Source: Halorubrum sp. Atlit-26R (GTDB lineage: Archaea > Halobacteriota > Halobacteria > Halobacteriales > Haloferacaceae). From it: a stretch of DNA of 64,000 nt. Under the pieces are notes generated by a model that did no database searches, was not told the origin of the DNA, and worked only from the letters and a program-made list of their open reading frames with translations. Location: contig NZ_QPLT01000010.1 of the NCBI RefSeq assembly GCF_003666015.1, forward strand, positions 62,001-126,000. The letters run 5' to 3'. The translations under genes and the position numbers were made by a program. Each line of letters begins with the position of its first letter. The first letter of the stretch is position 1. Below are positions 1 through 64,000 of the stretch, piece by piece.

Positions 1-1
1 C

Positions 2-436
2 CGGTTCGCGCACGCCGGACGGGGGCGCCTCTCGGAGGCCGACCGCACCGCCGTCGCCGACGCCATCGAGACGGTGGGTATCGGCGACCTGACCGACCGG
101 CTCGTCTCGGAGCTGTCCGGCGGGCAGAAGCAGCGGGCGTACATCGCGCGCGCCCTGGCGAGCGACGCGGACCTGCTCGCGCTCGACGAGCCGACGGTCG
201 GCGTCGACGCCGAGTCGCGCGACGCCTTTTACGCCCTCCTCGACGACCTCAACGACGAGGGGATCACGATCATCCTCATCGAGCACGACATCGGCGTCGT
301 CACCGACCGCGCGAACCGCATCGCCTGTATCAACACCGAGCTGTACCACCACGGAGACACCGAGTCGTTCGTCGAGAGCGACGCCCTCGCCGAGGCGTAC
401 GGAACGACGGGACAGGTCGTCCACCACCACCACTGA
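2..436 (+). CDS. znuC: Zinc/manganese ABC transporter ATP-binding protein, 5' truncated
   Basis: Only the C-terminal 144 residues are in the window; the frame is open to base 2 and the gene begins upstream. Visible are the ABC signature LSGGQ followed by KQRAYIARAL, the Walker B segment LLALDEP and the switch histidine in IEHDIG. The protein would hydrolyse ATP on the cytoplasmic face to drive metal uptake. It overlaps the next gene, an ABC-3 metal permease, by one base, which supports the Znu/Mnt assignment. The C-terminus ends in four histidines, a possible metal-binding tail. The exact metal (Zn or Mn) cannot be told from this part. Confidence 0.85.
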   Translation, partial: RFAHAGRGRLSEADRTAVADAIETVGIGDLTDRLVSELSGGQKQRAYIARALASDADLLALDEPTVGVDAESRDAFYALLDDLNDEGITIILIEHDIGVVTDRANRIACINTELYHHGDTESFVESDALAEAYGTTGQVVHHHH

Positions 437-1506
437 TGAGCGGGAGCAGCTCCGCTGACGGCGAGGCGGCGGCCGAGGCCATCGAGGGACCGGGCCGCGG
501 ACTCCGGCGGCGTGCCGAACTCGCCGGGGTCGGCCTCACCGGGATCGTCGCCGTCGGCATGCTCGGCTTCCTCCTGCTCTACTGGGCGCAGGACCTCCCG
601 GTGGCAAGCGACCTGTACGCCGCGTTCCGCTCGCTCGGCCGGGGGATGGACGCCGCGTTCGGCACGAACGTGTTCCGGCACCCGATCATGTGGCAGTCGA
701 TGGCGGTGGGCGTGCTCGTCGGGGTGGTCGCGCCGCTCGTCGGCTCCTTCCTCGTCCACCGCGAGATGGCGCTGATCGGCGAGACGCTCGCGCACACCGC
801 GTTCGCCGGCGTCGCGGTCGGGATCCTCGTCACCTCCTCGACCGGGTGGAACGGGTCGCTGCTGCTCGTCGCGCTCGCGGTCGGCATCCTCGGCGCGCTC
901 GCGGTCCAGTGGCTCACCGAGCGCACCGACGCCTACGGCGACGTGCCCATCGCGATCATGCTCAGCGGGAGCTTCGCGGTCGGCACGCTGATCATCAGCT
1001 ACGGCGACGGGCTCACCGGGGTCAACGTCGAGGGGTTCCTGTTCGGGAACCTCGCGGTGGTCACGCCGGAGGGCGCGCGCCTGATGGGCGCGCTCTCCCT
1101 GATCGTCGTCGCCGGCGTGGCGCTGACGTACAAGCAGCTCCTCTTCATCACCTTCGACGAGCAGGCCGCGCGGGTCGCGCGGCTGAACGTCACCGGCTAC
1201 AACACCCTGCTCGTGGTGTTGACCGCGGTCGTCGTAGTCGGCGCGATGCAGGTGCTCGGGGTCATCCTCGTCGCCGCGATGCTGGTCGTCCCCGTCGCGG
1301 CCGCCTCGCAGGTCGCCCGGAGCTTCCGCGAGACGATGTACCTCGGCGTGATCTTCGGGCAGCTGTCGGTGCTCGGCGGCTTCGCCGTCTCGATCGGGTT
1401 CGGGCTCCCCTCCGGGGGATCGATCGTCGTCACGGCCATCGCGGTGTACCTCGCGAGCGTCGTCGGCTCGGGCTCCTCCGTGACGGCCGTCTCCGCGCAC
1501 GGATAA
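436..1506 (+). CDS. znuB: ABC-3 family metal permease (ZnuB/MntB-like)
   Basis: 356-aa polytopic membrane protein of the ABC-3 family that forms the channel of a Zn2+/Mn2+ importer. The typical stretch around residues 95-130 (REMALIGETLAHTAFAGVAV) and the many glycine-rich hydrophobic segments are visible. The N-terminal 40 residues are a hydrophilic, acidic extension before the first membrane helix. The ATG overlaps the last base of the stop codon of the ATPase gene, so the two are translationally linked. No substrate-binding protein follows; it is presumably upstream of the window. Confidence 0.88.
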   Translation: MSGSSSADGEAAAEAIEGPGRGLRRRAELAGVGLTGIVAVGMLGFLLLYWAQDLPVASDLYAAFRSLGRGMDAAFGTNVFRHPIMWQSMAVGVLVGVVAPLVGSFLVHREMALIGETLAHTAFAGVAVGILVTSSTGWNGSLLLVALAVGILGALAVQWLTERTDAYGDVPIAIMLSGSFAVGTLIISYGDGLTGVNVEGFLFGNLAVVTPEGARLMGALSLIVVAGVALTYKQLLFITFDEQAARVARLNVTGYNTLLVVLTAVVVVGAMQVLGVILVAAMLVVPVAAASQVARSFRETMYLGVIFGQLSVLGGFAVSIGFGLPSGGSIVVTAIAVYLASVVGSGSSVTAVSAHG

Positions 1507-1593
1507 GTCCGGACGGCCCCCGCGGTTCCAGTCGGTGAGCCGGGCCGCGTCCGGTTTCCACAGACCCTTATGTCGCGGCCACGACCCACATCT

Positions 1594-1878
1594 ATGGGAG
1601 ATACCGAGACCTACACGGTCACCGGCCCCGACGGTGACGAAGAGTCGTTCGAACTGCCCGCCGGCCTCGTCGACGTGCTCAGCGAGCAGGGCGAGCCCGC
1701 GACCGCCGTCGTCTCCGACGTGGTCGTTCAGGCGATGGCCCAGCAGGCGCACGTCATCGTCCACCACAGCGAGGGCGATGTCCCCGAGGACATCGCGGAG
1801 ATGAACGAGACGGCCGCGGAGCTGTTCGAGGAGCGGTTCGGCCAGCCGCTCGAAGAGGCGCTCGGCCACTCGCACTGA
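1594..1878 (+). CDS. Small conserved haloarchaeal protein (DUF7545-like)
   Basis: 94-aa acidic protein whose central part reads as a short beta segment, ELPAGLVDVLSEQG, then a helical region containing AQQAHVIVHHSEGD. I recall such proteins as a haloarchaeal family of unknown function (DUF7545, name from memory). The start at 1594 was chosen over an upstream in-frame ATG at 1570 because a TATA-like box (CCTTATG, about 1565-1571) is centred 26 nt before it, the normal leaderless spacing. It follows the metal transporter and has histidines near its middle and end, but a role in metal handling is only a guess. Confidence 0.75.
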   Translation: MGDTETYTVTGPDGDEESFELPAGLVDVLSEQGEPATAVVSDVVVQAMAQQAHVIVHHSEGDVPEDIAEMNETAAELFEERFGQPLEEALGHSH

Positions 1879-1977
1879 GCGGCTTCGACCCGCCTTTCGA
1901 CCGATCCGGCCCGTCGAACCGACCGAACGAGTTCGGCTGACGGGGCGCTTAAACCGATGGAGACCCTACTTTTCGGC

Positions 1978-2421
1978 ATGCCTACCGACCCGGACGGCGC
2001 GGACGCGCCGGTGTTGATCTTCGACGGCGACTGCCCGTACTGCTCGGTCGCGGCGGTCGCGCTCCGCCGGCTCGACGGCGTGGTCGCGGTCCCGTGGGAG
2101 GCCGACCCGGTCGGCCCGTTCCTCGACGCGCAGTTCGGCTCCCGCCCGTTCGCGATGGTGCTCGTCGACCCCGCCGAGCGCCGGGTGTACGCCGGGCGGT
2201 CCGCCGCCGAGGAACTGGCGGAGCGCGCGGGCACCCCCGGGATCGTCGGGGGGCTCGTCCGCGACAACTACGACCGCATCGCCGACGTCGTCGGGACGCT
2301 CTCCGGCCGCGGCCGCGACCCGGCCGACTTCCACGACACGTACCGCCTCGACGACGAGGCGAACGACCTGGTCGGTTCGCTCCGGGCGGCCGCCGACGAG
2401 GCGCCGGCCGCGCTGTCGTGA
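1978..2421 (+). CDS. DCC-family thiol-disulfide oxidoreductase (DUF393)
   Basis: 147-aa protein starting with a beta strand that leads into FDGDCPYC, the hallmark DxDCPxC motif of the DCC/YuxK (DUF393) family, thioredoxin-fold proteins presumed to act in thiol-disulfide exchange. The two cysteines of CPYC are the likely redox pair. The ATG at 1978 is preferred to one at 1957: the box GCTTAAA (about 1948-1953) lies 27 nt upstream of 1978 but only a few bases from 1957, so 1957 would be untranscribed in a leaderless message. The next gene follows after 48 bases in the same direction. Confidence 0.82.
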   Translation: MPTDPDGADAPVLIFDGDCPYCSVAAVALRRLDGVVAVPWEADPVGPFLDAQFGSRPFAMVLVDPAERRVYAGRSAAEELAERAGTPGIVGGLVRDNYDRIADVVGTLSGRGRDPADFHDTYRLDDEANDLVGSLRAAADEAPAALS

Positions 2422-2469
2422 GCGCGGCGGTGACCGAGCGGTGATCGACGTGCCGGCGGTGATCGACGG

Positions 2470-2943
2470 ATGAGCGGCGGCACCGGCGGCAGCTACACGC
2501 TCGTCGTCGCCCTCGCGGAGGACGCGACGGTTACGGCGGGCGCGCTCGGCGAGCATCGCCTCCCGGCCGGCGCGTACGCGTACACGGGGAGCGCGCTCGG
2601 CGCGGGAGGGTTCTCGCGCGTCGACAGACACCGGCGGACCGCCCGCGGCGATAACGACACCCGGCACTGGCACGTCGACTACCTGCTCGGCCGCCCGGCC
2701 GCGCGGATCGACCGCGTCGTGCGCAGCGTCGGCGTCGACGTCGAGTGCGCGGTCGCCGAGCGCCTCCCGGCCGGTCCTATCGAGGGGTTCGGCGCCTCCG
2801 ACTGCGGCTGTCCGAGCCACCTGTCCGCCGGCGACGCGCTCGACGCCCTCGCTGAGCGCGCGCTGGCGGCGCACGAGGCCGCGGTCGCGGCGTCGGACAA
2901 TCCGGACGCGACCGTCGAGGTCGTCGCGGGCTCGGCGGAGTGA
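2470..2943 (+). CDS. DUF123 / GIY-YIG-related protein
   Basis: 157-aa protein matching the DUF123 domain: a Tyr-rich opening (SYTLVVAL), then YTGSALG, a basic RHRRTARG segment, HWHVDYLLG, and a C-terminal GASDCGCPSHL cysteine-histidine cluster. DUF123 is related to the GIY-YIG nuclease fold and in some archaea is fused or adjacent to endonuclease III, so a DNA-repair role is possible but unproven. Probably co-transcribed with the DCC protein gene upstream. The region just after its stop holds three imperfect repeats. Confidence 0.82.
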   Translation: MSGGTGGSYTLVVALAEDATVTAGALGEHRLPAGAYAYTGSALGAGGFSRVDRHRRTARGDNDTRHWHVDYLLGRPAARIDRVVRSVGVDVECAVAERLPAGPIEGFGASDCGCPSHLSAGDALDALAERALAAHEAAVAASDNPDATVEVVAGSAE

Positions 2944-3006
2944 GACCGTCCGGACCGCGCCTGGTGCCGTCAGGACCGCGTCCGCTGCCGTCCGGACCGC
3001 GCCCGG
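2944..3006. repeat. Three imperfect repeats around CCGTCCGGACCGCG
   Basis: Between two convergent genes the motif CCGTCCGGACCGCG occurs three times at roughly 20-25 base intervals, the middle copy reading CCGTCAGGACCGCG. The repeats fill almost the whole gap. The motif contains the palindrome TCCGGA. No function is evident; it may help terminate or separate the convergent transcripts. Confidence 0.5.
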
Positions 3007-3489
3007 TCAGAGGTCGTAGCGCTCGACCACCTGCCGCAACTGCTCCTCGCGGCCGTCCATGGCGTCGTCGCGGAGGACTTCCTCGTCCTCGGTCGGACAG
3101 TCCAGCGCGGGGACCGGCGTCGGGCGGCCGTCGTCGTCGAGCGCGACGAACGTGAAGTAGGAGGTTGTCGTCCGTCGCGTCTCGTCCGTTCGGGGGTTCT
3201 CGGCGCGCACGTCCACCTTCACGTCGACGCTCGTCCGGCCGGTGTTGAACACGTACCCCTCGACGATGGCGACCTCGCCCATCTCGATGGGGGAGATGAA
3301 GTCGACGTGGTCCATCGAGGCGGTGACCACCTGCCGGTTCGAAAAGCGCATGCCGGCGATGGCGCCGCAGATGTCCATCCAGTGCAACACGGCGCCCCCG
3401 AGCGCGCGGCCGAGGTTGTTCGTGTCGTTCGGGAGCAGCATCTCCGTCATCTCGGTGTGCGAGGAGGCGAGCGTGGCCGTCTCGTCCAT
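3007..3489 (-). CDS. Hotdog-fold acyl-CoA thioesterase (YciA-like)
   Basis: 160-aa single hotdog domain protein. The segment LPNDTNNLGRALGGAVLHWM followed by DICGAIAGMRFS and MDHVDFISPIEMGEV matches cytoplasmic acyl-CoA thioesterases of the YciA/BACH type, in which Asn/Asp and the HWMD helix line the active site. It would hydrolyse acyl-CoA to free acid and CoA. A TATA-like TTCAAG (about 3512-3517) sits 26 nt upstream of the ATG. It is convergent with the DUF123 gene and monocistronic as far as can be seen. Confidence 0.85.
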   Translation of the reverse strand: MDETATLASSHTEMTEMLLPNDTNNLGRALGGAVLHWMDICGAIAGMRFSNRQVVTASMDHVDFISPIEMGEVAIVEGYVFNTGRTSVDVKVDVRAENPRTDETRRTTTSYFTFVALDDDGRPTPVPALDCPTEDEEVLRDDAMDGREEQLRQVVERYDL

Positions 3490-3559
3490 ACCCGCCGTGG
3501 GAGGGCGGGCGACTTGAACGGCCGGCTTCGCCGGCGGCGCGGCGGGAAGCGAAGCCCCC

Positions 3560-4018
3560 TCAGCGCTCCTCGGAGGGGTCGCCGTCGCCGCCGAACCGGA
3601 TCGAGTCCTGGGAGCGGCCCGCCTCGTCTATCACCTCGTCGGTCACGACGATCGGACAGTCGACCCGCACGGCGAGCGCGAGCGCGTCCGAGGGCCGGGC
3701 GTCGAAGACGAACCGCTCCGGCTCGCCGTCGTCGTAGCGCTCGGCGTCGACCTTCGCGTAGAAGGTGCCGTCGCGGAGGTCGTCGACGCGGACGCGGTCG
3801 ATGGCGCCGCCGAACTCCGTGAGGATGTCGACGAGGAGGTCGTGCGTGAGCGGTCGGTCGAACGGTTCGCCCTCTAAGGCCATCCCGATCGAGCGGGCCT
3901 GATCGCCGCTGACGAATATCGGGACGTACTCGCCGCGCGCCGAGAGGATCACCGCCGGGACGTCGCCGCTCGGCGCCGAGCCCGCGCCGACCCCGACGAC
4001 CTCGGCTTCGTGTTCCAT
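3560..4018 (-). CDS. Bifunctional nuclease family protein (DUF151)
   Basis: 152-aa protein of the DUF151/bifunctional nuclease family. Seen in order are ILSARGEYVPIFVSGDQA, DRPLTHDLLVDIL and the conserved FDARPSDALALAVRVDCPIVV block. Plant and bacterial members have been linked to RNase/DNase activity; the archaeal function is not established. The start at 4018 (MEHEAEV) is preferred to 4057 because GTATTCAA (about 4039-4047) lies about 26 nt upstream of it. Confidence 0.85.
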   Translation of the reverse strand: MEHEAEVVGVGAGSAPSGDVPAVILSARGEYVPIFVSGDQARSIGMALEGEPFDRPLTHDLLVDILTEFGGAIDRVRVDDLRDGTFYAKVDAERYDDGEPERFVFDARPSDALALAVRVDCPIVVTDEVIDEAGRSQDSIRFGGDGDPSEER

Positions 4019-4085
4019 ACGCGAACGTGGTGGCGGCGGCTTGAATACCTGTCCCACGCGCGACCTCCGGGCGGCCCCGGCCTCG

Positions 4086-4811
4086 TCAGTCCGACGCCCG
4101 GTACCAGTACGCCCACGCGAGCGTGAACACGAGCGCGGCGCCGACGAAGAAGACGACGCCGGGCTCGACGAGCGAGACGGCGTACTCGGCGAGCGGGTCG
4201 CCGACGAGTTCGATCGCCCCGTCGGTGCCCTCGGCGGCGGTGTTCTGGTCCGGCACGCTCTCTATCGTGGGGCCGTCGGCGCCGTCCGTCGCGCCCCCGT
4301 CGCCGCCGGCCGTGGTGGCCGTCCCCGCGTCGTCGCCGCCGGAGCGGGCGGTGAACCGCGACCCGCCGAGCGACCCGACGGCGAGGAGACGCTGGGCCGC
4401 GAGCGCTGCGAGGCCGATGATCCCGTAGCCGCCGAGCAGGCGCATCAGCGCGGTCTTGATCCCGCTCGACTCCTCGGAGCCGCCCGAGAACAGCACGAGC
4501 GGCTCGTCCGCGGCGGCGTATACGTCCATCTCGCGGCCCTTCTCGGAGTAGGCGGTGTCGACGACGTCGACGAGGTCGGCCTCGTCGAGCCGCGAGAGGT
4601 GGTACTGGACGTTCTGGAGCGAGGTGTCGACCTCGTCGGCGATCTCGGACTTCGTCGCCGGGCGGTCGTGGAGCGTCGAAAGGATGGCCCGCGCCGTCTC
4701 GGATCCGAGGGCGGCGATGAGGTCGTCGGCCTCGTCGTCGTCGACGCCGACGACCCGGGGCTCGCGCTCCTCGGGGGTCGCGTCCGGCAGGGAGGGCAAC
4801 AGCCGGGACAT
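4086..4811 (-). CDS. ArsR-like winged-helix regulator with C-terminal membrane helix
   Basis: 241-aa protein. Residues 30-105 form a winged helix: LGSETARAILSTLHDRPATK, SEIADEVDTSLQNVQYHLSRL and a wing ending in YSEKGREMDVYAA. A long Ser/Gly/Thr/Asp-rich linker follows, and the C-terminus has a hydrophobic helix (VFFVGAALVFTLAWAYWY), so the regulator is probably anchored to the membrane. A second hydrophobic stretch lies near residues 145-165. It is transcribed divergently from the TraB-family gene; the TATA-like box lies in the AT-rich stretch near 4834-4846. Target genes are unknown, but regulation of the adjacent TraB/protease pair is plausible. Confidence 0.82.
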   Translation of the reverse strand: MSRLLPSLPDATPEEREPRVVGVDDDEADDLIAALGSETARAILSTLHDRPATKSEIADEVDTSLQNVQYHLSRLDEADLVDVVDTAYSEKGREMDVYAAADEPLVLFSGGSEESSGIKTALMRLLGGYGIIGLAALAAQRLLAVGSLGGSRFTARSGGDDAGTATTAGGDGGATDGADGPTIESVPDQNTAAEGTDGAIELVGDPLAEYAVSLVEPGVVFFVGAALVFTLAWAYWYRASD

Positions 4812-4939
4812 ACGAACACGTGAGACGCGTGAGAATACAAATTTGTTGGATCGGCGGGAACGCGCGGACGGTCGGGGTGCGGCCCGGAGCCAGCGACCGA
4901 CTCACAAACCCTAAACGCGGTGACCGAGTACGAGGGGTG

Positions 4940-6715
4940 ATGACAGAGCCGTCACGGGGGAGCGAGGAGGCGCCCCCGTCGACCGACCGATCCCCGCGGG
5001 CCGACGGCGGCGACCTCGACGGCGCGCCGCGCGGCGACGCGGCCGGCGAGGGAGAGGTCACGGTCGTCGGGACCGCGCACGTGTCGGAGCGCTCCGTCGA
5101 CGAGGTCGAGGAGACGATCGAGCGGGAGCGCCCCGACGTCGTCGCCGTCGAGCTCGACGAGGGGCGCTACCGCCAGCTCAACGGCGAGACCCCCGACGAC
5201 CTCGACGCCGGCGACCTGCTCAAGGGGAACACCGTGTTCCAGTTCCTCGCGTACTGGATGCTCTCGTACGTCCAGACCCAGCTGGGCGAGCGGTTCGACA
5301 TCGAGCCGGGGGCGGACATGAAGGCCGCCGTCGACCTCGCCGAGTCGCTCGGCATCGACGTCGCCCTCGTCGACCGCGACATCCAGACGACGATCCAGCG
5401 CTTCTGGGCCCGCATGACGGTTACCGAAAAGCTCCGGCTCGTCGGGGGACTGGCGTTCGGCGTCAGCGACCCGCGCGTCGCCGGCGTCATCGGCGGGCTC
5501 TTCGTCGGGATCCTCGCGGGGCCGGCGATCGGCCTCTTCGGCGGCGCGGTCGGGATCACGACGGCGATCCTGACGAGCGTCGCCGCGGGCGTCCTCGTCG
5601 CGCTCGCCGTCGGGATCGCCGTCGACCAGGTCGGCACGCTCGCGCTCTCGCCGGACCAACGGCTCTACGCCGCGGTCGGCACCGGCCTCGCCGCGGGCGT
5701 CGTCGCCGGGGTCACGGGCGTCGCGAACGGCGTCGTCTCGACGTACCTCGGTGGCTTCCCCGTGACGGCGATCGGCGGGTTCGGGATCGGCATCGGCCTC
5801 GGACTCGTCGTCGGCGCCGTCCTCGCGGTCGCGGTCGGCGCGTTCGCCGGCGGCGACGTCGACGCCGAGGCCGGCGGCATCGAGGAGCTCGACGAGGCCG
5901 ACCTCACCGACACGGACGTGGTGACGATGATGATGGAGGAGTTCCGGCAGTTCTCCCCGGGCGGCGCGGAGGCGCTCATCGACGAGCGCGACGCGTTCAT
6001 CGCCCACCGGCTCGTCGCGCTCCGCGAGGCCGGACACGACGTGGTCGCCGTCGTCGGCGCGGGCCACCGGGCGGGGATCGAGGGGTACCTCGCCGACCCC
6101 GCCAGCCTCCCGCCGATGGAGAGCCTGGTCGGACAGGAGTCCGGCCGCGGGCTCCCGTGGAAGAAGGCGATCGGCTACGCGATCACCGTCGGCTTCGTCG
6201 GCTTCTTCGTCCTGCTCGCGCTCGGCGGGGCCGGGAACGCGTTCCTGCTCCGCCTGTTCGGCGCGTGGTTCCTGATCAACGGCGTCTTCGCGTTCGCGTT
6301 CGCGAAGGTCGCCGGCGCGCGCTGGCTCTCGGCCGGCGTCGGCGGCGCGGTCGCGTGGCTGACCTCGATCAACCCGCTGCTCGCGCCGGGCTGGTTCACG
6401 GGCTACGTCGAGCTCCGCAGCCTGACGGTGAACGTCGCCGACATCGGCGCGCTCAACGACCTGCTCGCCGACGAGACGCGCTCCGCGGCGGAGCTGGTCT
6501 CCGCGATGCTCGACGTGCCGCTGTTCCGGCTCATCGTCGTCGTCGCGATGACGAACGTCGGGAGCATCGTCGCCAGCTTCCTCTTCGCGGCGTACGTCAT
6601 CCCGGCGATGTTCGGCGCCGAGGTGGGCGGCGTCGAGGACGTCGGGCGGCTGCTCGTGGAGGGGGCGCTCAACGGCGCCGACCTCGTGCGCGGCGCCGTG
6701 GGGGGGATCGCATGA
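4940..6715 (+). CDS. TraB-family membrane protein (TraB/PrgY type)
   Basis: 591-aa protein. After a low-complexity N-terminus, residues 35-75 contain VTVVGTAHVSERSVDEVEE and VAVELDEGRYRQLN, the GTAH and E-D-R motifs of the TraB/PrgY (EreA/ChaN-like) fold. The cytosolic domain is interrupted and followed by many Gly/Ala/Val-rich membrane helices (about residues 165-300 and 410-590). Enterococcal TraB/PrgY proteins block peptide-pheromone activity and are thought to be membrane peptidases or sequestering factors; archaeal function is unknown. Its last codon overlaps the start of a site-2-type protease by ATGA, arguing for a shared membrane-proteolysis role. The ATG at 4940 lies about 30 nt after CCTAAACG. 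Confidence 0.85.
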   Translation: MTEPSRGSEEAPPSTDRSPRADGGDLDGAPRGDAAGEGEVTVVGTAHVSERSVDEVEETIERERPDVVAVELDEGRYRQLNGETPDDLDAGDLLKGNTVFQFLAYWMLSYVQTQLGERFDIEPGADMKAAVDLAESLGIDVALVDRDIQTTIQRFWARMTVTEKLRLVGGLAFGVSDPRVAGVIGGLFVGILAGPAIGLFGGAVGITTAILTSVAAGVLVALAVGIAVDQVGTLALSPDQRLYAAVGTGLAAGVVAGVTGVANGVVSTYLGGFPVTAIGGFGIGIGLGLVVGAVLAVAVGAFAGGDVDAEAGGIEELDEADLTDTDVVTMMMEEFRQFSPGGAEALIDERDAFIAHRLVALREAGHDVVAVVGAGHRAGIEGYLADPASLPPMESLVGQESGRGLPWKKAIGYAITVGFVGFFVLLALGGAGNAFLLRLFGAWFLINGVFAFAFAKVAGARWLSAGVGGAVAWLTSINPLLAPGWFTGYVELRSLTVNVADIGALNDLLADETRSAAELVSAMLDVPLFRLIVVVAMTNVGSIVASFLFAAYVIPAMFGAEVGGVEDVGRLLVEGALNGADLVRGAVGGIA

Positions 6716-7386
6716 GCGGCGGCAGCTCGGTCTCCGGGCGACGGATCGCGGGCCTCTACTTCAGCGGGCAGGAGATCCGCGACCTGCTCGTCGCGTGGCT
6801 CGCGCTCGGCGTGGCGTTCATGCTGTTCTTCGTCAACGGCTGGGCCGGGATCGGCCGGATCTTCGCGGCGGGCGTGGTCCCGCCGCTGTTCGTCGCGCTC
6901 GCGACCGCCGGGGTCGCCTTCCTCCTCCACGAGGTCGCGCACAAGGTCGTCGCGGTTCACTACGACCAGGTCGCCGAGTTCCGCGCGGACAACAGCATGC
7001 TGTTTATCGCCGTGATGAGCTCCCTCCTCGGGTTCATCTTCGCGGCGCCCGGCGCCGTCCACCACCGGGGACGGCTGACGCCCCGCGAACACGGTCACAT
7101 CGCGCTCGCCGGGCCGGTCGTGAACCTCGGGCTGATGGTCGCCTTCTTCCCGCTGTTCGCGCTCGGCGGAGTCGTCGGCAGCGAGATCGTCACGATCCTC
7201 GGCGCGCGCGGCATCGCGATCAACGCGTTCCTCGCGGCGTTCAACCTCGTCCCGTACGGCCCCCTCGACGGGAAGACGGTGATGGGGTGGAGCAAGCCGG
7301 TCTGGGCGGCCGTCTTCGTCCCGTCCGTGCTGCTCGCCTTCGGGCTCGTCTTCGTCGTCGGGCTCGGGTTCGGCGGGCCGTTCTGA
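6712..7386 (+). CDS. M50 site-2-type zinc metalloprotease
   Basis: 224-aa integral membrane protein. The zinc-binding HEVAHK motif lies at about residue 66 inside a hydrophobic helix and the third ligand motif is in NLVPYGPLDGK near residue 184, both diagnostic of M50/S2P proteases that cut substrates within the membrane. The N-terminal FSGQEIRDLL motif is typical of haloarchaeal members. It begins inside the stop codon of the TraB-family gene (ATGA), so the pair is probably translated together. It lacks PDZ domains and is at the short end of the family. Confidence 0.88.
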   Translation: MSGGSSVSGRRIAGLYFSGQEIRDLLVAWLALGVAFMLFFVNGWAGIGRIFAAGVVPPLFVALATAGVAFLLHEVAHKVVAVHYDQVAEFRADNSMLFIAVMSSLLGFIFAAPGAVHHRGRLTPREHGHIALAGPVVNLGLMVAFFPLFALGGVVGSEIVTILGARGIAINAFLAAFNLVPYGPLDGKTVMGWSKPVWAAVFVPSVLLAFGLVFVVGLGFGGPF

Positions 7387-7462
7387 TCGCTCGCCGTTCC
7401 CTCCCGCGACCGCTCCCCGCCGGAACGGTGCGCTTTTGCTCCGCGGGCGTGGCCCCTCACAC

Positions 7463-8536
7463 ATGACCGAGGGCAACGGCGGCGACGGCGGCGGGTCGGC
7501 GGGCGACGACGGGGGACCGGACGACGGCGACGAACTCACCTACGCGGACGCGGGCGTCGACGTCGACGCGAGCGAGGCCGCGACCGCGGCGCTGATCGGC
7601 GCGGTCGGGGCGGACACCGAGGCGGCGGGCTCCGGGAGCGAGTACGCCGGCCTGCTCGACATCGGCGACCGCTACCTCGCGCTCGCGACCGACGGCGTCG
7701 GGACGAAGCTGCTCGTCGCGGAGGCGCTCGGCGACTACTCGACGGTCGGGATCGACTGCATCGCGATGAACGTCAACGACCTCGTCGCGGCCGGGGTCCG
7801 CCCCGTCGCGTTCGTCGACTACCTCGCGGTCGACGAGCCGGACGAGCGGTTCGCCGAGCAGGTCGGGGAGGGGCTCTCCCGCGGCGCCGAGCTGGCGGGC
7901 ACAGAACTCGTCGGCGGCGAGACGGCGGTGATGCCGGAGGTCGTCCGCGGGCTCGACCTGGCCGGCACCTGCGCCGGCCTCGCCGCGAAGGACGGCGTGT
8001 TCGACGGACGGGCCGAGCCCGGCGACGCGCTCGTCGGCTGGCGCTCGTCGGGGATCCACTCGAACGGGCTCACGCTGGCCCGGGAGGCCGTCACGCGCGA
8101 CCACGCGTACACCGATCCGTGCCCGTTCGGGGACTACGAGACGCTCGGCGACGCGCTGCTCGAACCGACTCGAATCTACACCGATCTGCTCGACCCGATG
8201 CGCGCCCACGGCGTCCGCGGCGCGGCCCACGTGACGGGCGGCGGCTGGACGAACCTCGAACGGCTCGGCGACAACCGCTACGTGATCGACGACGCCTTCG
8301 AGCCCCAACCGGTGTTCGAGTTCGTTCAGTCCGAGGGGAACGTCTCCGACGAGGAGATGCACCGGACGTTCAACATGGGGACCGGCTTCGTGGCCGCCCT
8401 CGACCCCGACGACGCGACGGCTCTGGCCGACGCCACCGACGGGCGCGTGATCGGCCGCGTCGAGGCTGCCGAGGCGAGTGACGAGGGCGGCGACGAGGGC
8501 GAAGCGACGGTCGCGATCCGCGGACTCGAGCTGTAA
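7463..8536 (+). CDS. purM: Phosphoribosylformylglycinamidine cyclo-ligase
   Basis: 357-aa AIR synthase of de novo purine biosynthesis; it closes the imidazole ring of FGAM using ATP to give AIR. Visible family blocks are TDGVGTKLLVAEALG, DCIAMNVNDLVAAGVRPVAFVDYLAV, ELVGGETAVMPEVV, SSGIHSNGLTLAREAV and HVTGGGWTNLERLG. The N-terminus carries a short acidic/glycine tail common in haloarchaea. The start at 7463 is set by a box in GCTTTTGC (about 7432-7438), 27 nt upstream. Confidence 0.95.
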   Translation: MTEGNGGDGGGSAGDDGGPDDGDELTYADAGVDVDASEAATAALIGAVGADTEAAGSGSEYAGLLDIGDRYLALATDGVGTKLLVAEALGDYSTVGIDCIAMNVNDLVAAGVRPVAFVDYLAVDEPDERFAEQVGEGLSRGAELAGTELVGGETAVMPEVVRGLDLAGTCAGLAAKDGVFDGRAEPGDALVGWRSSGIHSNGLTLAREAVTRDHAYTDPCPFGDYETLGDALLEPTRIYTDLLDPMRAHGVRGAAHVTGGGWTNLERLGDNRYVIDDAFEPQPVFEFVQSEGNVSDEEMHRTFNMGTGFVAALDPDDATALADATDGRVIGRVEAAEASDEGGDEGEATVAIRGLEL

Positions 8537-8641
8537 GGCGTCATCTCCGTGATACCGGAGAGAATCGCGCTCACCTGAGAGATCCGGCGCGAAGTGCTGT
8601 CGAGTGGTCGCTTATGCCCACTGTCTACCTCCGTTCGACCG

Positions 8642-8782
8642 ATGAGTGACGACGAAGAGTCGGACGGCGAGAGCGGAGACGGCGGCGGTGGCGACGGCGA
8701 TCCGAGCCACCTCGACGATGTCGAGGACGGCGCGGGCTGTACGGAGATCTGGGAGCGGCTCTCCGAGCGGCGGGAGGAGTAG
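8642..8782 (+). CDS. Small acidic protein, 46 aa, unknown function
   Basis: 46 codons: an Asp/Glu/Gly/Ser-rich N-terminal half, then DDVEDGAGCTEIWERLSE, which looks like a short amphipathic helix with one cysteine. A TATA-like GCTTATG (about 8609-8615) is centred 29 nt before the ATG, fitting leaderless transcription. I do not recognise a named family. It follows purM by about 105 bases but has its own promoter. Confidence 0.6.
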   Translation: MSDDEESDGESGDGGGGDGDPSHLDDVEDGAGCTEIWERLSERREE

Positions 8783-8816
8783 GGCGCGGTCCGGCGCCGA
8801 TCGGCCCCGCGGAGCG

Positions 8817-9356
8817 CTACGACAGCTGCGCGGCGATGTCGGCCTCGGTGATGATCCCGACGGTCTCGCCGCCGTCGGTGACCATCACGGCCTTGTAGTG
8901 GTCCAGCAGGTTCCGGACCTCGTCGACGGTCGCCGAGGGCGCGACCGTCGGGAACGACTCGCTCATCACTTCGCTGACCGGGTGGTCGCCGACGTTCTCG
9001 CCGGCGTGGACGACGTCGCCCTGACTGATCGAGCCGACCGGCACGCCGTTCTGGAGGACCGGGAGCTGCGAGTACGCCTCCGCCTCCATCAGCTCGACGG
9101 CCGCGCTCACGGCGTCGTCCGGCGCGACGCTGATCACGGTCTCGTTCATCAGGTCGGTCGCGCGCACGACCTCGCCTTCCGCCTCCTGGAGGGCGTTGAC
9201 GATGCGGCGGAGCGTCGAGAGTCGGGGGTCGACGTCGCCGCCCTCGATCCGCGCGATGAGGGGCTGGGAGACGTCCGCGGCGTCGGCGAGCTCGCTCTGG
9301 GTCAGCTCCAGCCCGGTCCGGCGCTCGCGGAGGTCCTGTGGCGTCGGCAGTTCCAT
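8817..9356 (-). CDS. XRE-type HTH regulator with two CBS domains
   Basis: 179-aa protein. Residues 8-58 form a Cro/CI-type helix-turn-helix (RTGLELTQSELADAADVSQP then LIARIEGGDVDPRLSTLRRI); residues 65-178 are a CBS pair (LMNETVISVAPDDAVSAAVE and MSESFPTVAPSATVDEVRNL) that should bind an adenine nucleotide or similar ligand. It probably couples energy or nucleotide state to transcription. The upstream sequence is strikingly AT-rich (9359-9390) with TAATAA about 25 nt before the ATG; this could also hold an autoregulatory site. Confidence 0.88.
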   Translation of the reverse strand: MELPTPQDLRERRTGLELTQSELADAADVSQPLIARIEGGDVDPRLSTLRRIVNALQEAEGEVVRATDLMNETVISVAPDDAVSAAVELMEAEAYSQLPVLQNGVPVGSISQGDVVHAGENVGDHPVSEVMSESFPTVAPSATVDEVRNLLDHYKAVMVTDGGETVGIITEADIAAQLS

Positions 9357-9431
9357 GCCGACTAATTACTTAAGGTTATTAGAAAAGCTTTCGGCACCGA
9401 CCGAACTCGCGCCGCCGGGTCGCGGGCGCGT

Positions 9432-9812
9432 CTACCGGTCCGCGGCCCCTTCGTCCTCGTCCTCGTCTCCCTCGGTCTCGAAGACGTCGATGACTTCGAG
9501 GGGGACGTCGCGGAGCGCGCCGCCGACCTCGCTTTTCGCGATCCGCTCTGCGTGCTCCTCGCTGTCGGCGTTGAAGACGTCGATCTCTAAGAGGAGCCCG
9601 ACTAGGGCCGTGTTCGCCGCGAGGAACGCGGCGTCGAACGGCTCGCCGCAGGCCGGACAGCCGGTGACGCCGGGCTCGACCTCGACGTACTGCTTGTCCG
9701 TCTCGTTGAGTCGCTTGCCGGCTTCGCTGACCGCGACGCCGATGGCGTCGTCGGTCTCCTCGACGTCACGGACCAACCAGGCGGCTTCCATCGCGACTTC
9801 GTAGTTGCTCAT
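9432..9812 (-). CDS. UPF0212 / DUF555 family protein
   Basis: 126-aa archaeal protein of unknown function. The family signature is visible: NYEVAMEAAWLVRDVEETDD, GKRLN, then a CPACGEPFDAAF zinc-finger-like CxxC segment, LVGLLLEIDVFNADSEEHAE and IAKSEVGGALRDVPL. The highly acidic tail is typical of halophiles. A TATA-like stretch in GGAAACC (about 9833-9839) is at leaderless distance. It is one of the universally archaeal small families, so it is unlikely to be foreign. Confidence 0.88.
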   Translation of the reverse strand: MSNYEVAMEAAWLVRDVEETDDAIGVAVSEAGKRLNETDKQYVEVEPGVTGCPACGEPFDAAFLAANTALVGLLLEIDVFNADSEEHAERIAKSEVGGALRDVPLEVIDVFETEGDEDEDEGAADR

Positions 9813-9907
9813 ACTCGGCCGGAGGGGCCGCAGGGTTTCCTGTCTTGTGGTTCGCCGGCGGTCGCGATCTGCCGGCTCTCCCGGCGCGAACGGGGTCGAG
9901 AACCGCT

Positions 9908-10906
9908 TTACAGGCGGTCGACGATCGCCGCGGTGACCTCGTCGGTCGTCGCCGAGCCGCCGAGGTCGCCGGTGCGCGGGCCGTCCGAGAGGACGCCCTC
10001 GACGGCGTCGCGCACGCGCTGGCCCTCCTCGACGTGGCCGAGGTACTCCAAGAGCATGGCCGCCGAGAGGACCGCGGCCGTGGGGTTCGCGACCCCCTCG
10101 CCCGCGATGTCGGGCGCGGTCCCGTGGACCGGCTCGAACAGCGCGTTGTCGTGGCCGACGTTCGCCGAGGGCAACAGGCCGAGGCCGCCGACGAGGCCGG
10201 CGGCGAGGTCGGAGAGGACGTCGCCCGCGAGGTTCGGGCAGACGATCACGCCGTACTGCGTCGGGTCGAGCGGGAGCTTCGTCGCGAACGCGTCCATCAG
10301 CTCCTCGTCGGCGTCGACGCCGCGCTCCGCGGCGACCGAGGTGACCTCCTCGCGGAACCGGCCGTCCGTCTCGCGCATCACGTTCGCCTTGTGCGCGACC
10401 GTGAACTCCTCGTCGGGGTCGCCCGCGGGGCCGCGGCCGTCCTCGACGAAGTCGCAGGCGTACTCGGCCAGCTCCCGCGACGCCGACGAGGTGACGACGC
10501 GCGTCAGCGTCGAGAGGTCCTCGGAGAGGCGGTCCTCGTGGCCCGCGTAGACGCCCTCGGTGTTCTCTCGGAGGAACACCACGTCGGTCTCCGGTCGGAG
10601 CGCGTCGACGCCCGGGTACGCCTTTGCGGGCCGGACGTTGACGAACGAGTCGACCGCCTCGCGCAGCGGGAGGATGACGTCGGCGGCCGTCTCGCCCGCG
10701 GCGCCGAACAGCGTCGCGTCCGCGTCGGCGACCAAGTCGTACGTCTCCGCGGGGAGCGCCTCGCCGGTCGCCTCCTTCGTCTCGTCGCCCGCCTCGGCCT
10801 CGACGAACTCGAAGTCGTGATCGAACGACTCCAGCACCTCGACGGCGGCGGGGACGACCTCGCGACCGATCCCGTCGCCCTCGATGACGACGACCTCGTG
10901 GCTCAC
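9908..10906 (-). CDS. leuB: 3-isopropylmalate dehydrogenase
   Basis: 332-aa NAD-dependent decarboxylating dehydrogenase, third step of leucine synthesis (3-isopropylmalate to 2-oxoisocaproate). Seen are the N-terminal [12 protein letters not shown], the substrate-arginine region [12 protein letters not shown], the lysine helix [34 protein letters not shown] and [20 protein letters not shown] near the C-terminus. The start is GTG at 10906, overlapping the leuD stop codon as GTGA. Isocitrate dehydrogenase is related, but adjacency to leuCD settles the call. It is the last gene of the ilv-leu operon. Confidence 0.95.
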
Positions 10907-11571
10907 GCGCCGTCCTCCGCGGCGGGCTCGGGCACGTGTTCGTCCGGCACGTACGGCAGCGACCGGGCGGCCTCGCGGACCGCGCCCGCGTTCGCGCCCA
11001 TCAGCGCCGTGGTGTCCCAGACGCCCTCGACGAGCGCCTTCCGCTGCGCGTCGTGAACCTCCGCGTCGATCACGGTGTCGCCGTAGGTGACCGTCTCCTC
11101 GGCCACGTCGATGTCGACCTCGGCGTCGGGGTTGGCCTCGACGTAGTCCTGGAGCGCCTCGATGTCCTCCTGGTCGGCCGTGACCGTGGGAACCCCGAGC
11201 GCGAGGCAGTTGCCCGCGAAAATCTCCGCGAACGACTCGCCGACGACGGCGTCGATCCCCCAGCGCATCAGCGCCTGCGGGGCGTGCTCGCGCGAGGAGC
11301 CGCAGCCGAAGTTGGCGTTGACGACCAAGACGTTCGCGCCCCTGTACTGCTCCTCGTTGAACGGGTGGTCCTTCTCGTTGTCCTCGTCGTCGAACCGCTG
11401 GTCGAAGAAGGAGAACTGGCCCAGCCCGTCGAAGGTGACGACCTTCATGAACCGCGCCGGGATGATCTGGTCGGTGTCGATGTCGTTGCCCCGAACCGGG
11501 ATGCCGGTGCCGGAGACCTCGGTGACCTTCTCCGCCGGCGCCTCGCCGTCGCTGAACTCGGGCGAGCTCAT
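10903..11571 (-). CDS. leuD: 3-isopropylmalate dehydratase small subunit
   Basis: 222-aa swivelling subunit of isopropylmalate isomerase. Family motifs [16 protein letters not shown] and [16 protein letters not shown] are present. Together with LeuC it converts 2- to 3-isopropylmalate. The ATG at 11571 overlaps the leuC stop (ATGA) and the stop overlaps the leuB GTG, so the three genes are tightly coupled. The N-terminal extension of about 25 residues is acidic and halophile-like. Confidence 0.94.
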
Positions 11572-12989
11572 ACGGTCGCCACCTCCTCCATCTCGCGGAC
11601 GTCGGTGACCTCGCCGGTCACCGCCGCGGCCGCGACCATGATCGGACTCATCAGCACGGTGCGCCCGTCCTTCGAGCCCTGGCGGCCGACGAAGTTCCGG
11701 TTCGACGAGGAGGCGCTCGCCTCGTCGCCCTCCAGCTGGTCGTCGTTCATGCCGAGACACATCGAGCAGCCGGGCTCGCGCCAGTCGAAGCCGGCCCGCT
11801 TGAAGATCTCGTCGAGCCCCTCCGCCTCGGCGGCGTCGCGGACGCGCTGACTGCCGGGGACGACCATCGCGCGCACGTCGTCGTCGACCTCGCGGCCCTC
11901 GACGAACGCCGCGGCCTCGCGGAGGTCCTTCAGCCGCGCGTTGGTACACGAGCCGAGGAACGCCACGTCGATGTCGTACCCCTCCATCGTGTCGCCGGGC
12001 TCGACGCGCATGTGCTCTTGCGCGCGCCGCGCCGTGTCGCGGTCCTCCTCGGGGAGGTCCTCGGGGTCCGGGATCGGCTCGGTGATGCCCGCGGTCTGTC
12101 CGGGCGTGGTCCCCCAAGTCACGGTCGGCTCGATGGCCGAGCCGTCGATGGTGACCACGTCGTCGTACTCGGCGTCCTCGTCGGTCCGGATCGACTCCCA
12201 GTAGGGTTTCAGGCGCTCGAACTCCTCCGGGTCGTCCTCGAAGGCGTCCGTCTCCTCCAGCCACTCGTAGGTGGTCTCGTCGGGGTTGACGTACCCCGCG
12301 CGGGCGCCGCCCTCGATCGACATGTTACAGATGGACATCCGCCCCTCCATCCCGAGGTCCTCGATGGCCTCGCCGGCGTACTCGTACACGTAGCCGACGC
12401 CGCCGTCGGTCCCGAGCTTCCCGATGATCGTGAGGATGACGTCCTTCGCGGTGACGCCCTCGCCGAGCTCGCCCGTGACCTCGATCCTGCGGACCTTCTG
12501 TTTCTCCATCGCGACGCAGCCGGTCGCCAGCACGTCGCGGATCTGCGAGGTGCCGATGCCGAACGCCAGCGCGCCGAACGCGCCGTGCGTCGACGTGTGG
12601 GAGTCGCCGCAGACGATCGTCATGCCCGGCTGGGTGAGCCCCTGCTCCGGCCCGATGACGTGGACGATCCCCTGATCGCCGGAGTCCGGGTCGGAGAAGT
12701 CGATGCCCGAGCCGCGGACGTTCTCCTCTAACTCCGCCATCATGCTCTCCGCGGCGTCGTCTCGGTAGGGCCGGTCGCGGTTCCCGGTGGGCACGATGTG
12801 GTCGACGGTCGCGTGGGTGCGCTCCGGGAACGCGACCTCCTGATCGCGCTCCTTCAGCATGCCGAACGCCTGCGGGCTGGTGACCTCGTGGACGAGGTGG
12901 AGCCCCACGAACAGCTGGTCCTGGCCGGTCGGTAACCGAGTCACCTTGTGTCGGTCCCACACCTTGTCGTACAGGGTCCCCTCGCTCAT
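11568..12989 (-). CDS. leuC: 3-isopropylmalate dehydratase large subunit
   Basis: 473-aa aconitase-family subunit. The three 4Fe-4S ligands are visible: the cysteine of [16 protein letters not shown] and the pair in [11 protein letters not shown]. Other blocks are [20 protein letters not shown] and [13 protein letters not shown]. The ATG at 12989 overlaps the stop of a 30-codon ORF that in turn overlaps the ilvC stop, which suggests continuous translational coupling from ilvC to leuB. Confidence 0.95.
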
Positions 12990-13078
12990 CGGGACTCACC
13001 CGCGTGGCGCGTGGGTCGCGTGGCCCGCGTGGATTGCGTGGCCTCGTCGGTCCGGTTCGCGTCGCCGCCTACGCCCAT
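12986..13078 (-). CDS. 30-aa small ORF bridging ilvC and leuC
   Basis: The ATG overlaps the ilvC stop (ATGA at 13075-13078 on the minus strand) and its TGA overlaps the leuC ATG in the same way, so it fills the gap between the two genes exactly. The peptide starts [15 protein letters not shown] and is rich in Thr, Arg and Ala, without hydrophobic segments. It may be a real small protein or only a coupling device that carries ribosomes from ilvC to leuC. I recall a small hypothetical gene at the same place in Haloferax volcanii, but that is from memory. An ORF ending in an ATGA overlap is not by itself evidence; the double overlap is. Confidence 0.55.
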
Positions 13079-14136
13079 CAGGCGGTCACCTCGGCGCTCT
13101 CTTCCTCCTCGTCCTCGCCCGACTCCTCCCACGCGAACAGCCCGCGCAGCTCGTCGCCGACGGCCTCGATCTCGTGGTTCTTCTCCGCCTCACGGAGCTG
13201 CGTGTAGGATGGCCGTCCGGCCTGATTCTCTGAGATCCACTCGCGGGCGAACTGCCCGTTCTGGACCTTCTCTAACACTTCCTCCATGTTCTCGCGGGCG
13301 TGCTCGTCGACGACGACGTCGCCCTGCGTGAGCCCGCCGTACTCGGCGGTGTCGGAGACGGAGTCCCACATGCCGCCGAGCCCGTCCTCATACATGAGGT
13401 CGACGATGAGCTTCAGCTCGTTGAGACACTCGAAGTACGCCATCTCCGGCGAGTAGCCGGCGTCGACGAGCGTCTCGTACCCCTGCTTGACGAGCGAGGT
13501 GACGCCGCCACAGAGGACGGCCTGCTCGCCGAACAGGTCGGTCTCGGTCTCCTCGCGGAACGTCGTCTCGACGACGCCGGCGCGCGTACAGCCGATGGCG
13601 GCCGCGTACGCGAGCCCCTCGTCGCGGGCGTCGCCGGTCGCGTCCTGGTACACCGCGAGCAGGCCGGGCGTCCCCTGGTCGTTCTCGTAGTTCCGGCGCA
13701 CGAGGTGGCCCGGCGACTTCGGCGCGACCATCGTCACGTCGACCTCCTCGGGCGGCTGGATCTGGTTGTAGTGGATGTTGAACCCGTGCGCGAACTGGAG
13801 CGTGTCGCCCGCGTCGAGATTGGGTTCGATCGCGTTCTCGTACACGTCCGGCTGTACGGTGTCGGGGACGAGGACGCTCACCACGTCGGCCTCCGCGGCC
13901 GCGTCGGCGGGCGTCTCGACGCGGAGCCCGTCGCTCTCGGCGGCCGCGCGCGAGGAGCTGTCCTCGCGGAGGCCGACGATCACGTCGACTCCGCTGTCGG
14001 CGAGGTTCTGCGCGTGCGCGTGGCCCTGCGAGCCGTAGCCGAGGACGGCCACCGTCTTGTGGGCGATCGCCTCCTCGTCCGCGTCGTCGTCGTAGTATAC
14101 TGTCGAATCGAACGTCTGGGAGTCGTCTTCGGTCAT
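13078..14136 (-). CDS. ilvC: Ketol-acid reductoisomerase (class I)
   Basis: 352-aa NADPH/NADH and Mg-dependent enzyme, second step of Val/Ile synthesis. The Rossmann motif [19 protein letters not shown], the [20 protein letters not shown] block and the C-terminal knotted domain ([29 protein letters not shown]) are visible. Length fits the short class I form plus an acidic N- and C-terminal tail. The gene follows ilvN after 25 bases and leads into the small ORF by an ATGA overlap. Confidence 0.96.
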
Positions 14137-14161
14137 AGTGATGTTGTGTCGTGAAACCGCG

Positions 14162-14878
14162 TCAGTCGTCGTGTGTGGTCGGTTCGCCGGCCGTTCCGGG
14201 CTTCTCTCCGGGCGCCGTGGGGGTGTCGCCGCGCGCGAGAGCCGTCGGTCCCGTCCGCGCGATCTCGACGATGCCGAACCGGTCGAAGGCGTCGATCGCG
14301 TCGTCGATGCTGCGTTTGTCGCCGGTGAGCTCGACGGTGATCGTCTCCGGGCCGGCGTCGACCGTCCGGCCGTCGTACATCTCGGAGACGGCGTGGACCG
14401 CCGCGGGGTCGTCGGCCTCGACCTTCAGCAGGACGAGCTCCGAGGTGACCGCGTCGCCGGCGACCTCGCCGACCGAGATGACCGGTTTCAGCTTCGCCAT
14501 CTGCTTTTCGATCTGGTCGATTCCGGGGTCCGTCTCCTCGACCACCATCGTGATCCGCGAGTGGCCGTCGACGGTCGTCGGCCCGACGGTGAGGCTCTCG
14601 ATGTTGAACTGGCGCCGCGAGACGAGCCCGGAGACGCGCGCGAGCACGCCGGGCTCGTCCTCGACGAGCGCCGAGATGACCGCGCGCCGCGACTCGTGTT
14701 CGGCCTCGACCACGGGGTCGATCCGGATCCCCTCGAGGTTCCGGCGCCCCTCGGGGTGGTCGCGCTCGTCCGGCCCGGGCTGCTCGCCCGGGAGCGGTCG
14801 GGAGTCGGCGTCGGGAGTCGCGCGCGAGTCGGCGTCCGAGACGGCCGGCGCGTCGCCGTCGGAGGCGTCGCCGCTCAT
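14162..14878 (-). CDS. ilvN: Acetolactate synthase regulatory subunit
   Basis: 238-aa small subunit. An ACT domain ([28 protein letters not shown]) spans about residues 67-140 and the ALS_ss_C domain follows ([20 protein letters not shown]). The protein gives valine feedback control and stimulates IlvB. The N-terminal 55 residues and the C-terminal 25 are low-complexity and acidic. The ATG overlaps the ilvB stop by ATGA. Confidence 0.94.
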
Positions 14879-16689
14879 AGCTGGTCCTCCGCGGCCGCGA
14901 ACTTCCCGTTCGCGCCGCCGCTCGGCACCATCGGCAGGACGTTCTCCTCGGGGTCGACGTGGAAGTCGACCACGGCCGGCCCGTCGTAGTCGAGCGCCTC
15001 CTCGACCGCGGGCGCGACCTCGTCGTAGTCGTCCACGCGCAGGCCCAAGGCGCCGAACGCCTCGGCGAGCTTGTCGAACTCGGGCATCCACGTGTAGTCG
15101 GAGGCCATGTGTCGCCCCTCGTAGAAGGCGTCCTGCCACTGCCGCACCATCCCGATGTACTCGTTGTTGAGCACGGCGATGGTGACGTCGAGCTCCTCGC
15201 GGACCGCGACCGACAGCTCCTGCATCGTCATCAGGAAGGAGCCGTCGCCGTCGAAGCACACCACGTCGCGGTCCTCCTCGCCCATCGTGTCGGCCGCGAC
15301 GCGCGCGCCGACCGCGGCGGGCACGCCGTACCCCATCGTGCCGAGGCCGTGCGAGGAGACCCACGTCCGCGGCTCCGAGTACGTCCAGAACTGCGAGGCC
15401 CACATCTGGTGTTGGCCCACGCCGGTGGTGACGATGGTGTCGTCGTCGGTCGCCTCGTCGAACGCCTCGACGACGAACTGCGGCTTCAGCGGCTCGTCGT
15501 CGGGGGTCGCGTACGTGAGCGGGTACGTCTCCTTCCACTCCGCGCACCGGTCGCGCCACGCCGCAGCGTCGGGCGCCTCGCGGACCGCCGCCGTCAGCTG
15601 GTCGAGGACGCGGCCGGCGTCGCCGATCAGCGGGTAGTCGGCGTGGACGTTCTTGCTGATCTCCGCGGGGTCGATGTCGACGTGGATCACCTCGGCCTCG
15701 GGCGCGAACGTGTCGATCCCACCGGTGAGGCGGTCGTCGAACCGCGTGCCGACCGCGATCAGGCAGTCGGTGTGGGTGATCGCGAGGTTCGCGTAGCCGG
15801 TGCCGTGCATCCCGGCCCACGAGAGCGAGAGGTCGTCGTCCTCCGGAAACGAGCCGATCCCCGGCATCGTCGTCGTCACCGGGATCCCGTACGTCCGGGC
15901 GAACGTCCGCGCCTCGTCGCTCGCGTCGGCCTTGATGACGCCGCCGCCGAACAGGCAGACGGGGCGCTCGGCGGCCTCGACGGCGCGCGCGGCCTCCTCG
16001 ACCGCGTCGGCGTCGGCGTTCGGGTCGGGGTCGGTCCCGGCCGGCGGCGTCGCCGGCCCGGGCGTCCGGTCCGTCTCGTCCTGCGTGACGTCCTTCGGGA
16101 GGTCGACGAGCGTCGGGCCGGGGCGGCCGGCGCGCGACAGCTCGAACGCCTCGCCGACGGTGTCGCCGACGGTGTCCGCGCCGCCCGCGAAGTAGTTGTG
16201 CTTCGTGATCGGGCGGGTGACCCCGACCGTGTCGGTCTCCTGGAACGCGTCGTTGCCGACGAACTCCGTGGGGACCTGACCGGTCAGCGCCAACATCGCG
16301 TCCGAGTCCATGTCCGCGTCGGCGATGCCGGTGACGAGGTTCGTCGCGCCCGGGCCGGAGGTGGCCATACAGAGGCCCGGCTCGCCGGCGACGACGCCGT
16401 ACGCGTCGGCGGCGTGGGCGGCGCCCTGCTCGTGGGCCATCGTCACGTGCCGGATCGAGGAGTCGTATAAGGCGTCGTAGACGGGCATGATCGCGCCGCC
16501 CTGAACGCCGAAGGCGGTCTTCGCGCCCGCGGCCTCGAGGGCGGCGACGACCGACTCGGCGCCGGTCGAGACGGGGCCTGCCCCCTGTTCCTCGTCCGGA
16601 TCGGTCGGTTCGTCGGTCGCGGCCGCGTCGGCCGGGGCCTCGTCCGCCTCGTCCGCGTCGGATCGCGGCTGTGCTGCTGTGTCGCTCAT
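14875..16689 (-). CDS. ilvB: Acetolactate synthase catalytic subunit
   Basis: 604-aa thiamine-diphosphate enzyme condensing pyruvate with pyruvate or 2-oxobutyrate, first common step of Val/Ile synthesis. Visible: GGAIMPVYDAL, the catalytic glutamate in MAHEQGAAHAADAYG, the FAD/central domain GIPVTTTMPGIGSFPEDD, and the ThDP-binding motif CFDGDGSFLMTMQELSVA ending in VLNNEYIGMVRQWQ. The N-terminal 40 residues are Asp/Glu/Ala-rich. It heads the ilvB-N-C-leuC-D-B operon behind a promoter whose TATA box sits inside a TAGGGG/CCCCTA dyad. Confidence 0.96.
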   Translation of the reverse strand: MSDTAAQPRSDADEADEAPADAAATDEPTDPDEEQGAGPVSTGAESVVAALEAAGAKTAFGVQGGAIMPVYDALYDSSIRHVTMAHEQGAAHAADAYGVVAGEPGLCMATSGPGATNLVTGIADADMDSDAMLALTGQVPTEFVGNDAFQETDTVGVTRPITKHNYFAGGADTVGDTVGEAFELSRAGRPGPTLVDLPKDVTQDETDRTPGPATPPAGTDPDPNADADAVEEAARAVEAAERPVCLFGGGVIKADASDEARTFARTYGIPVTTTMPGIGSFPEDDDLSLSWAGMHGTGYANLAITHTDCLIAVGTRFDDRLTGGIDTFAPEAEVIHVDIDPAEISKNVHADYPLIGDAGRVLDQLTAAVREAPDAAAWRDRCAEWKETYPLTYATPDDEPLKPQFVVEAFDEATDDDTIVTTGVGQHQMWASQFWTYSEPRTWVSSHGLGTMGYGVPAAVGARVAADTMGEEDRDVVCFDGDGSFLMTMQELSVAVREELDVTIAVLNNEYIGMVRQWQDAFYEGRHMASDYTWMPEFDKLAEAFGALGLRVDDYDEVAPAVEEALDYDGPAVVDFHVDPEENVLPMVPSGGANGKFAAAEDQL

Positions 16690-17077
16690 TGTCGTGGTGG
16701 TGTGCGGTGTGCCATCTGGCGGGTTGTCGTGTCGGTCGCTGCGAACGCGTGACGGGCGGGAGAACGCTCTGCGCGTGGGAAACGGCCCGGCCGCCGGCGT
16801 TCGGCGGTGCGTCGCGTCGGTGAGGAAGGGGTAGTGTAGGGGGTTATACCCCTACAATAATCGGCGCGACGGCTCCCGGAACGCTCTCGCGCGCCGCGGC
16901 CGTGGTGTGCCGTCGCATCTCGCCCGGAGCAACGCGGCCGGGGTATAAATTCCTGTCGGGCGACGCGGCGCTCCGCACGGTGACGGGCGCCGCGGGGCCG
17001 ACGCTGCCCCCGGTCAGAGTGCTCCCGCGACCGCAGACGCGGTCGCTCGGGGGGCGATCCGGTCGGGGAGGAGGTCA
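16690..17077. other. 388-bp leuA-ilvB intergenic region
   Basis: The gap between the leuA stop and the ilvB start. It holds the ilvB promoter dyad (16837-16854), a roughly 130-base GC-rich leader, and a second TATA-like stretch (TATAAAT, 16944-16950) that could serve either strand. A nine-codon ORF (16686-16715, MAHRTPPRQ) ends in an ATGA overlap with ilvB; it has no Leu, Ile or Val codons, so it is not an obvious attenuation peptide. I see no other gene. Confidence 0.6.
16837..16854 (-). promoter_or_regulatory. ilvB promoter: TATA box inside an 18-bp dyad
   Basis: On the minus strand TAGGGG and CCCCTA form an inverted repeat with a 6-base spacer that contains the TATA sequence (TATAAC). A protein bound to this dyad would compete directly with TBP, the simplest archaeal repression mode. 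The predicted transcription start is near 16819, giving an mRNA leader of about 130 nt before ilvB, unusually long for a haloarchaeon. The regulator is not identified. Confidence 0.5.
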
Positions 17078-18299
17078 TCAGACCCGGACCTCCTCCTCGC
17101 GCGTGACGTCCGCCTCCTCGGCGAACCGCTCGACGTCGCCGGCGGTCACCTGCCGCTTGCCGGCGCCGTACTCCTTGACCCGCTTCGTAATCGCCCGGAC
17201 CTCGCTGTCCGTCGGGTCGAACCCGGCCTCCACCAGGTGCTTGCGCACGCTGTGGGTGCCGGTGTGTTTGCCCAGCACGAACTCGCGCTCGGCGCCCACC
17301 ATCTCCGGGGTCATCACGCCGGTCTCGAACGTGTCGGCGTTCTCGATGACGCCGGCGGCGTGGATGCCCGACTCGTGGGCGAACGCGTTCCGCCCGGTGA
17401 CGGGCTTGTTCGCCGGCACCGGGATGTCCGAGGCCTCCTCGACGATCCGGGCCAGCTTGGTGATCTGGGTCGTGTCGATGCCGGTGTCGACGCCGTAGAC
17501 GGACTCGACGGCCATGACGACCTCCTCGTAGGCGGCGTTGCCGGCGCGCTCGCCGATCCCGTTGACCGACACCTGCGCCTGCTCCGCGCCGTTCTCGAAG
17601 CCGGTGACCGCGTTCGCGGCGGCCATGCCGAAGTCGTCGTGGGTGTGGACGTCGACGCGCGCGTCGGTCGCCTCGACGACGGCGTTGACCGTCTCGCCGA
17701 AGCTGGTCGGCATCCCCACGCCGCAGGTGTCGGGGATGTTGATCCAGTCGGTGCCGGCGTCGGAGACGGCCTCGACGATGTCGATCAGGTAGTCCGGGTC
17801 CGTCCGGGTGGCGTCCATCGGCGAGAACATGCACTCGACGCCGGCGTCTCTCACCTGCTCGACGGCGTCGACCGCGCGCTGCTTCGCCTCCTCGCGGGTC
17901 GCGTGCATCGAGTCCTCCAGCTGAACGTCGCTGGTGGAGACGAACACGTGGACCATCTCGACGCCGGAGTCGATGGCGGCGTCGATGTCCCCCTCGACGA
18001 CCCGCGCCAGCCCGCAGACGGTGGTGTCCGTCGCGGCGGCGATGTCGCTGACGGCCTCGAACTCCGCGTCCGAGTTGACCGGGAACCCCGCCTCGATGAC
18101 GTGGGTGTTCATGTCGTCCAGCGTCGCCGCTATGCGGCGTTTCTCGTCGTAGCTGAACGACGTCCGTGGTGACTGTTCTCCGTCTCGCAGGGTCGTGTCG
18201 AAGATCCTGACAGGACCTATATCGACGTTAGAAGCTATCGTGCCCTGGAAGAACTCGATCCGCCGGGGTGTCCGACGAAGCCTCCGTGATGTCTGTCAT
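17078..18299 (-). CDS. leuA: 2-isopropylmalate synthase, 5' end apparently frameshifted
   Basis: Condenses acetyl-CoA with 2-oxoisovalerate (a citramalate synthase role is possible). Motifs: the metal/active-site block FDTTLRDGEQSPRTSFSY, HVIEAGFPVNSDAEFEAV, HVFVSTSDVQ, DVHTHDDFGMAAANAV, NGIGERAGNAAYEEVVMA and the HESGIHAAGV loop. The first in-frame ATG (18112) would remove DTTLRDGEQ, which carries catalytic residues, so it cannot be the start. The conserved frame (RRIEFFQGT before IFDTTLRDGEQ) is open back to a TGA at 18296-18298 with no ATG, GTG or TTG. A leaderless-type ATG at 18299, 28 nt after a TATA-like GTTAAGTA, opens the neighbouring frame. One base inserted or deleted near 18260-18270 would join the two. 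Coordinates here include that ATG. Confidence 0.85.
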
Positions 18300-18322
18300 C
18301 GACTCACAGCAAGACGGTCGGG

Positions 18323-18330
18323 TACTTAAC
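18323..18330 (-). promoter_or_regulatory. leuA TATA box (GTTAAGTA)
   Basis: AT-rich octamer on the minus strand centred about 28 nt upstream of the ATG at 18299, the usual haloarchaeal distance for a leaderless transcript. It supports 18299, not 18112, as the 5' end of the leuA message. Confidence 0.55.
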
Positions 18331-18575
18331 GGTTTGGACGATCGCAAAATCGGAGCGGACCGGCAGTTCGGCGCGGCGACGGATGGGAGCGAAGAATCGC
18401 ATGACTCCGCGGGTGTCAATACACCTTAAGGAGATTATACACACACCGGAGATCGGTGACGTATTCCGATCCGAAAGCCGGTTAATAAGGCGGATCGACG
18501 TTCGTTTCGTTTCGGCTTCGGCCGGCGCGCGGTGCGCGCCCCCGCTCCGGGTCGGGAGCGCGCCGTCCGGAGTCG

Positions 18576-19382
18576 CTACCGACCGAGCGCCTCCGTCACC
18601 TCGCGCCGGAGCGCGACCAAGTCGGCGTCCGCCCGGTCGCGGGGGCGGTCGATGTCGACGTCGACGACGGACTCGACCGTGCCGGGCTGGCCGCCGAGGA
18701 CGACGACGCGGTCCGCCAAGTAGACGGCCTCCTCGACGTCGTGCGTGACGAGGACGACGGTCGTCCCGCGCTCCTCCCACACGTCGAGCAGGTGGTCCTG
18801 CTGGTCCGCCTTCGTCAGCCGGTCGAGCGCCGAGAACGGCTCGTCGAGCAGCAGCACGGAGGGGTCGTACGCCAGGCCCCGTGCGAGCGAGACGCGCTGG
18901 GCCATGCCGCCGGAGAGTTCGTCCGGCCGGCTCTCCGCGAACCCGCCGAGTCCGACCGTCTCGATCAGGTCGTCGACGCGGTCGCGGGCCGCCTCGGTAT
19001 CCGGGTCCACGTCGGCCGGGAGCCCGACGGCGACGTTCTCGCGCACGTCCGCCCAGTCGAGCAGCCGCGGCTCCTGAAACACCATCCCGACGACGTCGCT
19101 GCCGCCGTCGCGGACGTCGGTTCCGTCGACCGCGACGCGCCCGCCGAACTCCGCTTCGAGCCCCGAGAGCACGCGGAGCAGCGTCGACTTCCCGCAGCCC
19201 GAGGGGCCGACGACGGCGACGAACTCGCCGTCCGCGACCGCGAGGTCGACGCCGTCGAGCGCGAGCGTGTCGTCGTACCGCTTCCGGAGCCCGTCGACGG
19301 CGAGGACGGGGTCCGCTTCAGCGGACGCGGCGTCCGCGTCGGCGGCCGACGGTGGGACATCCGCGTCAGCGTCCGACGACAC
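18576..19382 (-). CDS. ABC transporter ATP-binding protein (SsuB/TauB type)
   Basis: 268-aa nucleotide-binding subunit. Walker A GPSGCGKST, Q-loop MVFQEPRLLDW, signature LSGGMAQRVSLARGL, Walker B VLLLDEPFSALD and switch VTHDVEEAVYLADRV are all present; the last is typical of the nitrate/sulfonate/taurine subfamily. It overlaps the permease gene upstream by 17 bases. The first 25 residues are a low-complexity Asp/Ala tail. Substrate cannot be read from this subunit. Confidence 0.9.
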   Translation of the reverse strand: MSSDADADVPPSAADADAASAEADPVLAVDGLRKRYDDTLALDGVDLAVADGEFVAVVGPSGCGKSTLLRVLSGLEAEFGGRVAVDGTDVRDGGSDVVGMVFQEPRLLDWADVRENVAVGLPADVDPDTEAARDRVDDLIETVGLGGFAESRPDELSGGMAQRVSLARGLAYDPSVLLLDEPFSALDRLTKADQQDHLLDVWEERGTTVVLVTHDVEEAVYLADRVVVLGGQPGTVESVVDVDIDRPRDRADADLVALRREVTEALGR

Positions 19383-20166
19383 GGTCTCTCACCTCCTTCA
19401 CGGCGACGTCCGAGCAGTTGCCGAGGAACGCGAAAAGCAGGATCGACGCCACGATGATGTCGGGTCGCGCGAGGGTCCGCCCGTCGCTCAGCAGGAACCC
19501 GACGCCCTGACTCGCCGCGATCAGTTCGGCGGCGACGACGAACATCCACGCCAGCCCGACGCCGCCGCGGACGCCGACGAGCAGGCTCGGGAGCGCGGCC
19601 GGGAGGACGACCCGACGCAGCGACTCGACGCGGCCGAGGTCGTACACCTCGGCGACCTCCAACAGCTCCTCGTCGACCGCCGCGATGCCCGTCGAGAGGT
19701 TGAGGTACACCGGGAAGAACGCGCCGACCGCGATGAGCAGCACCTTCGCGGTCTCGCCGATGCCGAACCAGAGGAGGAACAGCGGCACCCAGGCCAGCGA
19801 CGGGATGTTCTTCAGGCTCTGGAGCAGGGGGTCGAGCAGGTCGCTCGCCGTCCGCGAGAGCCCGGTCGCGGTCCCGAAGACGGTGCCGACCGCGACGCCG
19901 AGCCCGGCGCCGAGGACGACGCGCTGGACCGTGATCGCGACGTGGCCCCACAGCTCGCCGGAGGCGGCCAGCCCGTGGAGGGTTTTGGCGACGCGTAGCG
20001 GGGTCGGCAGCTGGTACGCCGAGATGGCGCCGCTCGCGACGAGGAGGTGCCAGACGACGACGAGCGCCGCCGGGACGACGAGCCCGAGCAGCGGCCGGAA
20101 GCGTTCCGCCGAGGGGAGCGCGACCGGGCCGATCGTTCGCGACTCGGTTCGCGCGTCGGTCGCCAT
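19366..20166 (-). CDS. ABC transporter permease (SsuC/TauC type)
   Basis: 266-aa inner-membrane permease with about six hydrophobic segments. The EAA-type cytoplasmic loop (SLRRVVLPAALPSLLVGVRG) near residue 185 contacts the ATPase, and LKNIPSLAWVPLFLLWFGIG is the hallmark stretch of the nitrate/sulfonate/taurine/ThiX permeases. It begins one base after the stop of the binding-protein gene, so the three genes are one operon: binding protein, permease, ATPase. Confidence 0.92.
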   Translation of the reverse strand: MATDARTESRTIGPVALPSAERFRPLLGLVVPAALVVVWHLLVASGAISAYQLPTPLRVAKTLHGLAASGELWGHVAITVQRVVLGAGLGVAVGTVFGTATGLSRTASDLLDPLLQSLKNIPSLAWVPLFLLWFGIGETAKVLLIAVGAFFPVYLNLSTGIAAVDEELLEVAEVYDLGRVESLRRVVLPAALPSLLVGVRGGVGLAWMFVVAAELIAASQGVGFLLSDGRTLARPDIIVASILLFAFLGNCSDVAVKEVRDRVVGR

Positions 20167-20167
20167 C

Positions 20168-21145
20168 TCAGACGACCTCGCTCGCGAACTCCGAGTCGAT
20201 CAGATCGTCGACGCTGCCGGCGGGGTCGGCGTCGTCGGTCACGAGCCCCTCGCGTTCGAGGATCGGCGAGAGGTCGGAGAGCAGGTCGCGGTGCGGCTCG
20301 CCCGGGATCGGCTCGGAGAGGTCGTTCCGCTGGGTGAACACCCGCTCCGCGACCGGCGCGGACATCTCGGAGGCGTCCGCGAGGATCCCCGCCGTCTCCT
20401 CGGGGTTCTCGATCGCCCACTCGCGGCCGCGCTCGTAGGCCCGGAGTACGCGCCGGGCGTCCTCGGTGCGGTCCGCGAGGAACCCGTCGAGGAAGTTCAG
20501 GAAGCCGTAGGTGTTGTACCGCGGCTCGCGGAAGAACAACTCCGCGCCGTCGTGTTCGAGCTCCAGCTCGGCCATGTGGGGGTCGAGCCCGGCCCACGCG
20601 TCGACGTCACCGCGGACGAGGGCGGACTGCCCCTCCGGGTGCTGGAGGTTGACGACCTCGACGTCGTCCTCGCTCAGCCCGGCGTCGCCCAGCGCCTGAA
20701 GCAGGAAGAAGTACGGGTCGGTCCCGCGGGTCGCGGCGACGCGGCTCCCCTCAAGATCCGCCACCGACTCGATGCCGGTCTCTCGGAAGGTGACGAGCGC
20801 GGTCCACTCGGGCTCCGAGTAGACGTACGGCGTCGTGATCGGGACGCCGTTCGTGCGGGCCATCAGCGCCGCGATGCCGGCGGTCGAGGAGACGTCCGCC
20901 TCGCCGCTCTGGGCGTACTCGTTCGCCTGGTTGCTCCCGAGGCTGAGAACCCACTCGACGTCTGTCCCGGTGTCGGCGAACGCCTCCCCGAGCCAGCCCT
21001 TCTCGCGCAACACGAGGCTGACCGGGTTGTAGTACGCGTAGTCGACCGTCACCGTCCCCGATTCGCCCCCGCCCCCGACGCAGCCGGCGACGAGCGAGCC
21101 GCCGATCGCCGCGCCGGTTCCGCGCAGGAACTGTCTTCGTTCCAT
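20168..21145 (-). CDS. ABC transporter substrate-binding lipoprotein (SsuA/NMT1-like)
   Basis: 325-aa binding protein. It starts MERRQFLRGTGAAIGGSLVAGC, a twin-arginine signal with a lipobox ending at Cys22, so it is exported folded and lipid-anchored outside the membrane. The mature part (VDYAYYNPVSLVLREKGWLG; VEWVLSLGSNQANEYAQSGE) matches the NMT1/SsuA/TauA family that binds sulfonates, nitrate, taurine or pyrimidine precursors. The start at 21145 is chosen over 21169 because the signal peptide begins there and a box CCTTATG (about 21170-21176) sits 28 nt upstream. First gene of the operon. Confidence 0.9.
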   Translation of the reverse strand: MERRQFLRGTGAAIGGSLVAGCVGGGGESGTVTVDYAYYNPVSLVLREKGWLGEAFADTGTDVEWVLSLGSNQANEYAQSGEADVSSTAGIAALMARTNGVPITTPYVYSEPEWTALVTFRETGIESVADLEGSRVAATRGTDPYFFLLQALGDAGLSEDDVEVVNLQHPEGQSALVRGDVDAWAGLDPHMAELELEHDGAELFFREPRYNTYGFLNFLDGFLADRTEDARRVLRAYERGREWAIENPEETAGILADASEMSAPVAERVFTQRNDLSEPIPGEPHRDLLSDLSPILEREGLVTDDADPAGSVDDLIDSEFASEVV

Positions 21146-21177
21146 CGTGACTCCTCGTACCGGTGCCACTCATAAGG

Positions 21178-21200
21178 GAATATGGCTATAGAGAATATTC
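21178..21200. promoter_or_regulatory. Inverted repeat GAATAT-N11-ATATTC upstream of the ABC importer
   Basis: A perfect 6-base inverted repeat with an 11-base spacer lies directly upstream of the TATA-like box (21170-21176) of the importer operon, where it would overlap the TFB-recognition side. It is a candidate operator. The surrounding 21170-21240 stretch is unusually AT-rich for this genome. Confidence 0.35.
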
Positions 21201-21398
21201 AACGGCGCCTATGATGCTTATTAGTTATTTATTTGCGAGAGTGAGCGCCGTTCGCACGGGCTTCGATCGCCGCTTTGCGGCCGCTGCCGGCCGCGCGAGC
21301 GTTTGGGGCCCGTCTTGGTACCTCGTCGAAGCCGTTCGCCTCACGTTCCGGGTACGGGATCATGTTGCTGGTTGATCGGCGGTCCGCCCCGGATACGA

Positions 21399-21677
21399 CT
21401 ACATCCCCATGTCGGTCGCGGCCTCCGGCACCGGGAGGTCGGGGGCGTCGACGCCGAGCAGCTCCGCGGCGTGGTCGAGCGCCATGTCGAACCCGTAGTA
21501 CCGCTCCAGCTCGTCGCCGTCGGGCCCGTTTCGGACCTTCAGCATGGCGTACCCCTCGGCGTTCTGCGCGACCGTGGCCTCGCGGCCGTCGCGCGAGAAG
21601 GTGAGCAGCCGCTCGCTGCCGGTCTCCTCGTACCGCGCCTCGATGCCGTTCGCCGACGCGGCCTCCGTGTCGGTCAT
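21399..21677 (-). CDS. Conserved haloarchaeal hypothetical protein, 92 aa
   Basis: Small acidic protein with an alternating pattern that looks like a compact beta sheet (IEARYEETGSERLLTFSRDG, EATVAQNAEGYAMLKVRN) followed by a helix (YYGFDMALDHAAELLGV). There is no signal peptide or membrane helix. I recall similar proteins in other haloarchaea but no function. It stands alone between the ABC importer and the carboxymuconolactone-decarboxylase-like gene. Confidence 0.7.
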   Translation of the reverse strand: MTDTEAASANGIEARYEETGSERLLTFSRDGREATVAQNAEGYAMLKVRNGPDGDELERYYGFDMALDHAAELLGVDAPDLPVPEAATDMGM

Positions 21678-21753
21678 ACCCGCGGTAGGGACCGATCCGT
21701 GTCGAACCTGTCGGTCGCCGAGGGCGCAGGATCTGACCGCAGTCGGTGCCCCG

Positions 21754-22296
21754 CTACCGCGGGTCCCAGCCGTGGAACTCCGTCCCCGGCTCCAGGTCGA
21801 GGTCGAACGCGTCGATCATCCCGCCGAGCGCGTCGTACCCCTCGGCCGCCGCGGCGATGCCGACGATCGTCCCGTCGTCGTACAGCGCCGCGATCTCGTC
21901 GTGCGCGACCGCGTCGACCTCGCCGCGGACGACCGCGAGGGCGTACTCGACCAGGGTCGTCTCCTCCTCGCCGAGGGGCCCGGTTTCGCCGGCTCCGAGC
22001 GCCGCGATCTCGTCGTCGCCGATCCCCACGCCGCGGGCGATGTTGACGTGCTGGTGCCACTCGTAGCGGTTGCCGACCTCGCTCGCGACCGCCAGAATGA
22101 CGAGTTCGCGCTCCCGCTCGGTGAGGCCGCTGTCGGTCCACAGCGACCCGAGGAACGACCGGAGCCCCGCCAACACCTCGGGATTGTTGCCGACCGACCG
22201 GTACACGTGGAGCGGCTTCCCTTGGAGCGACGACTCCAGGAGGTCCTCGTACTCGTCCGGCACGTCCGCCGCCTCGGCGTAGGGAACGCGGGCCAT
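21754..22296 (-). CDS. Carboxymuconolactone decarboxylase-like (AhpD-like) protein
   Basis: 180-aa all-helical protein of the CMD/AhpD superfamily. The segment LTERERELVILAVASEVGNR followed by YEWHQHVNIARGVGI is the conserved core; in the peroxidase-type members a CxxC pair replaces NRYEWHQH, so this protein lacks the AhpD cysteines and is probably a different activity. The ATG at 22296 is chosen because the family homology starts there (MARVPYAEA); an in-frame extension upstream would translate a 21-bp tandem repeat. Confidence 0.85.
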   Translation of the reverse strand: MARVPYAEAADVPDEYEDLLESSLQGKPLHVYRSVGNNPEVLAGLRSFLGSLWTDSGLTERERELVILAVASEVGNRYEWHQHVNIARGVGIGDDEIAALGAGETGPLGEEETTLVEYALAVVRGEVDAVAHDEIAALYDDGTIVGIAAAAEGYDALGGMIDAFDLDLEPGTEFHGWDPR

Positions 22297-22348
22297 GGCG
22301 TCCGGTCGCGGCGGCGGGGCATAGGTGTACGCGACTCGGTATCGTTCA

Positions 22349-22439
22349 CCGCGATCGCTACGTCGCTGGCCGCGATCGCTACGTCGCTGGCCGCGATCGC
22401 TACGTCGCTGGCCGCGATCGCTACGTCGCTGGCCGCGAC
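22349..22439. repeat. 21-bp tandem repeat, four copies plus a partial
   Basis: Four identical 21-base units begin at 22349, 22370, 22391 and 22412, each containing CGCGATCGCTACGTCGC, followed by a partial fifth. The array lies between the divergent CMD-like gene and menA, upstream of both promoters. Each unit carries the palindrome GCGATCGC. There are no spacers, so it is not CRISPR. Because 21 is a multiple of three the array reads as a peptide repeat in every frame, but no gene needs it. Confidence 0.9.
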
Positions 22440-22544
22440 CGGTATCGACGCGGCCGGTCGGGCATGAATCGAGGTGCCGTCGGCGCGGCGTTGCGGGGAT
22501 CCGCGATGGCAAGCTTAAGGGACGCCACGCACCAACTCGCGACA

Positions 22545-23474
22545 ATGAGTACCGAGGTGACCCGCCGGCGGGCGTGGGTGATGGCCGCGCGTCCCCAGAC
22601 GCTCCCTGCCGCGGCCGCGCCGGTGATCGTCGGCGTCGGGCTGGCGCTCGCCGACGGGGTGTTCGCCCCGCTGCCCGCGCTGGCGGCGCTCGTCGGCGCG
22701 GCGCTGATCCAGGTCGGCACGAACTTCGCGAACGACTACTACGACGCGATCCAGGGCGCCGACACCGACGACCGCGAGGGGTTCACCCGCGTCGTCGCCA
22801 GCGGCCTCATCGAGCCGCAGGAGGTGAAGCGGGCGATGTGGCTCACCTTCGCTGCCGCGATTCTCGTGGGGACCTACCTCGTCGCCGTCGGCGGCGTCCC
22901 CATCCTCGTGATCGGGCTGGCCTCCGTCGCGGCCGGAATCGCCTACACCGGCGGCCCGTACCCCCTCGGCTACCACGGGCTCGGCGACCTCTTCGTGTTC
23001 GTCTTCTTCGGCGTCATTGCGGTGACGGGGACCTACTACGTCCAGACGGCGGCGCTACTCTCCGGCTGGTTCCCGCTCGGGGTTCCCGACGGGACCCTGA
23101 CGCTCGCGGCGGTCGTCGCGAGCCTCCCGATCGCCGCGCTGTCGACGAACATCCTCGTCGTCAACAACCTCCGCGACCGCGAGGAGGACGCCGCGACGGG
23201 CAAGCGCACGCTCGCCGTCCGGTTCGGCTACCGGTTCGCCCGCGCCGAGTACCTCGCGATGCTCGCCGTCGCCTACCTCGCCCCGCTGTGGTTCGTCGCG
23301 CGCGGCGAGGGCCTCGCGACGCTGCTCCCCCTCGTCACCCTCCCGCTGGCGGCGGCCGTCGCGCGGACGGTGCTGACCGAGATCTCGGGCGAGGCGCTCA
23401 ATCCCGCGCTCGAATCGACCGGCAAACTGCTCGCGGCGTACGCCGTCGCGTTCGCGGTCGGCCTCGCGGTGTGA
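22545..23474 (+). CDS. menA: 1,4-dihydroxy-2-naphthoate polyprenyltransferase
   Basis: 309-aa UbiA-superfamily membrane enzyme that prenylates DHNA in menaquinone synthesis. The first Asp-rich motif, NDYYDAIQGADTDDREG, and the second, NNLRDREEDAATGKRTLAVR, are intact; about eight hydrophobic segments are visible. The N-terminal ARPQTLPAAAAPVIVG is typical of MenA. The start at 22545 fits a box in GCTTAAGG (about 22513-22520). It overlaps menC by GTGA, which confirms the pathway. Confidence 0.94.
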   Translation: MSTEVTRRRAWVMAARPQTLPAAAAPVIVGVGLALADGVFAPLPALAALVGAALIQVGTNFANDYYDAIQGADTDDREGFTRVVASGLIEPQEVKRAMWLTFAAAILVGTYLVAVGGVPILVIGLASVAAGIAYTGGPYPLGYHGLGDLFVFVFFGVIAVTGTYYVQTAALLSGWFPLGVPDGTLTLAAVVASLPIAALSTNILVVNNLRDREEDAATGKRTLAVRFGYRFARAEYLAMLAVAYLAPLWFVARGEGLATLLPLVTLPLAAAVARTVLTEISGEALNPALESTGKLLAAYAVAFAVGLAV

Positions 23475-24598
23475 CCGACGACGACCCCCGCGGTGAGGAC
23501 CGGATTAGCGCGGTGCGGCGCCGCGCGTTCGCGCTCGATCTGACCCGTCCCCTCGGCACCGCAGACGGTGATATCCGCCGCCGAGAGGGGTTCGTTGTCA
23601 CCGTCGAGCGCGGCGGCGGGGACGGCGGGCGCAGCGCGGTCGGCCTCGGCGAGGCGACCCCGCTACCGGGGTGGACGGAGTCGCGCGAGGCCTGCGCGGC
23701 GGCGATCGACGAAGTCGACGTCCAGAACGGGTCCGCATCCGCGCCGGCGGCGCTCGACGCGGCGTCGACCCCGGCCGCGCGACACGGCGTCTCCCTCGCG
23801 CTCGCCGACGCCGCGGCCCGCGACGCGGGGGAGCGACTCGCGGATCGGCTCGCGGACGAGGCCGACGTCGACGCGACGCCCGCGGACGCCGTCCCGGTCA
23901 ACGCGACCGTCGGGGACGGATCGCCGGACGAAACCGCCGCCGAGGCGGAGCGGGCGGTCGACGCTGGGTTCGACTGCCTGAAGCTGAAGGTCGGCGCCCG
24001 CGAGGTCGACGCCGACGTCGAGCGCGTCCGCGCGGTCCGCGACGCGGTCGGCGACGCGGTCGCGCTCCGCGCCGACGCGAACGGGGCGTGGGACCGCGAG
24101 ACGGCGCGCCGCGCGCTCGACGCGCTGGCGCCGTTCGACCTCGCGTACGTCGAGCAGCCGCTCTCCGCGGCCGACCTCGACGGGCTGGCGGCGCTTCGCG
24201 AGGGGGACGACCGCAGTTCGGGGGTTCGGATCGCGGCCGACGAGTCGGTCGCGGCGCGCGGGGTCGACGCGGTGCTGGACGCGGGTGCCGCCGACGCGGT
24301 CGTCCTCAAACCGATGGCGCTCGGCGGGCCCGACCGCGCGCTCGCGGCCGCGCTCCGGGCGCGGCGGGCGGGCGTCGACCCGGTCGTCACCACCACGATC
24401 GACGCGGTCGTCGCGCGAACGGCCGCGGTCCACGTCGCGGCCGCGATTCCCGACGTGTCTCCGTGTGGACTGGCGACCGGAGCGCTGCTCGACGAGGACC
24501 TGGCGCCCGATCCGTGTCCGATCGCGGACGGTTCGCTCCCCGTGCCGTCGGGGGCGGGCCTCGCCGGCCGCGCGTTCGACGAGCTTCGGCTGTCGTGA
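23471..24598 (+). CDS. menC: o-Succinylbenzoate synthase
   Basis: 375-aa enolase-superfamily enzyme that dehydrates SHCHC to o-succinylbenzoate. The first catalytic lysine is in LKLKVGAREV, metal ligands are in RADANGAWD, YVEQPL and IAADESV, and the second lysine is in VVLKPMALGG. GTG start at 23471 overlaps the menA stop as GTGA. The region between residues 55 and 110 is Ala/Asp-rich and longer than in bacterial enzymes. With menA it forms a two-gene menaquinone unit. Confidence 0.92.
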   Translation: MTDDDPRGEDRISAVRRRAFALDLTRPLGTADGDIRRREGFVVTVERGGGDGGRSAVGLGEATPLPGWTESREACAAAIDEVDVQNGSASAPAALDAASTPAARHGVSLALADAAARDAGERLADRLADEADVDATPADAVPVNATVGDGSPDETAAEAERAVDAGFDCLKLKVGAREVDADVERVRAVRDAVGDAVALRADANGAWDRETARRALDALAPFDLAYVEQPLSAADLDGLAALREGDDRSSGVRIAADESVAARGVDAVLDAGAADAVVLKPMALGGPDRALAAALRARRAGVDPVVTTTIDAVVARTAAVHVAAAIPDVSPCGLATGALLDEDLAPDPCPIADGSLPVPSGAGLAGRAFDELRLS

Positions 24599-24609
24599 GC
24601 CGACGGTAG

Positions 24610-25035
24610 TCAGTCGTCGCCCGCGGGAACGACTTCAACCGTGCCCCGCATTCCGCGGGTCTGATGCGGCGTACAGACGTATTCGACCGTCTCGGGCGCC
24701 TCGAAGGCCCGCTCGAAGGTGTGGCCCGCCTCGGCGACGATATCGGAGGCGAACGAGCCGTCGACGGCGTACACGTTGTGGCCGCCGCCGTCCCCGGTCC
24801 ACTCCCATACCACGGTCGTCCCGGCGTCGATCCGGACGTGCTCCGGGGCGAACGAGAACCCGCCGTCCGCGCCGACGGCGACGGTGACGGTCGCCTCGCC
24901 CGTGCGGTCGACCCGTTCCTCGGCCGGCTTCTCCCCGTCGCCGCCGCCCGGGAGCACCGCGCCGGCACAGCCGGCGAGCGCGGCGACGGTCGCGCTCCCG
25001 GCGGCGAGGAGGGCGCGACGGCTGCTGTCGGTCAT
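24610..25035 (-). CDS. Halocyanin (blue copper lipoprotein)
   Basis: 141-aa type I copper protein. A twin-arginine signal (RRALLAAGSATVAALAGC) ends in a lipobox cysteine, followed by a Gly/Asp/Glu linker and a plastocyanin-like domain. Copper ligands are visible: His in GGGHNVYAVDG, then Cys, His and Met in YVCTPHQTRGMRG. It would shuttle electrons on the outer face of the membrane, probably to the cytochrome oxidase. Convergent with menC, 11 bases from its stop. Confidence 0.93.
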   Translation of the reverse strand: MTDSSRRALLAAGSATVAALAGCAGAVLPGGGDGEKPAEERVDRTGEATVTVAVGADGGFSFAPEHVRIDAGTTVVWEWTGDGGGHNVYAVDGSFASDIVAEAGHTFERAFEAPETVEYVCTPHQTRGMRGTVEVVPAGDD

Positions 25036-25160
25036 GGCCGAAGGGAGGCCGGCAGTCGTCTAAACCCCTCCGTACCGGCCTCGCGGCGAGGCCGCTCGCG
25101 AGCGGTCGCGACTCGCCGCAGGGGGACGGACTTTTCACCGCGACCGGCGAACGGGGGCGT

Positions 25161-25622
25161 ATGAGCGAGTGGACCGACGCCATCGTCGGCGAGCGGATGA
25201 CCGTCGACAACCAGTTCAACGAGCGCGTCGCGGCGTCGCGCTTCTCCAGCCAGGAGTGGGGACTGATCATGACGGCCACGGAGTTCGAGATCGAGAACGC
25301 CGAGGACCCGGAGGCCGCCCGCGTCGTCGCGGACACGTCGAGCCTCCCGGCTATCATGCCCGAACTGGAGAACCTCCGGTCGCAGATGGCGGGGATGGGC
25401 GGCGCCCCCGGCGGCGGCTCCGGCGACTCCGGCGGGTCGGGCGGCGGCGTCGTCGACTCGATCAAGGGCGCGCTCGGCCTCGGCGGTGGCGGCAGCGGCG
25501 GGCCGTCGGACGAGGAACTGGAGGCCGCCGAGCGGCTGGTCCAGGAGTACGCCGACGAGCTACAGGCGCACTTAGAGGAGGTCGGGAAGTGGGAACAGGT
25601 CCGCGTCGCCTACCAGGAGTAG
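25161..25622 (+). CDS. DUF5799 family protein
   Basis: 153-aa haloarchaeal protein. The N-terminal WTDAIVGERMTVDNQFNERV and SSQEWGLIMTATEFEIENAE are the recognisable part. A Gly/Ser-rich linker (about residues 78-115) connects to a C-terminal helix (ELEAAERLVQEYADELQAHL). Family name is from memory; the function is unknown. A TATA-like ACTTTTCA (about 25130-25137) supports the ATG at 25161. Confidence 0.8.
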   Translation: MSEWTDAIVGERMTVDNQFNERVAASRFSSQEWGLIMTATEFEIENAEDPEAARVVADTSSLPAIMPELENLRSQMAGMGGAPGGGSGDSGGSGGGVVDSIKGALGLGGGGSGGPSDEELEAAERLVQEYADELQAHLEEVGKWEQVRVAYQE

Positions 25623-25656
25623 CCCGAGCGCCCCGGCGCGGGGCGGTCGGCCGTCG

Positions 25657-25806
25657 TCACTTCAGGTCGCTGCCGCGGAACAGCGTCAGCTCCTCCGCCT
25701 CGTAGATGTTAATGAGTTCGGTGACGATCTCGTCGTACTCCTCGTCGTCGACTCGGAGCGCGTCCAGCCGCTCGACCGTCTCCTCGTCGAGGTGTACCTG
25801 AGGCAT
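25657..25806 (-). CDS. 49-aa antitoxin-like small protein (DUF7557-like)
   Basis: 49 residues: MPQVHLDEETVERLDALRVD then EEYDEIVTELINIYEAEE. The pattern of a short beta strand plus two helices resembles VapB-type ribbon-helix-helix antitoxins, and I recall near-identical haloarchaeal sequences listed as a DUF. No toxin gene is adjacent, so it may be a solitary regulator. The ATG at 25806 is chosen from the compact homology; the frame is open further upstream without conserved sequence. Confidence 0.65.
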   Translation of the reverse strand: MPQVHLDEETVERLDALRVDDEEYDEIVTELINIYEAEELTLFRGSDLK

Positions 25807-25870
25807 ACGCGGCGGTTGGTCGTCCGGGGAATAAAAAATGTCGACGGATGCGAGACCGGAGTGTCTCCGA

Positions 25871-28057
25871 TCACTCACAACGGCGCGGGTCGTCGGAAGA
25901 CGTGAAGGAGTCAACGTTTGTCTGTGAATCTCGGGAGATCTCTTTCACCCCTTCCGCGGAGAGGTTGTCGCTCCAGAGGACGATCTCGTCCGAGAATCGG
26001 AGGATCGGTGACTTTTCCTCGTGAAGCTGGAGAATGCCCGAAACGTCGGTCTCCCCGGCCTCGATTTCTGTCCCGAGCAAGGCCGAACTGGAATCGCTGA
26101 AGACACCGGTGAATCGGTATTCGCCGCCGATCTGTGATTCGTTTGAGAGAAATGACCGACAGACCACGCGGTACGTGTCGTTCGCCTGCGCCTGACACGA
26201 GTATAGTTGGGTCGTAAGTCCTCGATCAACGGTGATCGTAGTTGCCGGATCCCCGACGTAGCGAACCTCTGTACTCCCCGAAGAAAGGCTCAATCGGGCT
26301 GCGACTGCGATCGGGGAACCTGCGGTGAGCAGTCCGATAAGTGTCCGGATACTGTCCGGCGATACGCCGTCGCTGAGGAGAATCGCGCACGAACCCCCTC
26401 GATCGATAGCATCGACGCCGGGCCCGGTATCCTTCACACCCTCGAACACGGTGAGATCGGGTGCTACGATCCCCTCGTCGAGGAGGTCCTCGCCATTGGG
26501 GCCGACGTCGTCGACCGTCACCGAGGACCCGCAGTAGACGATATCGAGCTCAGGGTCGGAGATCGTCTCGGTGACCGCGTCGCGTGACGGCGAAACGGTC
26601 ACCTGCCACGATCCAATCCCGTCAAGTTCCCTCGGTTCGGATAGCGACTCCCGCACGGCCTGTGCGCGTTCTGGATCGTCGAAGAGGAACGCGACATCGA
26701 CGGTCCCGCGCTCGGAGATCTGTCTCCGAATTCGATTCTCGTAGGCCTGAGTGGATAGCACGGATACGCCCGCTGGCGCCGGCTCGGCGTCCGAGGTTGG
26801 CTCCCAGTTTGTAGCCGAACGGGAACCACTCGGCGTCGTTCCGTCCCACTCCCCGTGAGCGGTGTCCGACGGTCCGGATCCGAACAGCGTCGTCATAGCT
26901 TGAGGAGACGTCGCGATCCCGACCGGTACATCCGACACACAGGTGTCAGAATCACCGCGGACGCGGATCGGCGCGAGGACATGCGCGAGATGCGGTATCA
27001 GTTCTGCGGACGCGGGGACCGGACGCAGGACGGCCTCGGTCGGCCACGAGGGGAGGTGTGGTGCGACGGTTTCGAAGTCAACCTCCAAGTACTCCATCAG
27101 CCGCTCGCTCATCGATCTGTCGGAGAGATTCGGAGGATAAAATGGAAGCTCCGGACCGACCGCTTCGTACTCGTATCGATCCGACGGGACGTATCCCTCG
27201 GTCCGCGCGAGCGTGTCGAGAAAGAACCACGTTTGGAACATCTCGGTGACTTTCTCTTCGAGAGCCTCACCTTCCGTCGGAAGTCGCTCCTCGTATCCGG
27301 TGTCTAATCTTATCGCCGGGGTATCGCCCGTTACCATTCGGGCACCGAGGTAGTAGGATAACGTCGAAAGCCTGTACACGTCCGCGTACGTCGGTCGAAC
27401 GACGACCTCGACCCCGGTGTCAGGAACACTCAACATGCTGGGAACGTCGAGAGCGTCTCCGCGCTCGATCCGCGGAGGATAACCCCGCAGGGTGGGCCAC
27501 GACCGTTCGGGCGTAAACTCCTTGATCGAGGAACCGAGGAACGATACCGCCTCGGTCAACGCGGTCGGGTCGTCGGGAACCGTGATCGTCGCCTCGGGCC
27601 GCGTGTGGAACGAGCGGGCGCCGATTGAGACGGTCCGTGGGCGGTCAAACGAGAGGGAGACCGGATCGGGACCGCCGACGCCGGTCGCCACGATCTCGAC
27701 GTCAGTCACGCGGATCAGCGTCTTCGTCACGCCGTTCACCTCGATGCAGTACGACCCGCGTGGGAGTTCCATGGGGTCGTCGAGTCTGGCGACGTGATCG
27801 CCGTCGACATCGCGGACGACGATCGACGCGTACTCGGGGATCACCACCGACTCGGCCTCGAAACTAACCCCGCTGTCGACGGGAGACGGGAACAGTTCCG
27901 GGAACGCCGGCGAGAGATCCGGCTCGCGGTCAACGCGGAGCTGCATCCGCTCACCCTCGACCGCATCGCGGACCGTGAGCGTCGTCCCGTCGACCTCGAA
28001 CCCGATCCGCTCGCCCGATGACCCGTCTTTCACGAGCTTATTCTGGTTCGCCAACAC
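25871..28057 (-). CDS. Large orphan protein, 728 aa, possible degenerate CHAT-like C-terminus
   Basis: No named family is recognised with confidence. The N-terminal 170 residues look beta-rich; residues 160-350 contain conserved-looking blocks (SFLGSSIKEFTPERSWPTLR; DVPSMLSVPDTGVEVVVRPT; YLEVDFETVAPHLPSWPTEA). From about residue 455 the order VAFLFDDPERAQAVRESL, LDIVYCGSSV, PDLTVFEGVK, GGSCAILLS, then TLIGLLTAGSPIAVAARLSL resembles the layout of CHAT (caspase-like) domains, but the expected catalytic His and Cys are not where they should be. The DNA is visibly less GC-rich than its neighbours. The start is uncertain: GTG at 28057 or GTG at 28033. No membrane helix or signal is seen. Confidence 0.7.
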   Translation of the reverse strand: MLANQNKLVKDGSSGERIGFEVDGTTLTVRDAVEGERMQLRVDREPDLSPAFPELFPSPVDSGVSFEAESVVIPEYASIVVRDVDGDHVARLDDPMELPRGSYCIEVNGVTKTLIRVTDVEIVATGVGGPDPVSLSFDRPRTVSIGARSFHTRPEATITVPDDPTALTEAVSFLGSSIKEFTPERSWPTLRGYPPRIERGDALDVPSMLSVPDTGVEVVVRPTYADVYRLSTLSYYLGARMVTGDTPAIRLDTGYEERLPTEGEALEEKVTEMFQTWFFLDTLARTEGYVPSDRYEYEAVGPELPFYPPNLSDRSMSERLMEYLEVDFETVAPHLPSWPTEAVLRPVPASAELIPHLAHVLAPIRVRGDSDTCVSDVPVGIATSPQAMTTLFGSGPSDTAHGEWDGTTPSGSRSATNWEPTSDAEPAPAGVSVLSTQAYENRIRRQISERGTVDVAFLFDDPERAQAVRESLSEPRELDGIGSWQVTVSPSRDAVTETISDPELDIVYCGSSVTVDDVGPNGEDLLDEGIVAPDLTVFEGVKDTGPGVDAIDRGGSCAILLSDGVSPDSIRTLIGLLTAGSPIAVAARLSLSSGSTEVRYVGDPATTITVDRGLTTQLYSCQAQANDTYRVVCRSFLSNESQIGGEYRFTGVFSDSSSALLGTEIEAGETDVSGILQLHEEKSPILRFSDEIVLWSDNLSAEGVKEISRDSQTNVDSFTSSDDPRRCE

Positions 28058-28178
28058 GTATGAGCGTGTCGATAATCACCCGGTTACGGGATTCTGAAAC
28101 GTGTTCCGAGAGTTCACGCGTCACGGGTGTCCCTGTCCTGACAACAATGTTAACACGGGGCCGTGCGGAACGAAACGC

Positions 28179-29201
28179 ATGAACGGCACCCGGTCGGAGC
28201 CGATCGAACGAGCCCTCGGTGAGGCGTTTCCGGACCGGACCGTGGACCGGGTAACCGGCGTCGGCCCCTCCTGGAACGGCGCCAACGAGACGGTCGGCGT
28301 CGTCTTCGCCGACGGCGGGCGGGCGTTCCTCAAGGTCGCGCTGGCCGACGAGAGCCGCCGGCTCGCCCGAGAGCGCGCCGTGCTCGGATACGTCGGAGAG
28401 CACGGGCATCTCCCGGTCCCCAAGGTGCTGGCGGCCGATCCGGACGGCGACCCGGCGTACCTCGCGACGGCGCCGGCGCCCGGCCGGGGACTGGTGGAGG
28501 TCTACGAAGCCGCGAGCGACCGGGAACGCGAGCGACTGCTCCGTCGCGTCGGGCGCGCGCTCGCCGCGCTTCACGCCGACCGGTTCGCGAGTCACGGGGA
28601 GATCGTCGGCGCGGGGTCGGAGCGCGGGAGCGCCGCGGACGGGACAGCGGCGGACGGCGGACCGACCGAGTCGACCGGACTCTCGATCGAGTTCGCTCCG
28701 TGGACGGACGTGCTGCTCGCGACGATCGAGCGGACGCGCGAGATCGGGACCTCAGAGCGGCTCGCGGAGCACTACGACGCGGTGATCGACTGTGTCCGCG
28801 CGAACCGCGACCTGCTCGATGACGCGCCCGCCGCGCTGCTTCACGGCGACGTCACGAAGCCCAACGTATTCGTCGACGGCGATGCGGTGGCGGCGATCGA
28901 CTGGGAGCTGTCCCACGTCGGCGACCCGGCGAGGGACTTCGTGCGCGCGCAAGACCAGCTGCTCAACGGGTTCGATTCGACCGGCCCGGACCGCTTCGCC
29001 GCCGCGCTCCGCGAGGGATACCGCGAGCGCGCCGGCGGGCTCCCCGCGGGGTTCGAACGCCGGCGACCCGTCTACGAGGTCGTCAGGATCCTCGGGCGGT
29101 CGGGCTTTATCGACCAGTGGGCGACGCACCTCGACGAGCCGGTCGACGCCCTGGTCGAGCGCGCGGACGCCGAGTTGCGGGCGCGGCTCGACGCGGTCTG
29201 A
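28179..29201 (+). CDS. Phosphotransferase of the APH/choline kinase family
   Basis: 340-aa protein with an aminoglycoside-phosphotransferase/choline-kinase fold. Key residues: lysine in FLKVAL (about residue 50), the Brenner motif LLHGDVTKPNVFV and the metal aspartate in AIDWELSHVGDPARDF. Members phosphorylate small molecules; the substrate is unknown and drug resistance should not be assumed. The start at 28179 fits the box in TGTTAACA (about 28148-28155). Its upstream region is shared with the divergent 728-aa gene. Confidence 0.85.
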   Translation: MNGTRSEPIERALGEAFPDRTVDRVTGVGPSWNGANETVGVVFADGGRAFLKVALADESRRLARERAVLGYVGEHGHLPVPKVLAADPDGDPAYLATAPAPGRGLVEVYEAASDRERERLLRRVGRALAALHADRFASHGEIVGAGSERGSAADGTAADGGPTESTGLSIEFAPWTDVLLATIERTREIGTSERLAEHYDAVIDCVRANRDLLDDAPAALLHGDVTKPNVFVDGDAVAAIDWELSHVGDPARDFVRAQDQLLNGFDSTGPDRFAAALREGYRERAGGLPAGFERRRPVYEVVRILGRSGFIDQWATHLDEPVDALVERADAELRARLDAV

Positions 29202-29238
29202 TCGGAGGGCGGGCTTCGCGGGGCCGTCGGGCGCCTCG

Positions 29239-30036
29239 TCAGCGGTTCCACGCCGCGTCGTCCGGATCGATCCGGCGTTCCCCCGGGTCGAGCGCGTCGA
29301 TCGCGTCGAGGTCGGCGTCGGGCAGGTCGACGTCGAGCGCGCGAAGGTTCTCCCGCACGTGGTCGCCCCGCGCCTTCGGGATCGGGGCGACGCCGCGGTC
29401 GAGCGCCCACGCGAGCGCGACGACAGCGGGCGAGAGCCCGTTCCGATCAGCGATTTCGGTGATCGCCGGGTCGTCGAGTATCTCCCCCCTGCCGAGCGGC
29501 GAGTAGCCGACGAGGCGGTGGTCGAACTCGGCGGCGAGTTCGCGCAGTTCCGGCTGTCGGAACCGCGGGTGACACTCGACCTGGTGGGCCGCGATCGGCG
29601 CGTCGAGGATCTCGCGGGCCTCGCGCAGCAGGTCCGGGGTGAAGTTCGAGACGCCGACATGGTCCGTCAGGCCCGCGTCGCGGAGGTCGTCGAAGGCCGG
29701 CAGCGTCGCCTCGGCGTCGTACGCCCGGATCGGCCAGTGGACGTACAGGAGGTCGACGCGGTCGAGGCCGAGCCGATCGAGGCTCGCGCGGGCCGTCTCG
29801 CGCACGTCGTCGGGCGCGAGGTTCTCCGGGTGGACCTTCGTGGCGACGACGACGTCGTCGCGGTCGACGTCGCTCGCGGCGATCCCCTCGCCGACGGCGG
29901 CCTCGTTGTCGTACATCTGCGCGGTGTCGACGTGGCGGTAGCCGGCCTCCAGCGCCGCGGCGACGGTGTCGGTACAGGTCTCGGGGTCGTCGAGCCCGGA
30001 CGTTCCGAGCCCGATCGACAGGTCGAGCGGTGGCAC
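29239..30036 (-). CDS. Aldo/keto reductase
   Basis: 265-aa (beta/alpha)8 NADPH-dependent oxidoreductase. The catalytic tetrad is visible: Asp and Tyr in HVDTAQMYDNEAA, Lys in VATKVHPEN and His in LLYVHWPI; the cofactor region reads PIPKARGDHVRENLRALD. GTG at 30036 is chosen because the first beta hairpin starts there (VPPLDLSIGLGTSGL) and a CTTTTTC box (about 30060-30066) lies 27 nt upstream. It is convergent with the phosphotransferase gene. Substrate unknown. Confidence 0.88.
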   Translation of the reverse strand: MPPLDLSIGLGTSGLDDPETCTDTVAAALEAGYRHVDTAQMYDNEAAVGEGIAASDVDRDDVVVATKVHPENLAPDDVRETARASLDRLGLDRVDLLYVHWPIRAYDAEATLPAFDDLRDAGLTDHVGVSNFTPDLLREAREILDAPIAAHQVECHPRFRQPELRELAAEFDHRLVGYSPLGRGEILDDPAITEIADRNGLSPAVVALAWALDRGVAPIPKARGDHVRENLRALDVDLPDADLDAIDALDPGERRIDPDDAAWNR

Positions 30037-30154
30037 GCGAGACGGTTCCGCCCGCGGGGTGAAAAAGGCGCGCGAGCCGGCACGCGGCGATCCGGCGGCT
30101 CGCGTGCGCGCCCCGTCCCCTACCCTTAATCCGTCGCGTCCGTAGTATCGGTCG

Positions 30155-31066
30155 ATGGAGACCGGTCCCGCGCTCCCCTCGACCCCGGAGCCGCTCCCGC
30201 TGGGGGCGCTCTCCGACCCCATCCTCGTCGACCCAGGCCCGCGACTGCTCCGCGCGGTCGTCGAGGCCTACCGCGAGACCGCCCCGGCGCTCGTCGAGCC
30301 GACTGTGGCGGAGCTGGCGGGCGAAACGGACGACCGGGACGGCCTCGACCCGTCGGAGCTCCCGAGGCTGAAGCTGCTCGCGGGCGAGCCCGCGGTCGAC
30401 GCCGCGACGGCGGGGTTCCGGTCGGCGAGCCGGCTCGCGGCCCTCGTCGACGCCGGCGCTGTCGACCTCCGCCTGCTCGACGCGCCGCAGCCGAACCCCG
30501 TGCTGGCGGGGGCGGAGACGGGGTTCGCCTTGATCGGAACCGAGCGCGACGGGGCGGGCGGGGAGACGGCCGGGGAGACGACCGGAGCGCCGAGTCGGTG
30601 GCACCGCGTCGGCGACGACGCCTCGCTCCGCGGCCGGTACGCGTCGCGGTTCGCGGCGGCCGAGCCGTACAGACTCCGAACGCCGAGCCGGCGGCGCGTG
30701 TACGAGGGGTTCGCGGCGCGGTGCGACGAGTCGGTCGCGGCCGCGGTGCTCCGCGCGCTCGACGTTGAACCGGCGGGGAACGAGGGCCCCGACCCCGAGG
30801 AGACGCGCGTCCGCGCCTACGCCGTCGGCGCCCGTGCCGGCGCCCTCGACCGCACCCTCCGGCGGGCCTGCGAGGACGCGGGACTCGGGAGTCCGTCGAC
30901 GTTCACGCGGATAAAGCGGCTCCTGCGGGAGGTCGACCTGATCGAGACCGCCTCCGAGCCGCAGCCGGTCGGGCGTCCGCGCGAGCGGCTCGCGGCTCGC
31001 GGCGCGCTCGCGGCGGCCGAGACGGCCGAAGAGACGGTCGCGGCGGTTCGCGGTGTAACGGAGTGA
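30155..31066 (+). CDS. TbsP-like transcriptional regulator (DUF5821)
   Basis: 303-aa protein. The N-terminal two thirds is a sensor-like alpha/beta region (ILVDPGPRLLRAVVEAYRET; LPRLKLLAGE; ASRLAALVDAGAVDLRLLDA) and the C-terminus is a winged helix (VRAYAVGARAGALDRTLRRA; SPSTFTRIKRLLREVDLIET; PVGRPRERL). This matches the DUF5821 family, whose Haloferax member TbsP acts with TrmB on gluconeogenic gene control (from memory). A CCTTAATC box (about 30122-30129) supports the ATG. It is divergent from the aldo-keto reductase gene, a possible target. Confidence 0.78.
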   Translation: METGPALPSTPEPLPLGALSDPILVDPGPRLLRAVVEAYRETAPALVEPTVAELAGETDDRDGLDPSELPRLKLLAGEPAVDAATAGFRSASRLAALVDAGAVDLRLLDAPQPNPVLAGAETGFALIGTERDGAGGETAGETTGAPSRWHRVGDDASLRGRYASRFAAAEPYRLRTPSRRRVYEGFAARCDESVAAAVLRALDVEPAGNEGPDPEETRVRAYAVGARAGALDRTLRRACEDAGLGSPSTFTRIKRLLREVDLIETASEPQPVGRPRERLAARGALAAAETAEETVAAVRGVTE

Positions 31067-31108
31067 GAAGCGTTCTGACGCCCGCCGCCGGGCGTCAGCC
31101 CGGCCGGT

Positions 31109-32629
31109 TTAGTCGTCCTTCGTCTTGATGTCCGCCGAGAGCCCCTGGGCCATCTCGATCTCCTTCGAGTTGTTCAGGGTCCACGCGGTGCGGTCGGTGA
31201 CGGCCTCGATCGCCTCCCGGGCGGAAGGGTAGCCGTTGCCGGACTTCTTCACGCCGCCGAAGGGGAGTTGGACCTCGGCGCCGATACACGGGAGGTTCCC
31301 GTACGCGAGCCCCAGCTCGGCGCGGTCGCGGTAGTAGTTGATCTGCCGGTAGTCCTCGGAGATGATCGCGCCCGCCAGCCCGTAGTCGGTGTCGTTCTGG
31401 ATCTCCACGGCCTCCTCGATGTCGCCGTCGTACTCCATGAGCGCGACGTGGGGCCCGAACACCTCCTCCTGAGTACACGTCAGGTCGGCGTGGGGGTCGG
31501 CCTCGTAGACGAACGGACCGACCCAGTAGCCGTCCTCGTGGCCGTCCGGGATCTCCTCGTCGTCGAGCTCGGTCCGGTCGACGAGCACGTTCACGCCCTC
31601 CTCGCGGGCCGCCTCGTTGTTCCGGGTGACCTTCTCGCGGTGTTCCTCCTCGATGAGCGGCCCCATGAAGGTGTCCTCGTCGAGCGGGTCGCCGACCGCG
31701 ACCGACTCCGCGACCTCGACGAACCGCTCCTTGAACTCGTCGTACACGTCCGTGTGGACGATCAGGCGCTCGGAGGAGACGCAGCGCTGGCCGGTCGTTT
31801 TGAACGAGGACATCACCGCGGAGTGGACCGCGACGTCGAGGTCCGCCTCCTCGGTGACCACGACCGCGTTCTTGCCGCCCATCTCGCAGGCGGCGCGCTT
31901 GCCGGCGACGCCGCCGAGCTTCTCTTGGATGTGGTGGCCGACCTCGGCCGAACCGGTGAAGATGACCGTCTCGACGTCGTCGTTCTCGACGATCGCGTTG
32001 CCCGCGTCGCCGAACCCCTGGACCATGTTGAACACGCCGTCGGGAATCCCCGCGTCGTCGAACATCTCCGCGATGATCTGCGCGCACCACGGGGTCTGCT
32101 CGGCCGGCTTGAACACGACGGTGTTCCCCTCGACCAGCGCGATGGCCATGTGCCAGTAGGGGATCGCGACCGGGAAGTTCCACGGCGTGATACAGCCGGT
32201 GACCCCGCGGGGCTTCCGTCGCATGTACGCGTCCTTCGACGGGATCTCGGAGGGGACGATATCGCCCTTCGGGTGTCGGGCGTCGCCCGCGGCCCACTCG
32301 ACCATGTGCGCGGCCTCGACCACGTCCGCCTTCCCCTCGCTGATCTCTTTGCCGCACTCCTTGGTGACGATCTCCCCGAGCTCGTCGGTCCGGTCGCGGA
32401 GCTCGTGGTACACGTCCCAGAGGTACTCCGCGCGCTGGACCCGCGAGAGCTCGCGCCACTCCTCGAACGCCGCGTCCGCGGCGTCGACCGCGCGGTCGAC
32501 GTCCTCGGGCGTCCCCTGACGGAACTCTCCGAGGGACTCCCCCGTCGCGGGGTTCTCGCTTTCGAAGGTCTCGGACCCGTCGCCGTCGACCCACTCGCCG
32601 TCGATGTAGTGCTGGTAGGGCTGCGCCAT
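31109..32629 (-). CDS. Aldehyde dehydrogenase, probable P5C dehydrogenase
   Basis: 506-aa NAD(P)-dependent aldehyde dehydrogenase. Visible: the oxyanion asparagine in TPWNFPVAIPYWHMA, NAD-site VIFTGSAEVGHHIQEKLGG, catalytic Glu in CEMGGKNAVVV, catalytic Cys in TTGQRCVSSERLIVH, and the EVFGPHVALMEYD region. It lies in a cluster with a divergent regulator and proline dehydrogenase, so oxidation of L-glutamate gamma-semialdehyde (P5C) to glutamate is the best role; other aldehydes cannot be excluded. The start at 32629 is supported by TTATTT (about 32657-32662), slightly more than 27 nt upstream. Confidence 0.88.
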   Translation of the reverse strand: MAQPYQHYIDGEWVDGDGSETFESENPATGESLGEFRQGTPEDVDRAVDAADAAFEEWRELSRVQRAEYLWDVYHELRDRTDELGEIVTKECGKEISEGKADVVEAAHMVEWAAGDARHPKGDIVPSEIPSKDAYMRRKPRGVTGCITPWNFPVAIPYWHMAIALVEGNTVVFKPAEQTPWCAQIIAEMFDDAGIPDGVFNMVQGFGDAGNAIVENDDVETVIFTGSAEVGHHIQEKLGGVAGKRAACEMGGKNAVVVTEEADLDVAVHSAVMSSFKTTGQRCVSSERLIVHTDVYDEFKERFVEVAESVAVGDPLDEDTFMGPLIEEEHREKVTRNNEAAREEGVNVLVDRTELDDEEIPDGHEDGYWVGPFVYEADPHADLTCTQEEVFGPHVALMEYDGDIEEAVEIQNDTDYGLAGAIISEDYRQINYYRDRAELGLAYGNLPCIGAEVQLPFGGVKKSGNGYPSAREAIEAVTDRTAWTLNNSKEIEMAQGLSADIKTKDD

Positions 32630-32656
32630 GTTCGGAACATCCCGTCGGCACGTCCA

Positions 32657-32693
32657 AATAACCCACCCTACCATGGTCGGCAGGGTCTTTGTC
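32657..32693. promoter_or_regulatory. Divergent promoter region of ALDH and HTH regulator with nested dyads
   Basis: Between the two TATA-like boxes (TTATTT on the minus strand, 32657-32662; TCTTTGTC on the plus strand, about 32686-32693) lies the palindrome ACCATGGT extended to CCtACCATGGTcGG (32667-32680), itself overlapped by ACCCT-N12-AGGGT (32665-32686). A regulator bound here could control both genes at once, most simply the HTH protein acting on its own promoter and the ALDH promoter. Confidence 0.4.
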
Positions 32694-32718
32694 ATGCGGT
32701 GCCAAGGAAAGGTGAACA

Positions 32719-33456
32719 ATGGCGACAACCGACGCGGACGGGGCGGGGGAGTGGGCCGGAACCAGGCTCACGCTGGACCTGTGGCATCCGAACTGCTGGG
32801 CGATCGAGGCGACGAGCAGAACCGGCGGGGGCGTGTTAGCACACGCGATCTACAACTCGCCGAAGACCGAGGCGGACGCGCCGAACTCGGTGAACGGGCT
32901 CTTCACCGCGTTCGGGGACACGAACGAGGAGGTCGAGTCGCTGCTCGACGCGATCCGCGAGTCCGACCGCGCGGGGAACCTCTTGGAGCTACAGGAGCGG
33001 TTCGGGCGCGCCCGGGACGCCCCCGGCAACGTCGTCCGCGAGTTCTTCTTGGAGTACGACCCGGCCGACATGGTGTGTCCGACGCTCTTAGAACACGGCT
33101 TCGTCCACAGCGCGCCGGTCCGGATCGAGGGCGGACGGGAGGAGTGGCAGGTGTGTTTCGTCGGCGAGCGCACCGAGATCCGGGAGTCGCTCGACGCGGT
33201 TCAGGAGGCGGCCGGCGCGGAGGTGACGGTGGAGTCGATGTCGTCGTCGGGCCACGCGGGACGAACTCCCCGCGAGCAGCGGCTCGACACGCTGACCACG
33301 ACCCAGCGGAAGGTGTACGAACACGCCCGCGAGGCGGGCTACTACGAGTGGCCCCGAGAGGCGTCGACGCGCGAGCTCGCCGACGACGTGGGCGTCTCGA
33401 AGACGACGCTGCTCGAACACCTCCGGAAAGCGGAGTCGAAGCTGCTGGACCCGTGA
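32719..33456 (+). CDS. Bat-like HTH regulator, probably of proline catabolism
   Basis: 245-aa protein. The N-terminal 170 residues form an unassigned sensor-like domain with RLTLDLWHPNCWAIEATSRT and VCFVGERTEIRESLDAVQEA; residues 190-243 are the bacterio-opsin-activator HTH_10 domain (LDTLTTTQRKVYEHAREAGY, YEWPREAS, TRELADDVGVSKTTLLEHLR). Divergent from the P5C-dehydrogenase-like gene and followed, after a structured repeat, by proline dehydrogenase, so control of proline use is a reasonable inference. The sequence just before the ATG, AAAGGTGAAC, could also act as a weak ribosome site. Confidence 0.83.
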   Translation: MATTDADGAGEWAGTRLTLDLWHPNCWAIEATSRTGGGVLAHAIYNSPKTEADAPNSVNGLFTAFGDTNEEVESLLDAIRESDRAGNLLELQERFGRARDAPGNVVREFFLEYDPADMVCPTLLEHGFVHSAPVRIEGGREEWQVCFVGERTEIRESLDAVQEAAGAEVTVESMSSSGHAGRTPREQRLDTLTTTQRKVYEHAREAGYYEWPREASTRELADDVGVSKTTLLEHLRKAESKLLDP

Positions 33457-33508
33457 CCGGCGGTGTCGACGGCGGAGCGAGTGGTACACAGCGTCGGTCG
33501 CGATGCGA

Positions 33509-33905
33509 TATTTAAATATCGCCGAGCGATAGCGGCGATTGTTTATAAAAAGCGGTGGCGCGTGCCTGCGAGCGGCCGGAGCGAAGCGGAGGCCGCGAGT
33601 CGCACGCGCGAGGGACGCCGCGAACGCCCGAAGGGCGTGAGCGGCGAGGCTGGGGAGGCGTGAGGCTGCGGGACGGTTGCGGTCGGGTGGGACTCAAAGG
33701 GGCAGCCGCGAGGAGCCCGTAGGCGACGTAAGCACCGCAGGGAGCGAGTGAAACGAGCGACCGAGGAGCGCAGCGAGCGTACGGGCTCCTCGCGGCTGGG
33801 GCTTTGGAGGTGTTCGCCGCTGGTCTCCGGTCTGCCACTTATAAGTGAGCGACTGGGACTTTGGAGGTGTTCGCCGCCGCACCGTCGTCTATTTATAAAC
33901 AGTCG
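33509..33905 (+). repeat. Structured GC-rich repeat element, copy A
   Basis: Order: TATTTAAATA (33509-33518), TTTATAAA (33542-33549), then GTGGCGCGTGCCTGCGA and a 5' hairpin (GCGTGC/GCACGC, 33560-33565 with 33602-33607; GCGGCC/GGCCGC, 33572-33577 with 33591-33596). The conserved G-rich block GAGGCTGGGGAGGCGTGAGG and GGGTGGGACTCAAAGGGG follow, then a perfect 19-bp stem: CAGCCGCGAGGAGCCCGTA (33703-33721) with TACGGGCTCCTCGCGGCTG (33780-33798). A GGG/GGG internal loop and AAAG/CTTT pairs flank the stem. The 58-base loop holds AAGCACCGCAG and GAGGAGCGCAGCGAGC. Two 57-base units with TTATAA near the end finish it. Confidence 0.8.
33792..33905 (+). repeat. 57-bp direct repeat array, copy A (two units)
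   Basis: Units start at 33792 (GCGGCTGGGGCTTTGGAGG) and 33849 (GCGACTGGGACTTTGGAGG), each continuing GTGTTCGCCGC and carrying TTATAA close to its end. The first unit begins with the 3' arm of the main stem, so the array looks like repeated duplication of the element's 3' end. Confidence 0.8.
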
Positions 33906-33957
33906 CTGGCAGCACCGCTCTAACAGTTATGAAAGATCACGTCCCGGGCGAAACCGC

Positions 33958-34839
33958 TCAGTTCCCGACGATCGCGCGCAGCGCGAACAGCGCGTTCGAC
34001 TTGCGCTCCCGGATCCGCCGGTAGAAGTAGGAGAACCACTTGGAGCCGTACGGGATGTACTGGTAGACCCTCACGTCGTCTTCGGCGGCGAGTTCGAACT
34101 GCGCCGACTCCCGGACGCCGGTCAGCATCTGCACCTCGTAGGGGGTCCCGTGGTCGGCGTACAGCTCCTTCGCGTACTCGATCATCGCCGGGTCGTGGCT
34201 CCCGACGGCGACGCCCTCGTCGAACGCCTCGAACATGTACGCGAGGCAGTCGCGGTACGACTCGTCGACGCGCGCCTTCTTCTTATACGATATCTCGGCC
34301 GGCTCGTCGTACGCGCCCTTGACGAGTCGGACCTTCCCCGGGAGGTCGGCGAGCCGTTCGAGGTCCTCGCGGGTCCGCTTTAAGTTCGCCTGGACGCAGA
34401 CGCCGACGTTGCCGTCCGTCTCGACCGCGTGCCGTTCGAACGCGTCGAGCGTCACGTCGGTGGTCTCGTGGTCCTCCATGTCGATCCAGACGAAGGTGCC
34501 CGTCCCGTCCGCTCCGGTCCCCGCCGGCCCGGTCGCGGACGGCGCGTTGGCCGCCTCGACGATCCGCGCGAGGTTCTCCTCGAAGACGTCGTCCCCGATG
34601 TCGAGGCCGATCTGACTCGACTTGACGGAGACGCAGGCGTCGACGCCGCGCTCCGCGACCGCCTCGACGAGATCGACGTACGCGTCGGCGTCGGCGTCGG
34701 CGGGGGGCCGTTCCTCGTAGTGTTCGCCGAGCAGGTTCAGGATGCCGGCCACGCCGCGGTCGTTGAGCCCCTCGACGTGAGCGAGCGCCGCCTCCGGCGT
34801 CTCGCCGGCGACAAAGTTGCTCGCGATGGGCGGGATCAT
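33958..34839 (-). CDS. putA: Proline dehydrogenase
   Basis: 293-aa FAD-dependent monofunctional proline dehydrogenase, oxidising proline to P5C and passing electrons to the quinone pool. Beta/alpha-barrel motifs are visible: NFVAGETPEAAL, VSVKSSQIGLDI, WIDMEDHETTDVTLDAFER, VCVQANLKRTREDLERL, RLVKGAYDEP, VGSHDP, EVQMLTGVRE and the C-terminal YIPYGSKWFSYFYRRIRERK, which binds the substrate carboxylate with its two arginines. The ATG at 34839 is 28 nt from the TATATA box at 34861-34871. The P5C-dehydrogenase candidate and regulator lie just upstream on the map. Confidence 0.93.
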   Translation of the reverse strand: MIPPIASNFVAGETPEAALAHVEGLNDRGVAGILNLLGEHYEERPPADADADAYVDLVEAVAERGVDACVSVKSSQIGLDIGDDVFEENLARIVEAANAPSATGPAGTGADGTGTFVWIDMEDHETTDVTLDAFERHAVETDGNVGVCVQANLKRTREDLERLADLPGKVRLVKGAYDEPAEISYKKKARVDESYRDCLAYMFEAFDEGVAVGSHDPAMIEYAKELYADHGTPYEVQMLTGVRESAQFELAAEDDVRVYQYIPYGSKWFSYFYRRIRERKSNALFALRAIVGN

Positions 34840-34860
34840 GCGATCACCGCGGATCCGGAG

Positions 34861-34906
34861 CGGTATATATTGGCACCCGACCAATCGTTCCAGAAATATA
34901 TTTCTG
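34861..34906 (-). promoter_or_regulatory. putA promoter with two dyads
   Basis: The TATA box (ATATATACC on the minus strand, about 34862-34870) is followed upstream by ATTGG-N7-CCAAT (34869-34885) and by the perfect 16-bp palindrome CAGAAATATATTTCTG (34891-34906). The first dyad abuts the TATA/BRE region. These are candidate operators, for example for the HTH regulator in the same cluster, although the divergent ALDH-regulator region does not carry the same sequence. Confidence 0.5.
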
Positions 34907-35020
34907 TATAAAATGTTCCCAGTTCCACTACCCGCCGATCCATCGATCTGCCCCGCTCGCCCCGACCATGGACGGGCCGGGGTTAAGGTAGCCGAATGTG
35001 CTCGGGACTATCGGATACAC

Positions 35021-36355
35021 ATGTCACCAGATACCACGGACATGACGGATCGGCGGACGCTGCTGAAGCTGACCGGCGGTGCGGGGCTCGTCGGACTGTC
35101 GGGCTGTCTCAGCACGACCGACGACGGCGGAGACGGAAGCGACGGCGGCGACGGCGACGATGGGAGCGACGGAAGCGACGGGAGCGACGGCGGAGACGGA
35201 AGCGACGGAGACGATGGCGGCGACGGGGGAGACTCGACCGAGGCCTACGAGATCGGGATGGTCGACTCCCAGACCGGGTCGCTGTCGGCGTTCGGCGAGC
35301 GGAACCAGCGCGGCGTCAACCTCGCCCTCTCGACGGTCAACGAGGTCGGGATTAACGGGCGGGACCTCGATATCGTCGTCGAGGACTCCGAGAGCGAGAA
35401 CCAGGGCGGGATCGCCGCCGCCCAGAAGCTCGTCAACCAGGACGGCGTGCCGTTCCTGATCGGCGCGGTCGGCTCCGGCGTCTCGCTGGCCATCTACGAG
35501 AGCGTCGTCGAGGGGACCGACGTCGTTCAGCTGAGCCAGAACTCCACCGGACTCAACCTCACCGAGTTCCCGGGACTGCTCCGGATGTCGCCGTCGGGGC
35601 GGAGCCAGTCGCTCGCGCTCTCGAACCTCATCACCGACGACGGCTACGACGAGGTGGCGATCACCTACGTCAACAACGACTACGGCCAGAGCCTCACGGA
35701 CGCGTTCGTCGACGCGTACGACGGCGAGGTCGTCTACAACACGCCCCACGACCAGGACCAGCAGTCGTACTCCGGCGTCGTCTCGGAGATGAACAGCTCC
35801 GGCGCCGACGCGTGGCTGTTCATCACCTACCAGGCCGAGTTCGCGACGATGGTCAACGAGGTGTTCTCCTCGGGGTACGAGGCGCAGTTCTACGGCGCCG
35901 ACTCCGTCTCCGGCGACAACGTCTTGGAGAACACCCCGGAGGGGAGCATCGAGGGGATGAAGATCGTCGTCCCCTCGGCGCCCGTCGAGGAGGAGAACTA
36001 CCAGTCGTTCGCGGACGCCTTCGAGTCGGAGTACGACCGACAGCCGACGTCGTGGGCGGCGTACGCGTACGACTGCGTGATCAACGCCGCCTTGGCGATC
36101 CAGGCCGCGGACGAGTTCACCGGGGCGGCGCTCCAGGACACCGTCCGGCGCGTCTCCGGCCCCGAAGGCGAGACGGTGACCTCCTTCGAGGCCGCCAGCC
36201 AGATCCTCGCGGACGGCGGCGGGCCCGACGACGTCGACTACCAGGGAGTCAGCGGCCCCATCGACTTCGACGAGAACGGTGACCCGGTCGGCTTCCTTCA
36301 GGTCCTGGAGGTCCAGGACCACGCCTACGAAGGCATCGACTTCATCGAAGGCTGA
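35021..36355 (+). CDS. livJ: Branched-chain amino acid ABC transporter binding lipoprotein
   Basis: 444-aa binding protein. A twin-arginine lipoprotein signal (DRRTLLKLTGGAGLVGLSGC) is followed by an unusually long Asp/Gly/Ser tether of about 45 residues and then the type I periplasmic binding fold (YEIGMVDSQTGSLSAFGERN; ALSTVNEVGINGRDLDIVVE; GGIAAAQKLVNQDGVPFLIG). It captures Leu/Ile/Val or related amino acids outside the cell. Start 35021 precedes a second ATG at 35042 that would also leave the twin arginines; the choice is open. It is the first of five liv-type genes, nine bases before livH. Confidence 0.88.
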   Translation: MSPDTTDMTDRRTLLKLTGGAGLVGLSGCLSTTDDGGDGSDGGDGDDGSDGSDGSDGGDGSDGDDGGDGGDSTEAYEIGMVDSQTGSLSAFGERNQRGVNLALSTVNEVGINGRDLDIVVEDSESENQGGIAAAQKLVNQDGVPFLIGAVGSGVSLAIYESVVEGTDVVQLSQNSTGLNLTEFPGLLRMSPSGRSQSLALSNLITDDGYDEVAITYVNNDYGQSLTDAFVDAYDGEVVYNTPHDQDQQSYSGVVSEMNSSGADAWLFITYQAEFATMVNEVFSSGYEAQFYGADSVSGDNVLENTPEGSIEGMKIVVPSAPVEEENYQSFADAFESEYDRQPTSWAAYAYDCVINAALAIQAADEFTGAALQDTVRRVSGPEGETVTSFEAASQILADGGGPDDVDYQGVSGPIDFDENGDPVGFLQVLEVQDHAYEGIDFIEG

Positions 36356-36364
36356 TCTCGACCG

Positions 36365-37324
36365 ATGACCGTCCTCGGATACCTGGCCAACGGGTTGGTG
36401 TTCAGCAGCATCATCGTCCTCGGCAGCATCGGGCTGTCGCTGGTGTACAGCATCGCGGACTTCGCGAACTTCGCGCACGGCGACACGATGACGATCGGCG
36501 CGTACTCGGCGCTCGTGACCTTCGGCGCCGTCGGCGGGCTCGGCGGCGCGGTGTTGGGGCTCCCGTACGGCTTCTTCGTGGCGTTGGTCGTCGGGATCGC
36601 CGTCGCCGCGGTCGTCGCGGTCGCCACCGAGAAGCTCATTTACGAGCCGCTCGACGTCGACTCGATCGGCCTGCTGATCACGTCGATCGGGATCGCGTTC
36701 ATCTACCGCGCGGTGATCCAGATCCGGTTCGGCTCCGACTTCACCCGGTTCGACGTCCGGCCGCTGCGGCCGATCGAGGCGCTGGTGCCGTACGGCGTCC
36801 GGATAACGCTCCACGACGTCGCGATATTCGGGTCGGCGGTGGCGCTCGTCGTCGGGCTCCACGTCCTGCTCCAGTACACCGACCTCGGTCGGAAGATGCG
36901 CGCGATGGCGGACAACCCCGACCTCGCGCGGGTCAGCGGTATCCGGACGAAGCGGGTCAAGCTGTGGACGTGGGTCATCGGCGCCGGGCTCGCCGGCGCG
37001 GGCGGCGTGTTCCTCGGGCTGTTCAACCAGCTCGCGCCGCGGATGGGCTTTAACCTCCTGCTGGTGATCTTCGCGGCGGTGATCCTCGGCGGGATCGGCT
37101 CGGTCTACGGCGCGATGGCGGGCGGCTTCCTCATCGGCATGATAAACCAGCTCACGCCGTTCTTCTCCAACGTCGTCGAGGCGCTACCGATCCGTCCGAA
37201 CTGGCTCGCGACCGTGATCGAGAACATGATCACCATCGAGTACGCGAACGCGATCGCGTTCGTGATCATGGTCGTCGTGCTGTTGGTCCGGCCCAACGGG
37301 ATCGCCGGGGAGGCCGCGACGTGA
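36365..37324 (+). CDS. livH: Branched-chain amino acid ABC permease LivH
   Basis: 319-aa permease with about eight hydrophobic helices. The LivH block SLVYSIADFANFAHGDTMTIGAYS near residue 28 and DNPDLARVSGIRTKRVKLWTWVIGAGLAGAG (the ATPase-contacting loop) are visible, as is GGIGSVYGAMAGGFLIG. It forms half of the membrane channel. Its stop overlaps the GTG start of livM. Confidence 0.93.
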   Translation: MTVLGYLANGLVFSSIIVLGSIGLSLVYSIADFANFAHGDTMTIGAYSALVTFGAVGGLGGAVLGLPYGFFVALVVGIAVAAVVAVATEKLIYEPLDVDSIGLLITSIGIAFIYRAVIQIRFGSDFTRFDVRPLRPIEALVPYGVRITLHDVAIFGSAVALVVGLHVLLQYTDLGRKMRAMADNPDLARVSGIRTKRVKLWTWVIGAGLAGAGGVFLGLFNQLAPRMGFNLLLVIFAAVILGGIGSVYGAMAGGFLIGMINQLTPFFSNVVEALPIRPNWLATVIENMITIEYANAIAFVIMVVVLLVRPNGIAGEAAT

Positions 37325-38502
37325 GCCTCCTCGACGACCCGAAAGCGGCGTTCGCCGACCTGTCCCGGCCGGAGAGGTGGGTGCTCGGCGTCAGCGTCGC
37401 GTTCGTGCTGTTCCTCCTCGTCGCGATGCTCACCGGCGCGCTCGGTCCGACGTACTTCCTGTTCCTCGTCGGGCTGGCCGGGATGTACGCGCTGTTGTCG
37501 TTCGGGCTGAACGCCCAGTGGGGGTTCACGGGCCTGATCAACTTCAGCGTCGCCGCGTTCTTCGGGATCGGCGCGTACGGCACCGCGCTGATGACCGCGA
37601 GCGGCTCGCCGATCGCCGGGGGCTTCAGCCCGCTCGTCGGGCTCGCCGTCGCGCTCGTCGTCGCGCTCGCGCTGGCGCTGCTCATCGGGATTCCGACGCT
37701 CCGGCTCCGGGCCGACTACCTCGCGATCGCGTCGCTCGGACTCGCGGAGGTCGTGCGGCTGATCGTGTTGAACGAGCGCTGGCTCACGAACGGCAGCGCG
37801 GGGCTGCGCGGCATCCCGGGCTTCTTCGACGGGTGGCCGGTGCTCTCGACGTTCCCGGAGGCGATGCCGGGGCTCCGGCTGGTGGTGATCCCCGGGTCGC
37901 CGGTGATCTTAGAGACGGCGTTCTGGCAGGCGGCGCTGAACGTCCTGTTGGTGCTCGCGTTCGCGGGCGCCGCGTACTTCGTCCTCCGGCGCGCGCACCG
38001 GTCGCCGTGGGGGCGCGTGCTGCGCACGATCCGGTCGGACGAGGACCTCGCGCGGGCGCTGGGCAAGAACACCTACTCGTTCAAGATGCAGTCGTTCGTC
38101 CTCGGCAGCCTGATAATGGCGCTTGCGGGCGTGTTCTACGCGCACCTGAACCTCTACGTCGGACCGGGCGACCTCGACCCGATCACGACGTTCTACGCGT
38201 GGGTCGCGGTGATCTTAGGCGGCAGCGGCTCCAACCGGGGGGCGCTGTTCGGCGGTATCGTCATCGTCACGATCCGCGAGGGGACGCGGTTCTTAAACGA
38301 CGTGGCGCTGCCGATCGACCCCGCACCGCTGCGACTGCTGTTGATCGGCGTCGTCATCGTCGCCGTCATGCGCTACCGGCCGCAAGGGGTCCTCCCGCCG
38401 CAGCGGGAGCTGATCTGGCCGAGCGCGGTCGACGGGGGCGGAACGCCCGAGACGCCGGACAGCGGCGTCCGCGAGCGGAAGGGAGGTGATGACGATGAGT
38501 GA
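37321..38502 (+). CDS. livM: Branched-chain amino acid ABC permease LivM
   Basis: 393-aa permease; GTG start at 37321 overlaps the livH stop (GTGA). The LivM motifs FGLNAQWGFTGLINFSVAAF, PTLRLRADYLAIASLGLAEV, RSDEDLARALGKNTYSFKMQ and GGSGSNRGALFGG are present. The C-terminal 35 residues are hydrophilic and acidic. Its last eight bases overlap the livG start. Confidence 0.93.
   Translation: MSLLDDPKAAFADLSRPERWVLGVSVAFVLFLLVAMLTGALGPTYFLFLVGLAGMYALLSFGLNAQWGFTGLINFSVAAFFGIGAYGTALMTASGSPIAGGFSPLVGLAVALVVALALALLIGIPTLRLRADYLAIASLGLAEVVRLIVLNERWLTNGSAGLRGIPGFFDGWPVLSTFPEAMPGLRLVVIPGSPVILETAFWQAALNVLLVLAFAGAAYFVLRRAHRSPWGRVLRTIRSDEDLARALGKNTYSFKMQSFVLGSLIMALAGVFYAHLNLYVGPGDLDPITTFYAWVAVILGGSGSNRGALFGGIVIVTIREGTRFLNDVALPIDPAPLRLLLIGVVIVAVMRYRPQGVLPPQRELIWPSAVDGGGTPETPDSGVRERKGGDDDE
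38482..38488 (+). promoter_or_regulatory. Strong Shine-Dalgarno for livG (GGAGGTG)
   Basis: A near-perfect anti-16S-rRNA match lies inside the end of livM, with six bases between it and the ATG at 38495. It decides the livG start among clustered GTG/ATG codons at 38486, 38489 and 38495. Most genes here lack such sites and appear leaderless, so this marks livG as an internally initiated operon gene. Confidence 0.7.
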
Positions 38503-39283
38503 GGGCGCGCTTCCCAAGGAGGACGCGGTCCTCCGCGTCGACGACCTCCAGAAGTCGTTCGGCGGGCTCGCGGCGACCGACCACGCGACGTTCGCGGTCG
38601 AGCGCGGCACCATCACCGGGCTCATCGGCCCGAACGGCGCCGGGAAGTCGACGCTGTTCAACCTCATCTCCGGCTTCTACGAGCCTGACGGCGGCACCGT
38701 GGAGGTGAACGGGACCGACGTGACGGGTATGGAGCCCTACGAGGTCGCCGAGCAGGGACTCATCCGGACGTTCCAGACGCCGCGCAAGCTGGAGGGGATG
38801 ACGGTCCGCGAGGCGATGCTGGTCGGACCGCGGAAACAGCCCGGCGAGTCGTTCCTCACGCTGTTCACCTCGCCGGGGACCGTCGCCGAGAGCGAGTCGG
38901 CTAACCTCGCCGAGGCGGAGCGGATCTTGGAGGACTTCGAGATCGACCACCTCGCGACCCAGCCCGCCACCGACATCTCCGGCGGCCAGATGAAGCTCGT
39001 CGAGCTCGCGCGGGCGATGCTCGCCGAGCCGGAGGTGCTGCTGCTCGACGAGCCGGTGGCGGGGGTGAACCCGACGCTGGCGAAGAAGCTCAAAGAACAG
39101 ATCCGGCGGCTCAACGAGCAGGGGACGACGTTCCTGCTCATCGAACACGACATGGAGTTCGTGATGGACTTGGCGGACCCGATCGTCGTCTTGGACCAGG
39201 GACACGTCCTGACGGAGGGGACGCCGGAGGGGGTCCGGAACGACCAGCGCGTCATCGACGCGTACCTCGGGGGCGGCGCATGA
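38495..39283 (+). CDS. livG: Branched-chain amino acid ABC ATPase LivG
   Basis: 262-aa ATPase. Walker A GPNGAGKST, Q-loop RTFQTPRKLEGMTVREAMLV, signature ISGGQMKLVELARAM, Walker B VLLLDEPVAGVNPTL and switch LIEHDMEFVMDLAD are visible, with the LivG-type C-terminal VLTEGTPEGVRNDQRVIDAYLG. The start at 38495 is fixed by the Shine-Dalgarno at 38482-38488. It overlaps livF by ATGA. Confidence 0.94.
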   Translation: MSEGALPKEDAVLRVDDLQKSFGGLAATDHATFAVERGTITGLIGPNGAGKSTLFNLISGFYEPDGGTVEVNGTDVTGMEPYEVAEQGLIRTFQTPRKLEGMTVREAMLVGPRKQPGESFLTLFTSPGTVAESESANLAEAERILEDFEIDHLATQPATDISGGQMKLVELARAMLAEPEVLLLDEPVAGVNPTLAKKLKEQIRRLNEQGTTFLLIEHDMEFVMDLADPIVVLDQGHVLTEGTPEGVRNDQRVIDAYLGGGA

Positions 39284-40044
39284 GCGACGGTATGACGGAC
39301 GACACGACCGGGGCCGCAGAGGGGCCTCACGGCGGGACCGATCCCGTGCTGTCGCTGTCGAGCGTCGACAGCGGGTACGGGGAGGTACAGGTGCTCGACG
39401 ACTGCTCGGTCCGGCTCGACCCGGGCGAGATCGTCTGTCTCGTCGGCCCGAACGGGGCCGGGAAGTCGACGGTCCTCAAGACCGCGTTCGGGATGTTGAC
39501 CCCGTGGACGGGGACCGTCGAGTACCACGGCCGCGACATCGGCGGGATGGCGCCCGAGGAGATCGTCCGCGAGGGGATCGGCTACGTCCCCCAGACCGAC
39601 AACGTGTTCGGCTCGCTGACGATCGACGAGAACCTCCGGATGGGCGGCGTCGCCCGCGACGGGAGCCTCGAGGAAGTCATCGAGACGCTGTACGACCGGT
39701 TCCCGATCATCGACGAGAAGCGCGGCTCGAAGGCGAAGACGCTCTCCGGCGGCCAGCGCCAGGTGCTCGCGTTCGCGCGGGCCTTAGTGATGGAGCCCGA
39801 CGTGCTGCTCATCGACGAGCCGTCGGCGGGGCTCGCCCCCAACACCGCCGACGACGTGTTCGAGGACGTCAAAGAGGTCAACGACATGGACACGGCGATC
39901 CTCATGGTCGAGCAGAACGTGACGAAGGGGCTCGGCATCTCCGACCGCGGCTACGTCCTCGACCAGGGGACCGTCCGGTTCGAGGGGACGCCGGAGGAGC
40001 TGCTGAACGACGAGGAGGTCTCGCAGCTGTACCTCGGGGGCTGA
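39280..40044 (+). CDS. livF: Branched-chain amino acid ABC ATPase LivF
   Basis: 254-aa ATPase. Walker A GPNGAGKST, GIGYVPQTDNVFGSLTIDENLR, signature LSGGQRQVLAFARALVMEPD, Walker B VLLIDEPSAGLAPNTADDVF and MVEQNVTKGLGISDRGYVLDQG are present. The first 25 residues are an extra acidic tail. Last gene of the liv cluster; livG-livF form the cytoplasmic motor for LivH-LivM. Confidence 0.94.
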   Translation: MSDGMTDDTTGAAEGPHGGTDPVLSLSSVDSGYGEVQVLDDCSVRLDPGEIVCLVGPNGAGKSTVLKTAFGMLTPWTGTVEYHGRDIGGMAPEEIVREGIGYVPQTDNVFGSLTIDENLRMGGVARDGSLEEVIETLYDRFPIIDEKRGSKAKTLSGGQRQVLAFARALVMEPDVLLIDEPSAGLAPNTADDVFEDVKEVNDMDTAILMVEQNVTKGLGISDRGYVLDQGTVRFEGTPEELLNDEEVSQLYLGG

Positions 40045-40075
40045 GCCGCCCCGCGGTCCGCTCCCGCCCGACTTC

Positions 40076-40873
40076 TCACGCCGTCCGCTTCTCGAGTTCG
40101 CCCGTCAGCTCCGCGGCGTCGAAGTCGTGGTCGGGGCGGATCGCGACGAAGTCGAGGAACCGGCGCGCCGCGAGGAGCTCGTCGGTCGAGTAGCCGGTCA
40201 GCGCGGCCTCGATCGCGTCGGCGGCGCCGATCAGCGGCTCCAGCGCCGCGAGCGCGCTCGCGAGGTCGTAGGCGCGGGCCGCCTCGCGGCCGTCCTCGCT
40301 CACGCGAGTCGCGTCGATGACGTACAGCTCGCCGTCCGCGACGAGGACGTTCTCGGCCCGGAGGTCGCCGTGGGCGAGCCCGGCGTCGTGGACCGTCCGG
40401 AGCGTCGCGAAGAGGTCGGGCGCCAGCCCGGCGACGGTCTCGGCGTCGAGCTCGCCGAGCGTGCGGAACTCGGGGAGGTACTCCAACACGAGGACGCCGA
40501 GGCCGTCGACCTCGAACGCCTCGATCGGTTCCGGCGCGTTGACCCCGAGCTCGCGGACCCGCCGGGTCGCCTCCAGCTCGTGGCGCGCCATCTCGTACGG
40601 GGTCTCGTGGCGCTCGAAGAACCCCTCCGTGCCGGCCGAGACCGCGCCGAGGTTCCGTCCGGTGGTGAACAGCGCGTGGACGAGCGTGTTCTGCCGGGTG
40701 ATCACCTTCACGAAGAGGTCGTCGTCGACGACCATCGGCGTCGACAGCCAGTTGTCGGCGTCGAGGAACCGCACGCGCATCTCGTCTCGGTCGTACCGGT
40801 CCGCCAGCTCCCGCGCGACCCGCTCGATGTCGGGCCAGTCGACTCGCCCGCGGACGAGCTGCCGGAACTCCAT
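40076..40873 (-). CDS. RIO/Bud32-like kinase-fold protein
   Basis: 265-aa protein with a small-kinase fold. The N-lobe lysine may be in LFVKVITRQN; the catalytic loop is HGDLRAENVLV and the metal motif appears as VIDATRV, where DAT replaces the usual DFG/DFD. The N-terminal RQLVRGRVDWPDIERVAREL looks like an extra helical domain. It may phosphorylate protein or small molecules, or act as an ATPase like RIO proteins. A CTTATGAGG box (about 40896-40903) fits the ATG. It is convergent with livF and probably unrelated to it. Confidence 0.8.
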   Translation of the reverse strand: MEFRQLVRGRVDWPDIERVARELADRYDRDEMRVRFLDADNWLSTPMVVDDDLFVKVITRQNTLVHALFTTGRNLGAVSAGTEGFFERHETPYEMARHELEATRRVRELGVNAPEPIEAFEVDGLGVLVLEYLPEFRTLGELDAETVAGLAPDLFATLRTVHDAGLAHGDLRAENVLVADGELYVIDATRVSEDGREAARAYDLASALAALEPLIGAADAIEAALTGYSTDELLAARRFLDFVAIRPDHDFDAAELTGELEKRTA

Positions 40874-40983
40874 ACCGGCGGAACGCGGCGGCGCCTCATA
40901 AGTCGTCGGCTCGCGGCGGGCTCGTACCGCGGTCTGTCACGGTCGTTCGCATCGTTTATGCCCGCGGGTCGCAATTCTTGCCC

Positions 40984-42132
40984 ATGGACTTCGAGGTACC
41001 CGCAGAACACCGGATGATACGCGACACCGTCCGGGAGTTCTGCGAGGAGGAGATCGCGCCGATCGCCCAGGAGATCGAGGACGAACACCGGTTCCCCGAG
41101 GAGGTGTTCGACTCGCTCGCTGAGCTCGACATGATGGGTATTCCGGTCGGCGAGGAGTACGGCGGCCTCGGCGGCGACCAGCTGATGTACGCCCTGGTCA
41201 CGGAGGAGATCGGGCGCGTCTCCGGCGGGATCGGGCTCTCGTACGCCGCGCACACCTCGCTGGGCGCGAAGCCGATCGACCTGTTCGGCACCGACGAGCA
41301 GAAGGAGCGGTGGCTCCGCCCGCTCGCGGAGGGCGAGGGGATCGGCGCGTGGGCGCTCACGGAGCCGGGCAGCGGCTCGGACGCCTCCGACATGGACACG
41401 ACCGCCGAGTACGACGCCGACGCGGGCGAGTACGTCCTGAACGGCACGAAGCAGTTCATCACGAACGCCAACGTCGCGAACTCGATCCTCGTGAAGGCGG
41501 TGACGGACCCGGACGCCGGCTACGACGGCATCTCGACGTTCATCGTCGACCCGGAGAACGACGACGGGTTCGAGGTGACGACCGTCTGGGAGAAGATGGG
41601 GCTCAACAGCTCGCCCACCTGCGAGATAACCTTCGACGACGTGCGGCTCCCCGAGGACCGGCTGCTCGGCGAGGAGGGCGAGGGGTGGACACAGACGATG
41701 AAGACGCTCGACGGCGGGCGGATCTCCATCGCCGCGCTCTCCGTGGGCCTCGCGCAGGGCGCCTACGAGGCGGCGAAGGAGTACTCCGGCGAGCGCGAGC
41801 AGTTCGGGAAACCGATCGCGAAGTTCGACGCGATCCGCGACAAGGTGGTCCACATGCACCGTCAGATCGAGCGCGCCCGGCTCCTCACCCACCGGGCCGC
41901 GTCGCGGTACGACGCCGGCGAGTCGGTCACCCGGGAGTCCGCGCTCGCCAAGCTCGACGCCAGCGAGGCGGCCCGCGAGGTGGCCGAGGAGGCGGTCCAG
42001 ACGCTCGGCGGCTACGGCTACACCACCGACTTCGCGCCGCAGCGCTTCTACCGCGACGCGAAGCTGATGGAGATCGGCGAGGGGACCAGCGAGATTCAAC
42101 ACGTCGTCATCGGCCGCGAACTGGGGCTGTAG
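40984..42132 (+). CDS. Acyl-CoA dehydrogenase
   Basis: 382-aa FAD enzyme that introduces the alpha-beta double bond in acyl-CoA. Seen: the N-terminal helical domain (RMIRDTVREFCEEEIAPIAQ), FAD-site ALTEPGSGSDASDMDTTAEY, GTKQFITNANVA, REQFGKPIAKFDAIRDKV, ETLGGYGYT-type sequence (QTLGGYGYTTDFAPQRFYRD) and catalytic Glu in MEIGEGTSEIQHVVIGREL. The ATG at 40984 lies 27 nt after TTTATG (40955-40960). Length is typical of short/branched-chain enzymes; given the Liv importer next to it, a role in branched-chain amino acid oxidation is possible. Confidence 0.93.
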   Translation: MDFEVPAEHRMIRDTVREFCEEEIAPIAQEIEDEHRFPEEVFDSLAELDMMGIPVGEEYGGLGGDQLMYALVTEEIGRVSGGIGLSYAAHTSLGAKPIDLFGTDEQKERWLRPLAEGEGIGAWALTEPGSGSDASDMDTTAEYDADAGEYVLNGTKQFITNANVANSILVKAVTDPDAGYDGISTFIVDPENDDGFEVTTVWEKMGLNSSPTCEITFDDVRLPEDRLLGEEGEGWTQTMKTLDGGRISIAALSVGLAQGAYEAAKEYSGEREQFGKPIAKFDAIRDKVVHMHRQIERARLLTHRAASRYDAGESVTRESALAKLDASEAAREVAEEAVQTLGGYGYTTDFAPQRFYRDAKLMEIGEGTSEIQHVVIGRELGL

Positions 42133-42170
42133 GCGGTCTCAGCACCCGTAGCGATCCGTTCGTCCCGCCG

Positions 42171-42761
42171 TCAGGAGAACTCGATCAGGTCGTCGTCGAC
42201 GCCGCGTAAGCTCTCGGCGAGCCGCGACCCCTCGGGCACCGCGCGCCGAAACGCGTCCGAGCCGAACCGGGCTTCGCCGTTGACCGAGACCATCCCGAGG
42301 TCGGCGGGGTCGCCCTCCAAGCCGGTCAGGAACGCGACGGTGCGGACGGCGGGGACGTCGCCCGCATGCGCCTCCGGGTCGACGGAGCCGTACAGCGTGC
42401 GGTTCGTCGCGACGTGGTGGACGCAGGTCGGCGTCGGCGCGAAGCAGAGCAGGTAGCGGGCGCCCGGCTCGGCCCGCCCGAGCTTGGGGCGGAGCGCGTG
42501 GCGCTCGTCGGCGTGGAAGTACCGCTCCATCCGGCGGTACTGCCGGAGGACCTCGTTCGCGCCGGTGGCCCGGCGGACCGCGGCGTCGGCCTTGAGTTCG
42601 ATCACGCGGTCGACCGGCTCGGGCGTCCGCGTCCGGACGAACAGGTCGACGACCCCCTCGCGGCCGTCGGCGTCGTACGGCTCTTCGAGCCGGATCGCCG
42701 GATCGTCGACCGTCGCTTCGAAGTGCTCGACGAGCCGGGTCGCCAGCGCGTCTTCGCGCAT
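42171..42761 (-). CDS. Predicted PD-(D/E)XK-like haloarchaeal protein
   Basis: 196-aa protein. Residues 12-60 carry VEHFEATVDDPAIRLEEPYD, GVVDLFVRTRTPEPVDRVIE and LKAD: an Asp in a strand followed by ELK is the core signature of PD-(D/E)XK nuclease folds. The rest (YRRMERYFHADERHALRPKL; YLLCFAPTPTCVHHVATNRT) has no family I can name. It may be a DNA-repair or restriction-like nuclease, or a non-catalytic relative. Start supported by GTTTATCGC (about 42787-42795). Confidence 0.65.
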   Translation of the reverse strand: MREDALATRLVEHFEATVDDPAIRLEEPYDADGREGVVDLFVRTRTPEPVDRVIELKADAAVRRATGANEVLRQYRRMERYFHADERHALRPKLGRAEPGARYLLCFAPTPTCVHHVATNRTLYGSVDPEAHAGDVPAVRTVAFLTGLEGDPADLGMVSVNGEARFGSDAFRRAVPEGSRLAESLRGVDDDLIEFS

Positions 42762-42906
42762 TTGTCGGCGGGAGGGTCCGGAGCGCGATAAACCCGCCCC
42801 TCGCGCCGCGAGACGCCGACGCCGGACGGGTCGAGCGGTGCCGAAATGTTCCCGGAGATCGAGAGCCATCCGGGGGTTTGTATGTCTTCGGCCCCTACCG
42901 TAGATG

Positions 42907-43431
42907 ATGTCTGATAACCTGTCCAGACGGCGGTATCTCGCCGGAACCGGCGCCGCGCTGACCATCGGAACGCTCGCCGGCTGTTCCGGCGGCGGCGACG
43001 GCGGCGACGGCGGCGACGGATCCGACGGGGGGGACGGCGGCGACGGCGGGAACGTCATCGAAGACGTCCCGAGCGAGATCGACGACTACCTCTCGGAGGC
43101 CCGCATGTACGACGGCACCATGGCGGATCTCACGGGTCAAGACGAGGTGACCATCGACGTCGGCGCCGGCGACGTGGGGTTCGCCTTCTCGCCCGCCGCG
43201 GTCCGGATCGACTCGAGCACGACCGTCGTCTGGGAGTGGACCGGGGCCGGTGGGGGGCACAACGTGGCCTCGGTCGAGGGGTCGGAGTCCGATTTCGACA
43301 ACGGAGAGACCGTCGCCGAGGAGGGGTACACCTTCGAGCAGTCGTTCGACAACACGGGCATCCAGCTGTACCAGTGTACGCCTCACAGGGCGAACGGGAT
43401 GCTCGGCGCGATCGAAGTCGTCGAAGCCTGA
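42907..43431 (+). CDS. Halocyanin (second copy)
   Basis: 174-aa blue copper lipoprotein. Twin-arginine signal (SRRRYLAGTGAALTIGTLAGC) with lipobox cysteine, a Gly/Asp-rich tether, an inserted helix (IEDVPSEIDDYLSEARMYDG) and a plastocyanin-like domain. Ligands: His in GGGHNVASVEG; Cys, His, Met in YQCTPHRANGMLG. ATG at 42907 is 27 nt from the box around 42877-42883; ATG at 42904 is equally in frame. It differs from the halocyanin at 24.6 kb by the inserted helix. A T-run at 43469-43473 after the stop may be a terminator. Confidence 0.92.
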   Translation: MSDNLSRRRYLAGTGAALTIGTLAGCSGGGDGGDGGDGSDGGDGGDGGNVIEDVPSEIDDYLSEARMYDGTMADLTGQDEVTIDVGAGDVGFAFSPAAVRIDSSTTVVWEWTGAGGGHNVASVEGSESDFDNGETVAEEGYTFEQSFDNTGIQLYQCTPHRANGMLGAIEVVEA

Positions 43432-43491
43432 GGGGGGTTCTCGGCGGGCCGTTCGGACGCGAAATCGCTTTTTGTGGCGACGAGACGGAGC

Positions 43492-44010
43492 TCACGAGAG
43501 GAACGACCAGCGGACGTCGACGATCCGGTCGCGCTCGCTGGTGACCGTCGGCCTCGCGAGGTGGTCGTTGGCGTTGGCGCCGACCTCGGCGAGGTGCGAC
43601 AGGGCCGCTTCGAGCGTCCGGTCGGAGCGTTTCACGGCGGAGTCGCGCTCGTAGGGCGCGTCGATCGGGTTCGCCCGCGAGTTCGCGATCGAGATCGCGT
43701 CGGTGAGCTCGCCGCCGATCGCGTGCGGCGGCTGGTGGAAGTGCCAGTCGCCGACGGTGAGGAACAGCCACACGTCGCCGTTGATGGCGTGGTACTCGCC
43801 GGTGACCCGCTCGGCGTCGTACGCGACCATCCGCGAGAGGACCGCGGTCTTGAGCCGGTAGAGGGCGTCCTTCCGCGCCGAGCGCACGTTGCTCTCGGTG
43901 ACGTCGCCGCGCTCGTAGGCCGCGGTGGCCTCGTCGGCGAACTGCTTCGCGACCTTGTTGACGACGTACAGCGATTCGAGCAGGTCGTCCGTCGGTTCGA
44001 GCGGAGTCAC
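43492..44010 (-). CDS. Conserved haloarchaeal hypothetical protein, 172 aa
   Basis: Helical N-terminus (LLESLYVVNKVAKQFADEAT; NVRSARKDALYRLKTAVLSR) followed by a more beta-like region (YHAINGDVWLFLTVGDWHFH). GTG at 44010 is used because no ATG is available before the first helix. No signal peptide, membrane helix or catalytic motif was recognised. It is convergent with the second halocyanin gene. Confidence 0.68.
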   Translation of the reverse strand: MTPLEPTDDLLESLYVVNKVAKQFADEATAAYERGDVTESNVRSARKDALYRLKTAVLSRMVAYDAERVTGEYHAINGDVWLFLTVGDWHFHQPPHAIGGELTDAISIANSRANPIDAPYERDSAVKRSDRTLEAALSHLAEVGANANDHLARPTVTSERDRIVDVRWSFLS

Positions 44011-44212
44011 GTGGGGTACCGATCGCGGACTGCGACCGGCCGCAGTTCCGGCCGTCGCGCGGATAGGCGTTTCGGGATCCGAAACGTCGGCGCGGCTCCG
44101 TACGGCGCCGACACCCGGCCCGCTCGATGCCGGCGTGCGGTCCGATCGGCGTCGACACCGGGCACCCCCGGATGGTTAATTCTTTAAGCGCACGGACGAA
44201 GAGGAGTGTAAG

Positions 44213-44488
44213 ATGGCGCACGACTCCGTGAAACTGTACTCGGCGATCTACGTCGCCCTCCTCGTCGCGGCGACGTTGAACTTCGCGCTCTTCGAGACGT
44301 CGTTCATCGAGTTCACGTACACACAGGCGATCGTCGGGACGCTGGTGATCGCGACGGTCAAGACGCTGCTCATCGTCGCGTACTTCCAGCACCTCCGGTG
44401 GGAGAACCGCTCGCTCACCTACCTGATGGGGCTCGCGCTCGCGCTCACGATGCTCCTGATGGCGGCCGCGACGTACTCCATCTCGTAG
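44213..44488 (+). CDS. Cytochrome c oxidase subunit IV-like protein
   Basis: 91-aa protein with three hydrophobic helices (YSAIYVALLVAATLNFALFE; YTQAIVGTLVIATVKTLLIV; LTYLMGLALALTMLLMAAAT). The layout and AYFQHLRWENR loop match the prokaryotic subunit IV (CoxD/CtaF) family that stabilises haem-copper oxidases. It lies about 5 kb from coxB-coxAC and probably belongs to that enzyme. The ATG at 44213 is 27 nt after TTTAAG (44183-44188). A T-rich tract (44553-44565) after the gene is a likely terminator. Confidence 0.85.
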   Translation: MAHDSVKLYSAIYVALLVAATLNFALFETSFIEFTYTQAIVGTLVIATVKTLLIVAYFQHLRWENRSLTYLMGLALALTMLLMAAATYSIS

Positions 44489-44552
44489 TCGAACCCGCCG
44501 TTCCGCGCTTGCGGCGCGTCGTTTCGTTCTGTTCCGTTCCGTTTCGCGTCGA

Positions 44553-44565
44553 TTTCTTTTATTTG
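44553..44565 (+). terminator. T-rich tract after the oxidase subunit IV-like gene
   Basis: TTTCTTTTATTTG about 65 bases after the stop codon. Archaeal transcription ends at U-rich runs without needing a hairpin, and such runs are rare in this GC-rich window, so this is a plausible terminator for the small oxidase-subunit gene. Confidence 0.45.
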
Positions 44566-44653
44566 TCCCGTCGAAATCCGAAGACAGCGAGGCGAACTAG
44601 CGAGGTCCCGGTCAGCGAGAGTGGATCACGAGTCGCTCAGTAGAGCGGTAGCG

Positions 44654-45115
44654 GCGAGCGATAGCGGGAGTACGTGTAGTACGTTGTGGGTGAAGGGATT
44701 TATAAGTAGACTAGCGGTATTGCTGTCGGCTATTTATAAGAGACTGAAGCTACTGCGGGGAGTGCCTTCAAAGCCCCAGCCGTCGAGGCGGGCGGACGCT
44801 CGCTGCGCTCCTCGTCACTCGCTTCGCTCGTTCCTGCGGTGCTTACTTCGCCTCCGCCCGCCTCGACGGCTGCCCCTTTGATTCCCACCCGTCCCGCACA
44901 GCACCCGCACCTCACACCTCCCCAACCTCGCGGTTCGCGCTCTCCGAGCGCTCACCGCGTCCAGCGAGGGACCGAAGGTCCCTCTGGCAGCCGGCGCGTA
45001 GCGCCGGCGACCTCGCGGGCTGGCTCGCGGCCTCCGCTTCGCTCCGGCCGCTCGCAGGCGCGCCACCGCACTCCTTTATAAGCGATCGTCGCCCTCACTC
45101 ACAGGTATTTAAATA
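44654..45115 (-). repeat. Structured GC-rich repeat element, copy B
   Basis: Reading the minus strand: TATTTAAATA (45106-45115), TTATAAA (45075-45081), GCGGTGGCGCGCCTGCGA, inner hairpin GCGGCC/GGCCGC (45027-45032 with 45046-45051), G-rich block GAGGTTGGGGAGGTGTGAGG, GGGTGGGAATCAAAGGGG, then a perfect 20-bp stem TCCGCCCGCCTCGACGGCTG (44853-44872 as written on plus) with CAGCCGTCGAGGCGGGCGGA (44777-44796 on plus). Loop blocks AAGCACCGCAG and GAGGAGCGCAGCGAGC are kept. Two copy-specific hairpins are inserted: GAGGGACC/GGTCCCTC (44966-44984) and GCCGGCGC/GCGCCGGC (44990-45008). Two TTATAA sites and CCCGCTATCGCTCGC end it. Confidence 0.8.
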
Positions 45116-45329
45116 CTACATCGCAGCTACGATCTGCGATGCTCACTCCCGCTACAGATCAAGAAGCGACTTCCATCGACCGGCTCCGCCTGAAGAAGCG
45201 GATTTCAGCAGATCCACTCTGTCGCGTTCCGACGATCAGTCGGCACTCGATTCGGTCGCGTTTCGCCGGCGGCGGGGTTCGATCCGCCGCCGTTAAAACC
45301 GCTTCACCCCGACGACTTCGGACTGCGCG

Positions 45330-46817
45330 TTAGAACGGGTACTCGCGCGGCTCGTGCTGGATCGAGATCCACTTCGTCTCGGTGATCTCGTCGAGGAAGG
45401 CGTCGCTGTTGTAATGCCCGACGCCGGACGCGCCGATCCCGCTGAACGGGACGTGCGCCTCGTCGTTGATCGGCTGGTCGTTGATGTGGACGTTGCCCGT
45501 CTCCATGCGGTCGGCGATCTCCTTCGCCGTGCCGAGGTCGCCGGAGTGGACCGCGCCGGAGAGCCCGTACTCCGTGTCGTTGGCGATTTCGACCGCCTCG
45601 TCGACGTCCGAGAACGGGATGACGGGCGCGATCGGGCCGAAGTGCTCGTTCGCCGCCGCGGGCATGTCGTTGGTGACGCCGGAGAGGACGGTCGGCGCGA
45701 CGACGAGGGAGTCGTCGACGCCGTCGACGTCGACCGTGTCGCCGCCGGTTTCCAGCGTCGCGCCCGCGTCGACCGTCTCGTCGACGTAGCCGAGCATCTC
45801 GTCGCGCTGGGACTCGTCGATGATCGGGCCGACGACGGTCTCCGGGTCGTGGACGCCGCCGGTCGGCAGCGACTCGGCGCGCTCGACGAGGCCGGCGACG
45901 TACTCGTCGTACACGTCCTCGTGGACGACGTGGCGGTTGATCGAGATGCACACCTGCCCCTGGTGGACGAAGGAGCCGAACGCGGCGGCGTCGAGCGCGC
46001 GGTCGAGGTCGGCGTCCGCGGTGACGACATGCGCGTTGTTCCCGCCCAGCTCCATCGCCGGGACGGCCAGGTTCTCGCCGGCGAGGCCCGCGACGCGCTT
46101 GCCGACCTCCGTCGAGCCCGTGAAGGCGACGACGTCGCTCTCGGGGTGGCTCGCGACGCGGTCGCCGATCTCCGAGCCGCGGCCGGTGACGACGTTCAGG
46201 ACGCCCTCGGGGAGGTCGGTCTCCTCGAACAGCTTCGCGAACAGCAGCCCGCCGGTGATCGGCGAGTTCGTCGAGGGCTTGAGCACCACCGAGTTCCCGG
46301 CCGCGATCGCGGGCGCGACGGCGCGCATCGAGAGGTTCAGCGGGAAGTTCCACGGCGAGATAACCGTGACGACGCCCTTCGGCCCGACCTGAAGCTGGTT
46401 CTCCTTGCCGGGGATGTTGGAGGCGGCGTGTTCGCCCTTCATCCGGCGCGGGAGCGTCGCGGCCTCGCTCGCGTGGTCGGACGCGATCTGGATCGACGTC
46501 TCGCCCATGATGGCGGAGCCGCCGACCTCGTACTCCAGCAGCTCGACGATCTCGTCGGCGTGCGCGTCGAGCGCCTCGTGGAACCCCTCGATCACCGCCT
46601 GCCTCCGGGCGGGCGGCTGCTCGCCCCACGACTCCTGCGCCTCGGCCGCGGCCTCGTAGGCGGCGTCCACGTCGGCCTCGGTCCCCGAGGCCACCTCGGT
46701 CACCGCCTCGCGCGTCGAGGGGTCCTCGACGGCGATGGTCTCGCCGCTCTCGCTCGCGCGCCACTCGCCGTCGACGTAGAACTCGTCCCACGCCGCGTCG
46801 ATCGATAGGTCACTCAT
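45330..46817 (-). CDS. Aldehyde dehydrogenase (benzaldehyde/vanillin-type)
   Basis: 495-aa ALDH. Visible: SPWNFPLNLSMRAVAPAIAA, NAD-site VAFTGSTEVGKRVAGLAGEN, catalytic Glu in MELGGNNAHVV, catalytic Cys in HQGQVCISINRHVVH and the C-terminal ISIQHEPREYPF, a tail I associate with benzaldehyde/vanillin-type enzymes. Substrate is not certain. The promoter carries a TACC-N4-GGTA dyad and two AAACGGT repeats over the expected transcription start. It differs clearly from the P5C-dehydrogenase-like ALDH at 31-32.6 kb. Confidence 0.9.
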   Translation of the reverse strand: MSDLSIDAAWDEFYVDGEWRASESGETIAVEDPSTREAVTEVASGTEADVDAAYEAAAEAQESWGEQPPARRQAVIEGFHEALDAHADEIVELLEYEVGGSAIMGETSIQIASDHASEAATLPRRMKGEHAASNIPGKENQLQVGPKGVVTVISPWNFPLNLSMRAVAPAIAAGNSVVLKPSTNSPITGGLLFAKLFEETDLPEGVLNVVTGRGSEIGDRVASHPESDVVAFTGSTEVGKRVAGLAGENLAVPAMELGGNNAHVVTADADLDRALDAAAFGSFVHQGQVCISINRHVVHEDVYDEYVAGLVERAESLPTGGVHDPETVVGPIIDESQRDEMLGYVDETVDAGATLETGGDTVDVDGVDDSLVVAPTVLSGVTNDMPAAANEHFGPIAPVIPFSDVDEAVEIANDTEYGLSGAVHSGDLGTAKEIADRMETGNVHINDQPINDEAHVPFSGIGASGVGHYNSDAFLDEITETKWISIQHEPREYPF

Positions 46818-46824
46818 TGCGTTT

Positions 46825-46844
46825 TACCAAACGGTAGAAACGGT
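46825..46844 (-). promoter_or_regulatory. Dyad and direct repeats at the ALDH promoter
   Basis: On the plus strand TACCAAACGGTA (46825-46836) forms a TACC-N4-GGTA inverted repeat, overlapped by two direct AAACGGT copies (46829-46835 and 46838-46844). They sit between the start codon and the TATA-like CTTTTCACC (about 46841-46849), so a bound protein would block transcription initiation. Confidence 0.35.
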
Positions 46845-46970
46845 GAAAAGGGGAGAGGTACCGGAGACCGCCGCCGGATCGGCGCAGAGTCGACACCGGC
46901 GTCGACCGAGCGATCCGCGAGGAGCGAAATCGCGACCGAGTTTTTTGTACTCGGGACGAAACCAACAGGT

Positions 46971-47720
46971 ATGGACCTACGCGAAGCAACCGCCGCCGAC
47001 GTCGACGCGGTCCGGTCGGTCGCCCGCGAGTCGCTCGTGGCGTCGTACGGACACGCGGTCGAGGAGGAACTGTTGGACGAGGCCGTCGAGGAGTGGTACG
47101 ACGCCGGCGACCTCGGCGACGACGTCGAGGACGACGACGCGGTGTTCCCGGTCGCCGTCGTGGACGGGGTCGTCGTCGGGTTCGCGGAGAGCTACGTCGT
47201 CGGGCGCCGCGAGCGCGTCGGCGAGATCGACTGGCTCCACGTCCACCCGGACCACAGGGGGTCCGGGATCGGCTCCGCGCTCCTCGAACGGGTCGAGTCC
47301 GCGCTGCGCTCCGCCGACGTCGACCGCATCGAGGCGCGCGTCCTCGCCGACAACGAGGCTGGCACGGCGTTCTACGAGCGAGAGGGATACGAACTCGCCG
47401 GCGAGCGCGACGTCGACATCGGCGGGGAGACGTTCGCGGAGCGGGAGTTCCGGAAACAGGTCGGCCGGCTGAGGGGCATCTCCGAGGCGACCTACCAGAC
47501 CGAGGACGGCGAGACGGTCCACGTCGCGTTCGACGAGAGCGACCGCGGCTCGCGGGCCCCGTTCTACGTCGCGTACGTCGACCCGGACCACGAGCGCCGG
47601 TACGGCTACCTCTGTGGCAACTGCGAGGGGACGGACGTCGCGATCGACACGATGGACCGGATGGAGTGTCGCGACTGCGGGAACCGCCGGAAGCCGGCGC
47701 GGTGGGACGCGGCGTACTGA
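46971..47720 (+). CDS. GNAT acetyltransferase fused to a zinc-ribbon-like DUF5816 domain
   Basis: 249-aa two-domain protein. Residues 1-155 are a GNAT domain; the acetyl-CoA loop is HPDHRGSGIGSALLERVESA and NEAGTAFYEREGYELAGERD is the conserved end. Residues 165-249 contain YLCGNCEGTDVAIDTMDRME and CRDCGNRRKP, a four-cysteine zinc-binding site (CxxC...CxxC) that I recall as DUF5816. The target may be a protein or RNA-associated amine recognised by the zinc domain. The ATG lies 27 nt after a T-rich box (46941-46949). Confidence 0.85.
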   Translation: MDLREATAADVDAVRSVARESLVASYGHAVEEELLDEAVEEWYDAGDLGDDVEDDDAVFPVAVVDGVVVGFAESYVVGRRERVGEIDWLHVHPDHRGSGIGSALLERVESALRSADVDRIEARVLADNEAGTAFYEREGYELAGERDVDIGGETFAEREFRKQVGRLRGISEATYQTEDGETVHVAFDESDRGSRAPFYVAYVDPDHERRYGYLCGNCEGTDVAIDTMDRMECRDCGNRRKPARWDAAY

Positions 47721-47783
47721 CCCGGCTCGGCCCCGTCGTCACCGCGGCTCTCCTCCTCGCAGTCGTCGCTGCGGTCTCCGCTC

Positions 47784-48776
47784 TCAGAGGGTCTCCTTCA
47801 CGCCGATGACGCGCTCCTCGGCCTCGCGGCCGGGGTCCCACTCGCTCCCGTCGCGGTCCGACTCGCGGTGTTCCTCGACGGTCCGTTCCATCGCCTCGTC
47901 GACCGGCGTCGACTCCCAGCCGAGGTCGGCGAGCGCGCAGGTGTCGAGCAGGTGCGGGTACTCCCGGTAGAGGGTGAAGTCGTCGGGTTCGAGCCCGCCG
48001 GCCGCGAGCGCGTCGGCGCTCGCCGTGACGAGTTCGCAGTCGACGCCCGCGACGTCGGCGATCGTCTCCAGCGTCTCCCGCAGCGTGAGCGCGCGCCGGT
48101 CGCCGACGTTGTACGCCGCGCCCGGCTCGCCGCGCTCGGCGACGACCCGGAGCGCGCTCGCGACGTCCTCGACGTACGCCCGGTGCCAGAGGTTCTGTCC
48201 GTCGCCCGGGACGACCACGCGGTCGTGCGTGAGCACGCGGTCGATCCAGTAGTCGAGCCGCTCCGTGTAGTCGTGCGGGCCGTAGACGATACACGGGCGG
48301 ACGGCCATCGCGGCGACGCCCTCCTCGGCGGCCGCGAACACCGCGCGGTCGCCCTCGGCCTTCCGGTTGCCGTACGTCTCGTGGTCGTCGTCGACCGCCT
48401 GCGCGTCGGTACACGGCTCCAGCGGCGTCTCGCCCTCCCGCTTGGGGATCTCCTCGACGGCGTAGCTGGACCCCGACGAGATGTACACGTAGCCGTCGAC
48501 GTCGGCGAAGATATCGGTCGCGGTCTCCACGTCGGCCGGGTGGTAGGCGACGCAGTCGATCACGATGTCGGGCTCCACCGACAGCTTCGCGGCGCGCAGC
48601 GCGGTCTCGTCTTTCCGATCGCCCTCGACGTGGGTGACGCGGTCGTCGTCCGCGAAGGGGTTCTCGTGGTTCCCGCGGTTGAATATCGCGACCTCGTAGT
48701 CGTGCGCCAGCAGTTCCTCGACGGTGTGTCGGCCGATGAATCGCGTCCCGCCCACGACGAGCGCCGTGTCTGTCAT
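47784..48776 (-). CDS. NAD-dependent epimerase/dehydratase (extended SDR)
   Basis: 330-aa Rossmann enzyme. The N-terminal VVGGTRFIGRHTVEELLAHD carries the nucleotide-binding glycines; the YxxxK pair is in HETYGNRKAEGD; WHRAYVEDVASALRVVAERG and YNVGDRRALTLRETLETIAD are family blocks. Substrates are usually sugar nucleotides or RNA-processing-like scaffolds (plant CSP41/IEP relatives are similar), so the exact role is open. CTTTTCACC (about 48800-48808) is at leaderless distance. Confidence 0.85.
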   Translation of the reverse strand: MTDTALVVGGTRFIGRHTVEELLAHDYEVAIFNRGNHENPFADDDRVTHVEGDRKDETALRAAKLSVEPDIVIDCVAYHPADVETATDIFADVDGYVYISSGSSYAVEEIPKREGETPLEPCTDAQAVDDDHETYGNRKAEGDRAVFAAAEEGVAAMAVRPCIVYGPHDYTERLDYWIDRVLTHDRVVVPGDGQNLWHRAYVEDVASALRVVAERGEPGAAYNVGDRRALTLRETLETIADVAGVDCELVTASADALAAGGLEPDDFTLYREYPHLLDTCALADLGWESTPVDEAMERTVEEHRESDRDGSEWDPGREAEERVIGVKETL

Positions 48777-48859
48777 ACTCGCGATCGGACGAGCGAGGTG
48801 AAAAGCGTGGCCGAACCGGAACGCGACGGGCCGGCTCAGTCGCCCCCGGGCGTCGCCGC

Positions 48860-49003
48860 TCAGTCGTCGTTGTCGCGCGGACCGTCGCCGCGCCAGCGCC
48901 GGTACAGGAGGTACGCGACCCCGAGCCCGATCCCCCAGGTCCCGACGCCGAACACCGCGAACGCGGCCCCGTAGAGGAACTCGCCGAGCGGAACGCCGAA
49001 CAT
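48860..49003 (-). CDS. Small single-pass membrane protein, 47 aa
   Basis: 47 residues beginning MFGVPLGEFLYGAAFAVFGV with one strongly hydrophobic helix up to GLGVAYLLYRRWRGDG and a charged tail DGPRDNDD. GTTTATGTG (about 49025-49032) lies 26-27 nt upstream of the ATG on the minus strand, so a real, expressed gene is likely. Function unknown; divergent from the DUF7575-like membrane protein gene. Confidence 0.65.
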   Translation of the reverse strand: MFGVPLGEFLYGAAFAVFGVGTWGIGLGVAYLLYRRWRGDGPRDNDD

Positions 49004-49024
49004 ACCCGAGTTCGGCGCGTCCGG

Positions 49025-49058
49025 CACATAAACGCTCCGAGAGATGGGTAGCTTATCG
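49025..49058. promoter_or_regulatory. Divergent TATA boxes for two small membrane protein genes
   Basis: GTTTATGTG on the minus strand (49025-49032) and GCTTATCGG on the plus strand (about 49051-49059) are each 26-28 nt from the start codons at 49003 and 49083. Both genes therefore look leaderless and share a compact bidirectional promoter. Confidence 0.55.
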
Positions 49059-49082
49059 GGGCGGGAACTCCTACGGCCGCCC

Positions 49083-49556
49083 ATGGCTGAACGCACTCGC
49101 CGGCGGCCCTGGCTCGCCGCCCTGCTCGCGCTCGTCGTCTCCGGACTCGGTCACGCCTACCTCCGCCGATGGGCCCGGGCGCTCGGCTGGTACGTGGCGG
49201 TCACCGCGGCGGTGTTCGTGTTCGTTCCCGAGTCGGCGATCTCGGGCGCGTTCGCCGGAGACCCCCCGACGGTCCGAGAGGTCGCCCCCGCCGCCGCGGT
49301 CGTCGGCGCCAGCGTGATCGACGCGTACGTCGTCGCGCTCCGGAACAACCGGGCGTACGAGCGGGAGCGAGAGACGGCCCGCGCGACCGGCCGCACGGAG
49401 TCGGCCGACCACGGGACGGCAGAGGAATCGAACGCGCCGTCCGCGGGGACGACGGACGACGACGGGACCGTGCGCTGTCCGGAGTGCGGCAAGGAGACGG
49501 ACCCGGCGTTCGACTTCTGTCAGTGGTGTGCGGAGCCGATCGGGGAAAGCGAGTGA
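49083..49556 (+). CDS. Membrane protein with C-terminal zinc ribbon (DUF7575-like)
   Basis: 157-aa protein: two or three hydrophobic segments in the first 95 residues (WLAALLALVVSGLGHAYLRR; ALGWYVAVTAAVFVFV; AAAVVGASVIDAYVVALR), a charged linker, and a C-terminal zinc ribbon VRCPECGKETDPAFDFCQWC. The CPxCG-FCxWC arrangement is a typical zinc knuckle for protein or nucleic-acid contact. The start at 49083 is fixed by the GCTTATC box. Role unknown. Confidence 0.75.
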   Translation: MAERTRRRPWLAALLALVVSGLGHAYLRRWARALGWYVAVTAAVFVFVPESAISGAFAGDPPTVREVAPAAAVVGASVIDAYVVALRNNRAYERERETARATGRTESADHGTAEESNAPSAGTTDDDGTVRCPECGKETDPAFDFCQWCAEPIGESE

Positions 49557-49595
49557 GGCGACGGAGCCGAAAAGAAAACCGAACCGCGAACCGCC

Positions 49596-52094
49596 TCAGA
49601 AGAGGTAGAACAGCGGGAAGATGAACACCCAGACGATGTCCACGAAGTGCCAGTAGAGGCCGAAGTACTCGATCGGCCGCTCGTCGTCGAGGTAGTGGCC
49701 CTGGTACGCCCTGACGAACAGGAAGATGGCGATCACTAACCCGAGCAGCACGTGGATCCCGTGGAGCCCGGTCGTGACGTAGTAGATCGACGCCTGGATC
49801 GGGTCGCCGTGGGCGTTCGCGGAGATGGTCACGCCGCGGTCGAAGATCTCGTGGTTCCACTCCCACAGCTTGATCGCCATGAACGTGAACCCGAGCAGGA
49901 TGGTCGCGCCGAGCGTCGCCAGGAGGCCCTGCCGGCTCTCGCGGCGGGCCGCGACCAGCGCGAGGATGACGGTGAACGAGGACGTGATCAGCACGAAGGT
50001 GTTGATGAGCCCCGGCAGCGACTCCGTCAGCGGCGACCAGGTCATCCAGCCCGCGTTGTAGCGGACGAAGATGGCCGCCGAGAGGAACGCGCCGAAGACG
50101 ATCACGTCGGAGGCCAGGAAGAACCACATCCCCAGCTTCACCTTCTCGACGCCGTTGAACGGCCAGCGCTCGGCGAACTCGGACGGGGGCGCGTAGAAGT
50201 CCTCTAAGCCCCACTTGACGCCGGTGTAGAGGAGCCCGAGCATACCGGCCACGATCGCGGTCGGGTACAACGCGTTAGAGATGTTGACGCTGCTCTGCAT
50301 GGCCGTCTCGCCCAGCTCGACGGTGACCGCGTCCGCGAAGCCGGAGAAGCCGAACAGCGTGACGCCGAGCGCCACGGAGAGCGCGAACGGCCAGATGCTC
50401 GCGTGGCTCGGGTGTTTGTCCCAGTACGGGTACTCGGAGATGTGCGCCGAGTGGCTGTCGCCGCCGTCGGTGGCGACGTCGCCGTTGTCGTCCGTCTTCA
50501 TCGCGGGTCCGCCGTCCGGCACGTAGTCTTTCACGAACTCCAGCTTGCCCGAGGCGTACGAGGGCCGGTCGGGCCAGTTCTCGAGCGGCGGGGGCGAGGA
50601 GACCGCCCACTCCGCGGTCCGCGAGTAGTCCCACGGGTTGTCGCCGGCGGGCTCGCCGGAGACGTAGGACTTCGCGAAGTTGTAGAACATGATGAAGAAG
50701 GAGAATCCGAGCACGAAGGCTCCGATCGTCCCGAACTGGTGGTAGATCTGGAACTCGGGGTTGTACTCGAACACCCGGCGGGGGGTCTCCCAGCCGAGGA
50801 ACATCGAGAAGTAGACGGCGTTGAACCCGATGAAGAAGATCACGAAGTGGAGCTTCCCGAGGAACTCGTCGTACATCTTCCCCGTGATCTTCGGGAACCA
50901 GTAGTAGGCCCCGCCGAACAGCGCCGTCGCGCCGCCGAACATCACGTAGTGGAAGTGCGCGACCACCCAGTAGGTGCCGCGGAACTCGTAGTCGAGCACG
51001 ATGGCGCCGAGGAAGACGCCCGTGATCCCGCCGAGGATGAAGAGTAGGAGCGCGCCGAACGCGAACAGGAACGGCGTCGTGAACTGGATCCGCCCCTTGA
51101 TCAGCGTGTAGATCAGCGCGAAGACGACGAGGTCGAACGGGAGCGATATCCCGATGGTCGTCGCCATCATCAGCGTCTTGATCTCCAGGTTGATCGTCGT
51201 CAGGAACATGTGGTGCATCCACACGAGGAACGACTGGACGGAGATCAGACAGATGGAGATGATCACCCACTTCCGCCCGACGAGGCGACGGCCGGAGAAC
51301 GTCTGGAACAGCTCCAACATGACGCCGAGCGCCGGGAAGAAGACGATGTACACCTCGGGGTGACCGAAGAACCAGAACAGGTGGCCCCACAAGAGGGAGC
51401 CGCCTTCGGTCGCCGAGAAGTAGACGCTGCCGAGGACGCGGTCCGCCGCGAGGATGAGGCCGACCGCGAGCAGCGCGGCGAACGCGAACAGCATCATCCA
51501 CACGGTCGCGAGCATCGACCAGGTGAACATCGGCATGTCCATGATCCCCATCCCCTCCGCGCGGGAGTGGTGGATGGAGGTGAGGAAGTTCACCGTCGAC
51601 GCCGTGGTGCCGGTGACGAACATCGCGAGCGCGAGCACCGCGCCGGTCGACCCGATGCTCGGCGTGTACATCGGCACGTTGAGCGGGGCGTATATCGTCC
51701 ACCCGGCCGACAGCGTGCCGCCCTGGAAGAAGCTCACCGCGAGCAGGAGGCCCGAACCCAGGTACAGCCAGTACGAGAGGGCGTTGAGCCGCGGGAACGC
51801 GAGGTCGTCCGCGCCGATCTGAAGCGGCACGAAGTAGTTCGCGAACCCGAAGGCGAACGGCGAGAGGAACCAGAACACCATGATGAGCCCGTGAGCGGTG
51901 ACGGCCTCGTTGTACGCTAAGCCGGAGAGGATCTGGCTCGTCGGGTCCCACAGCTGGAGGCGGATGAGCAGCGCCATCACGCCGCCGAACAGCAGGAAGA
52001 ACAGCGCGGTGATCGTGTATAAGATCCCGATGTCCTTGTGGTTGGTCGTCACGAACCAGCGCTTGACAGAGGTCGTCGGCGGGAGTCCGCTCAT
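49596..52094 (-). CDS. coxAC: Cytochrome c oxidase subunits I and III, fused (CoxAC)
   Basis: 832-aa fusion. Residues 1-540 are subunit I: haem and CuB histidines in VTAHGLIMVFWFLSPFAFGF, HSRAEGMGIM region, FFGHPEVYIVFFPALGVMLE (His-Tyr crosslink pair), WMHHMFLTT and VVAHFHYVMFGGATALFG. The last ~200 residues are subunit III (MWFFLASDVIVFGAFLSAAI; STGLHG-type ITSSFTVILALVAAR; GLHGIHVLLGLVIAIFLFVR; WHFVDIVWVFIFPLFYLF). It reduces O2 at the membrane and pumps protons. Fused I-III enzymes are known in some haloarchaea and bacteria. It follows coxB with an ATGA overlap. Confidence 0.94.
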   Translation of the reverse strand: MSGLPPTTSVKRWFVTTNHKDIGILYTITALFFLLFGGVMALLIRLQLWDPTSQILSGLAYNEAVTAHGLIMVFWFLSPFAFGFANYFVPLQIGADDLAFPRLNALSYWLYLGSGLLLAVSFFQGGTLSAGWTIYAPLNVPMYTPSIGSTGAVLALAMFVTGTTASTVNFLTSIHHSRAEGMGIMDMPMFTWSMLATVWMMLFAFAALLAVGLILAADRVLGSVYFSATEGGSLLWGHLFWFFGHPEVYIVFFPALGVMLELFQTFSGRRLVGRKWVIISICLISVQSFLVWMHHMFLTTINLEIKTLMMATTIGISLPFDLVVFALIYTLIKGRIQFTTPFLFAFGALLLFILGGITGVFLGAIVLDYEFRGTYWVVAHFHYVMFGGATALFGGAYYWFPKITGKMYDEFLGKLHFVIFFIGFNAVYFSMFLGWETPRRVFEYNPEFQIYHQFGTIGAFVLGFSFFIMFYNFAKSYVSGEPAGDNPWDYSRTAEWAVSSPPPLENWPDRPSYASGKLEFVKDYVPDGGPAMKTDDNGDVATDGGDSHSAHISEYPYWDKHPSHASIWPFALSVALGVTLFGFSGFADAVTVELGETAMQSSVNISNALYPTAIVAGMLGLLYTGVKWGLEDFYAPPSEFAERWPFNGVEKVKLGMWFFLASDVIVFGAFLSAAIFVRYNAGWMTWSPLTESLPGLINTFVLITSSFTVILALVAARRESRQGLLATLGATILLGFTFMAIKLWEWNHEIFDRGVTISANAHGDPIQASIYYVTTGLHGIHVLLGLVIAIFLFVRAYQGHYLDDERPIEYFGLYWHFVDIVWVFIFPLFYLF

Positions 52095-52879
52095 GCGATC
52101 ACCCCGCTGGGCGCGACGGCTCCGACGCCGGACGCAGAGATGCTAGAGCTGTTGCCGGCGCTCTCGGAGCTGTTCCCCGTACTCGCGTACCACTCTTCCC
52201 ACTCGTCTTCCGGCAGGACGGTGATCTGGCCCTTCATGGCGGAGTGACCCGCACCGCACAACTCGAAGCACTCGACGCGGTAGGTCGCCTCCCCGCCTTG
52301 TGCCTCGACGTCCTCGGAGCTCACGGCGAACCACGTCTCGCTGTAGTCTCCGGGGATGGCGTCGGACTTTATCCGTAAGTCCGACGAGCCGAAGTTGTGC
52401 CAGACGTCCCTCGACGTAATGTTGAGGTCGATCCGCTGGTCGGCCGGCACGATCAGTTCACCCCGTTCGGTGTGGCCGTTCGGGTACTCGAAGGCCCAGC
52501 CGTACTGGTACCCCTCGACCATGATCTCGATGTCTCCCTCGTCGCCGGTGTCCGGTCCCTGCTCGACGTAGAGGAGGAGCCCGTACGCGTACACGACGAG
52601 GCTGATGACGACGATCGCGCTCAACCCGAACGAGAGGAAGAGCTTCTTGGCTTTCGGACCGCCCTGTCCCGTCGGGAGCTCGCCGACGACCGGTGCGTCG
52701 AACTCCTCGTCCGACCGGTTTCCGTCGTCGCGGTACTTGTACACGTTCCACAGCGTGTACGCCACGACGATGGTGCCGACGAGGGTACCGAGCGCGAGGA
52801 AGACGAAGAAGATCTCGTCGAAGATCTCCGCCTGTGCGCGCCAGTCGCTCCCCTGTTGTAGGATAACTGGATCTATCAT
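52091..52879 (-). CDS. coxB: Cytochrome c oxidase subunit II
   Basis: 262-aa subunit. Two membrane helices (EIFFVFLALGTLVGTIVVAY; KLFLSFGLSAIVVISLVVYA) precede a cupredoxin domain (IEIMVEGYQYGWAFEYPNGH; VIVPADQRIDLN-type strand). The CuA site is complete in RVECFELCGAGHSAMKGQ, with the other His in SRDVWHNFGS. Electrons arrive here, probably from halocyanin. The C-terminal 25 residues are Ser/Ala/Gly-rich. First gene of the coxB-coxAC pair. Confidence 0.94.
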   Translation of the reverse strand: MIDPVILQQGSDWRAQAEIFDEIFFVFLALGTLVGTIVVAYTLWNVYKYRDDGNRSDEEFDAPVVGELPTGQGGPKAKKLFLSFGLSAIVVISLVVYAYGLLLYVEQGPDTGDEGDIEIMVEGYQYGWAFEYPNGHTERGELIVPADQRIDLNITSRDVWHNFGSSDLRIKSDAIPGDYSETWFAVSSEDVEAQGGEATYRVECFELCGAGHSAMKGQITVLPEDEWEEWYASTGNSSESAGNSSSISASGVGAVAPSGVIA

Positions 52880-53119
52880 GTTCGTCTGTCTGCTCTTGTA
52901 CCTCCCTTAGCGATGGCACACTTATCTCTTGTGTAGCGGGACGGGGGATCGGGGGGGTAAGGCACCGGTCTCACCCGTCGAGCGCGACCCCGCCGGCCGG
53001 TCGAGCGCGGCCCCACCGGCCGGTCGAGCGACGCCCCGATCGAGGGGACCGATCGGTGCGGAGACCGCGCGTCGAAGGGTATTTGTACGCGCGAACGGAG
53101 CCCCTAACAACGGACATCC

Positions 53120-53575
53120 ATGACATCACTCACCCTCTTGAGTACGGGGCTGATGGGCCTCCTCGTCGTCGCCACGTTCGTCGCGGTCGCCGAGATCGGC
53201 GGGAAGCGAGTCGCTCCCGGCCGCGACGGGGACGGCGGCAGCTACGAGGCGATCGTCGAGACGCTCGGCGACATCGCCCGGACGCCGGTCGTGTGGGCGG
53301 TCTCGTTCGTCGGTATCACCGTCCTCGTCGGCGGGAGCATCCTCCTCGGCGTCGGGAGCTTCGGGATTCCCGAGGGGCTCGCCGGGACGCTGGTGAGCGT
53401 CGCGTACCTGATCGTCGGGCTCCTCCTCGTCGGCTTCGTCTTCCTCGGCGCCTACTTCGCGACGCGGAGCCGCGGACTCGGCAACGCGCACGGCGTCGCC
53501 GCCGGATCCCTCGCGACCGGCGCCGCGTTCCTCGTCCTCGTCACCGTCCAGCTGATCTTCGGCGTGGTCGGCTGA
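53120..53575 (+). CDS. Four-helix membrane protein, unknown function
   Basis: 151-aa protein with four hydrophobic helices (LLSTGLMGLLVVATFVAVAE; TPVVWAVSFVGITVLVGGSI; TLVSVAYLIVGLLLVGFVFL; AAGSLATGAAFLVLVTVQLI). No catalytic or metal-binding residues stand out. It is divergent from coxB, so an accessory role in the oxidase or its assembly is possible, but nothing in the sequence proves it. Confidence 0.68.
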   Translation: MTSLTLLSTGLMGLLVVATFVAVAEIGGKRVAPGRDGDGGSYEAIVETLGDIARTPVVWAVSFVGITVLVGGSILLGVGSFGIPEGLAGTLVSVAYLIVGLLLVGFVFLGAYFATRSRGLGNAHGVAAGSLATGAAFLVLVTVQLIFGVVG

Positions 53576-53621
53576 GCCGCCTCGTTTTCGCGTTCGCAGT
53601 CCGAGCGAAGTCGCTCTCCGG

Positions 53622-56120
53622 TCAGCGCCCGCCCTCGGCGCCGGACCCCCGGAGCCCGTCGTCGAGGCCGAGGCCGACGTACCCGCCGTACCGGTCCCAC
53701 ACGACGACGAGGGACGGGACGAGCAGGATCGAACAGAGGTACGCGTAGAACACGCCCAGCGCGAGCAGCACGCCGAAATCGCGGAGCAGGGGGATCACCG
53801 CGAGCCACAGCACGCCGAGCCCGGAGACGGTGGTGAGCATGCTGCCGGTGAGCGCGCCGCCCGTCCCGGCGATGGTGACGTCGAGGGCCTCGTCGATCGG
53901 CAGCCCGGCCTTGTACTCGTCGACGAACCGGTGGACGAAGTGGACGGTGTAGTCGACCCCGAGCCCGATCGACACGGAGAGGATCGGCGCGTTGATGGGC
54001 GTCAGCGGAATGTCGAAGAGCCGCATCGACCCGACGAGCAGCCCGACCGTCACGAGGACGGGGACGAGGTTGAGGAGGCCGTAGACGGCCTTCCCTTCGA
54101 GGTAGGCGTACGACAGCGCCAAGAACAGCGCCGTGAGCCCGAAGGCGGCGAAGAGGCTGCGGATCGCCGACTCGGTCAGTAGGTCGATCACGGCCTCGTT
54201 GACGACGAGGGAGCCCGTCGGCACGGCTTCGAGGGGGGTGCGCTCGGCGAGCTCGCGCACGTCCGCGACCGCCTCCGAGTTGTCGACGCCCGGCTCGATC
54301 GTGTAGTCGATCCGCGCGCTACCGCGGTCGGCGGCCACGTAGCCGCGCGCCTGGCCCTCCGCGGCGGAGTCGAGCAGCGCGTCGTACACCTCGTCGACGT
54401 TCCGGTCGGGCACGCCGTTGCCGAGGCGGTCGTTGCGCTCGACGAGCGCCGCGAACTCGGGGTCCCGCTCCGCGCGGTCCTCGATCACGGTGACGACGCT
54501 CGTCGCCTGCGCGCGGCGCTCGTCGGTCGTCGCGAAGGTGTCCGGCGGGTTCCGCGTGGTCCGATCGATCAGCTCTAAGGCGTCGTCGTCTCTCACCGAC
54601 TGGTCGATATACAGCGTCACCGACCCCACGAAGTCCTGCTCGAACTCCTCCTCGAAGAGGGTCAACACGTCGAGGAACGTGTACTCGGTCGGCGCGAACG
54701 GTTCCGGCAGGTTCGAGTACGTCTCCAGCCGCTCCTGGTCCGGGAAGAACGCCTCCTCCGAGAACTCCGTGTTCACGCCCGTGCCGTAGGCGCCGCCGAC
54801 CGCGCCGCCGACGAGGAGGAGGGCGACGACCGCGACGGGCGCGATCCGCGAGAGGTCGACGCCGACGCGGAGGACCCGGGCGATCCGCGACCCGCCGGCG
54901 CCGAGCGCGCTCGTGCCGAACTCGGGTATCGGGAGCCGCTCGCGCCACCGGTCAGAGAGGACCTTCGCGGCCGGGAGGAAGACGCCGAAGATCACCAGCG
55001 TGAACGTGATCCCGGCGGCCGCGACGATCCCGAAGTCGCGGTTCGGGTCGAACGGGCTCACGACGTTGGAGACGAGCCCGAACACCGTGGTGATCGTCAC
55101 CAGCAGGAAGGCGATGAGCAGCTGGTCGGTCGTCGTCCGCATCGACTCCTCGATCCCGGTTCCGGTCGCCCGCTCCTCGCGGTAGCGGTTGACGATGTGG
55201 ATCCCGAAGTCGATCCCGACCGCGAGCAGGAGCGGGAAGACGGTCACCAGCGAGTCGGAGAACGGGATCCCGGCGTACCCCATGAAACCGAACGTCCACA
55301 GCAGCGACAGGAGCAGGGCGACGAGCCCAATCGCCATGTCGAACGGGTCGCGGTACGAGAAGATCAGGAAGCCGACGATCAGTATCAGCGCCGCCGGGAA
55401 GACGATGATCGCGGTGTCGGTCAGCAGCGCGGTGATCTCCGACTGGAGGACGCCGTCGCCGAAGAGGATCGCGTTCTCCCCGGCCTCGTTGCCCGGGACG
55501 GAGTCGACGACCTCGACGCTGCGGGTCTGGAGCTCCGTCACCCGCGCCGTCGTCGCCGCGTCCGGCAGGTCGTAGGTGATCCCCACGATCGCGGTGTCGG
55601 CCGCCTGCGCGGTGGGGTTGTAGTCGACGGACACCTGCGCGGCGATCGCGCCCGTCGCGTCGGCGTCGGCGATGGCGGTCCGCAGCTCCGCGGGCGTCGC
55701 CTCGGTCACGGCGTCGCGCCGCTCGGCCGCGCTCGCCGCGCCCGGGTCCAGCTGCCGCGCGACCGCGTCCGCGTGGCTCGACGTCGACGCGACCCGCAGG
55801 GTGGAGCGAGACTCCAGCCGGTGTTGGGTCTCCAGCGTCCGGACCAAGGCGTCGCGGGAGAGGACGTTGTCGTCGGAGACGATCACCTGCGCCGACGTCG
55901 CGGAGCCGCCGATCGACGTCTCGAACTCCTCGTCGATCTCGTCGAGCGCCCGCTGGGCGGGGATGTCCTGCGTGAACTGGTCCGCGCCCGCGCTCGTCTC
56001 GATCCCGGTCAGCCCGCCGGCGAAGCCGGCCGTGACGAGGAGGAACACCGCGATGACCGCCAGCGGCCGCTCCGTGACGACGCGGTCGATCTCCTCGATC
56101 AGCCGGTCGGCCGCGGTCAC
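53622..56120 (-). CDS. RND-superfamily exporter (MMPL/HAE3-like)
   Basis: 832-aa transporter with two repeats, each of one N-terminal helix, a large outside domain and a six-helix bundle. Helix 4-type motifs GIDFGIHIVNRYREERATGT and GLGVDYTVHFVHRFVDEYKA mark the two halves. It would export lipids, hydrophobic or other compounds using the ion gradient. It is downstream of a CARDB-like surface protein gene, after a 60-base gap, behind a TetR-controlled promoter; no MFP or outer-membrane partner is expected in an archaeon. Confidence 0.9.
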   Translation of the reverse strand: MTAADRLIEEIDRVVTERPLAVIAVFLLVTAGFAGGLTGIETSAGADQFTQDIPAQRALDEIDEEFETSIGGSATSAQVIVSDDNVLSRDALVRTLETQHRLESRSTLRVASTSSHADAVARQLDPGAASAAERRDAVTEATPAELRTAIADADATGAIAAQVSVDYNPTAQAADTAIVGITYDLPDAATTARVTELQTRSVEVVDSVPGNEAGENAILFGDGVLQSEITALLTDTAIIVFPAALILIVGFLIFSYRDPFDMAIGLVALLLSLLWTFGFMGYAGIPFSDSLVTVFPLLLAVGIDFGIHIVNRYREERATGTGIEESMRTTTDQLLIAFLLVTITTVFGLVSNVVSPFDPNRDFGIVAAAGITFTLVIFGVFLPAAKVLSDRWRERLPIPEFGTSALGAGGSRIARVLRVGVDLSRIAPVAVVALLLVGGAVGGAYGTGVNTEFSEEAFFPDQERLETYSNLPEPFAPTEYTFLDVLTLFEEEFEQDFVGSVTLYIDQSVRDDDALELIDRTTRNPPDTFATTDERRAQATSVVTVIEDRAERDPEFAALVERNDRLGNGVPDRNVDEVYDALLDSAAEGQARGYVAADRGSARIDYTIEPGVDNSEAVADVRELAERTPLEAVPTGSLVVNEAVIDLLTESAIRSLFAAFGLTALFLALSYAYLEGKAVYGLLNLVPVLVTVGLLVGSMRLFDIPLTPINAPILSVSIGLGVDYTVHFVHRFVDEYKAGLPIDEALDVTIAGTGGALTGSMLTTVSGLGVLWLAVIPLLRDFGVLLALGVFYAYLCSILLVPSLVVVWDRYGGYVGLGLDDGLRGSGAEGGR

Positions 56121-56180
56121 GGAGGCCCCGCTGTCCGGCGCGTCCCCTCTCGGCGTTCTGTGACGTGTCCCCTCATCCGA

Positions 56181-57896
56181 TCACCGCCGTCGGTACCAGA
56201 CCGCGCCGCCGACCGCGGCGACGACGAGCAGGGCGGCGACGGCGATCAGTCCCACGGGCGTCCCGCCGTCGTCGACGGCCTCGGTCACCGTCACCGGTAC
56301 CTGGGTGATGTCCGAGATGCGGTCGTTGCCGCGCTCGTCCTCGTACCGGAAGTCGAGCTCGATCGGGTGCTCCTCGACGCTCGCGCTCGACGCCGCGGAC
56401 ACCTCGAACCAGATATCCGCGGACTCGCCCGGTTCGAGCTCCTCGACGAACGCCTCGTCGTTCACCGGCGTCAGCGGGCTGTCGGCGTAGAGCCCGGCGT
56501 TGATCGACGAGAGGGTCTCCGGCCGCCGGTTCGTGATCGTTGCGTTGATCCGGGTGGTCTCGCCGGCGGAGACCGTGGCGCCGTCGACCGCGAGGTCGAA
56601 CTCGGGCTGCCTCGGAGCGACCTCGACGCGCCGGGTCTCCTCGGCGGCGAGCGTCGCGTCGCCGCTCTCGTACTCGGTCGTGAACCGGAACTGCCGCGGG
56701 CCGGGGTCGGCGCTCCCGCTCACGTCGGCGTCGAAGGTGAAGTTCGTCGACTCGCCGGCCGGGATCGTCGGGAGCGCGTACCGGCTCTCGCCGAGGCTCA
56801 CGCGGTTGCTCCCGGAGTCGGCGACGAGGACCGCGTCCTCGACGTCGAGCGGCCCCTCGTTCGTGATCGTCCCGGAGACCGTCCCCGAGTACCCGACCTC
56901 CAGCGTGCCGGAGACGTCCTCCAGCGCGAACGACTGCTCGCGGAGCGGGACGACGCCGGCGCGCGCGGGCGCCGCGGTCTCGTCGATCCCGTTCGGGTCC
57001 CGGTAGTCGACCGTGGAGGAGAGCGCGTACGCGCCGCCGCCGAACGCCTCGCCGACCGACGAGTCGAACGTCACCGTCCGGTTCTCGCCGGGCGCCCAGT
57101 CGCCGACGAACGACTGGCCGCCGCCCTCGCCGGCCCCGAGCCGGACCCCCGGGCTGGTCGTCGTTCCGGAGACGACCGCGTCGCGCGCGGTCTCGTCGCC
57201 GACGTTCCGGAGCGTCGCGGTCACGTCGCCGCTCCCGCCGACCTGCGCGTCGGTGTCGGTCTCGAGGACGGCGAACCGCGCGCCGTCGTCGACGACGATC
57301 GTGAGGTCGAAGTCGTCGATGCCGCGCCGGTCCTTGTGGTCGTTGAACTCGGGGATGATCTCGAAGGTGTAGCGGTAGCGGGCGGTCGCCTCCACCTCGT
57401 ACCGCCCGTCGGGCACGTCGTCGGGCACGGTCACGTCCAGCTCGACGGGGACCGGGCTCGCGGCGGTCGAAACGTCGCCGACCGGGATCTCGCCGTCCTC
57501 GACGTCGATGGGCACGCCACCGTCGTCGATCTCCAGGGTGAGTCCGCGCGCGGTCGTCACCCGGGAGTTGAGCTGGTTGCCGATCTCCATCTCGCCGGTG
57601 TTGACGATGTCGATCCTGACGGTGGACTCCGCGCCCGCCGGCACCGACCGCTGCGAGGCGAACAGCTCCAGCACCGGCGACCCGCGGACCTGCCTCGGAG
57701 TCGGGTCCGATTCGGTACCTGCCTGCGCGACGGCGCCGTCGGCGACCGGGCCGCCGATTCCGGAGAGCGCCGCGGCGCCGCCGTCCGCCGTCCCCGCGCT
57801 CGGGGCCGCGGCGCCCGCGAGCGAGACGCCGACGAGCAACGCTCCCACCGCGACGACGGCGAGCGCGGCGGTCGCGAGCCGAATCGACCGACTCAT
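56181..57896 (-). CDS. Surface protein with CARDB/COG1361-like repeats and C-terminal anchor
   Basis: 571-aa secreted protein. A Sec-type signal (SRSIRLATAALAVVAVGALL) is followed by four to five beta-sandwich repeats of about 100 residues that read ESTVRIDIVNTGEMEIG, VTATLRNVGDETARDAV, VSGTITNEGPLDVEDAV and TTRINATITNRRPETL, the CARDB/alternating 'N-G' pattern of COG1361. It ends with one membrane helix and RRR, leaving the repeats outside. It probably works with the adjacent RND exporter, as a surface adaptor. The start at 57896 is set by the signal peptide; upstream there is an 18-bp repeat. Confidence 0.83.
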   Translation of the reverse strand: MSRSIRLATAALAVVAVGALLVGVSLAGAAAPSAGTADGGAAALSGIGGPVADGAVAQAGTESDPTPRQVRGSPVLELFASQRSVPAGAESTVRIDIVNTGEMEIGNQLNSRVTTARGLTLEIDDGGVPIDVEDGEIPVGDVSTAASPVPVELDVTVPDDVPDGRYEVEATARYRYTFEIIPEFNDHKDRRGIDDFDLTIVVDDGARFAVLETDTDAQVGGSGDVTATLRNVGDETARDAVVSGTTTSPGVRLGAGEGGGQSFVGDWAPGENRTVTFDSSVGEAFGGGAYALSSTVDYRDPNGIDETAAPARAGVVPLREQSFALEDVSGTLEVGYSGTVSGTITNEGPLDVEDAVLVADSGSNRVSLGESRYALPTIPAGESTNFTFDADVSGSADPGPRQFRFTTEYESGDATLAAEETRRVEVAPRQPEFDLAVDGATVSAGETTRINATITNRRPETLSSINAGLYADSPLTPVNDEAFVEELEPGESADIWFEVSAASSASVEEHPIELDFRYEDERGNDRISDITQVPVTVTEAVDDGGTPVGLIAVAALLVVAAVGGAVWYRRR

Positions 57897-58030
57897 CGGT
57901 CGCCTCCGCCGGATCGGTGGGAGGGGCCGGATCGGTGGGAGGGGCCGGATCGGTGGGAGGGGCCGGATCGGTGGGAGGGTCTGGTCGCGCGCGGCGACCG
58001 GTCGTACCGTGGCGCGTCGGGTCGAGTCAT
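57893..58030 (-). CDS. 45-aa ORF with four PSHRSG repeats, coupled to the surface-protein gene
   Basis: Starts MTRPDAPRYDRSPRATR, continues as four PSHRSG hexapeptides encoded by an 18-bp tandem repeat, and ends with a TGA that overlaps the ATG of the surface-protein gene (ATGA). A TATA-like GCTTATGC (58053-58060) is centred 26-27 nt upstream of its ATG, so this ATG, not the surface-protein ATG, sits at the 5' end of a leaderless mRNA. It may be a translated leader that delivers ribosomes to the next gene, or a real small protein. Confidence 0.5.
   Translation of the reverse strand: MTRPDAPRYDRSPRATRPSHRSGPSHRSGPSHRSGPSHRSGGGDR
57909..57980. repeat. 18-bp tandem repeat, four copies
   Basis: CCGGATCGGTGGGAGGGG begins at 57909, 57927, 57945 and 57963; the last copy ends in T instead of G. 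It lies between the promoter and the signal-peptide start of the surface protein, inside the 45-codon ORF. Copy number variation here would change that ORF by six residues per unit without shifting its frame. Confidence 0.92.
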
Positions 58031-58052
58031 ACGTTGCTGTCAGGGGCCCGCG

Positions 58053-58095
58053 GCATAAGCGTGTTGAATGAACGTTCAATCAGGGCCGATATATA
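58053..58095. promoter_or_regulatory. Divergent promoter with TetR operator
   Basis: The minus-strand TATA box GCTTATGC (58053-58060) serves the PSHRSG ORF/surface protein/RND operon; the plus-strand TATATA (58090-58095) serves the TetR gene at 58117. Between them lies an 18-bp dyad (58065-58082) with core TGAACGTTCA (58069-58078), matching in eight of nine half-site positions. This is the usual TetR-family operator form, placed to repress both directions. Confidence 0.65.
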
Positions 58096-58116
58096 CCGGA
58101 CCCCTCTATGCGTCGT

Positions 58117-58872
58117 ATGAACGACCCGTTCGCGGAGCCGTCGGACACCCGACAGGCGATCCTCGGCGCGGCGTTCCGCGCGCTCTGCGAGCACGGGTAC
58201 GCGAACGTCACGATCCAGCGGATCGGCGACGAGTTCGACAAGAGCCCGTCGCTCGTCTACCACCACTACGACGGGAAAGACGACCTGCTGATCGACCTCC
58301 TCGGCTTCCTGCTGGACGCGTTCGAGGCGTCCGTCGCCGACGGCCCCGTCACGGAGCCGCCGGGCGAGGAAGCGGCTGCCGCGGGGGAGGACGCGCCGGA
58401 GATGGCCCCCGAGGAGGCCTTCGACCGCTCTGCGCGGGAGCAGCTCGACGGCTACCTCACGGCCGCGGTCGACCCCGCGTCGCTCGACGACGCGTACGCG
58501 CCCGACGAGCGGTTCGTCACCGTGATGACCGAGCTCCGCTCGCAGGCCGCGAGCGACGAGGCGTACCGCGACCACTTCGACCGCAGCGACCGCGTCTTCG
58601 GCGAGTACCTCGAACGGCTGGTGCGCGAGGCGGCGGCCGAGGTCGCCGGCGACGGCGACGAAGTGTCGGGCGGCGGGGACGGAGTGTCGGGCGGCGAGCG
58701 GACCGTCGCCGCGTCGGAGGTGGCCGCGACGCTCCAGACGTTCGCGACCGGCGGGATGTTCCGCTGGGCGACGACGAACGACGGGGCGTGGGTCGAGGAC
58801 TCCCGGAGAGGAATCGACCGCTATCTGGAGGCGATGCTGCCGCTCGTCGAGACGACCGGTTCGGACGAGTAA
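58117..58872 (+). CDS. TetR-family regulator of the adjacent exporter
   Basis: 251-aa protein. N-terminal TetR HTH: TRQAILGAAFRALCEHGYAN, VTIQRIGDEFDKSPSLVYHH and YDGKDDLL; the C-terminal ligand domain is variable with an acidic Gly-rich insert near residue 190. ATG at 58117 is 25 nt from the TATATA box and is preferred to ATG at 58108. It is divergent from the surface protein/RND exporter genes with a TGAACGTTCA dyad between, the classic layout of a drug- or lipid-responsive efflux repressor. Confidence 0.87.
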   Translation: MNDPFAEPSDTRQAILGAAFRALCEHGYANVTIQRIGDEFDKSPSLVYHHYDGKDDLLIDLLGFLLDAFEASVADGPVTEPPGEEAAAAGEDAPEMAPEEAFDRSAREQLDGYLTAAVDPASLDDAYAPDERFVTVMTELRSQAASDEAYRDHFDRSDRVFGEYLERLVREAAAEVAGDGDEVSGGGDGVSGGERTVAASEVAATLQTFATGGMFRWATTNDGAWVEDSRRGIDRYLEAMLPLVETTGSDE

Positions 58873-58906
58873 GGGGCGGAGATGCCGTCCCCGGGCGGTG
58901 ACGATC

Positions 58907-59608
58907 TCAGCGGTCGGTGACGCCCTCGGCGTCCATCCGCGAGACCTCCTCTTCGAGCCACTCGCGGAGCCATTTCACGCGCTTGATTCGCTGGTGTGCG
59001 ATGCCCTCGGCGGTGTCCGAAACGACGCGCTCGGTGTGGTCGTGGGCGCGCTGGAGCACGCGGTCGACCATCTTCGCCGAGTCCATGTGCGTCCGCGACT
59101 CGTACCCCATCCGCAACAGCATGAGGACGGCGCCGTTGGCGCCGACCTTGTCGAGCACGTCGGCCTCGATCAGACACCGGCTCTCCAAGGGGACGTCGTC
59201 GAGGTCGCCCGTGTACGAATGGTCGACGACCGCGCCGCACACCTCCTCGATGAACGACTCGGGGTAGTTGCCGCGGCTCTGGAGGTACTCGCGAGTGACG
59301 CGCGCGCCGGCCTCCGCGTGGACGTCCTGCTCGGCCTCCAGCTTCGCGACGTCGTGGAAGACGGCCGCGACCCGGACCACGTCGACGTCGGCGCCCTCGG
59401 CCTCGGCGATCTCCGTCGCGAGGTCGACGACGTTGAGGATGTGGTTGAACCGGTACGACGCCGAGTGCCAGGGGTACCAGCGCATCCGTCCGCCGTCGTC
59501 CTCGCCCTCGACGCTGGCCGCGAGGTAGTCGCGGACGAACCCCTTCATCTCCTCGAAATCCTCGTCGCTCACCTCCGTTTCCTTAATTTCGACGCCCACC
59601 GGGACCAC
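58907..59608 (-). CDS. HD-domain phosphohydrolase
   Basis: 233-aa metal-dependent hydrolase. The HD signature AAVFHDVAKLEAEQDVHAEA and the upstream histidine in YRFNHILNVVDLA, plus VVDHSYTGD and EADVLDKVGANG, complete the H...HD...D set. Substrates of such proteins include nucleotides and phosphoesters; the target is unknown. The start is a GTG, either 59608 or 59599; the longer is listed. It is convergent with the TetR gene. Confidence 0.83.
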   Translation of the reverse strand: MVPVGVEIKETEVSDEDFEEMKGFVRDYLAASVEGEDDGGRMRWYPWHSASYRFNHILNVVDLATEIAEAEGADVDVVRVAAVFHDVAKLEAEQDVHAEAGARVTREYLQSRGNYPESFIEEVCGAVVDHSYTGDLDDVPLESRCLIEADVLDKVGANGAVLMLLRMGYESRTHMDSAKMVDRVLQRAHDHTERVVSDTAEGIAHQRIKRVKWLREWLEEEVSRMDAEGVTDR

Positions 59609-59930
59609 CTCGGACGAAAAGATCGTGATTCATTACCGTCACCGAGGAGCGTTTCGGTCTTAGGCGTTACGACGGAGTCTCCCGCCGATGCGGCGGCGGT
59701 CGGCCGGCAGACGGTCGGCTGGCGTTGAGGGTACGGGCAGCGGACGGTCGGCGGACGGTCGGCTGGCGTTGAGGGTGCGGGCAGCGGACGGTCGGCGGAC
59801 GGTCGGCTGGCGTTGAGGGTGCGGGCAGCGGACGGTCAGCGGACGCCGGCGGGAGAGGGAGACCTCGGGAGAGCGGCGAGCGTCGACGCGACGCGGGACG
59901 CTTAACAGGGGTGCGAGCGCAATGGCGCCT
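59609..59930. other. 322-bp intergenic region between HD hydrolase and CDF transporter
   Basis: Contains the promoters of both divergent genes and, in the middle, a 44-bp repeat array (59711-59842). The CDF side has a CTTAACA box (59901-59907) 27 nt before the ATG at 59931. No coding sequence was recognised. Confidence 0.7.
59711..59842. repeat. 44-bp tandem repeat, three copies
   Basis: Units begin at 59711, 59755 and 59799 with ACGGTCGGCTGGCGTTGAGG. The first has A where the others have G at position 23, and the third has A instead of G near its end. Within each unit ACGGTCGGC occurs twice in related form (ACGGTCGGCT and ACGGTCGGCGG), suggesting growth from a shorter repeat. There are no unique spacers. 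Confidence 0.9.
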
Positions 59931-60857
59931 ATGTCGAGCCCATTCGGAGGCGGCGACCGCGCTCGGTTCCAGCGGGCGGCGGCGGTGAACGTCGCCGGCA
60001 ACGCGGTGAAGATCGCCGTCGAGGGGGCGGTGGGGCTCACGTTCGGCAGCGTCGCGCTGGTGGCCGACGCCGCCCACTCCGTCGCCGACCTCGTCGCGAG
60101 CGCGGTCGTGTTCGTCTGGGGGGGCTCGCGGTACGAGAGCGCCGACGAGACGCACCCGCACGGCCACCAGCGGATCGAGCCGCTGACGGCGCTGCTCGTC
60201 GGCGCGACCATCGTCGTTCTCGGGCTCCTCCTGTTGCGCGAGTCGGTCCTCGGGCTGCTCGGGACGCACACTCCGCCCCGGAAGAGCCTCCTCCTCGTCG
60301 CCGCGCTGCTGTTCGCGATGGCGGACATGTACCTGCTGTACTGGTACACGGAGCGCGTGAACGCCGACCTCGGCTCGACGGCGCTCACCGCCCTCGCGGT
60401 CGACTGCCTCAACGACATCTACACCACGATCGCCGCCCTCGTCGGCGTGTTCGGCGTGTTCCTCGACGTGCCGATCCTCGACCCGGTCGCCGGCGCGCTC
60501 GTCAGCGTCCTCGTCGTCTACCAGGGGATCGAGATCGGCCGCGAGAACGTCACCTACCTCGTGGGCGCCGCCCCGCCGCCGGGCGACCGCGAGCGCGTCG
60601 TCGCCGCGCTCCGCGAGTACCCCGCCGTCGAGGGGGTCCACGACCTCACGGTCTACTACGACGGGACCGACCTGGAGGTCGAGGTACACGTCGAGGTCGA
60701 CGGGGAGATGACGCTCCGCGAGGCCCACGACGTGGAGACGGAGCTCGTCACGACCCTCCGCGCGATGGAGGACGTCGGCGACGTCCACGTCCACCTCGAC
60801 CCCTCGGGGCTGGGCGAGTGGAAGGACGCGCCGGAGGAGTCGGACGTCGCGGAGTGA
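59931..60857 (+). CDS. Cation diffusion facilitator transporter
   Basis: 308-aa CDF exporter of divalent metals (Zn, Fe, Mn or Co). Six hydrophobic helices; metal-site residues in VADAAHSVADLVASAV (helix 2, Asp and His) and VDCLNDIYTTIAAL (helix 5, Asp and Asn-Asp); HPHGHQRIEPLTALLVG is the conserved loop. The C-terminal cytoplasmic domain (VHDLTVYYDGTDLEVEVHVE; HDVETELVTTLRAMEDVGDV; HVHLDP) binds regulatory metal. Start 59931 is preferred to 59922 from the CTTAACA spacing. Confidence 0.9.
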   Translation: MSSPFGGGDRARFQRAAAVNVAGNAVKIAVEGAVGLTFGSVALVADAAHSVADLVASAVVFVWGGSRYESADETHPHGHQRIEPLTALLVGATIVVLGLLLLRESVLGLLGTHTPPRKSLLLVAALLFAMADMYLLYWYTERVNADLGSTALTALAVDCLNDIYTTIAALVGVFGVFLDVPILDPVAGALVSVLVVYQGIEIGRENVTYLVGAAPPPGDRERVVAALREYPAVEGVHDLTVYYDGTDLEVEVHVEVDGEMTLREAHDVETELVTTLRAMEDVGDVHVHLDPSGLGEWKDAPEESDVAE

Positions 60858-60926
60858 GACCGCGCGAACCGACCTGAAACCGCCGGCAGCGTGCGGGTTT
60901 TGCCCCTTCGGCCCCTCCAATTCGAC

Positions 60927-61637
60927 ATGCTCGGTCGCCGCCTGCTGGAGATGACGTGGCGCGACGCGCTGTTCTGTCACTGGCCCGTCGATCCCGCCGT
61001 CGTCTCCCCCACGCTCCCCGACGGGCTCTCGGTCGCCACCCACCGAGGCGACGCGTACCTGAGCGTCGTCGCCTTCGTGATGGACGACATCCGTCCGCGC
61101 GGGGCGCCCGTCGGGCTCTCGTTCCCGGAGCTCAACCTCCGGACCTACGTCGAGGGCCCCGACGGCCCGGGCGTCTACTTCTACAACCTCGACGCGGACG
61201 ACCGGATCGGCGTCGCGGCCGCGCGGCGGCTGTTCGCGCTCCCGTACTACCGCGCGGCGATGGACGTGTCTCGCCCCGAAGCCGCCGATCGCTCGGAGCG
61301 CACGAGCGCCCCCGTTCGGTTCACCAGCCGCCGGACCCACCCCGGCGTGCCTCACGCGCGGTTCGACGCGACCTACGAGCCGAGGGGCGAGGCGTTCGCC
61401 GCCGAGCCGGGGTCGCTCGACGAGTTCCTCGCGGAGAACTACCGGTTCTACGCCGCCGGGAACCGGCTGTACCGCGGGGAGATAGCTCACGACCCGTGGC
61501 GGCTCCGGGAGGCGACCGTCGACCTCCGGGCCAACACCCTGTTCGAGGCGAACGGGTTCGACCGGCCCGACGGCGACCCGATCGTCCGCTACGCGGAGCC
61601 GATCGAGGTGGGCGCGGACCGAATTCGGTCGGTCTGA
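60927..61637 (+). CDS. DUF2071 (YqjF-like) family protein
   Basis: 236-aa protein with the family opening EMTWRDALFCHWPVDPAVVS followed by LPDGLSVATHRGDAYLSVVA and FPELNLRTYVEGPDGPGVYF. Structure of relatives is an acetoacetate-decarboxylase-like beta barrel; function in archaea is unknown. The ATG at 60927 follows a CTCCAATTCGAC stretch; the DNA upstream contains TTTTGCC about 27 nt away. It precedes structured repeat copy C. Confidence 0.85.
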   Translation: MLGRRLLEMTWRDALFCHWPVDPAVVSPTLPDGLSVATHRGDAYLSVVAFVMDDIRPRGAPVGLSFPELNLRTYVEGPDGPGVYFYNLDADDRIGVAAARRLFALPYYRAAMDVSRPEAADRSERTSAPVRFTSRRTHPGVPHARFDATYEPRGEAFAAEPGSLDEFLAENYRFYAAGNRLYRGEIAHDPWRLREATVDLRANTLFEANGFDRPDGDPIVRYAEPIEVGADRIRSV

Positions 61638-61644
61638 AAAGCGG

Positions 61645-62218
61645 TATTTAAACGAGTATGAGCGACGGCGACGATCTGTCATAAATAGTGGTGCGGTGGC
61701 GCGTGCCTGCGAACGGCCGCCCTCGGCGGCCGCGAGGAGCACGCGCGAGGGAGTCGGTCGCCCGGAGCGAAGCGGAGGGCGACCGACGAGGCTGGGGAGG
61801 TGTGAGGTGCGGTGCGGAGCGGTGCGGGGTGGGACTCAAAGGGGCAGTCGCGAGGACGAAGCACGGCGTTCACGAGAGCGGAGCTCTCGTGAGCCAACCA
61901 GAACGCGGGGCGTTCTGGTGACGACGGAAGCACCGCAGCGAGTGAGCGGAGCGAACGAGCGAGGAGCGCACCGAGCCGCGCGAGTCCTCGCGACTGGGGC
62001 TTTGGAGGAGTTCACCGCCGATCCGCTGTTAGCTATTTATAAGCGAGCGGCCGCGGATTCCGAGGCGTTCACCGCCAATCTGAGGCAAGTCAGTTATAAC
62101 CGAGCGGCTGGGGCTTTGGAGGTGTTCGCCACCGATTCAGCTGTCACTTATAAACATCTGGCAACGACACCGAAATTCTACTTATAAATAACCGCCCAAT
62201 CTTCCCGCTATCGCTCGC
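61645..62218 (+). repeat. Structured GC-rich repeat element, copy C
   Basis: Order: TATTTAAA (61645-61652), TCATAAAT (61679-61686), GTGGCGCGTGCCTGCGA, 5' hairpin (GCGTGC 61701-61706 with GCACGC 61739-61744; GGCCGC 61715-61720 with GCGGCC 61726-61731), GAGGCTGGGGAGGTGTGAGG, GGGTGGGACTCAAAGGGG, then a 13-bp stem CAGTCGCGAGGAC (61845-61857) with GTCCTCGCGACTG (61984-61996). The loop contains two extra perfect 9-bp hairpins (61871-61891 and 61898-61918) absent from copies A and B, plus AAGCACCGCAG and GAGGAGCGCACCGAGC. Four 57-bp units follow, and CCCGCTATCGCTCGC (62204-62218) closes it. Confidence 0.8.
61990..62217 (+). repeat. 57-bp direct repeat array, copy C (four units)
   Basis: Units start at 61990, 62047, 62104 and 62161, exactly 57 bases apart; the last is degenerate. 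Units 1 and 3 begin GCGACTGGGG or GCGGCTGGGG and contain GGCTTTGGAGG; unit 2 keeps only the outline. Each holds a TTATAA-type sequence near its end (62036, 62094, 62149 and 62182 regions). Confidence 0.82.
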
Positions 62219-62221
62219 GGT

Positions 62222-63538
62222 CTACGGGAAGAGCCCGCGGTACTCGTGGGCCGTCGCGGTGCGCTCCAAGGCGAGCGTGTACGCCGCGGTCCGCAGGTCG
62301 GGGAGCTCCTTCGCGTCGTACTGCTCGATGGTCTCGTCGAACGCGGTGCCGATGCGGCGCTCCAGCTCGGCGTTGACCGTCTCCAGCGGCCACGAGAACT
62401 CCTGGGCGTTCTGGACCCACTCCAGGTACGAGACGATGACGCCGCCCGCGTTCGCGAGGATGTCGGGCACGACCTGGACGTCGCGCTCGGTGAGGACCTC
62501 GTCGGCGGCGACCGTCGTCGGCCCGTTCGCGGCCTCGACGATAGCCGACGCGCGGAGGTCGTCGACGTTGTCGGCGGTGATCACGCCCTCGACGGCCGCA
62601 GGGATGAGCACGTCGACGTCGAGGGTCAAAAGCTCCGCGTTGGTGATCGCGTCCGGGTCGTCCCAGCTGGAGCCGTCCGCGTTCCCCCGGTACTCGCCCG
62701 CGACGTACTCCTCGATCAGCCCGCCGGCGTCGACGTGCGCGCCGAGCGCCGCCACGTCGAGGCCGTCCGGGTCGTACGCCGCGCCCGACACGTCGGAGGT
62801 GGCGACCACGCTGGCGCCCGCCTCGTCGAGGAGCCGGGCCGCGTTCGAGCCGACGTTCCCGAACCCCTGGATCGCGACGGAGGCGTCGGAGAGGTCGCGG
62901 TCGAGGTACTCGAAGAGCCGCTCGGTGACGAGCGAGACGCCGCGACCCGTCGCCTCCACGCGACCGGGCGTCCCGCCGATCTCCAGCGGCTTCCCCGTGA
63001 CGACCTGCGGGATGGAGTGGCCCTCGTACATCGAGTAGGTGTCCATCATCCACGCCATCGTCTGCGGGTTCGTGTTCATGTCCGGGGCGGGCACGTCGGT
63101 CTCGGGGCCGATCATCCGGCGTATCCCCTCGGTGTACCGCCGCGTGAGCCGTTCGAGGTCCTGGTCGGTGAGCTCCTTCGGCTCGCAGATCACGCCGCCC
63201 TTCGCGCCGCCGTACGGGAGGTCGACCAGCGCCGTCTTCCAGGTCATCCACCCGGCGAGCGCCTCGACCTCCCGCTGGGTGACCGAGGGGTGGAACCGGA
63301 CGCCGCCCTTGAACGGGCCGCGGGCGCTGTCGAACTGACAGCGGTACCCCTCGAACACCTCGACCTCGCCGGACTCCAACCTGACCGGGAGCGTCACCTT
63401 CAGCGTGCGCTCCGGGTGTTTGAGTCGCTCGAACACCCCGTGATCCACGTCTGCGTACTCCTCGGCGCGGTCCATCTGGGCGAGCATGTTCTCGAACGGA
63501 TCGTCGGCCATGGCCGGCACGACTCCGTCGCCCGGCAT
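62222..63538 (-). CDS. gdhB: Glutamate dehydrogenase
   Basis: 438-aa hexameric-type Glu/Leu/Phe/Val dehydrogenase. Substrate-binding block GPFKGGVRFHPSVTQREVEA, active-site lysine in WKTALVDLPYGGAKGGV, PAPDMNTNPQTMAWMMDTYS and the Rossmann motif IQGFGNVGSNAARLLDEAG are visible. It links glutamate to 2-oxoglutarate and ammonia and would take up glutamate made by the proline pathway in this window. Start: TATA-like GTTATT (63571-63576) puts the mRNA 5' end near 63547, so ATG 63538 is chosen; ATG 63511 (MADDPFEN) is the main alternative. Confidence 0.92.
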   Translation of the reverse strand: MPGDGVVPAMADDPFENMLAQMDRAEEYADVDHGVFERLKHPERTLKVTLPVRLESGEVEVFEGYRCQFDSARGPFKGGVRFHPSVTQREVEALAGWMTWKTALVDLPYGGAKGGVICEPKELTDQDLERLTRRYTEGIRRMIGPETDVPAPDMNTNPQTMAWMMDTYSMYEGHSIPQVVTGKPLEIGGTPGRVEATGRGVSLVTERLFEYLDRDLSDASVAIQGFGNVGSNAARLLDEAGASVVATSDVSGAAYDPDGLDVAALGAHVDAGGLIEEYVAGEYRGNADGSSWDDPDAITNAELLTLDVDVLIPAAVEGVITADNVDDLRASAIVEAANGPTTVAADEVLTERDVQVVPDILANAGGVIVSYLEWVQNAQEFSWPLETVNAELERRIGTAFDETIEQYDAKELPDLRTAAYTLALERTATAHEYRGLFP

Positions 63539-63570
63539 ATCGGTTTCGGCAAGTATCGCCTTCGAGAGAG

Positions 63571-63628
63571 AATAACACACACGATCGTTCCCCGTTTTTT
63601 CTCGGCCGTTTCCGACCGGACTTATACG
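63571..63628. promoter_or_regulatory. Divergent promoters of gdhB and the PH-domain gene
   Basis: GTTATT on the minus strand (63571-63576) precedes gdhB; CTTATACG on the plus strand (63621-63628) is centred 26 nt before the ATG at 63651, the start of an 11-codon ORF that overlaps the PH-domain gene. A TTTTTT run at 63595-63600 lies between. Confidence 0.5.
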
Positions 63629-63650
63629 TCGGGACCGTCAATCGCCGGTC

Positions 63651-63686
63651 ATGACACACGGACACGCGACGGGGGACCGTCGATGA
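63651..63686 (+). CDS. 11-codon leaderless ORF overlapping the PH-domain gene
   Basis: Encodes MTHGHATGDRR and stops with TGA overlapping the next ATG (ATGA at 63683). Its ATG is at the expected transcription start, given the CTTATACG box. If the mRNA begins here, ribosomes must translate this peptide before reaching the PH-domain start, a termination-reinitiation arrangement. It could equally be chance, as any ATGA start ends some upstream frame. Confidence 0.35.
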   Translation: MTHGHATGDRR

Positions 63687-64000
63687 CGGCACAGACGCTT
63701 CACCCCCGAGTCCAAGTCGTGTGGGTCCTCCGCGCGGTGCTGCTCTCGGCGCTCGTCACCGCCCCGTTCGCGGGCGGCGCGTACCTCGAATACCTCCCGC
63801 GGTGGGCGCCGGTCGCCCTCGGGGCCGTCGCCCTGACGCTCACCGTCGCGCACGCGCTGCTCCGCTACCGCCGCTGGAGCTACGAGATCCGCGAGGACGC
63901 GATCTACCTCGACCGCGGCGTGATCACGCAGGTGCGGACGACGGTGCCGTTAGTGCGGATCCAGCACGTCGACTCCCGCCGCGGCCCGATCGAGCGGACG
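63683..64000 (+). CDS. PH-domain (bPH_2) membrane protein, 3' end outside window
   Basis: First 106 codons of a larger gene. Two hydrophobic helices (VVWVLRAVLLSALVTAPFAG; APVALGAVALTLTVAHALL) lead into RYRRWSYEIREDAIYLDRGV and VRTTVPLVRIQHVDSRRGPI, the conserved opening of the bacterial/archaeal PH-like (YdbS/YdbT, DUF304) domain. Such genes often come in pairs coding membrane-anchored proteins of unknown function. It may be coupled to the 11-codon ORF upstream. Confidence 0.83.
   Translation, partial: MTAQTLHPRVQVVWVLRAVLLSALVTAPFAGGAYLEYLPRWAPVALGAVALTLTVAHALLRYRRWSYEIREDAIYLDRGVITQVRTTVPLVRIQHVDSRRGPIERT

Follow-up and report, generated by a model that had tools for sequence, protein, structure and literature searches.

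The question raised by this locus is why the arms of a repeated hairpin keep pairing when their sequences change, and what kind of element carries it. In the window, that is, the whole 64,000-nt stretch of the Halorubrum sp. Atlit-26R genome analysed here, the first-pass annotation had reported three copies (A, B and C) whose long stems differ in sequence and still pair perfectly, each with a symmetric GGG/GGG loop beside AAAG/CTTT pairs, and had ascribed this to selection on the structure or to gene conversion between the arms. The three stems are as described and, to the nucleotide, where they had been placed: 19 bp in copy A, Watson–Crick throughout, formed by direct pairing of the 5′ arm (33703–33721, plus strand) with its exact complement, the 3′ arm (33780–33798); 20 bp in copy B, on the minus strand (44872–44853 with 44796–44777); and 13 bp in copy C (61845–61857 with 61984–61996). 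The GGG/GGG loop lies between AAAG/CTTT and the main stem in all three. What the annotation did not contain is that the element extends beyond this hairpin, which forms one of its two halves (the whole element spans about 33534–33906 in copy A), that the hairpin holds invariant tandem G·A pairs, and that the genome carries at least 150 copies.

In copy A, on the plus strand, a TATA-like box (GTTTATAAA, 33534–33551) lies 5′ of the structured body and starts at −15 from the motif GGCGCG; its flank forms with 33889–33906 an 18-nt imperfect inverted repeat. The body begins with a 5′ domain (33553–33665), consisting of P1 (GCGCGTGC/GCACGCGC) with an inner hairpin, a second hairpin and the conserved GAGGCTGGGGAGGNGTGAGG, and continues through a G-rich linker that includes the first two G-tracts (GGGT-GGG, 33666–33691). 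The 3′ hairpin domain (33689–33810), the part described by our covariance model R1, then stacks in order the AAAG/CTTT helix, the GGG/GGG loop, the 19-bp stem, a G·G, tandem G·A, GCACC/GGAGC and an apical hairpin in which Watson–Crick pairs alternate with tandem G·A pairs. The tail (33792–33906) is made of two tandem 57-bp units (3′ arm, GGAGGTGTTCGCCGC and TTATAA). Copy B, on the minus strand, has its 5′ domain at 44910–45066, with a twin-hairpin insertion missing in the orthologue, and its 3′ hairpin domain at 44765–44886, where the 20-bp stem includes an extra paired T:A. Copy C, on the plus strand, comprises a 5′ domain (61696–61807), a 3′ hairpin domain with a nested twin-hairpin insertion (61831–62008) and a tail of tandem 57-bp units with TTATAA motifs (61992–62150). 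Small nested insertions of this kind (61863–61919 in the window, ~44955–45025 in the 5′ domain of copy B, and in loci L065, L076, L236 and L245) are two adjacent perfect hairpins whose sequence is different each time, and they are missing in the orthologues at sites B and C; they look like a second, smaller mobile repeat targeting loops of the first. The number of the 57-bp tail repeats with TTTATAA (33792–33906, 61992–62150) also varies, and they resemble a promoter-bearing satellite.

Among 53 copies from the window's genus, the TATA-like box (TTTATAAA) begins 20 ± 2 nt 5′ of GGCGCG in most of those that have one, while many copies have none and their upstream sequence is unique. The 5′ domain in the genus consists of P1, the inner hairpin, the second hairpin and then GAGGCTGGGGAGGNGTGAGG, followed by the G-rich linker, and the 3′ hairpin of AAAG/CTTT, GGG/GGG, the 19-bp stem, G·G, two pairs, tandem G·A, an internal loop, GCACC/GGAGC and an apical helix, where two Watson–Crick pairs alternate with tandem G·A. 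The tail, of ~57 bp with another TTTATAA, is often in tandem, and a second arm is found in 76 of 127 copies. In other families, the same 3′ hairpin is present and several copies also have the same 5′ domain, with stem sequences that are unrelated; the box and tail are generally absent from the other-family copies inspected. A linker module (GGAAG-CGCAGCCCGCGCAGCGA...GAGCAGGACCGTCTTCC), possibly a further structured motif, is common to copies from different families (L006, L053, L202 in genome G037, L210 in G042, and a site of G062 near C1:2171600). Among 122 parsed own copies (those of this genome), a 22-position stem pattern is followed by 104, mostly as 19 Watson–Crick pairs, G·G and two Watson–Crick pairs; 85 distinct stem sequences occur. 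The copy A hairpin has a folding energy of −71.7 kcal/mol, which corresponds to z = −8.1 relative to dinucleotide shuffles, and thermodynamics by itself gives the comparative fold, mismatched motifs included, except for three extra internal-loop pairs; the folding energy of the whole 256-nt body has z = −5.7. No conserved reading frame was seen in the element, which is ~370 bp long.

Model R1, built from 35 copies and a hand-drawn structure, finds exactly three places in the window (E-values 2.6e-26, 1e-21 and 1.6e-10) and at least 150 copies in the genome, with no E-value among these 150 above about 1e-14; when the copy A region was used as a DNA query against the genome, 40 scored candidates out of 248 gave at least 59 matches. 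The copies are spread across the large contigs, and none of the 150 best is on C8, C13, C14, C17–C19, C21 or C22, although IS6-type terminal repeats abound on several of these contigs; the element seems to avoid plasmid-like replicons. It is present in 34 of the 35 relatives examined within the genus and, with the same covariance model, in 143 of 194 sampled genomes and 53 of 65 genera of the class Halobacteria. Matches to a degenerate pattern were listed from Halorubrum, Halobaculum, Haloarcula, Halovenus, Natrinema, Halomicrococcus, Halopiger, Haladaptatus, Natronococcus, Haloglomus, Halegenticoccus and haloarchaeal MAGs, and none of the named matches listed lies outside Halobacteria; viral contigs gave no match to a 21-nt Halorubrum-type pattern. 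Neither the window nor copies from other genera matched Rfam 15 at gathering or relaxed thresholds (the best sub-threshold match, mir-637, was judged to be due to chance), and no published description was found in the literature searched. The family is apparently undescribed. An ancestral single-copy locus in low-copy genomes was considered and none was seen; only the Natrinema group has a common site (L254, L280, L366), where one of the three stems is partly decayed. Where a genome has just one or a few copies, some of the stems are decayed and relic-like, a point against the explanation favoured below.

The pairing itself is kept by compensation. In 35 own copies, 98.0% of the cells are paired, against 85% after shuffling, double changes affect 20 of the 37 pairs (157 cells, against 12 wobbles), and the covariation score is 0.338, against 0.116 when shuffled and at most 0.05 when slid; none of 500 shuffles equalled the real alignment in its pairing, its double changes or its covariation. 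For 65 cross-family sequences, in an alignment fitted to the model and hence leaning toward it, 92.3% of the cells are paired, double changes occur at 31 of 36 pairs (612 cells), and covariation reaches 0.640, against 0.160 shuffled and at most 0.06 slid; cross-family stems read without the model are mostly paired over 13–14 bp. The comparison of orthologues, which the first-pass annotation had proposed as a check, agrees with this. Copies A, B and C all stand at the same place and in the same orientation in species G062, with flanks ~94–98% identical. At site A, the stem differs from that of G062 at 5 of 19 pairs, from G017 at 2 of 19 and from G029 at 4 of 19, throughout by double changes and with no pair broken (flanks ~90–98% identical), and the apical GCACC/GGAGC pairs have become GGACC/GGACC and GAACC/GGATC in orthologues. 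The site B stem differs at 3 of 19 pairs and by one entire T:A pair, present in one orthologue and missing from the other, and at one site two Natrinema species differ by three double changes and one wobble. Covariation and orthologues, together with the persistent mismatches described next, make selection on the structure well supported.

Conversion had been suggested between the arms; what is visible is conversion between copies, by which whole stem cassettes are exchanged. The 8-nt cassette of copy A (AGCCCGTA) is found again in a second copy whose outer pair differs, and the most frequent cassette is flanked by nine different allele combinations. A stronger version holds that DNA processes alone, such as arm-to-arm template switching or gene conversion between arms, keep the stems perfect while the structure is unselected. 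In its favour, GC-to-CG flips occur between close orthologues without intermediates, for which arm-to-arm templating is a possible route, and the G028 orthologue at site A (L065) has its upper 3′ hairpin inverted relative to the other copies read, with the tandem G·A turned into T·C, as arm recombination predicts, showing that the arms do recombine. However, the GGG/GGG, G·G and G·A/A·G motifs lie inside the arms and are still mismatched in nearly all copies, although blind repair would turn them into Watson–Crick pairs, so that arm-to-arm copying alone cannot explain the pattern; covariation across families and the excess of G·U over A·C speak against it as well. DNA processes acting alone are a very unlikely explanation, but since arm templating could account for the flips, selection and conversion both contribute. 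That G·U excess also bears on whether the selected molecule is RNA. Transitions should yield G·U and A·C equally unless the strand being read has to pair; across families the non-Watson–Crick cells are 52 G·U against 4 A·C (p = 1e-11), and in own copies 18 against 4, many of them at one position. The excess implies that one strand is selected and, with the TATA box on that same strand, points to RNA, so that on sequence grounds the element likely acts as RNA. In contrast, G·U makes up 27 of ~2,470 own stem pairs (1.1%), against 30 of 670 (4.5%) in the tRNA stems of the genome, and with wobbles this rare the fold could also act as single-stranded DNA. A transcription start would be expected ~26 nt 3′ of the TATA box (HF2 paper, PMC8707807) and would fall there inside the first strand of P1, which also counts against the RNA model, as do the many copies that have no box and its absence from the other-family copies inspected. 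The corresponding alternative is that the fold matters as single-stranded DNA, in transposase-recognised or replication hairpins such as those of REPINs or IS200/IS605 ends. Besides the low G·U fraction, it can appeal to the inverted hairpin pairs of some genera, which resemble REPIN doublets (in G059, copies are often inverted pairs ~250–300 bp apart, and such doublets are common in G059 and G053 but not in the genus of the window), and to the tandem G·A pairs and G-tracts, which are also able to form in DNA. Against it stand the strong excess of G·U over A·C on one strand, the multi-domain body with a TATA box on the same strand, and the distribution of the Y1 transposase (PF01797), which is missing from four of the element-rich genomes tested (G016, G019, G028 and G059) and present in two that have no element (G035 and G069). 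We consider this alternative unlikely, and an IS200-type TnpA or RAYT was rejected as the mover because PF01797 does not track copy number. No partner protein of the element was found, which counts against the favoured RNA reading.

The four G-tracts follow a nearly invariant order, GGG-Y-GGG-ACTSRAAG-GGG-(hairpin)-GGG. Tract 1, a GGG(N1–2) that immediately precedes GGGACT, is present in 128 of 130 own copies and in 46 of 67 cross-family ones; for the two tracts of the internal loop the counts are 129 of 130 and 118 of 118. Two of the four are the GGG/GGG loop, and a quadruplex at the foot of the stem, if formed, would explain why these mismatches do not change. Quadruplexes, RNA ones included, have been reported in Haloferax volcanii (PMC12873603).

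Concerning mobility, among the species examined that keep the flanking gene order the six closest carry an element at site A, which is empty in many others; in G030 it holds an independent copy in the opposite orientation. The empty sites found for the majority form are too diverged to yield a target duplication or clean boundaries. Some own copies lie inside MITE-like elements of 576–678 bp with GGCTCTGTTGAAATCC ends, and exact 8-bp target duplications (AACTGATC and GGTAGCAC) surround two copies, in MITEs of 580–600 bp. Members of the IS6 family generate 8-bp repeats and have GG tips and a cTGTt motif (PMC7986276), and the GGCTCTGTTGAAATCC termini carry both this tip and this motif. At a locus between IS6-like repeats on contig C8, no transposase reading frame was recognised by eye. 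Together, sites filled or empty between species and copies within IS6-type MITEs support, from sequence comparison, a non-autonomous mobile repeat. It could be argued that these are ordinary MITEs belonging to IS6-type (and other) transposons of haloarchaea, in which the structure serves transposition ends only, given the GGCTCTGTTGAAATCC termini on about 7–12 of 130 own copies (both ends in 7), with 8-bp duplications, and the several other-family copies between GTGTTCAGATAAG-type repeats. However, ~90% of own copies have no such termini; the conserved, covarying part is internal rather than terminal; and the same body is combined with different terminal repeats in different families, which makes the ordinary MITE quite improbable. 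The GTGTTCAGATAAG-type inverted repeats, around L204, L240, L266, L290 and L383, are unlike the IS6-like repeat of the window's genus. That the hairpins are intergenic transcription terminators or insulators is more improbable still, to the point of being rejected here: the copies looked at are intergenic and copy A lies between convergent genes, but the flanking genes, by approximate gene calls, are 27 convergent, 30 divergent and 57 tandem, as if oriented at random, the orientation of the element is balanced, and the hairpins of the window copies are not followed by a U-run.

By analogy, the closest counterparts of the element would be REPINs, MITEs and PATEs. Like REPINs and REP sequences (Bertels and Rainey, 2011; PMC3116915), it is non-autonomous, occurs as hundreds of dispersed intergenic palindromes, with tandem clusters and, in G059 and G053, frequent inverted doublets, and shows compensatory changes in its hairpins; it differs in its unit of 120–380 nt with several domains, its tandem G·A helices and G-tracts, its archaeal hosts, and in needing no RAYT-like Y1 transposase. 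With the PATEs and SMRs of Haloquadratum walsbyi (PMC3119063), it shares the nature of a transposase-free, high-copy, palindrome-rich haloarchaeal mobile repeat with heterogeneous copies and nested insertions. Nevertheless, PATEs are described with near-terminal palindromes of IS605 type, while the present structure is internal and covaries across families, and IS200-type TnpA does not track its copy number. A minority of copies resemble IS6-family MITEs (PMC7986276) in their termini and 8-bp target duplications; the published ones, of 227 and 336 bp, come with no mention of a conserved internal RNA in the description consulted, and most present copies are without IS6 termini. Finally, the multi-domain fold, strong covariation and detection by comparative genomics recall the large structured noncoding RNA candidates known from bacteria and archaea (Weinberg et al., 2010, PMC2864571; Rfam 15), in contrast to which the element has no Rfam match and at least 150 copies per genome.

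Our results thus argue, with reasonable though not full confidence, for a mobile repeat, non-autonomous and dispersed in the genomes of Halobacteria, with a conserved structured nucleic acid as its body; this would most likely be an RNA from the G·A/G-tract strand. Transcription would start just 3′ of the TATA box, and the RNA would fold into the 5′ two-hairpin domain and the long 3′ hairpin, with the four G-tracts perhaps closing, at the base of the main stem, a G-quadruplex stabilised by K+. Continued propagation or tolerance may be restricted to copies whose fold is intact, the stems being filtered in this way for pairing, and recombination between copies would supply new stem cassettes. 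A bolder and rather doubtful extension is an archaeal “RNA-bodied” mobile element: a SINE-like, self-promoted structured RNA with a G-quadruplex–duplex cap, whose propagation depends on its fold. If this were true, the quadruplex–duplex fold would suit the K+-rich haloarchaeal cytoplasm, and such an element would have colonised most Halobacteria, with more than 100 copies per genome in some genera. The family is apparently unannotated. With at least 150 copies of ~370 bp, it accounts for more than 1% of this 4.14-Mb genome, and it occurs widely in Halobacteria. It offers a natural library of hundreds of compensated hairpin variants, an opportunity to follow compensatory evolution from strain to strain, and a testable case of an archaeal mobile element whose structure is under selection.
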